From: a virus
Reading direction: 5' to 3' (one strand)
Length of the DNA: 22,987 nucleotides
Virus record (IMG/VR): IMGVR_UViG_3300022928_000128
Location: 1-22,987 of that record
The notes beneath the pieces are model-generated. The model did no database searches, was not told the DNA's origin, and worked only from the letters and a program-made list of their open reading frames with translations. A program made the position numbers and the translations under genes. Numbering within the stretch: position 1 is the stretch's first letter; each line of letters starts with the position of its first letter. This document shows positions 1-22,987 of the stretch, one piece after another.

Positions 1-1412
1 CGCGTGTATGGTTTGTGCACACATATTGTCTTATCTTCTACCTTGGTCAAGGTTCTTCGGGACGTCGCATCTGACTCATAATTTTCCGGCACATATGTGC
101 TAAAACCATACACGCGGAAGGGAACGCCGATCTTGCGCGTAAACTGTGCAAGTAACATCAGTTGGTCGACCGTCTCTTTCATACAGGTATTCATAGAACC
201 AGACATGTCCAAATACATAATGAACCCGTGGTTCTTACCTTCTGGAACCACCGTGACCTTCTTGAATATGTCGTCGGTGATTTTGTAGTTGTTCATCAAG
301 ACCGTGTCGATAACGCCAGTCTTGGATACGCTAGCACGAGCATACTGCGCTGCTGACTTGCGCATCTCAAACTCCTTGACCATATGATTAACGAGTTTGT
401 TATTCTGAACGTACCACGCATCATATAATGCCTCACCAACACGCATTAGCGAATTAGTTGGAGCATAGGGATGATCTAATTTGGATTCCACCTCTTTCAA
501 AACCGTCTTGTAACTGATAACATATTCGTTCCAGTTTTTCTTGAGGTCTTGGAGTTTGTAATTATAGACATTGCCGGCAATGTCCTCATTATAGATATGG
601 TCGATTGCCTTACGAACTTCTTCGTCAGTTTCTGACGCGATTGAGTGCTCTAGTCCGCCTTCTTTACCTGCCCCTTCCTCGCCGTCATTTTCATCGCCAA
701 AGAGGTCTTCGTACGCATCATTGATGCCATCGTCATCCCCTTCGTCATATTCATCGTCATATTCATCGCCGGAACCTTCTTCTTCGTCCTCTTGGTCGTT
801 CTCGCCTTCTTCGGGCATGGCGGTCATCATCTCCTGGAGTTGCTGCTGCTCTTCTTCTGCCTTTTCCTTACAGAAAGCGAAGAGGTCCTCGGTCACGCGC
901 TGAACGTCTTCCCAAGTTTCGGCGGCAGATATTCTATCCAACCAAACGCGCTCCTCAGCAGTAAAACGAACGCCGATGGTTTCGCCGCACTTGAAGAATA
1001 CGTTGATGCGGTCAATAAGGTTCATCTTATTGATCTCGCTTGCGTCCTTACCAAAGAACCCGTCCTTTAGAAGTTTGCGGTATGACTTAATAAAACTGCG
1101 GCGAAGGCCAGGATACTTTTTCTGTATCAAACGCTCGATACGCGCATCCTCAACAACGTTGAGGAATGACTTGTATGCCCGACCTTTGCCGCAAACTGCT
1201 TCATGCCAACCTTCAAGGGGAGTGTATAGTGCATGACCCACCTCGTGACCGATCAGGTGATCGCTAACATAATCCTCGACGTCCGCCCAGAGGGGAAGTC
1301 TAAGGACACGGTTTTTGACATCGAAGGAAGCAGTAGATACCTTTTCCTGCACGACAGTGATGTTCTCTGCCGCGAGTAATTTTGCTACGATTGATTTGTT
1401 GTGAATATCCAT
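1..1412 (-). CDS. CobT-like VWA protein with HExxH motif (partial, C-terminus off the left edge)
   Basis: About 470 residues are visible and the frame is open to the window edge. HEVGH at residues 56-60, followed by ALYTP, looks like a zinc-peptidase HExxH site. A very acidic low-complexity linker lies at about residues 200-250. A von Willebrand A domain follows, with the MIDAS motif DMSGS starting at residue 402. This order (N-terminal domain, acidic linker, C-terminal VWA) matches the CobT cobaltochelatase subunit and related VWA proteins that work with MoxR/CobS-type AAA+ ATPases. Marine T4-like phages are known to carry such genes, often annotated as peptidase or CobT. The ATG start is preceded by AGGAG at 5-base spacing. 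The gene stands apart from the upstream cassette, behind a possible terminator and its own weak promoter. The role in infection is unknown. Metal chelation, remodelling of a protein complex and proteolysis are all possible. No AAA+ partner is visible here. Confidence 0.8.
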   Translation of the reverse strand, partial: MDIHNKSIVAKLLAAENITVVQEKVSTASFDVKNRVLRLPLWADVEDYVSDHLIGHEVGHALYTPLEGWHEAVCGKGRAYKSFLNVVEDARIERLIQKKYPGLRRSFIKSYRKLLKDGFFGKDASEINKMNLIDRINVFFKCGETIGVRFTAEERVWLDRISAAETWEDVQRVTEDLFAFCKEKAEEEQQQLQEMMTAMPEEGENDQEDEEEGSGDEYDDEYDEGDDDGINDAYEDLFGDENDGEEGAGKEGGLEHSIASETDEEVRKAIDHIYNEDIAGNVYNYKLQDLKKNWNEYVISYKTVLKEVESKLDHPYAPTNSLMRVGEALYDAWYVQNNKLVNHMVKEFEMRKSAAQYARASVSKTGVIDTVLMNNYKITDDIFKKVTVVPEGKNHGFIMYLDMSGSMNTCMKETVDQLMLLAQFTRKIGVPFRVYGFSTYVPENYESDATSRRTLTKVEDKTICVHKPYT

Positions 1413-1435
1413 AAAGACTCCTATATTTGAGTCAT

Positions 1436-1464
1436 ATTATGACTACTATACGGTCAAAAGTAAA
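1436..1464 (-). promoter_or_regulatory. Possible sigma70-type promoter for the VWA gene
   Basis: On the minus strand, TTTACT (1464-1459) and CATAAT (1441-1436) are separated by 17 bases. Both hexamers match the sigma70 consensus only partly. A 6-bp inverted repeat (AGTCAT/ATGACT, 1430-1444) overlaps the -10 element and could be an operator. The short gap between genes is where a promoter would be expected, but this is only a sequence match. Confidence 0.35.
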
Positions 1465-1470
1465 GCAGTA

Positions 1471-1492
1471 AAATCCCTAACAAAATCAGGGA
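1471..1492 (-). terminator. Possible weak terminator after the modification cassette
   Basis: On the minus strand, TCCCTGA and TTAGGGA can pair (7 bp including one G-T wobble) around a TTTTG loop, followed by ATTTTACT. The hairpin overlaps the stop codon of the P-loop kinase gene. The stem and T-run are both short, so any termination is probably partial. Confidence 0.4.
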
Positions 1493-2052
1493 CTTAGCGA
1501 GGAGGAGGTTTGCTCATTCAGGAAAGCAACGATTTTGTCGGTATCTGAAGGGTTCTCATGAGCAAACTCGACGACGTTCCCCTTCTCGACACCGAAAAGG
1601 GTATCCTGATCACCGAAGGTTTCGATGACGTTCTTACACTTAGTTGTTGTGGTTTGGATGAACTTCTCGGATTGTTCAGAACCGCGAAGGTCATATCGAC
1701 GTTCTCTTTCTCCAGCAGAAACTGTAAGGTGCACGATTATTAGTTCACCATTTTTCTTTGCTGTTTCAAATACTGCCCTAGAGTTGAGACGATCTCCCTC
1801 GCCGACGATTATCTCGTCGGGGGATGTGTTTAACCACTCAATAACTTTTGGCGCGACTGCCATACTCAGTTTATCCGTGCCAGAAAAAGTTTCGTTTTCT
1901 TCATATTTTCCTAAGACGCGAACATTGTCCGAGACGTGAGTATCGAGAAGATCGACAACTCGTTCTTGCCTCCATTCTCGAGACTCCATGAATCTCTTCA
2001 TAATGGTGGTCTTCCCTGTCCCAGGGATTCCAATCAGATAGATATATTTCAT
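1486..2052 (-). CDS. P-loop kinase, likely 5-hydroxymethyluracil DNA kinase type
   Basis: 188 residues. Walker A is GIPGTGKT at residues 8-15. A central block GKYEENETFSGTDKLSMAV is followed by an acidic GEGDRLNS motif. From memory, the combination of G-x-Y, F-x-GTD-x-LS and EGDRL is typical of the P-loop base kinases found in phage DNA hypermodification clusters, which phosphorylate 5-hydroxymethyluracil in DNA. An alternative is a general nucleotide or nucleoside kinase, since the fold is shared. Context favours the DNA-base kinase: it is the last of four packed genes that include a TET/JBP-like dioxygenase and an amino acid:DNA transferase-like protein. It starts at ATG 18 bases after the GNAT stop, with GAGG 12 bases upstream. 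Unlike its three neighbours it ends in SSSLSP and lacks the LE-x-(F/L)-(L/F) tail. Confidence 0.72.
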   Translation of the reverse strand: MKYIYLIGIPGTGKTTIMKRFMESREWRQERVVDLLDTHVSDNVRVLGKYEENETFSGTDKLSMAVAPKVIEWLNTSPDEIIVGEGDRLNSRAVFETAKKNGELIIVHLTVSAGERERRYDLRGSEQSEKFIQTTTTKCKNVIETFGDQDTLFGVEKGNVVEFAHENPSDTDKIVAFLNEQTSSSLSP

Positions 2053-2070
2053 AATTCTATTCTACCTCAT

Positions 2071-2646
2071 TCAAAGCAAACATTCAAGATTTTCTTCGTG
2101 ATTCATTTCAGGCAGGTCAACGAGAAACTTAACGACCGAACCCATTGTTCCTGAGCAAGCAACTCCGCGAATGACTGGATCCATCAAGTCAAAGTGCGAG
2201 TCGTGAAGACTATCGCCGGACAAACGGCACATCGAGAAATAAGACCCTGCTTTCTGCATTCCCATAATAACAAATCCAACGCTTCTATAAAACGCTAACG
2301 AACCTTCGTCGGCAATCATTGAGATCCTCATATACTTTGCTTGGGACTTAGCAACTTCAAATGCTTTCTGAACAAGAACGTTTGCGACACCCTTTCTTCT
2401 ATGATCATACCAAGTGTGAAGAAGTTGAAGATTAGCAATGTTTCCTGCCTTTCTTTTGGCAACGGTAACCATGACCGCGCCCATCATTGTTAAATCGTCT
2501 TGGTCAAAAACACACCAGACTCTGTCCCATGCATCCATTTTATCTGTTTTGCTGAGAAACCTGCCGCAGAACTTATCCTTTTTCTTATTCTCTTTGGTCA
2601 CCAACTTAGCATATTCATCTCTGTTTTTTAGTTTTCGAACAATCAA
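2071..2646 (-). CDS. GNAT-family N-acyltransferase
   Basis: 191 residues. The acetyl-CoA-binding motif A appears as HRRKGVANVLVQKAF, with the R-x-x-G-x-A core at about residues 83-88. Motif B appears as EGSLAFYRSVGF at about 114-125. These are standard GNAT signatures for transfer of an acyl group from acyl-CoA to an amine. The start is TTG, overlapping the upstream stop by 4 bases (TTGA). A GAGG seven bases upstream supports it, and MIVRKL is a typical GNAT beginning. In this cassette the natural substrate would be the free amino group of an amino acid attached to a DNA base, but a protein or small-molecule substrate cannot be excluded. The C-terminus NLECLL resembles the tails of the two preceding gene products. 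Confidence 0.82.
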   Translation of the reverse strand: MIVRKLKNRDEYAKLVTKENKKKDKFCGRFLSKTDKMDAWDRVWCVFDQDDLTMMGAVMVTVAKRKAGNIANLQLLHTWYDHRRKGVANVLVQKAFEVAKSQAKYMRISMIADEGSLAFYRSVGFVIMGMQKAGSYFSMCRLSGDSLHDSHFDLMDPVIRGVACSGTMGSVVKFLVDLPEMNHEENLECLL

Positions 2647-3863
2647 AGAAATGCCTCAAGTGTTGATATGTCGGTTTCTTCTTTTATCTTTTCTTTATAC
2701 CATTCGACTGACATTTGTCTCCACCTATCAGAAAATGACGATTTGAAAACAGGGTCAAAGTGTTCTAGAACAGGAACCTCGCCAGTCAAACGATACCAGT
2801 TTTGTTTCACCTTCACAAGTCCTGGATCTTTTGGGTTGTCCTCAACTCTGATATTTTCTGGAAGCATTTCTTTCCTCGCCTCCCAGAAAATATCAAATTT
2901 TATATCGGAACCGTCTATCTTGCTCCAGTCTCTTGTTTCTGCCTTTCTTATTCTATCATGGAACATATCGTTGTAAACATTGGGGTATCTTCTGTTGACA
3001 CGATGCCATGACTTATAGCAGCACAACGTTGATTCGAGAGTGAAATAATTGACGTCATGAAAGAACTCCTCTCCTCTAAACCTTTCCTTTGCCTCTTTTA
3101 GTAAGAGTTCGCCCTCAACAAACAACCAATCCATTATTTCCTTAGTGTGTCCGTTTGAAACTTCAGGGTGCATATTTACGTTGTTCTTATGAACATCAAA
3201 CTCATCCCTTCCAAGCACATAACACAATCCTGCGCGATGACTAGCAGAACCAGACTTATCATATATGAATAAACTGTCACAGTCGATGCTCAAACCCATG
3301 ATCTTAAGATATTCAAGATATGAAAAGGTTGACAAACGACCGTACATAAAAAAGTTGTTGAACACATAGTCCCACACATTTTGAAAATTGCGATAAGGGT
3401 CGTCGGTGTTCGCTAGCGATTCGAAAAATTCTTTTTGAGATCTGCCGCCAAGATGCTTTTTATAATCTTCAAACATCTCAACAAAGTGACCCTTTTGATA
3501 CCTTCTATCAATGTCGTAATCTAGGTTCTTCCAGTATTTGCGGTGCCACAATTCCATCTCATCAACAGTAGTCGAGTGGGGGTCTGGAAAATGATTGAAG
3601 ATGACCCAAGAAGTTAATGGGTTTTGAGTGGCGCCATTGATAAACGCAAACCAAAGTTTTTCTTCAAAACTCCAGTCAAACTTCTTTGACAGAAATGGCA
3701 TGACATAATAAACGGCACCAGGATGTGCTCTATACTTCAAGTGGAAATGATAAAAACGGAAAAACACCTCGCGGCGGACAAGAGGATTCCTAAAGTCGAT
3801 CCCCTCTTCAAGGACGCTTATTTCTTTTTGTTCATGTATTTCCGAGTGCCTTCCCAGAATCAT
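2643..3863 (-). CDS. aGPT-Pplase2 / amino acid:DNA transferase-like protein
   Basis: 406 residues, mostly helical, rich in aromatic residues and with no P-loop. Distinctive stretches are INGATQNP (about 75-82), MYGRLSTFSYLEYLK (about 173-187) and SGSASHRAGLCYVLGRD (about 204-220). From memory these resemble the family named alpha-glutamyl/putrescinyl thymine pyrophosphorylase clade 2, later assigned amino acid:DNA transferase activity in thymidine-hypermodifying phages. Such an enzyme replaces the (pyro)phosphate on an activated 5-hydroxymethyluracil with an amino acid amine. I cannot tell with certainty which aGPT-Pplase clade it belongs to. The start codon overlaps the stop of the dioxygenase gene by one base (TAATG), which suggests translational coupling. 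The protein ends in TLEAFL. Confidence 0.65.
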   Translation of the reverse strand: MILGRHSEIHEQKEISVLEEGIDFRNPLVRREVFFRFYHFHLKYRAHPGAVYYVMPFLSKKFDWSFEEKLWFAFINGATQNPLTSWVIFNHFPDPHSTTVDEMELWHRKYWKNLDYDIDRRYQKGHFVEMFEDYKKHLGGRSQKEFFESLANTDDPYRNFQNVWDYVFNNFFMYGRLSTFSYLEYLKIMGLSIDCDSLFIYDKSGSASHRAGLCYVLGRDEFDVHKNNVNMHPEVSNGHTKEIMDWLFVEGELLLKEAKERFRGEEFFHDVNYFTLESTLCCYKSWHRVNRRYPNVYNDMFHDRIRKAETRDWSKIDGSDIKFDIFWEARKEMLPENIRVEDNPKDPGLVKVKQNWYRLTGEVPVLEHFDPVFKSSFSDRWRQMSVEWYKEKIKEETDISTLEAFL

Positions 3864-5275
3864 TAGAAAAATGCCTCTAGCGTGCCTTCTTCTTCAGATG
3901 CTTTGGGGTGGTATTCGGTTAACATATTTTTCCCGCCATTGGTTTCTAACCAATCATACCACTCGCGTTCATCCCACATGCCAGGACTCACACCATTCCA
4001 TGACTGCCGCCATAACGGATGATCTTTATTCAACCGTCGTTCGTCGACATAAGTCCTGCGCATCTTTTCATACTCCCAACTACCCAGATGCTGCATATCT
4101 TCGCGGAAGTAAAACACCAACGACATACGCAGTAGATCTTCCTTACCACTATCGGGTGCTTCGATAGGAGTATTACCATGTATCACTCGCATGTTGTCGA
4201 TTAATAACAAGTCGCCTGGCCGCACGTTGATGGCTGCACGTACTTCGGGCGCGACTAGATAACCACCTTTCCAGTGTTTCTGCCCGTCACTAATTACAGT
4301 TAGATTCGAGAACCCGTCATTGAGCGAACCAGCATCGCGGTGGCATGCCATCCGAGCATTACGTTCATGGGTTGTCGTATTGACTGTAATGGTAGTGAAG
4401 GTGGTATCCTCCCCAATTAAAAACCTTTTATCAAGAGCATCGGCATATTTCTTCTGTGCCGCATGACGCCCAGGAATCAGTTCGGCGAAAGTCTTCTCGA
4501 GTTTACGCGCAAACGGATAACACTTTTCAAAGTCCTGCGGATTATGCTCTGTATATGCTGTTGGCCGACCATAAGGTATACGCGGATAACGTCCATAGAA
4601 ACCTGCGATACCCGACCAGATGGCAGTGGCGTATGAAGTATCAGAGATATACTTCGCCTTGACTTGCTTTGCCTCTGCCTGTGCCATAGTTATGGGCATG
4701 CCGGCAAGTTTCTTTTCCAGCGCAGGGAAGAAGTTCTCGTAACTCTCATATTCCTTTTCGATAGAACTGCGCAACCAAACTTCTCCACGAATGACGTTCT
4801 CGCCCCTCGCTTCTTTCTTTGCTATTTTACTCTTGATAACGTCAATAGGATCTTCGCCTGTAATGCTCTGCGGTTGACCTTTTATGTACCATTCCAAAAC
4901 TTCAGTCTGATAGTTTGTTACCCAGTCGCGATCTTTGTTTCGTTCCTCGCGCGGACCAGCTGCTAGTCCACGGTTGTTCGATTCACTCGCTGCACTCCAA
5001 AGACCTTCGAGCGCACCTTTCTGCTCTTCTGGGGTGAAGACATTCTTACGAAACTTGAACGCGAGTCTATCTTCTGTAAGTTTGCCTTCGTCCAATGATT
5101 CGCTAGGCAAATAAAAGTCAGCATCAGAATCGACTAGAATGTCATAAGATCCCTCGTCGACATACTGCCCGAGTACCGTATCGTCATCAATCTTGAACTG
5201 AGCAACATAGACGTCCTGCCCCTCGTCGCCTTTGAATTTTTTCCAGCAGTAATCGCCGATAGTTACCGTATCCAT
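3863..5275 (-). CDS. TET/JBP-family Fe(II)/2-oxoglutarate-dependent DNA base dioxygenase
   Basis: 470 residues from the preferred ATG. An in-frame GTG two codons earlier (5281) is unlikely because the GGAAGG ribosome-binding site abuts it. The double-stranded beta-helix residues are visible: H312 and D314 in CHRDAG, H366 in VIHGNTP, and R383 in LLRMSLVFYFRE. TFTTITVN, DAGSLNDGFSN, GGYLV, VRPGDLLLID, HGNTPI and the upstream SGIAGFYGRYPR segment resemble phage TET/JBP proteins more than TauD taurine dioxygenases. These enzymes hydroxylate the methyl group of thymine or 5-methylcytosine in DNA. The neighbouring kinase and transferase suggest thymine as substrate. The N-terminal 200 or so residues carry no motif I recognise. 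The C-terminus is TLEAFF. It is the first gene behind a good sigma70-like promoter and appears to lead the operon. Confidence 0.78.
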   Translation of the reverse strand: MDTVTIGDYCWKKFKGDEGQDVYVAQFKIDDDTVLGQYVDEGSYDILVDSDADFYLPSESLDEGKLTEDRLAFKFRKNVFTPEEQKGALEGLWSAASESNNRGLAAGPREERNKDRDWVTNYQTEVLEWYIKGQPQSITGEDPIDVIKSKIAKKEARGENVIRGEVWLRSSIEKEYESYENFFPALEKKLAGMPITMAQAEAKQVKAKYISDTSYATAIWSGIAGFYGRYPRIPYGRPTAYTEHNPQDFEKCYPFARKLEKTFAELIPGRHAAQKKYADALDKRFLIGEDTTFTTITVNTTTHERNARMACHRDAGSLNDGFSNLTVISDGQKHWKGGYLVAPEVRAAINVRPGDLLLIDNMRVIHGNTPIEAPDSGKEDLLRMSLVFYFREDMQHLGSWEYEKMRRTYVDERRLNKDHPLWRQSWNGVSPGMWDEREWYDWLETNGGKNMLTEYHPKASEEEGTLEAFF

Positions 5276-5301
5276 TTGCACCTTCCTATAAACACAACAC
5301 T

Positions 5302-5330
5302 ATTGTACCTGAATAAAAATCAATTCTCAA
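5302..5330 (-). promoter_or_regulatory. Sigma70-like promoter of the DNA-modification operon
   Basis: On the minus strand, TTGAGA (5330-5325) and TACAAT (5307-5302) are separated by exactly 17 bases, about 27 bases before the dioxygenase ATG. The -35 box overlaps the last codons of the 59-aa gene. The stretch GTACAATAGTGT recurs at the gp55 promoter (9140-9129), which suggests both belong to one expression class read by host-type RNA polymerase. Confidence 0.65.
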
Positions 5331-5499
5331 GCATTTTCCAAGATTCGTTATAGAAGCAGAAATATAGTTCGCCGTTGTCTGCCTTGTAGGTGAACTGCGT
5401 GGATAGCATCTGGTGAACCGTTCCCGTTCTAATATCGCCCGTTGACTGAACCGTGTGTCTAATCAAATCGCCGACCTTCAACTTTTTCTTCTTGCTCAT
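5320..5499 (-). CDS. Small basic protein of unknown function (59 aa)
   Basis: This short gene begins at ATG one base after the gp46 stop, with AAGG about 7 bases upstream, and ends at TGA. It starts MSKKKKLKVGDLIRH and continues with the segments GDIRTGTVHQM, FTYKADNG and YFCFYNESW. The KVGD-L-(I/V)-(R/K) start followed by short alternating strands is common in small SH3-like or KOW-like beta-barrels, so a nucleic-acid or protein-binding role is possible, but I do not recognise the family. It is probably translated with gp46 and lies at the end of the gp55-47-46 unit. Confidence 0.7.
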   Translation of the reverse strand: MSKKKKLKVGDLIRHTVQSTGDIRTGTVHQMLSTQFTYKADNGELYFCFYNESWKMLEN

Positions 5500-5500
5500 A

Positions 5501-7219
5501 TTATACCTTCATCTTTGAGAAATTTTTGTGCTTAACAAATTCGATTTTGCTATCAAACTTGCCCTCGAGCAAGTCACCCTTATGGGATATTACAAATATA
5601 TTCGTATCATCACCGAGTGTATGTAATATCTTCATTAGGTTTTCAATACCATCATGGTCGAGGGATGAGTCAAAGGTTTCATCCAACACTAGGAGGTTGG
5701 TAGAAACGCTGTTCTTCATTTTAGCAATCTGCCGCCACGTGAACAACAAGGCGAGGTCGATCCGCTGCTTTTCGCCTTCACTAAATGAATCATAACTAAA
5801 GGAATCACGGTATCGTGACCGAATCGACTCGTCAAAGTTTTCATCTAAATTAAAATGCACAAAGAAGTCAAGTACCTGTAGATAGGTGTTGACCAATTTA
5901 TTGATAACTGGTAAATACTGCTTAATAATCTTAGTCTTAAACCCTGTATCTTTGAGCAACTCAAGCACAACCGTATTATATTGCTGCTGCTCATTAAGTT
6001 GCAGTTTGGTTTCTTGCAGTTTTCTACTTTCTTCCAATAGCGCATCGTGATCTTGCTTTGCTTTGGTCAGGTCTGACTTATCATTGGTCAGGTTGTTTAT
6101 ATCTTCTTGCGCTATGCTGATCTCGGCATCGCAGTTGCGTATCAGATTCTGTTTGGTTTGTATTTCTGATTGCCATTCAGTATTTTGCCGCAGTCTTTCC
6201 TCGGCACGTGTTAGTTTGTCGGTTGCTTCGCTTTTTCTCGAAGCGATTTCAGCAATACGTGATTGAAACTCGGTTGCCTTGACTCTTGCTTGTCCGACCT
6301 TGCTTTGCTTGAGATCTTCGTCGATGTCCTGCTCGCAGGTCGGACACGATTGGTTGTTCTCATAAAACTTTGTTTCCTTTACCAGTGCTTTTATTTTAGT
6401 CGTGATTTCTGTTTCGGCATCGCGCAATCCAGTCACTTCCAATCGCGCGGCATTTAACTCCTCGTCCAACCCTGCGTTATTCGCTGCTATCTTATCATTC
6501 AGCGCTGTTACAGCAGCAACGTGCGTGTCCTTTTCCGTTCGGTATCTCTGTATAAGATCCTCTTTCTCTTGCTTGACGTCATCGTTGATCCTAGATATCT
6601 CGCGTATGTATTTTCTCTGCCCCTCTTCTTTGGTTGAGATCAAGTCGATCTTGTGCAGGTTATCATTGACCCTATCCTTCAGCGCAGCGTTCTTCTCGCG
6701 CTGCAGCTGATTCATCTTGCTGAATACGTTGATGTCCAGTAGGTCTTCGATTACCTCCCTGCGGTTGTTCGCAGATAATTGCATAAAAGGTATAAACGAT
6801 GAAGACCCTAGCACCACTACCTGATGAAAGGTTTTATGGTTCAACTTCAGTATATTCTGCTCTAGAATTTTCTGATATTCTTTGCTGTGCGAGTTCTGAT
6901 TTAGAAGTGTGCCGTTCTTCCATATCTCAAACCGCGAGCGTTTAATCGAGCGAACTACCTTGAACTGATTTTTATTTATCTCAAACTCAACCTCGACGAC
7001 ACACCCTTTTTTATTGACAGAGTTGACCAACTGCGGTTTATTAATATTGCGGTGCGGTTTACCAAACAGGGCAAACGATATAGCGTCAAGCATCGTAGAC
7101 TTGCCGGAACCGTTTTGTCCAACGATGAGCGTAGTCTTCGTTGCGTTTAAATCAATCTCTGTGAATTTATCTCCGGTCGAAAGAAAGTTCTTATACCGGA
7201 CTCTGTTAAACCTGATCAT
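5501..7219 (-). CDS. 46: gp46-like recombination endonuclease subunit (SbcC/Rad50 type)
   Basis: 572 residues, close to the T4 gp46 length. Walker A is GQNGSGKST at residues 34-42. A long coiled coil is split by the zinc-hook motif CPTC at 292-295. The ABC signature FSEGEKQR lies at about 479-486 and Walker B LLVLDETFD at about 509-517. It is the ATPase/tether half of the gp46-gp47 (Rad50-Mre11-like) complex that resects DNA ends for recombination-dependent replication and degrades host DNA. The ATG lies 14 bases inside the preceding 78-aa gene, which indicates coupled translation. The order 47-(small gene)-46 is typical of T4-like phages. Confidence 0.97.
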   Translation of the reverse strand: MIRFNRVRYKNFLSTGDKFTEIDLNATKTTLIVGQNGSGKSTMLDAISFALFGKPHRNINKPQLVNSVNKKGCVVEVEFEINKNQFKVVRSIKRSRFEIWKNGTLLNQNSHSKEYQKILEQNILKLNHKTFHQVVVLGSSSFIPFMQLSANNRREVIEDLLDINVFSKMNQLQREKNAALKDRVNDNLHKIDLISTKEEGQRKYIREISRINDDVKQEKEDLIQRYRTEKDTHVAAVTALNDKIAANNAGLDEELNAARLEVTGLRDAETEITTKIKALVKETKFYENNQSCPTCEQDIDEDLKQSKVGQARVKATEFQSRIAEIASRKSEATDKLTRAEERLRQNTEWQSEIQTKQNLIRNCDAEISIAQEDINNLTNDKSDLTKAKQDHDALLEESRKLQETKLQLNEQQQYNTVVLELLKDTGFKTKIIKQYLPVINKLVNTYLQVLDFFVHFNLDENFDESIRSRYRDSFSYDSFSEGEKQRIDLALLFTWRQIAKMKNSVSTNLLVLDETFDSSLDHDGIENLMKILHTLGDDTNIFVISHKGDLLEGKFDSKIEFVKHKNFSKMKV

Positions 7220-7442
7220 TCAACATCCTTTTATGGAAGTGTAACCGTATATACATTTTTCTGGCAATCGCTATACAGGTGATAACTGTAGTGATCAGTA
7301 TCGTTGCCTGAAGTGCCGTCATCTCTGTCGCAAAGGCAAGGGATAGTAATGCCCAGTTTATGGGTATGTTTATAAGTGCGCCAGCAGCAGTGTCGACGCA
7401 CGCTTCTTTAAGCGCACGCCATTTATCGTGGGTGGTTATCAT
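7206..7442 (-). CDS. Small two-helix membrane protein between genes 47 and 46
   Basis: 78 residues with two hydrophobic stretches, at about 20-38 (GALINIPINWALLSLAFA) and 45-62 (ATILITTVITCIAIARK), and charged ends. It looks like a hairpin inner-membrane protein and resembles small phage membrane proteins grouped as DUF7220, though that assignment is from memory and tentative. The start overlaps gp47 by 4 bases (ATGA) and the end overlaps gp46 by 14, so the three genes are translationally coupled. No function is known. It might bring the nuclease near the membrane, but that is speculation. Confidence 0.75.
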   Translation of the reverse strand: MITTHDKWRALKEACVDTAAGALINIPINWALLSLAFATEMTALQATILITTVITCIAIARKMYIRLHFHKRMLNDQV

Positions 7443-8506
7443 GCTATTTCTTGAGTCTGTGCCTCTATCATAAGTTCGTGCACCTGAGTTTGTATTCGGT
7501 TCTTGTCCAGTGATGTCTCGACCGACTCGATGTACGTTCTTAAAAGCGACTCTGTGTCCTCTGCTGATATGTTCTCATCTTCTACGTTCTCGCCGATAAA
7601 CTCGGAGAAGTTCTCGGCGATCTTCAACTCATGAATACTTCTACTTTGTATTCTATCTAAAAATCGATCAAAAGTAAAGCTGTTTGTCTTGTTTACGACA
7701 ACAACCTTGACAAACTTCCTGTCGAGATGGTCTAGGTTCATCTCCAAATACTGATCTTCGTTTTGTGAGTCGTCATAGGTGATCTTTTCAAATAGCGTAA
7801 CCGGATTACGCACGGGAGTTAGTTCACGTGCTTCGGTGTCAAGGACGTGAAAGTATTTCGGATCATGCGCGTCAGACCAGAAAAACTCCATCTGTGAACC
7901 AAGGTAATGAATATTCCCCTGCTGAGACTTAGTATGAAAGTGACCAGAGACTGCTAACTCAAACCGCTCAAGTATGTCAGTCTTCATGCCATGCGTACAG
8001 GGTATGCCGCGCAACATATCGAACCCTTCAAGTTCAAAGTGACCGCCGATCACATCAGCACCACAGTTCTCTAGAAACTCATAGGTTTCTTTTTCTACAT
8101 CTGGAGCAATCCAAGGGACCAAAGCAACTTTCAAACTTCCGTATTCCATCACTTTCGGTTTCATGACGATATTGACTTCATTCATGTAATGCCCGAGCAG
8201 TTCTTTCAGGGAGTTTAGTTCGTTGGTGTTTTTGTAGTAAGTATCGTGGTTTCCTGGAATGATATCCATGGTGATACCGTAGTCGCGCAGTTTCTCTAAG
8301 AATACTTTACGATTGCTGTTAAGTGCTTTGAAGTTTATGTATCGGCGGTGCTCATAGTAATCCCCAAGGTGAATGATGTTTTTAATATCATTTTCTAAAA
8401 GATACGGAAAGAACACGTCGCGGTAAAACTCCTCCTGATAATCTATGAAGATATCCGAAGAGTTCCTTATGCCACAATGAGTATCATTGAGGATTGCTAT
8501 TTTCAT
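7439..8506 (-). CDS. 47: gp47-like recombination endonuclease subunit (SbcD/Mre11 type)
   Basis: 355 residues. The five phosphoesterase motifs are in order: D8-x-H10 (NDTH), GD-x-x-E at D49 (HLGDYYEH), GNHD at 85-88, the GGH motif at H156, and GHFH with H189 and H191. These bind two metal ions in Mre11-type nucleases. It is the nuclease half of the gp46-gp47 complex for DNA end processing. The ATG overlaps the gp55 stop by 4 bases. Confidence 0.97.
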   Translation of the reverse strand: MKIAILNDTHCGIRNSSDIFIDYQEEFYRDVFFPYLLENDIKNIIHLGDYYEHRRYINFKALNSNRKVFLEKLRDYGITMDIIPGNHDTYYKNTNELNSLKELLGHYMNEVNIVMKPKVMEYGSLKVALVPWIAPDVEKETYEFLENCGADVIGGHFELEGFDMLRGIPCTHGMKTDILERFELAVSGHFHTKSQQGNIHYLGSQMEFFWSDAHDPKYFHVLDTEARELTPVRNPVTLFEKITYDDSQNEDQYLEMNLDHLDRKFVKVVVVNKTNSFTFDRFLDRIQSRSIHELKIAENFSEFIGENVEDENISAEDTESLLRTYIESVETSLDKNRIQTQVHELMIEAQTQEIA

Positions 8507-9105
8507 ACTTCTAATTCGTCCATGTCAAAGAATACTGATAGGTCAGAGTCTTGTGTCTTGCGCGCTCGCGTACGATGCGTTTTTTTGTAATCTTCGAATT
8601 TCGAATCCTTTTCCTTTATCTCGTCGATTCTCTGCCGCAAACTATCGATGAAACTTTGAATCGCACGTGCTGACTCAGGGTCTTCTTCGTTGTTAATCAT
8701 AAACTCTTCATAGCCTGACTCCGCGAGGTATTTGAGTTTGAGATCCTGTTGCTTTTTTTCTTTGGCGATTCTTCGAAGAAAAGCATACCAAGATATTTGC
8801 GTGAAGTAGGCGAATGCGTTTGGTTTGCCTGTTCGAGTTGCCGCGTCTATATCATAGTTGCGAATAGCACGGAGGCAGTTCTCTACTGCGTCCATCGCCA
8901 TTTCCTCTCGATAGGTGTACCCTGAAAAGTTTGATTTGAATGATAGTCCTTCTGCTATTCTAAGAAAGCACTGAGCGATGTAGTCGTCAACTACGGGGTT
9001 GTCCTCTCCTCTTTTTCTGCATTCGTTTGCTTTCTTTACGTAGTCTAAAACCGCCTGAGAAAATTTTGCGTTGTCGACGTAGTGTGCGTTTGCTGGTTTA
9101 TTCAT
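8503..9105 (-). CDS. 55: gp55-like sigma factor for late transcription
   Basis: 200 residues. The central part (about 40-130), with RIAEGL, FSGYTYREEM, AMDAVENCLRAI, FAYFTQISWYAFLRRI and AKEKKQQ, matches sigma region 2 as kept in gp55 of T4-like phages. gp55 directs host RNA polymerase to TATAAATA late promoters, three of which occur in this window. The C-terminus, DLSVFFDMDEL, is hydrophobic and acidic, as expected for the tail by which T4 gp55 binds the gp45 sliding clamp to couple late transcription to replication. The ATG has GGGGA upstream, and the gene begins a unit with 47 and 46. Confidence 0.93.
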   Translation of the reverse strand: MNKPANAHYVDNAKFSQAVLDYVKKANECRKRGEDNPVVDDYIAQCFLRIAEGLSFKSNFSGYTYREEMAMDAVENCLRAIRNYDIDAATRTGKPNAFAYFTQISWYAFLRRIAKEKKQQDLKLKYLAESGYEEFMINNEEDPESARAIQSFIDSLRQRIDEIKEKDSKFEDYKKTHRTRARKTQDSDLSVFFDMDELEV

Positions 9106-9133
9106 TGTTTGTCCCCAAGAAATTCAAAACACT

Positions 9134-9162
9134 ATTGTACTAAATTTTAATTGGGAAAGAAA
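9134..9162 (-). promoter_or_regulatory. Probable promoter of the gp55-47-46 unit
   Basis: On the minus strand TACAAT (9139-9134) lies 28 bases before the gp55 ATG. A poor -35 candidate, TTTCTT, is 17 bases upstream. The 12-mer GTACAATAGTGT around the -10 is identical to the one in front of the dioxygenase operon (5308-5297). Confidence 0.5.
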
Positions 9163-9215
9163 GGTTTACTTTCTATTTTTTATCATTATAATAGAAGCTG
9201 TTCCTGCCGCAGGGG

Positions 9216-9674
9216 TCAATGTACAGTGTCGTCATCGTCTCCTCGGAATAACCTGAATACATTACTGCTGGTCTTTTTCGCTGTCTTTTTAGGTTCAGAT
9301 TTTTCCTGCTCTTTGTAGTCTCTATAAGACTCAAGCATTTCCTCGTTGAATTTTTTAATGGAAGCGAGTGCTACCGCGTATTCGCCCAAAAGCATCTCTG
9401 ACGGATAACAGGTTCCTACAATGTTAGATTCACTCATAGATATGTTGCCGTCACTATGTATGCTATATGCCATCCATGGTTTCAGACCATAGTGGTAGTA
9501 GTTGTATGGATCGCCGTTTTCTTCATTCAGGGTTTCGAAAATGTTGGTGGTGATCTTAAGAACGTTCTTCACAATCACGTCATGCTCATCCCAGACTTCA
9601 ACCTCAGCAATTATTTCTTCGCCGTTGGTAAGTTTCATTTGCTGAAAAAATGGTCCCGCCGACCCTTCGCTCAT
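9216..9674 (-). CDS. Hypothetical protein, possible Sm-like fold
   Basis: 152 residues. The N-terminus has MKLTNGEEIIAEVEVWDEHD and VIVKNVLKI, a pattern (L-x-(N/T)-G-E-E-(I/L)-(I/V)-(A/G)-x-V) often seen in phage proteins predicted to adopt an Sm-like beta-barrel. The rest is mixed, with an acidic and basic C-terminal tail ending RGDDDDTVH. The ATG overlaps the uvsW stop by 4 bases. Similar small genes lie between uvsW and gp55 in cyanophage-type genomes. An RNA or protein-binding role is only a guess from the fold. Confidence 0.65.
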   Translation of the reverse strand: MSEGSAGPFFQQMKLTNGEEIIAEVEVWDEHDVIVKNVLKITTNIFETLNEENGDPYNYYHYGLKPWMAYSIHSDGNISMSESNIVGTCYPSEMLLGEYAVALASIKKFNEEMLESYRDYKEQEKSEPKKTAKKTSSNVFRLFRGDDDDTVH

Positions 9675-11134
9675 AACTCCACCTCGTGTAAGTCGAATTT
9701 AAACTGCTCGTTCGCATATATTTTTGCACGTTCTTCTGAATGCTTCAGCGCAAAGTTCTTAGTTCCCTTCCAGTGCAAGTCGTCAATAATATCATAAAGC
9801 ACCGTTGTCCTCCCATCATCACTTTTTCTCAACCCGCGTCCGATAGACTGCAGCACTTTTATCTGACTCTTGTACGGTGAAGCGAATATAATATTGTGCA
9901 GGTTTCTTATATTTATGCCTGTTGAAAATGTACCGTAGGACGCTACGATGATAGCATTCTTTTTGCTTTCTACGATGCCGCGTATAGACTCGCGATCGGA
10001 AGTATCAGTGCCACCGTGCACATAGTAGACGTTCTCACCCTTTTCGCGTATCATAGTAAATAACTTTTCGCCGTGCTTCTCGACGAACTGAAATAGCACC
10101 AGCGTGTTACCCGTGCGCGTGAGCGCGAGGTTGCGTATAAACTTATTGCGTTCTTCATGCCGCACGATAAAGTCTATCTCATCCTGATACTTTCGTTTGG
10201 CGTTATCCCTACATTCTCCGGCAGAGTATTTTAGTACAAGCAAATCAATCTGCAGGTCTGCTAATGCATCCTTTTCCTGTAACTGCTTCGTTGTGATAAC
10301 TTTCTTTACAGGTCCGAATAACCCCTCAAGCACAAGCTTGTGTGTTTGCGTTCCGTCAAGGGTTCCGGTTGTACCAAAGCGATACTCTGCTTCAGTTGCT
10401 TTGTTCATGATACTGGAAAGCGACTTCGCCTTGAATCCATGACACTCGTCACCTATGATACAACCAAACTGTTTGAACCACTCAGGTCTAAGTTTGTGTA
10501 TGCTCTGCCAAGTCGATATGATAACAGGTTTGTTCGTTACCTTATCCTTACCCGAGTAAATGATGTGGCAGTTATCTTCACTCGCATAACCATAGTCCTT
10601 GAAATCATTATACATCTGTTCGACCAGACCCGTTGTCGGAACAATAATTAACAATTTTTTATTATAATACTCGAGATACCAACGGAGGATAGCATATATA
10701 ATTAGGGACTTACCGGATCCTGTTGGCGAAACAAGCACCGCACGCTTATTCTCGATGCCATGGCAGAATGCTTCATACTGATAGTCGCGCATCTCAAAGG
10801 GAAGGTTTAATGAGTCGATAAACTTGACGACCTGCTGATGATTTACCTTGTTCTTAACGAAGGGCGTGCCGTAGTCAGTTTCCTCTAACTCGATGCCATA
10901 GTTTCTATCAGCGGCAAAATACTTTATCTTATGATAGAGACCTGCGTTTATCTCACCGTTCATACCATTGTACATACGTATCTTACCGTCCCAGATACGG
11001 TTTCTGTATGCTGGCATGAACTTATAACCAGGAACATAGAATGAGAAAAATTCACTGAGTTCGTGACGCACCGATGGTTCGCAGTCGATGGTCAGCATGG
11101 AATGATTCTTAAGTTTTATTTTTAGTGTATCCAA
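9671..11134 (-). CDS. uvsW: UvsW-like recombination DNA/RNA helicase
   Basis: 487 residues, close to T4 UvsW. Superfamily 2 motifs are present: Walker A SPTGSGKS (136-143), DECH (229-232), GTTGTLDG (254-261) and motif VI QSIGRGLRK (429-437). The first 90 residues align with the T4 UvsW DNA-binding N-terminus (IDCEPSVRHEL, FFSF, GYKF, IWDGKIR). UvsW unwinds R-loops and branched DNA, and drives the switch from origin-initiated to recombination-dependent replication. The start is TTG directly after the TAG of the preceding gene, with AAGG 5 bases upstream. It is preferred over an internal ATG (11098) because the N-terminus aligns with T4. Confidence 0.95.
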   Translation of the reverse strand: MDTLKIKLKNHSMLTIDCEPSVRHELSEFFSFYVPGYKFMPAYRNRIWDGKIRMYNGMNGEINAGLYHKIKYFAADRNYGIELEETDYGTPFVKNKVNHQQVVKFIDSLNLPFEMRDYQYEAFCHGIENKRAVLVSPTGSGKSLIIYAILRWYLEYYNKKLLIIVPTTGLVEQMYNDFKDYGYASEDNCHIIYSGKDKVTNKPVIISTWQSIHKLRPEWFKQFGCIIGDECHGFKAKSLSSIMNKATEAEYRFGTTGTLDGTQTHKLVLEGLFGPVKKVITTKQLQEKDALADLQIDLLVLKYSAGECRDNAKRKYQDEIDFIVRHEERNKFIRNLALTRTGNTLVLFQFVEKHGEKLFTMIREKGENVYYVHGGTDTSDRESIRGIVESKKNAIIVASYGTFSTGINIRNLHNIIFASPYKSQIKVLQSIGRGLRKSDDGRTTVLYDIIDDLHWKGTKNFALKHSEERAKIYANEQFKFDLHEVEL

Positions 11135-11488
11135 CTAAACCTTTTCCCATACGTTATCAGCAGTGAAGATAAATGCGCCGATCATCTCAAACCTGCTCCA
11201 GTTTTCAATCATGCTAAGAATATAATCTTCCCCTGTGTGGTAGAGGTAATAGGTCTTACCAACTACAGGAATGAAGTTATATCTTGCCGTGTAAACCAGT
11301 TCAGTTTCCTGTACCTGTTTCAGCACTTCCTCGTACTGGCGCTGCAGCGACTCCACACGCTCTTGGAAATAATTGGATGCCCTAGTTACCGACTCATTCT
11401 TAAAACGTCCAATATCGGGCACTGTAATCTTTGGCGCGGATATACTGCTACCATATGGCAGTAAATGTCCACCTTTCTTTTCGCTCAT
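11135..11488 (-). CDS. DUF2452-like protein between uvsY and uvsW
   Basis: 117 residues. The features GGHLLPYGSSISAPKI, DIGRFKNESVTRASNYF, YTARYNFIPVVGKTYYLY and a final FIFTADNVWEKV resemble the DUF2452 family found in bacteria and T4-like marine phages. Family recognition is from memory. The middle is a predicted helix or coiled coil (about 38-62). Function is unknown. Lying between uvsY and uvsW with a 6-base gap and immediate contact, it is co-transcribed with the recombination genes. The ribosome-binding site is weak, so translation may depend on coupling. Confidence 0.75.
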   Translation of the reverse strand: MSEKKGGHLLPYGSSISAPKITVPDIGRFKNESVTRASNYFQERVESLQRQYEEVLKQVQETELVYTARYNFIPVVGKTYYLYHTGEDYILSMIENWSRFEMIGAFIFTADNVWEKV

Positions 11489-11494
11489 AACGAA

Positions 11495-11935
11495 TTAGTC
11501 GCCACGTTCGAATTGTTTCCACTTTATAATATTGCTGACAGTCTGATGCCGCCAACGCAAAGTGTCAACGATTTCCTTCAAAGTATCTATAATGGTCTTA
11601 AAGTACTGAATTTTTTCTTCGGACTTCTGTATCTCTGGGTCAGAGTCATAATAATAATCCATATCACCTTTCATGATCTTCAGTCCATTAAAAGGGTCAG
11701 GGTCCCAACCTTTTTCTTTGAGTTCATCCTCGCACATCTTACCATTATACCACAACCACTTTTCTTTTAGCAGTATCTTTTGCTCTGACTCAAGTTTCTT
11801 CAGGCGCAACTTTGCTATAGAAAGCAACTGCAGATACTTGGCGTGGTGGGATGGTGTTTGTTTAGATGCTTCTGCTAGATCATTACCAATCTTACAATCT
11901 TGTTCCCATTCATTCAGAATGTCCTCGAGATTCAT
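11495..11935 (-). CDS. uvsY: UvsY-like recombination mediator
   Basis: 146 residues from the ATG at 11935, chosen because GGAG lies 6 bases upstream. An in-frame TTG at 11947 overlaps that ribosome-binding site and is unlikely. The sequence contains NLEDILNEWEQDCKI, HHAKYLQLL, EKWLWYNGKM, GWDPDPFNGLK, MDYYYDSDPEIQKSEEKI and ends WKQFERGD, typical of UvsY in marine T4-like phages. UvsY loads the RecA-like UvsX onto single-stranded DNA covered by gp32. It is followed by a DUF2452-like gene and uvsW, the usual order in this phage group. Confidence 0.92.
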   Translation of the reverse strand: MNLEDILNEWEQDCKIGNDLAEASKQTPSHHAKYLQLLSIAKLRLKKLESEQKILLKEKWLWYNGKMCEDELKEKGWDPDPFNGLKIMKGDMDYYYDSDPEIQKSEEKIQYFKTIIDTLKEIVDTLRWRHQTVSNIIKWKQFERGD

Positions 11936-11952
11936 AATATACTCCAATGATA

Positions 11953-12456
11953 TTAAGAGATGTCAAAATATGTGTATCTAAATCCAACTGGTACTGTAAG
12001 GAATTCTGTGGAGTTTGCCTCAAAGTCTACGTTGCCTAATGATATGGGAAAGGCATCACGATAAACGAACTTCTTAGACGTATTGTTATGACTGCTGAGC
12101 GCGGACACTGTTATGTCGCAGAAAGTGGGTACACCGTTTTCTGTTATTCTAGCATCGTATGCGCTAGTCTGCTTTGTATTTACCATTCTTACCATCCAGT
12201 TGAAAATTTCTACATACGAATTAAAATCTTCGTCTAGTAGTATTATAACTGAAAGTTCGTCAAAAGTCAAGGTATCGCCTGGCTGCGGAACTGACTGTAT
12301 ACGCGAGGTTGTTGCGTTCTCTGCTGCCGGCAGGGAGACTGATGGATGCGAAACTGACTGAGCAAAGAACTCAAAGTTCGGATAGTTTTTCCTATCCACA
12401 TTGACTTTAAATCCTGCTTGTTGAAAGAAATTTGTGTTTTCTGTTAGGGTTGCCAT
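11953..12456 (-). CDS. 3: gp3-like tail completion/sheath stabilizer, tail-tube-like fold
   Basis: 167 residues. The segments PGDTLTFDELSVIILLDEDF and YVEIFNWMVRM match the conserved core of phage tail-tube family proteins (compare gp19 in this window, which has FEDWSITVYNDTNF and FETWMNGI). In cyanophage-type genomes the gene between 23 and uvsY is gp3, which caps the end of the tail tube and stabilises the sheath. The position supports that name better than a second true tube protein. The ATG is preceded by GGAG, and a TATAAATA late promoter lies 23 bases upstream. A paralogous tube subunit is the main alternative. Confidence 0.7.
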   Translation of the reverse strand: MATLTENTNFFQQAGFKVNVDRKNYPNFEFFAQSVSHPSVSLPAAENATTSRIQSVPQPGDTLTFDELSVIILLDEDFNSYVEIFNWMVRMVNTKQTSAYDARITENGVPTFCDITVSALSSHNNTSKKFVYRDAFPISLGNVDFEANSTEFLTVPVGFRYTYFDIS

Positions 12457-12478
12457 AGGTCACTCCATGCTATGACAT

Positions 12479-12486
12479 TATTTATA
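12479..12486 (-). promoter_or_regulatory. T4-type late promoter (TATAAATA) for the gp3-like gene
   Basis: An exact TATAAATA on the minus strand, 23 bases before the gp3-like ATG and directly after the gene 23 terminator. The predicted transcript start leaves a leader of about 16 bases. Transcription from here would run into uvsY and uvsW. Confidence 0.8.
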
Positions 12487-12491
12487 CGCAT

Positions 12492-12516
12492 AAAAAAAGG
12501 GCACCCGAAGGTGCCC
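12492..12516 (-). terminator. Rho-independent terminator after gene 23
   Basis: On the minus strand GGGCACC pairs with GGTGCCC (7 bp) around a TTCG tetraloop, followed by seven T. This is a textbook terminator and recalls the UUCG hairpin downstream of T4 gene 23. A second perfect palindrome, ATCCTTTAAAGGAT (12525-12538), lies between it and the gene 23 stop. Confidence 0.93.
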
Positions 12517-12555
12517 CCAAAACGATCCTTTAAAGGATTCTTTTTATTGTCTAAC

Positions 12556-13899
12556 CTATGATGCAAGGATTCCGTCAACGCGGAAGATGCGGTAGTATTG
12601 GTTAGTCTTAGCAGTCGCCAATTGGTTAGTGTGTGGACCACCAACGAATGGGTTAGACGCCATGCCGTAACGAGTCTTGAACCCGATACGTGGCTGGAAG
12701 TTATCTTCGCCAACCGCACGAACCATCTGAAGAGGTACGTATGGGCAGTAGAATACACCAGCGTCATATGGGTTAGTACCCTTGAATCCAACAGTAACAT
12801 AGTCTGCTTCTGCATATGGATCAATGTATACACGCATACGACCGTTCAGTACACCTGCGAAAGTGTTACCAGTGTCGTCAACCTGAAGGTTAGCAGACAG
12901 AGCAGGACTGTAGTCAAGCATACCAGCAGCGTGCAGAGCAGTAGCAACATCAGAAGAACAGATTACTACGTTACCCTTACCGCGACGAGTTTCTTTAGCA
13001 ATGATGTTTGCTTCGCGATCGAGTTGAACCATCAGACCCTTGAACTTCTCTACAGACCAACGACCATCAGCATCAGTCTCAAGGTTGAAGATACCGTTGA
13101 TAGCAGTGTTAGACTGCAAGCAACCAGTTTTCGCCTGAGAGTTGATGGTGCGAATTACTTCGCGGTTGATTTCTGCAAGGATTTCTTGAGAAAGAATGTT
13201 CGCCAACTCTTGCTCAGCGTCAAGACCATGAATTGCTTTCAAGTCTTGAGCAAGTTCAAGAGTGTACTCTGCTTTCAACGCACGGCTCTTAGCAGTAACA
13301 GTTGACTTCTCGATTGCGAAACCCATTTCAGCGAAGGTCTCACCAACGCCGTCGCCCAATGCTTCTGCTTCAGCAGTAGTGTAAGCGTCACCAGCATAAG
13401 GACCAGTACGGTCGTTATTGAGTGAAGAGTCACCGTTAGAGTCAGTCAGACCAGAAAGACCTGAAGGACCAGTGCCGTTGCCAGTAGTAGAAGAGTCGCC
13501 AGAGAAACCGACCGCTGCTTCGTTGAACAATGCTTCGTCGCCCGCAGAAACGCCAGCTTTGGTAGTCTTGTACTGTGAACGCATCGCGAAGATGAGACCA
13601 GTAGGACCAGACATAGGTTGTACGCCACACACATCATAAGCGATGAGGTTAGGCATAGCACGACGAACGAGAGCGATCAGGACAGGATCCCAAGTGCCTA
13701 CGTTAGCAGTGTTGTTAGCAGGTGCTGCTTCTGTGAGGAAACCGCTCTCTTGAGAACGCTCTTCACGCAATGCACGCTCTTGGTTCTCAAGAACAGCAGC
13801 AGTTACTTTACGACGGTATGCATCTTTGATGTCACCCGCACTATTTTCGTCGAGGATGGGACTCCACTTCTCAACTAAAGATTGATAGTTAATATCCAT
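12556..13899 (-). CDS. 23: Major capsid protein gp23
   Basis: 447 residues, shorter than T4 gp23. WDPVLIALVRRAMPNLIAYD, GVQPMSGPTGLIFAMRS, MGFAIEKSTVTAKSRALKAEY and RGKGNVVICSSDVA are hallmark gp23 segments. It forms the hexamers of the icosahedral/prolate head. FLTE followed by AAPAN at residues 54-61 fits the (L/I)-x-E cleavage rule of the gp21 protease, giving a mature chain from A58. The ATG follows an AGGAG site 24 bases after gene 22. No late promoter lies immediately upstream, so expression probably comes from the gene 21 promoter and stops at the strong terminator downstream. Confidence 0.97.
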   Translation of the reverse strand: MDINYQSLVEKWSPILDENSAGDIKDAYRRKVTAAVLENQERALREERSQESGFLTEAAPANNTANVGTWDPVLIALVRRAMPNLIAYDVCGVQPMSGPTGLIFAMRSQYKTTKAGVSAGDEALFNEAAVGFSGDSSTTGNGTGPSGLSGLTDSNGDSSLNNDRTGPYAGDAYTTAEAEALGDGVGETFAEMGFAIEKSTVTAKSRALKAEYTLELAQDLKAIHGLDAEQELANILSQEILAEINREVIRTINSQAKTGCLQSNTAINGIFNLETDADGRWSVEKFKGLMVQLDREANIIAKETRRGKGNVVICSSDVATALHAAGMLDYSPALSANLQVDDTGNTFAGVLNGRMRVYIDPYAEADYVTVGFKGTNPYDAGVFYCPYVPLQMVRAVGEDNFQPRIGFKTRYGMASNPFVGGPHTNQLATAKTNQYYRIFRVDGILAS

Positions 13900-13922
13900 T
13901 AGATATTTCTCCTATTATTTTT

Positions 13923-14996
13923 TTACTGGTTAAAACGCTTCAGCGCTGAGAGGTACTGAGAAGTAGAACTAGAAGTCTCGACAGTATCATCTGCCTCGCC
14001 TTCAGTTTCTTCTACGATAGACTCATCAGCAGATACTTTCTTGCTGTTGAAGTATGACTCTTTGACGGTCTTAACTTTCTTAGAGAAAGATTCTTCGTCG
14101 TCAAAGTCCACGTCTTCTACAAGAGAGCGTAATTTATCAATCTGAGTAGCAGCAAGACCTTCAGCATGCTCACGAATAATCGCTTCGCGCTGATAACCCT
14201 CAATTGCCTCAGACATTTGAATAGCACTTTCAGTAGTCTTGTTCAGAGACTCTTCGAGTTCTGCTACTTGCTGCGCTAATTCGTCAACGAGGTCGACCTT
14301 GGACTCAGGTACGTCTACATAAGATTCAGTGAACAGAGTCTTAAGACCGTTCATGAAATCTTCTGCAATTTCAGTACGCAAACCTTGCCGTACAGCAAGT
14401 TTGTTTTCTTCCATCCAGTTCTCAACCACGTAGTTAAGGTAGGAATCAACTTTCTCGACCATGTCATCTCGAGTGCGGACAATTTCCTCATCGAGTTCGG
14501 TACGATACTGTTCTTCCAATCGATCAATTTCAGTAGAGAGTTTGCTCTTAAGAGCTGCTTCAAAGATTACAGCAGTCTTGTCCTTGAACTCTTCAGAAAG
14601 AGTTGCTTCAGACTCAATCAAAGCATTCAGATCTTCAGAGAAGTCAACCTTAACTTCAACCGCACGGGTTTCTGTTACGACGTCTTCGTCTTCCATCTCA
14701 ACTTCTTCGCCCATCATTTTGTTATACGCTGCTTGAAGTTCAACCTTCTTCATAGCATTCATCTTACCATACATAGCATTTACCATACCTGCCTTGGTGC
14801 GTGGCATTGGCTCTTGCTTAGTATTGTGAGATGCAGTGCCAGTTGAAGGCAGTGGTGCTTTACCAGTTGCGTCGCCCGCTTTCGCCACAGATTTCTCTGA
14901 GTCGTCTTCGGTGCCGACTGGCATTTTTTCTGCAGCAGCTTCCACGATTTCCTGCTCGTCATCGTGGAGCTCAACATTTTCCTGTTCTGGATTCAT
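13923..14996 (-). CDS. 22: Prohead core scaffold protein gp22
   Basis: 357 residues, strongly acidic and almost entirely predicted helix/coiled coil, with no hydrophobic core segments or enzymatic motif. The middle has the helical segments DRLEEQYRTELDEEIVRTR, VDSYLNYVVENWMEENKLAV and FMNGLKTLFTESYVDVPESK, typical of gp22 in T4-like marine phages. It forms the inner scaffold on which gp23 assembles and is degraded by gp21 during maturation. IVEA near residue 17 fits the gp21 cleavage rule. It lies between protease and capsid genes, as in T4. It is longer than T4 gp22, with an extended low-complexity N-terminus. Confidence 0.92.
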   Translation of the reverse strand: MNPEQENVELHDDEQEIVEAAAEKMPVGTEDDSEKSVAKAGDATGKAPLPSTGTASHNTKQEPMPRTKAGMVNAMYGKMNAMKKVELQAAYNKMMGEEVEMEDEDVVTETRAVEVKVDFSEDLNALIESEATLSEEFKDKTAVIFEAALKSKLSTEIDRLEEQYRTELDEEIVRTRDDMVEKVDSYLNYVVENWMEENKLAVRQGLRTEIAEDFMNGLKTLFTESYVDVPESKVDLVDELAQQVAELEESLNKTTESAIQMSEAIEGYQREAIIREHAEGLAATQIDKLRSLVEDVDFDDEESFSKKVKTVKESYFNSKKVSADESIVEETEGEADDTVETSSSTSQYLSALKRFNQ

Positions 14997-15008
14997 GCTT
15001 ATCTCCTA

Positions 15009-15668
15009 TTATATGCTTTTAGTCAGTGACGAGAGGAAATTTTTAAACTCGCGAACCTGCGTCTCGTAAAGTCGCTTGCTTGGAGCTCTCTTAATTTCAG
15101 TCTCTACTTTCTCAATTACTTGAGGTTCGATGATGCCGTTATTCCAAACCCACTCAACACCTTCCATAACTCCATTAACAAATGCATTTGGCGCTGACGG
15201 ATCCTGTACGATATCGACCGCATTCAACATGAAGTCTTCTTTAACGTACATTGCATCATTTCTCTGCTCAAGACTACCCATACCACGAGTCGAGACACCT
15301 AGTCTTACACCACCGTCGAGTAAACCTTGAACGATTTTACCCATAGGAGTTTCAAGTATAGATGCCTTTCCCACCACATTATTCCCCTCGAATCGAAGGT
15401 CGGTAATGAGGTGTGAAACTTTGTCTAAGTTAACAGTTGGTCCTTCAGGGTGATTTAATTCACCGACCGCACGTTGCTTAGATACTTGTTCGTCAACGTA
15501 TTTACCAACAGCACCTTCCATGATTGCTTTTGGATAAACACGTCCGTTACGATTCTTCTTATCTGCTTGCGCAAAGACACCTTCGATGATGTACTTTTTA
15601 GTACCATCTTCCCTTTTTTCTACGATGCATTGAACATCGCTTTCGGTGTATTCGGCAATTAGTTTCAT
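15009..15668 (-). CDS. 21: Prohead core protease gp21
   Basis: 219 residues, matching T4 gp21. The segments GVFAQADKKNRNGRVYPKAIM, GELNHPEGPTVNLDKVSH and GVRLGVSTRGMGSL carry the conserved His (H73) and Ser (S126) of the herpesvirus-assemblin-like serine protease fold. gp21 cleaves scaffold, core and capsid proteins after (L/I)-x-E. A TATAAATA late promoter lies 24 bases upstream, and the ribosome-binding site (GGAAACG) is modest. Confidence 0.96.
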   Translation of the reverse strand: MKLIAEYTESDVQCIVEKREDGTKKYIIEGVFAQADKKNRNGRVYPKAIMEGAVGKYVDEQVSKQRAVGELNHPEGPTVNLDKVSHLITDLRFEGNNVVGKASILETPMGKIVQGLLDGGVRLGVSTRGMGSLEQRNDAMYVKEDFMLNAVDIVQDPSAPNAFVNGVMEGVEWVWNNGIIEPQVIEKVETEIKRAPSKRLYETQVREFKNFLSSLTKSI

Positions 15669-15691
15669 AATCGTTTCCGTGTTTTATAGTT

Positions 15692-15699
15692 TATTTATA
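15692..15699 (-). promoter_or_regulatory. T4-type late promoter (TATAAATA) for gene 21
   Basis: An exact TATAAATA on the minus strand in the 47-base gap upstream of gene 21. The predicted leader is about 17 bases. It would drive 21-22-23 up to the terminator at 12492-12516. Confidence 0.82.
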
Positions 15700-15715
15700 A
15701 TAATTTTGATCTTGA

Positions 15716-16639
15716 CTATGACAATTCTTTCATTGCTACTTCAATGCCCTTCTTGGCATCGTTCAAATTCTTGTAGGTATCAAGTTCGTCGCCGTCAATA
15801 TAAGCAACAAACCCCTTGTTTGTTTTCTTGACTTCGCCGTGCATACCCTTAATTTTTTTAGAGAACACTACGGATTTTGCTTCCCTTATATCTTGGAATG
15901 ATTTCGCACAGTCCTGACCATTTTCCGTGACTGGATTTTCATCAGCAAGAAGAGGATCCTGTTCTTCATTCATCTGAGCACCTGTAGCAAACTTTTTGAG
16001 TTCCCTATCCAGTTTAGATATATCAGACTTGCTTTTGGCAGAAAAGGCAACACCCTTATCAGTTTCGCCTTCGAAATCAATCTTCTTAGACTTTTCGTAT
16101 TTCTTTAGCAAATCGAGAGCACCTTTCATTCTCTTATCGCCGTCAAGGTGATCCAGTCTAACGTGAAACTCAACTGCTTCATCAATTTCTTCCCCCACAG
16201 ATTCAGCAACATCACCCTTACCATATGAGTATAGCGTCTTAAGATAATCGTTTGCTTTGGTGAGTTTGTTCTGAAACCACTCCTCCATATCGCCTTCTTT
16301 CTTGACACGAGACTCAATTCCGTCGAGGAAGTGACGCATAGCAGCAATCTGTTTTACTGCCATATTTGTTTCTTCTGCCCCGCCAGTATCAGCAGGATCT
16401 ACTGCTTCCATTATCTTACGACCATCAGTCTTAAGAACACGCGCCACATCTCCGACCTTGTTAACCTTGTTAACTCGATCAGCATATTTCTTTGCCGCTT
16501 GCTCTTTTTCGGAGTAGTATTTAATTTCTTCTCCGCCTTTCTTAAATTTGACAACCACGACGTATCCTGGTTTGTCAGTAAAGTCGCGTGGATCCATCGA
16601 CTCCTTTAAATGATGACGCATTTCGTCAAAGATCTTCAT
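15716..16639 (-). CDS. Prohead core/internal head protein in the gene 68 position
   Basis: 307 residues, charged and mostly helical. I do not recognise the family by sequence. It sits between gp67-like and gp21 genes, exactly where T4 has gene 68 (prohead core protein), but is about twice as long as T4 gp68. Three sites fit the gp21 protease rule: IMEA (76-79), IDEA (152-155) and IREA (251-254). They would cut it into similar-sized pieces. The C-terminal 55 residues (HGEVKKTNKGFVAYIDGDEL and on) form a compact alpha/beta unit that is common at the ends of T4-like phage proteins. It starts 14 bases inside the gp67-like gene. A core protein cut during maturation is the best reading. Confidence 0.6.
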   Translation of the reverse strand: MKIFDEMRHHLKESMDPRDFTDKPGYVVVVKFKKGGEEIKYYSEKEQAAKKYADRVNKVNKVGDVARVLKTDGRKIMEAVDPADTGGAEETNMAVKQIAAMRHFLDGIESRVKKEGDMEEWFQNKLTKANDYLKTLYSYGKGDVAESVGEEIDEAVEFHVRLDHLDGDKRMKGALDLLKKYEKSKKIDFEGETDKGVAFSAKSKSDISKLDRELKKFATGAQMNEEQDPLLADENPVTENGQDCAKSFQDIREAKSVVFSKKIKGMHGEVKKTNKGFVAYIDGDELDTYKNLNDAKKGIEVAMKELS

Positions 16640-16877
16640 CCTCGTGCTCCGTAGTTTCTGGTTCTTCTTCGACTTCCTCGACCTCTAGGGCATCTTCCAC
16701 TTCTTGGTCGAATTCGTTTTCTTCTTTGCTACCGAAAACACTAGAGGCAACACTAACTTTTTCTTGCTCTAATGCCTGATCTAATTTTTGTGCAATCAAA
16801 CCATTAAACGTATCGTTCGCGTCGTTGTATTCTTTGGAATTAATCGCGTCAATCATCTTTAAAATATCTTCACTCAT
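16626..16877 (-). CDS. 67: Prohead core protein gp67-like
   Basis: 83 residues from the ATG at 16877, chosen because AGGAG lies 9 bases upstream. A longer reading from 16949 would lie inside gene 20. The N-terminal 45 residues (SEDILKMIDAINSKEYNDAN, GLIAQKLDQALEQEKVSVAS) form a short helical domain, and the last 35 are mostly Asp/Glu. Both length and pattern match T4 gp67, an abundant prohead core protein cleaved by gp21. The start overlaps the end of gene 20 by 8 bases. Confidence 0.85.
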   Translation of the reverse strand: MSEDILKMIDAINSKEYNDANDTFNGLIAQKLDQALEQEKVSVASSVFGSKEENEFDQEVEDALEVEEVEEEPETTEHEDEDL

Positions 16878-18402
16878 TATCTTCTTCTCCTGCAGGTTCT
16901 GCTTCAATATCCATGTTATCGCCGTCTTCCGGCGGGTCTTCTTTCTCAACGTCTTTCTGCAATTCTTTTATGTCATCGTCAGAAAGTTGTAGAACATTAC
17001 GCATGACCCACTCTTGTGTAAAGTAAGTGCCAACATATTGAGAAATTTGATCAAGGGTAGCAATTCTTTCACGTAGTATTTCACTATCCTTCAATTCAGT
17101 AAAGTGATTATCACGCATATAGTCAACGAAGATATCGCTTTTCATTTCTTCCCAGTCTTGTTCGGTAATAATATTCTTAAGCAGTAATTGCTTTTTCAGA
17201 ATACCTAAGAACAACTTACCGAAACGAGCGCGAAGGCGATCGACAAACTTCTGAAACTTCACTTCGTCCCGAGATATCTCGCTGGTTCGCCCGAGCGAGA
17301 ACTGCGCTTCTTGTTCTAGACGGTTTACTGGTACGTTCAACGCACGGTACACGCGCTTCTGGAAATAGATTATATCATCGATCTGACCAAGGTTTTCGCC
17401 ACCAGGAAGCGTAGATATCTCTGTACCTTTACCACCTTCCCTACGTGGTAACCAAAAGTCCTCAAGCATAGACATATGCTTTCGATCGTCTTTCAGTTCG
17501 CCCGTGTTGGCGTCATATACAAGTTTATTTCTGTATCGCGCCATAATGTCTTTTAGATATTGTTCTGCTTTACCGCGTGGCAAGTTACCCACGTCGATAT
17601 AAAAGATTCTTCGCTCAGGTGCACGTGAGAGACGGTAGATAACCAAACTGTCTTCCATCATGCGCAACTGATTAATTGGTTTAATTGCCTTATGAAGATA
17701 AGAAACCACTCGACGCTTATTCTCGTCTAGCAAACCGGACGTAACATAACTGACGCTGTCAGTAGAAAGTTTGATTACATTGGTTTTGTTGCCTGGTTTT
17801 TCTTCATAGATATAAAACTCTTTGACCTCATCAACAACTTTCACACCACTCTTCTGGTCAGTCTTATGCTTTACTTCCTTGACCTTTCTTATCTTAGACG
17901 AGTCAATATAACGTATTTCTTGAATGCCTGCCTTTTCGTTGCCGGCATCGACAACCAAGTGGTGATATATTCTTCCGTCAATGTACCAAGAACGAAAGAT
18001 GTCATGCCCATAGTCATTAAAGTTGAGCATGGAATAAATGTTATCGAACTCTTCCTGAATTTTTTTCTTGACTGACTCCGATGTTTCGACTTCGTCAAGT
18101 GAGAGTTGTACAGATGCTTTGTTATCGCCAGTGACAATTGATTCGTTGACGATTTCTTCGATCGCCATGTCAACTTCTGGATGCTGTGCAACGCCACGAT
18201 ACTTGCGTATAAGTTGCAAGTTATCCTTAGCATTCGCACCGCCATCCATATCAACATAGTAACCATAATGATGCCCCGACGCAGTAACGTATCCCGCGCC
18301 ATCTTCGTCAGTAGGAGGAACGACAGAAACAAGTTTTTCTGCTTGCTTCTCTTTCTTCCTTTTGATTTCGAAACCAAATATGTTGAAAGTTGAATCGGCC
18401 AT
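16870..18402 (-). CDS. 20: Portal vertex protein gp20
   Basis: 510 residues, close to T4 gp20 (524). The segments QLRMMEDSLVIYRLSRAPERR, FYIDVGNLPRGKAEQYLKDI, WLPRREGGKGTEISTLPGG and LNVPVNRLEQE are the most conserved parts of T4-type portals. Twelve copies form the ring through which DNA enters and leaves the head, and it binds the terminase and neck. The C-terminus is acidic. The ATG is preceded by AGGAAT, and the gene follows the gene 19 terminator. Confidence 0.97.
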   Translation of the reverse strand: MADSTFNIFGFEIKRKKEKQAEKLVSVVPPTDEDGAGYVTASGHHYGYYVDMDGGANAKDNLQLIRKYRGVAQHPEVDMAIEEIVNESIVTGDNKASVQLSLDEVETSESVKKKIQEEFDNIYSMLNFNDYGHDIFRSWYIDGRIYHHLVVDAGNEKAGIQEIRYIDSSKIRKVKEVKHKTDQKSGVKVVDEVKEFYIYEEKPGNKTNVIKLSTDSVSYVTSGLLDENKRRVVSYLHKAIKPINQLRMMEDSLVIYRLSRAPERRIFYIDVGNLPRGKAEQYLKDIMARYRNKLVYDANTGELKDDRKHMSMLEDFWLPRREGGKGTEISTLPGGENLGQIDDIIYFQKRVYRALNVPVNRLEQEAQFSLGRTSEISRDEVKFQKFVDRLRARFGKLFLGILKKQLLLKNIITEQDWEEMKSDIFVDYMRDNHFTELKDSEILRERIATLDQISQYVGTYFTQEWVMRNVLQLSDDDIKELQKDVEKEDPPEDGDNMDIEAEPAGEEDNE

Positions 18403-18418
18403 TGATTATTCCTAATAT

Positions 18419-18448
18419 AAAAATGACAGGGAGGAGATACCTCCCTGT
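18419..18448 (-). terminator. Terminator between genes 19 and 20
   Basis: On the minus strand ACAGGGAGG pairs perfectly with CCTCCCTGT (9 bp) around a TATCT loop, then CA and five T. The strong stem with a short T-run suggests termination or an attenuating structure after the highly expressed tail tube gene. Confidence 0.75.
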
Positions 18449-18472
18449 ACACTATTTAGTACCACGCTAAAA

Positions 18473-19000
18473 CTAGGATGTAGTATCCGAAGTCCAGTAC
18501 TGATACGCGATCGTAACTTCAAACTCTTCGATCGCACCTGCCTGATCGTAAGTAAGTTCGATTGGTGAAACGGTTATCGGAAACGCCCCACGAAGCTGAT
18601 ACGTCTTTAATACGTCACCGTTCTTGTCTAATTGACGAACCTGCATATCTGATTGATATGCAGTAGGTGAAGTAAGACCGCTATTTTCTTCATGAGCATT
18701 GATACCGTTCATCCAAGTCTCGAATGAATTGCGAACCGAGAAGTTCGTATCGTTGTAAACAGTGATAGACCAGTCTTCGAAAGTCCTATCTCCTGCTACC
18801 TTGACCTCACGACCACGGAACAATACGGGGATTGTTGCGATCGTTGATCCTGGCATGTTTGTCGCGCGACACATAAAGTTCGTCAGTTCGGTGTCACCGC
18901 CAGCGTATGCTGGAAATACTATGTTGACATCGAAGAGGTTGGCGCGAGCGCCACCTCCTGACAGTTTACCTTTAAAGTCATCTACTCTTAAAATTGGCAT
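18473..19000 (-). CDS. 19: Tail tube protein gp19
   Basis: 175 residues, against 163 in T4. The N-terminus DDFKGKLSGGGARANLFDV and the segments CRATNMPGSTIATIPV, FRGREVKVAGDRTFEDWSIT and FETWMNGIN are typical of T4-like tail tube subunits. Stacked hexamers form the inner tube within the sheath, through which DNA is ejected. It lies just after the sheath gene (12-base gap with a GGAGA site) and before a strong hairpin terminator. Confidence 0.95.
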   Translation of the reverse strand: MPILRVDDFKGKLSGGGARANLFDVNIVFPAYAGGDTELTNFMCRATNMPGSTIATIPVLFRGREVKVAGDRTFEDWSITVYNDTNFSVRNSFETWMNGINAHEENSGLTSPTAYQSDMQVRQLDKNGDVLKTYQLRGAFPITVSPIELTYDQAGAIEEFEVTIAYQYWTSDTTS

Positions 19001-19012
19001 TGTTATCTCCTA

Positions 19013-20797
19013 TTATACAGTCCCAACAACTTCTTCAAACTGAATGCCGCTTCTTACTGCTACAAAGTTAAGAGTAATGAAGTTAATAGAGCGAGCAGGT
19101 TTAACGAAGATAGAAGCAATAAGTTCATTTCTATCGACAACTGCTGGCGTGTTATTACTCTCATCACATTGTATATAGTAGTTAGTAATACCGCGACGTG
19201 CTTGGATTTCCCGTAGGACAGGTTCTACGATACCAACAAACTCCGAGCGCGTGAATTCATCGTTGAACTCAAACAAGAAGTTCCGCGCTGCCAGAGAAAT
19301 AGACTTCTCGATAGCAAGGAACAAACGGCGAACATTGATACGATCAAACGCTGATGGGCGCGACTCTTTAGTCTTGTCGCCGAACAGAATAGTGCCCTGT
19401 CCTGGCAACTGTACGATTGGATTGACACCAACCTTGTACAGACTGTCACGCTGTGTCTTACTGGCAGTATAAGCGAGTCCTGTTACACCCAGAATGTTAC
19501 CGCGCTTTTGACCTGCTGGTGAATACCATGGGCCAAAGTTTGCGTCAGTAGCAGCACAACAACCTGCTGTTGCTGAAGCACCTGGGATGAACACGAACTG
19601 ATCGTTATACTTGTCGTAGACCTTCAAGTAGTTGTTGTCGACAACCAAGTAATTTGATGCAGTAAATTGAGCAACAGTTGCCAATGTTTCGTTAACTGGA
19701 TCAGACTGACGCACTACAGCGTTGCGGTCAGGTGATGCGGTTACGATACAGTCCTTACGAGTACCTGACGCGATAGAAACAAGGTCGTTGACTATCGTGA
19801 CTTGATCGGAACTAGATGCCATTCCTGGCGCGATAAGAATCTGAACATCAACAGCATCCTGATCTTCAAACTCATCATATCCCAAGGCAAATTCAGAAGT
19901 TCCTAATGCTGCACCATCAGAACCTCCGGAAAGCGTTTCGGTTGCAGAACTGTTGCTGCGCGTATAACCTGCATCAAAGTTAATGCTGACGCCTGCGCTA
20001 TCTGCTTCCGTGTTCCAGTTGGTGCCATAGCTCCAAGATGAATCAAAACCTGCAAACTTAACATACTGAGAAGCACGATCAATTACGTCAGCGAAATAAT
20101 TTACGCTTCCGTCAGTGGTCTTTGCACCTTTCGCTACAGAAAGGAATGGATACGTTTCGAGAACAGCGCCAGCGGTTCCGCTGAAAGCACCGTTGCGGTC
20201 AATAACGGCAACGTGAATCTCATCGTTGGTCAACGCAGCAGCTTGGTTTGTCGCCCAAGTACTGGTGCCAACGTCAGCACCAAACTCGTCAGAATAATCC
20301 CAAGTTGAGAATGCTGCGCCGCCACTATCAGCAGCCCAGATAGAAACTGATAAAGAGTTTCCTAATGCGCCAGGATATTTTGCTACCCAAGCGCCAGTTT
20401 TCTTTGCCAACAGCGTGCTCTTTTGAGTATCATAATCGTCGTCGTTCTTGATTAAAACTCTGGTTCGTACATCACCGGAATCTAGAAAACCGAACGTGTC
20501 AACACCAGATACCGCATTTAATGCGCTATCACCAACGTTACGGCATACGATTAGATTACCGGAGTACTTTAAAAAATTTGCAGCAGAAAAATAATCAACT
20601 GCTGTTGTTAATGATGGAGTACCAAATGTTTCAGCCAACTCGCCCTCGTTAGCGATGGTGGTTGGTTCTAAAACAGGACCCCATTTATATGCTCCAACAA
20701 TACCAGCAATAGAAGTTGCGACATTAGGTGATACACCAGTAAGGTCGATTTCTTTTACAGTTACTGCAGGAGATAAAGATGAAGTAAATAGTCCCAT
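19013..20797 (-). CDS. 18: Tail sheath protein gp18
   Basis: 594 residues, against 659 in T4. The N-terminus with SSLSPAVTVKEIDLTG and the C-terminal part with FEFNDEFTRSEFVGIVEPVL, RRGITNYYIQCDESNNTP and RSINFITLNFVAVRSGIQFEE are the conserved sheath domains that hold subunits together during contraction. The variable middle (about 100-330), rich in small residues, is the exposed domain. A late promoter is 63 bases upstream, and AAGGATAT precedes the ATG. Confidence 0.97.
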   Translation of the reverse strand: MGLFTSSLSPAVTVKEIDLTGVSPNVATSIAGIVGAYKWGPVLEPTTIANEGELAETFGTPSLTTAVDYFSAANFLKYSGNLIVCRNVGDSALNAVSGVDTFGFLDSGDVRTRVLIKNDDDYDTQKSTLLAKKTGAWVAKYPGALGNSLSVSIWAADSGGAAFSTWDYSDEFGADVGTSTWATNQAAALTNDEIHVAVIDRNGAFSGTAGAVLETYPFLSVAKGAKTTDGSVNYFADVIDRASQYVKFAGFDSSWSYGTNWNTEADSAGVSINFDAGYTRSNSSATETLSGGSDGAALGTSEFALGYDEFEDQDAVDVQILIAPGMASSSDQVTIVNDLVSIASGTRKDCIVTASPDRNAVVRQSDPVNETLATVAQFTASNYLVVDNNYLKVYDKYNDQFVFIPGASATAGCCAATDANFGPWYSPAGQKRGNILGVTGLAYTASKTQRDSLYKVGVNPIVQLPGQGTILFGDKTKESRPSAFDRINVRRLFLAIEKSISLAARNFLFEFNDEFTRSEFVGIVEPVLREIQARRGITNYYIQCDESNNTPAVVDRNELIASIFVKPARSINFITLNFVAVRSGIQFEEVVGTV

Positions 20798-20859
20798 TTT
20801 TATATCCTTCTCGTTGTCTAATTATAAGAAAACATAATACGGTTGAGAATCGCTGCTAT

Positions 20860-20867
20860 TATTTATA
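20860..20867 (-). promoter_or_regulatory. T4-type late promoter (TATAAATA) for gene 18
   Basis: An exact TATAAATA on the minus strand just after the gene 17 stop, giving a leader of roughly 55 bases before gene 18. It is the left half of a 14-bp perfect palindrome, TTATTTATAAATAA (20859-20872), so a second copy faces the other way on the plus strand (20864-20871). Confidence 0.82.
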
Positions 20868-20879
20868 AATAATTTGTTC

Positions 20880-22493
20880 TCACCAATCATTGACAGCCAT
20901 GCCGCCCATAGCATCGCTTCTTATTTCCCACGGATCATCGGCATCTTCGGGCGGTATATCGCTCAGTCCATTGTCGATGAAACCGAATGGAAGCACGTCG
21001 TCTTCTATTTCTTTCATCTTTTGCTTGAACATCAAATCCTTGATATTAATATCCGTTCGATCTTCAAAATAACTTGTGGTCACAAAGTAACCAAGCAGCA
21101 CAAGGTTCATAACCAAGTCATCATGGTTACCGTCAGATGCTTCGTATGATGTTCCTCTTGCGACAAACGTGGATATTTCTAATATCGTTTGGTCGTCAAC
21201 CACGTCCAACTTGTTTGTTTCGAGTAGATCTTTAAACCCTGAGCATCCGATGCGCTTGGTTTTTCTGTTCATCTCTACGCCGATACTGTTTGCTTTTATG
21301 GCAGAAGACGTGTGCACTTCTTCATATTCTAAGTCATAATATAAACCGTTACATACAACGCTGCCCTGATCATTTGCTTCTATGACCACATATGCTTCAT
21401 TATAAAGTTTCGCATACTTATATATCACGTTTGGAAATAGTATCGGCGAGATTAAATTGTTGCGGTAAACGGCAACCTGTTTAAACGGTCTGACGCTGAT
21501 GTCTATTATGTTGAAGGTTGAGTAGTCTTGGCCCCTACCTTTAGATACATCGACTAGCATTACATAATCATGGTTGGGGATAGGTTCTTCATATATTTTT
21601 ACACTGTGATCATCCAGTACTCTAATCGGCGGTTTCGCTCTCAAACTCATGAGCGTCTCCGCGTTAATCAAAGTATCGCCCGTGCCGAAGAACGTGTTAC
21701 CCATTTCCTGATCAAACTGTCGATTCGATGTATTCGCAATGGTTTCTTCTTTCCATTGATCATCGCGTCCTGGCACGTCCCACCAGTCAATTCTAAACGG
21801 TTTGTAGGAGTTTATTCCCTGTAAAGCGCCTTCCCATATCTTATGAAAGGTGTTTCCGATACCGTTTGCCGTTGAAGTAATTATTACCTTGGTTGTTGTA
21901 CCGGCAGTAATAACAGGATAGGTGGATGTATAGAAAGTAGCGTCTCGCTCAACGAAAGCAAACTCGTCAAGGTATAATAAGTTGACCGACTTACCACGAA
22001 TAGAACTGTTACTCGTTGAAGCAGCAAGTATCTCGGTATTATTCGAGAACTCGATGTTGCCTTTATTCAGTGCCTTACATCCTGGTTGTAAAAAGAATGG
22101 AATGTTTTCCAAGGCAAGAGTAATACGTGATAGAATCTCAAGAGCGGTTGCCCTTTTGTTAGCAAGTATCGCTACGGTTTTTTCCGAGTGAAATAAAGCA
22201 TACCACAACAGATAAGCAACCACGCCGATAGTCTTGCCAGACTGACGGGCAGCGAGCACGATATTAAAACGATGGTTATTGAAATGATTGAACATTTCTT
22301 CTTGATAAGGGTATAGGTTAAATGGTACCAATCCTTTATCGAGAGAAATAATTTTTACATATTTTTTAGTGAAGTACGATGGGTCTTGCATGCACTTGGC
22401 ATATTCTAGAACCTGTTCTTGAGTCCACTGTTGAGAAACGCCATCACGTTTAACATTAGCGTTCCCTAGATAACTATCCTTCAGTTCTATCAT
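20880..22493 (-). CDS. 17: Terminase large subunit gp17
   Basis: 537 residues, against 610 in T4. ATPase domain: Walker A AARQSGKT (81-88), Walker B LLYLDE (D176, E177), coupling motif TSTANG (206-211). The RNase H-like nuclease domain carries acidic residues at D315 (MLVDVSKG), E372 (VVIEANDQG) and D458/D459 (GNHDDLVM). It packs DNA into the head through the portal and cuts the concatemer. The ATG lies 20 bases inside the end of the small terminase gene. Confidence 0.98.
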   Translation of the reverse strand: MIELKDSYLGNANVKRDGVSQQWTQEQVLEYAKCMQDPSYFTKKYVKIISLDKGLVPFNLYPYQEEMFNHFNNHRFNIVLAARQSGKTIGVVAYLLWYALFHSEKTVAILANKRATALEILSRITLALENIPFFLQPGCKALNKGNIEFSNNTEILAASTSNSSIRGKSVNLLYLDEFAFVERDATFYTSTYPVITAGTTTKVIITSTANGIGNTFHKIWEGALQGINSYKPFRIDWWDVPGRDDQWKEETIANTSNRQFDQEMGNTFFGTGDTLINAETLMSLRAKPPIRVLDDHSVKIYEEPIPNHDYVMLVDVSKGRGQDYSTFNIIDISVRPFKQVAVYRNNLISPILFPNVIYKYAKLYNEAYVVIEANDQGSVVCNGLYYDLEYEEVHTSSAIKANSIGVEMNRKTKRIGCSGFKDLLETNKLDVVDDQTILEISTFVARGTSYEASDGNHDDLVMNLVLLGYFVTTSYFEDRTDINIKDLMFKQKMKEIEDDVLPFGFIDNGLSDIPPEDADDPWEIRSDAMGGMAVNDW

Positions 22494-22827
22494 GTTCAGG
22501 CGTTACATCTTTTATGTTACTATCCTGCAGCATTCGCTGTAAGTCAGTAGTGCTACCGATAAAAACATTGTTCGTCGTTTGCGACGCGGGGAGTTGCTTT
22601 TGATCTTCGCGATTGATTTCCTTGTGCTTTTTATTTAAGTCCATCAATTTATCGGATACGTCTGCGGTATCTTTGATCAGTTTAGCAAGGACCTCGTACG
22701 CACGCGGGTGTTCGCTCGTGCGCGCGACCTCTATCATTTCTTCTATACCTTCTCGACCCTTTTCAATTAAATCGTAAAGAGTTTCTTTGGTATAATTGTA
22801 GTCGTTCTTATATTTGTCATCGCTCAT
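22474..22827 (-). CDS. 16: Terminase small subunit gp16
   Basis: 117 residues, shorter than T4 gp16 (164). It has a central helical domain (GREGIEEMIEVARTSEHPRAYEV, AKLIKDTADVSDKLMDLNKK) and a C-terminal QTTNNVFIGSTTDLQRML, as in gp16 of marine T4-like phages. It forms an oligomeric ring that recognises DNA and regulates gp17. The ATG overlaps the preceding stop by 4 bases, and the end overlaps gene 17 by 20. Confidence 0.9.
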   Translation of the reverse strand: MSDDKYKNDYNYTKETLYDLIEKGREGIEEMIEVARTSEHPRAYEVLAKLIKDTADVSDKLMDLNKKHKEINREDQKQLPASQTTNNVFIGSTTDLQRMLQDSNIKDVTPEHDRTEG

Positions 22828-22987
22828 GGTAATTGTGCGCTATCTAATATGCTAAAGTCATAAGTATAATCGCTGTCCAAACTCACGTTCAACGGAACGG
22901 GTTTTATTTGCGCCGCTTCAGCAAATAAGTCCGAATCGTTCAATCCCTCGTCCATAAAATATAAATTCGTATTGATCTCGCGAATAA
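22824..22987 (-). CDS. C-terminal end of an upstream neck/tail gene (gene 15 by position)
   Basis: An open frame enters from the right edge and stops at TGA within the gene 16 start (ATGA). About 54 residues are visible, including INTNLYFMDEGLNDSDLFAE and DYTYDFSILDSAQLP. In T4 order the gene before 16 is 15, the tail sheath terminator. Too little is present to confirm this by sequence. gene 14 or another neck gene is possible. Confidence 0.55.
   Translation of the reverse strand, partial: IREINTNLYFMDEGLNDSDLFAEAAQIKPVPLNVSLDSDYTYDFSILDSAQLP

Follow-up and report, generated by a model that had tools for sequence, protein, structure and literature searches.

Introduction

The closest described precedents come from phage T4. 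To our knowledge, few phage proteins are known to be injected to counter host defences; the T4 internal proteins are among them, and every T4 example is the product of a single gene. In the T4 record, the IPI leader reads MKTFKEF, with ITEA at residues 17–20, and IPII and IPIII both start MKTYQEFIAEA. Packaging has been assayed with GFP fused to the IPIII leader. Cutting IPI (gene of 288 bases) at ITEA leaves 76 of its 95 residues, which matches the size of 76 residues given for mature IPI* in the relevant extract of PMC3012670. The parts of PMC9026906 that concern T4 describe core proteins that are cut into pieces, most of which leave the head, and internal proteins such as IPIII that stay. 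For targeting to the capsid, the same parts single out an aromatic residue at position 4 and a hydrophobic residue at position 7 as the positions that matter. They also state that, in IPIII, Asp at the cut prevents processing while targeting still takes place.

Here we describe a gene from a sea-water relative of phage T4, carried on a 22,987-nucleotide stretch of DNA (the window). It sits in the slot of T4 gene 68 and strings together small modules that recur in other phages. The gene probably encodes an internal-head polyprotein that would be cut by the prohead protease gp21 and packaged, a variant of the T4 internal-protein system.

A long gene in the gene 68 slot

The window holds a T4-like head cluster on the minus strand: gp19 (phrog_45), the gp20 portal (16870..18402; phrog_213), a gp67-like prohead core protein (16626..16949; phrog_1064, E = 8e-6), the 307-aa protein studied here (15716..16639), the gp21 prohead protease, which is the presumed cutter (15009..15668; Peptidase_S77, phrog_207), the gp22 scaffold (13923..14996) and the gp23 capsid protein (12556..13899). 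Genes for gp16, gp17 and gp18 precede the cluster and were named from matches to annotated S-SM2 and C48C1 genes. The phrog_1064 match runs from residue 31, and the real start of the gp67-like gene is probably inside its ORF, close to the end of gp20. Two tail-tube-like genes, both phrog_45, lie at 11953–12456 and 18473–19000, one after gp23 and one after gp18.

The target ORF lies between the gp67-like gene and gp21, in T4-like order, where a sequence-only reading of this DNA had already placed it. That reading also judged the protein far longer than T4 gp68 and unlike it. Both judgements hold: it has 307 residues against 141, and BLASTP gave no alignment at E ≤ 100. A profile of its C-terminal module (module D, below) likewise gave no significant match to T4 gp68 (E = 1.8). 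The full frame is also found in loci L004 (100%) and L005 (99%), and residues 1–153 recur in L006, where the frame is open to the contig end; a one-off assembly error is thereby excluded. The gp21 of the window is 78% identical to that of C48C1 (14633–15292), while the gene just upstream is much longer in the window; conservation thus extends to the presumed cutter and not to the substrate. P-HM2 and ACG-2014e have a single small gene between gp20 and gp21. Extra ORFs of about 210–265 aa occur upstream of gp21 in other relatives (L118 2094–2846, L119 1844–2599, L121 4160–4798 and L047 2777–3571), and the interval between genes 67 and 68 is therefore a site of gene gain.

Sequence searches of Pfam and PHROGs with the target, and of the PDB with module D, assigned no family; the best Pfam match (E = 0.13) fell short of the cut-off. 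AlphaFold gave the whole target a mean pLDDT of 49, with block means of 52–80 in module C and 80–86 in module D and values mostly below 50 elsewhere; module D modelled alone with its homologues reached 77.7. Foldseek returned nothing at E ≤ 0.001 for either the whole-target or the module D model. VIA-align ranked the methane monooxygenase inhibitory subunit first for module D (Z 6.4), followed by tyrosinase caddie proteins (4.6–5.3). These values lie below the Z of 8 where the tool warns of chance, and the matches were rejected as a source of function. Among 53 module D homologues, Pfam gave weak matches to Phage_Y01A (13 proteins, best E 7e-4), Arm-DNA-bind_4 (11) and DUF2188 (7), and none for the window's own copy; these matches were left unused.

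Candidate protease sites in the target

Substrates of gp21 carry L/I-x-E before the cut bond, and the target has four strict sites of this form. Three had been listed previously, at their correct positions (IMEA, 76–79; IDEA, 152–155; IREA, 251–254); the list was incomplete, as LKES at 11–14 is equally strict. Weaker candidates are VAES (144–147), MNEE (223–226) and VTEN (237–240). Writing the cut bond as a slash, the P1 glutamates are encoded on the minus strand at 16406..16408 (E78, IME/A), 16202..16204 (E146, candidate VAE/S, near the right edge of cassette B described below), 16178..16180 (E154, IDE/A) and 15965..15967 (E225, candidate MNE/E, which is MTE/A in L013 and LHE/A in L011). The fragment lengths of 78, 76, 99 and 54 residues derived from the first three sites are correct, and the additional candidate cuts (LKE/S after 13, VAE/S after 146, MNE/E after 225) would divide the chain further. 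The likely folded pieces span about 14–78, 79–146, 155–225 and 254–307.

The target contains four copies of [IL]xE[ASG], compared with 0.60 ± 0.76 in 20,000 shuffles (p = 0.0022, or about 0.003 in a test covering 18 selected window proteins). Controls with I, L, V or M at P3 were near expectation, at 1 versus 1.25 for D at P1 and 1 versus 1.90 for K. Three of the 18 proteins fell below p = 0.05, uncorrected: the target, the gp22 scaffold (4 versus 1.17, p = 0.03) and the ORF at 8503–9105 (2 versus 0.37, p = 0.046), which we take to be a gp55-type sigma factor. The target sites look like real prohead-protease sites, and gp21 itself would be the protease that cuts them.

The ordinary gene 68 product

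Module D, residues 254–307 (15719..15880, minus strand), is the gp68 domain proper, with four strands and a helix predicted. Loci were fetched by gp21, keeping the best 80 of 596 relatives (596 of 599 candidate stretches were relatives), and among the matches listed a module D profile recovered 74 ORFs, 60 of them distinct, from all loci collected. In these matches, the slot-68 ORFs outside the window's species are at most 109 residues long from stop to stop, and most measure 65–75 from Met; the typical product of about 70 aa starts MKxFxx(I/L)RE or a close variant of it. The leader is visible in 52 of the 60 distinct ORFs listed, the remaining eight being truncated or unfitting, and [IL]xE stands in register in 44 of the 52. 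Of the eight misses, five place the E a residue further on (LSE, MVE) and one reads IRK; the other two belong to the window's species, where the scan took the new N-terminus and the buried copy is IREA. The P1' residue after the leader is small in just 25 of the 44. In sequence, the slot-68 leader MKxFxxIRE resembles the capsid-targeting sequence of the T4 internal proteins.

Residues 245–307 of the target align with 53 other slot-68 proteins, with both the FxxIRE leader and the D domain present; for comparison, the module D profile reaches E 7e-18 to 8e-18 when run on L005 and L004, which encode the same protein. The target departs from the 65–75-aa form with an N-terminal leader in that its leader is internal, at 245–254 (AKSFQDIREA; 15878..15907, minus strand; IRE/A after E253), behind three modules. 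Because slot-68 proteins start MKxFxx(I/L)RE, IREA at 251–254 is the old N-terminal site, and AKSFQDIREA, which lacks the start Met, is its relic. The C-terminal piece alone is the clade's own gene-68 product. Instead of one gp68 cut in four, as first proposed, the gene thus consists of a gp68 domain of ~54 residues with its old leader and three foreign modules fused in front.

Three modules shared with other phages

The 250 residues ahead of IREA are three modules, which other phages carry in different orders. On the minus strand, module A covers residues 14–78 (16406..16600), module B residues 79–154 (16178..16405; conserved core 79–146) and module C residues 155–225 (15965..16177). The order A-B-C-D is that of the window's species; L009 has B-A and L011 has A-C-B. 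Module A also occurs alone amid other sequence, by which it is then followed, in L037 to L045 (some of them fragments), module C alone in L013 and in L029 to L034, and module B alone in several loci. Because a joint MAFFT alignment put A or D segments on other modules, the four were treated separately.

Named phages show partial matches only. By tblastn, residues 79–148 match HTVC008M, 41–138 match S-SM2 weakly (E 7e-3) and 243–305 match C48C1; in the same collection of named phages, modules A and C searched as single sequences matched nothing at E ≤ 0.1. Pattern scans of IMG/VR, which detect close relatives only, found overlapping sets of 23 loci for the whole protein, 10 for module C, 13 for module A and 3 for module D. 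Modules A (pI 9.5), C (8.9) and D (9.3) are basic and could therefore sit against DNA; module B and the 226–253 linker are acidic.

DNA cassettes and their edges

Two of the modules are shared at the DNA level with abrupt limits. Cassette B, 212 nt long (16197..16408, minus strand), is identical to L009 and L007 at 209/212 positions (99%), and there it forms part of a different gene. The 75 bases on either side match those loci at 29–35%, as expected of unrelated sequence. The cassette begins at the E78 codon (IME/A) and ends in the V148 codon, just past VAE/S. Cassette C, 220 nt long (15964..16183, minus strand), matches L013 1082–1301 at 212/220 positions (96%), with flanks at 28–31%; it begins at D153 (IDE/A) and ends at E226, where L013 has MTE/A. 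Both cassettes have their edges at candidate cuts or no more than about two residues away. These edges show that the joints are reused and not, by themselves, that they are cut, since the shared E-A pair partly creates the agreement. Of the 70 codons of cassette B, 3 differ from its copy, all of them synonymously. In cassette C, the L013 copy shows 6 non-synonymous and 0 synonymous changes in 73 codons, a hint of diversifying change in a set of codon differences too small to test.

A scan of 2136 ORFs yielded 76 pairs with two sharp edges. Pairs of gp23 orthologues, which gaps have probably split, account for 46 of these. The other 30 fall into eight families, grouped by eye; one is taken as a tail-fibre pair, and the remaining seven lie in mosaic or unnamed genes. 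The motif [ILVM]xE[ASGT] is at the edge in at least one partner in 5/8 families on the left and 3/8 on the right, and a bare E[ASGT] lies within three residues of the edge in 5/8 and 4/8; the background per protein at random positions in the same ORFs is 4% for the motif and 10% for bare E[ASGT]. Among the five families beyond A, B and C, the motif is found on the left in 2 and on the right in 0. Because families A, B and C derive from the target's own modules, independent support from edges is modest.

The surveyed slot-68 genes, among the matches listed, carry the N-terminal extension in the window's species alone (the window, L004, L005 and L006). Such confinement is what one would expect of a recent accident in one phage species that dropped three stray, useless cassettes into gene 68. 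An accident of this kind is nonetheless very unlikely, in that L004 and L005 keep the frame whole and L006 keeps it open as far as its contig runs, cleavable sites are retained at the junctions, and the same modules persist in other phages.

Motif statistics across module carriers

The sequence-only reading took conservation of the sites in homologues as a measure of its proposal, and the sites do recur there. Ahead of module A, E followed by S or T is present in 9/9 copies, with a hydrophobic P3 in 8/9 (two of the copies being from the window's species), and the module ends in IHE/A or IME/A in 7/9 copies, or 5/7 without the window's species. Counting distinct module copies, [ILVM]xE[ASGT] occupies the upstream joint in 8/9 copies of A, 7/17 of B and 4/8 of C, and the downstream joint in 7/9, 10/17 and 3/8, respectively. 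Three B copies with a late profile start were excluded from the upstream counts, and three with fewer than three residues after the module from the downstream counts. Without the window's species, the upstream figures are 6/7, 4/14 and 3/7 and the downstream figures 5/7, 7/14 and 3/7. Control joints with D for E number 0 upstream of A, B and C alike, and 0, 3 and 0 downstream. The E-A pair ahead of module B is widely kept, and the residue two before E is often non-hydrophobic.

The 26 non-redundant carriers (of 47) are related, so that their counts are not independent. They hold 63 copies of [ILVM]xE[ASG], compared with 23.9 ± 4.6 after shuffling. Of the 202 homology boundaries, 49 have the motif within 6 residues, against 18.9 ± 4.2 for random positions. 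Versions of the motif with D, K or Q at P1, or with a bulky P1', lack this boundary excess, and D at P1 occurs 10 times in the 26 carriers against 24.5 expected. When each of 110 contexts is counted once, I, L, V or M stands at P3 in 38%, compared with a background of 17%, and in 7% at P2 and 20% at P4; in the D, K and E-bulky controls the P3 share is 12–20%. After modules A–D were masked and homologous stretches removed, the remaining 3758 residues still held 19 motifs versus 9.3 ± 3.0 (p = 0.002). In this masked test the count for I or L alone at P3 was not significant (7 versus 4.8, p = 0.21), and the K control came near the line (26 versus 19.6, p = 0.08). Since the masked excess holds for ILVM and not for I/L alone, the signature is real but looser than the T4 L/I rule. 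The idea that all joints are strict gp21 sites was dropped on the I/L result of the masked test and on the 7/17 upstream of module B: the strict (I/L)-x-E rule assumed at the outset describes the four target sites, and many homologous junctions break it.

Motif counts per protein in HTVC008M and C48C1 are too small to rank mosaic genes reliably. The module B carrier of HTVC008M lies outside the 24 top-ranked ORFs, and in C48C1 the homologue of the window ORF at 8503–9105 ranks first, followed by gp22.

Composition alone might give rise to such a signal if the protein were modular and uncut, with E-rich flexible linkers where shuffled domains meet and the motif as a by-product. Many joints are indeed acidic runs, and several junctions lack a hydrophobic P3. 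We nevertheless consider this quite unlikely: D at P1 falls well short of its expected number and shows no boundary excess, nor does a bulky P1'; the hydrophobic peak is confined to P3; and gp21 adjoins the target, while gp23 carries one strict site, FLTE/AAPAN, whose LTE/A matches.

Candidate capsid-targeting leaders and a possible link to virions

The first 13 residues of the target (16601..16639, minus strand) form a candidate capsid-targeting leader, MKIFDEMRHHLKE, with a cut at LKE/S, that resembles T4 IPI. Its start, MKIFDEM, has F4 and M7, and the buried AKSFQDI fits likewise. The N-terminus fails the capsid-targeting (CTS) pattern used in the scans below and is IPI-like only; LKE/S at 11–14 lies three residues later than the IPII and IPIII site (8–11) and earlier than that of IPI (17–20).

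Taking up to the fourth ATG or GTG of each ORF as a possible start, we found 48 CTS-like leaders in eight contigs versus 18.9 expected (the sum of per-contig shuffle means). The excess is clear in C48C1 (14 versus 3.6) and G006 (8 versus 1.6), reaches p of about 0.01 in G004 and G005, is weak in G002 and G003, and is absent in G001 (3 versus 3.5) and in HTVC008M, itself a module B carrier (3 versus 2.9). Control patterns on the eight contigs, which had no shuffles of their own, gave 18 for D and 33 for K. Seven genes with the CTS-like leader pattern lie within C48C1 61,824–68,408, and these seven include a DUF6267 protein, a cytidylyltransferase and a DUF5824 module. Three of the scan starts compared in C48C1 (63448, 14434 and 66817) differ from the annotated ones (63514, 14491 and 66970). 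Each annotated start has an in-frame start upstream of it that would take in the leader; the annotation probably trims leaders. Gene clusters in which several genes, a cytidylyltransferase included, carry T4-like capsid-targeting leaders are seen at C48C1 61824–68405 (L144 1824–8405) and in P-SSM7 (L180 3261–6003), and these genes look to encode injected proteins akin to T4 Alt.

Mosaic genes outside slot 68 adjoin, or lie one gene from, a cytidylyltransferase-like gene (phrog_3041) in all four loci scanned (HTVC008M, L031, L025 and L046). Cyanophage cytidylyltransferases start MKKFSAFLTEA (P-SSM7) or MKKFSAFLSEA (Syn9, P-RSM1), and that of P-SSM7 is annotated as cluster T4-GC190. A P-SSM7 protein of cluster T4-GC119 starts MKTYSQFIEEG. 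The annotation T4-GC119 is shared by the S-SM2 protein SSM2_109, which carries module B in divergent form; P-SSM7, S-SM2 and HTVC008M are all isolates. Virion data exist for S-SM1, Syn9 and S-PM2. In the portion of PMC3037559 that treats virion proteins, the T4-GC190 cytidylyltransferase is reported from purified S-SM1 virions and was undetected in an earlier S-PM2 virion study. The T4-GC190 detection comes nearest to experimental support; it bears on relatives and on a neighbouring gene rather than on the target.

These loci also bear on whether the modules are mere filler in a sacrificial core protein that, like T4 gp67, gp68 and gp22, would shape the core, be chopped by gp21 and mostly leave as pieces ahead of DNA entry. 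The position of the gene between gp67 and gp21 suits such a role, as do the motif-rich gp22 and the many fragments of T4 core proteins that mostly leave the head in the T4 account of PMC9026906. Yet modules A, B and C each hold together as a conserved unit and are present in other proteins, no gp16–gp23 match flanks the module B loci L007 to L026, and the four scanned mosaic loci are near a cytidylyltransferase gene instead. Moreover, the absence of non-synonymous change in cassette B indicates that its sequence is kept, and other phages manage with a 70-aa gp68. A purely sacrificial role is accordingly unlikely.

Proposed pathway and comparison with known systems

We favour the cut polyprotein and propose the following pathway. 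The target N-terminus would act as a capsid-targeting sequence like that of the T4 internal proteins (in relatives, this would be the leader matching residues 245–254) and would carry the chain into the prohead core. There, gp21 would cut after the Glu of the (I/L/V/M)-x-E sites, freeing the targeting peptide and about four small modules, namely A, B, C and the gp68 domain D. The freed modules would stay as small internal proteins, some perhaps to be ejected with the DNA. As the core fragments of T4 mostly leave the head (PMC9026906, in its T4 sections), some pieces here may well be lost too, B and the linker for example. Between phages, modules would be gained, lost and reordered as DNA cassettes ending at or near protease sites, and because the cassettes end there, new fusions would still be cleavable into intact pieces. 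If the pieces have a role in the host, it is most likely early host takeover or anti-defence, as with T4 IPI and Alt.

A broader proposal is plausible but tentative. Marine T4-like phages might carry a combinatorial payload, in which cassettes for small host-acting modules, bounded by prohead-protease sites, travel between genes and phages, and in which any string of them behind one capsid-targeting leader is loaded, cut and ejected as separate proteins; gene 68 of the window would be a recently built example. If true, a chain of modules exchanged as cassettes where the head protease cuts it would offer evolution a simple way to alter what is injected, and a single gene may provide the particle with several small internal proteins. 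The leader together with [ILVM]xE[ASG] joints would also provide a sequence rule for virion-carried effectors among unannotated marine phage genes. The leader pattern already picks the cytidylyltransferase family, independently reported in cyanophage virions in the cited part of PMC3037559.

Among the PMC matches listed, no title deals with capsid-targeting leaders or protease-bounded modules in marine phages, subscription papers and preprints lying outside that search, and capsid targeting and cyanophages came together only in PMC9026906. The target nonetheless has several partial counterparts. Many head proteins of the giant phages phiKZ, 201phi2-1 and SPN3US are also cut after Glu by a prohead protease, but the pertinent sections of PMC9026906 do not report cassette shuffling at cut sites; we set these phages beside the target by description. 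Polyvalent proteins, as characterised in excerpts of PMC5512222, are likewise many-domain chains thought to be carried into the host and partly freed by proteolysis, but they have an embedded peptidase and enzymatic domains. For the target, in contrast, the presumed cutter is a separate head protease, and the modules are about 55–75 aa long, with sequence searches and fold searches, the latter on models of largely low confidence, giving no clear match to an enzyme family. The cyanophage T4-GC190 and T4-GC119 proteins have comparable leaders in P-SSM7 but occupy another gene position, and T4-GC190 has an enzyme domain. T4 gp68 shares the slot between gp67 and gp21, but not the sequence or the length.

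The T4 internal proteins IPI, IPII, IPIII and Alt come closest, with a short leader, F or Y at position 4, a hydrophobic residue at position 7 and Glu at the cut, which gp21 makes. Each of them, however, has its own gene and an N-terminal cut, whereas here modules are joined, candidate cuts are internal and swapping takes place near the cuts. Module shuffling at or near protease joints is thus best filed as a new element over the T4 internal-protein and gp21 system.
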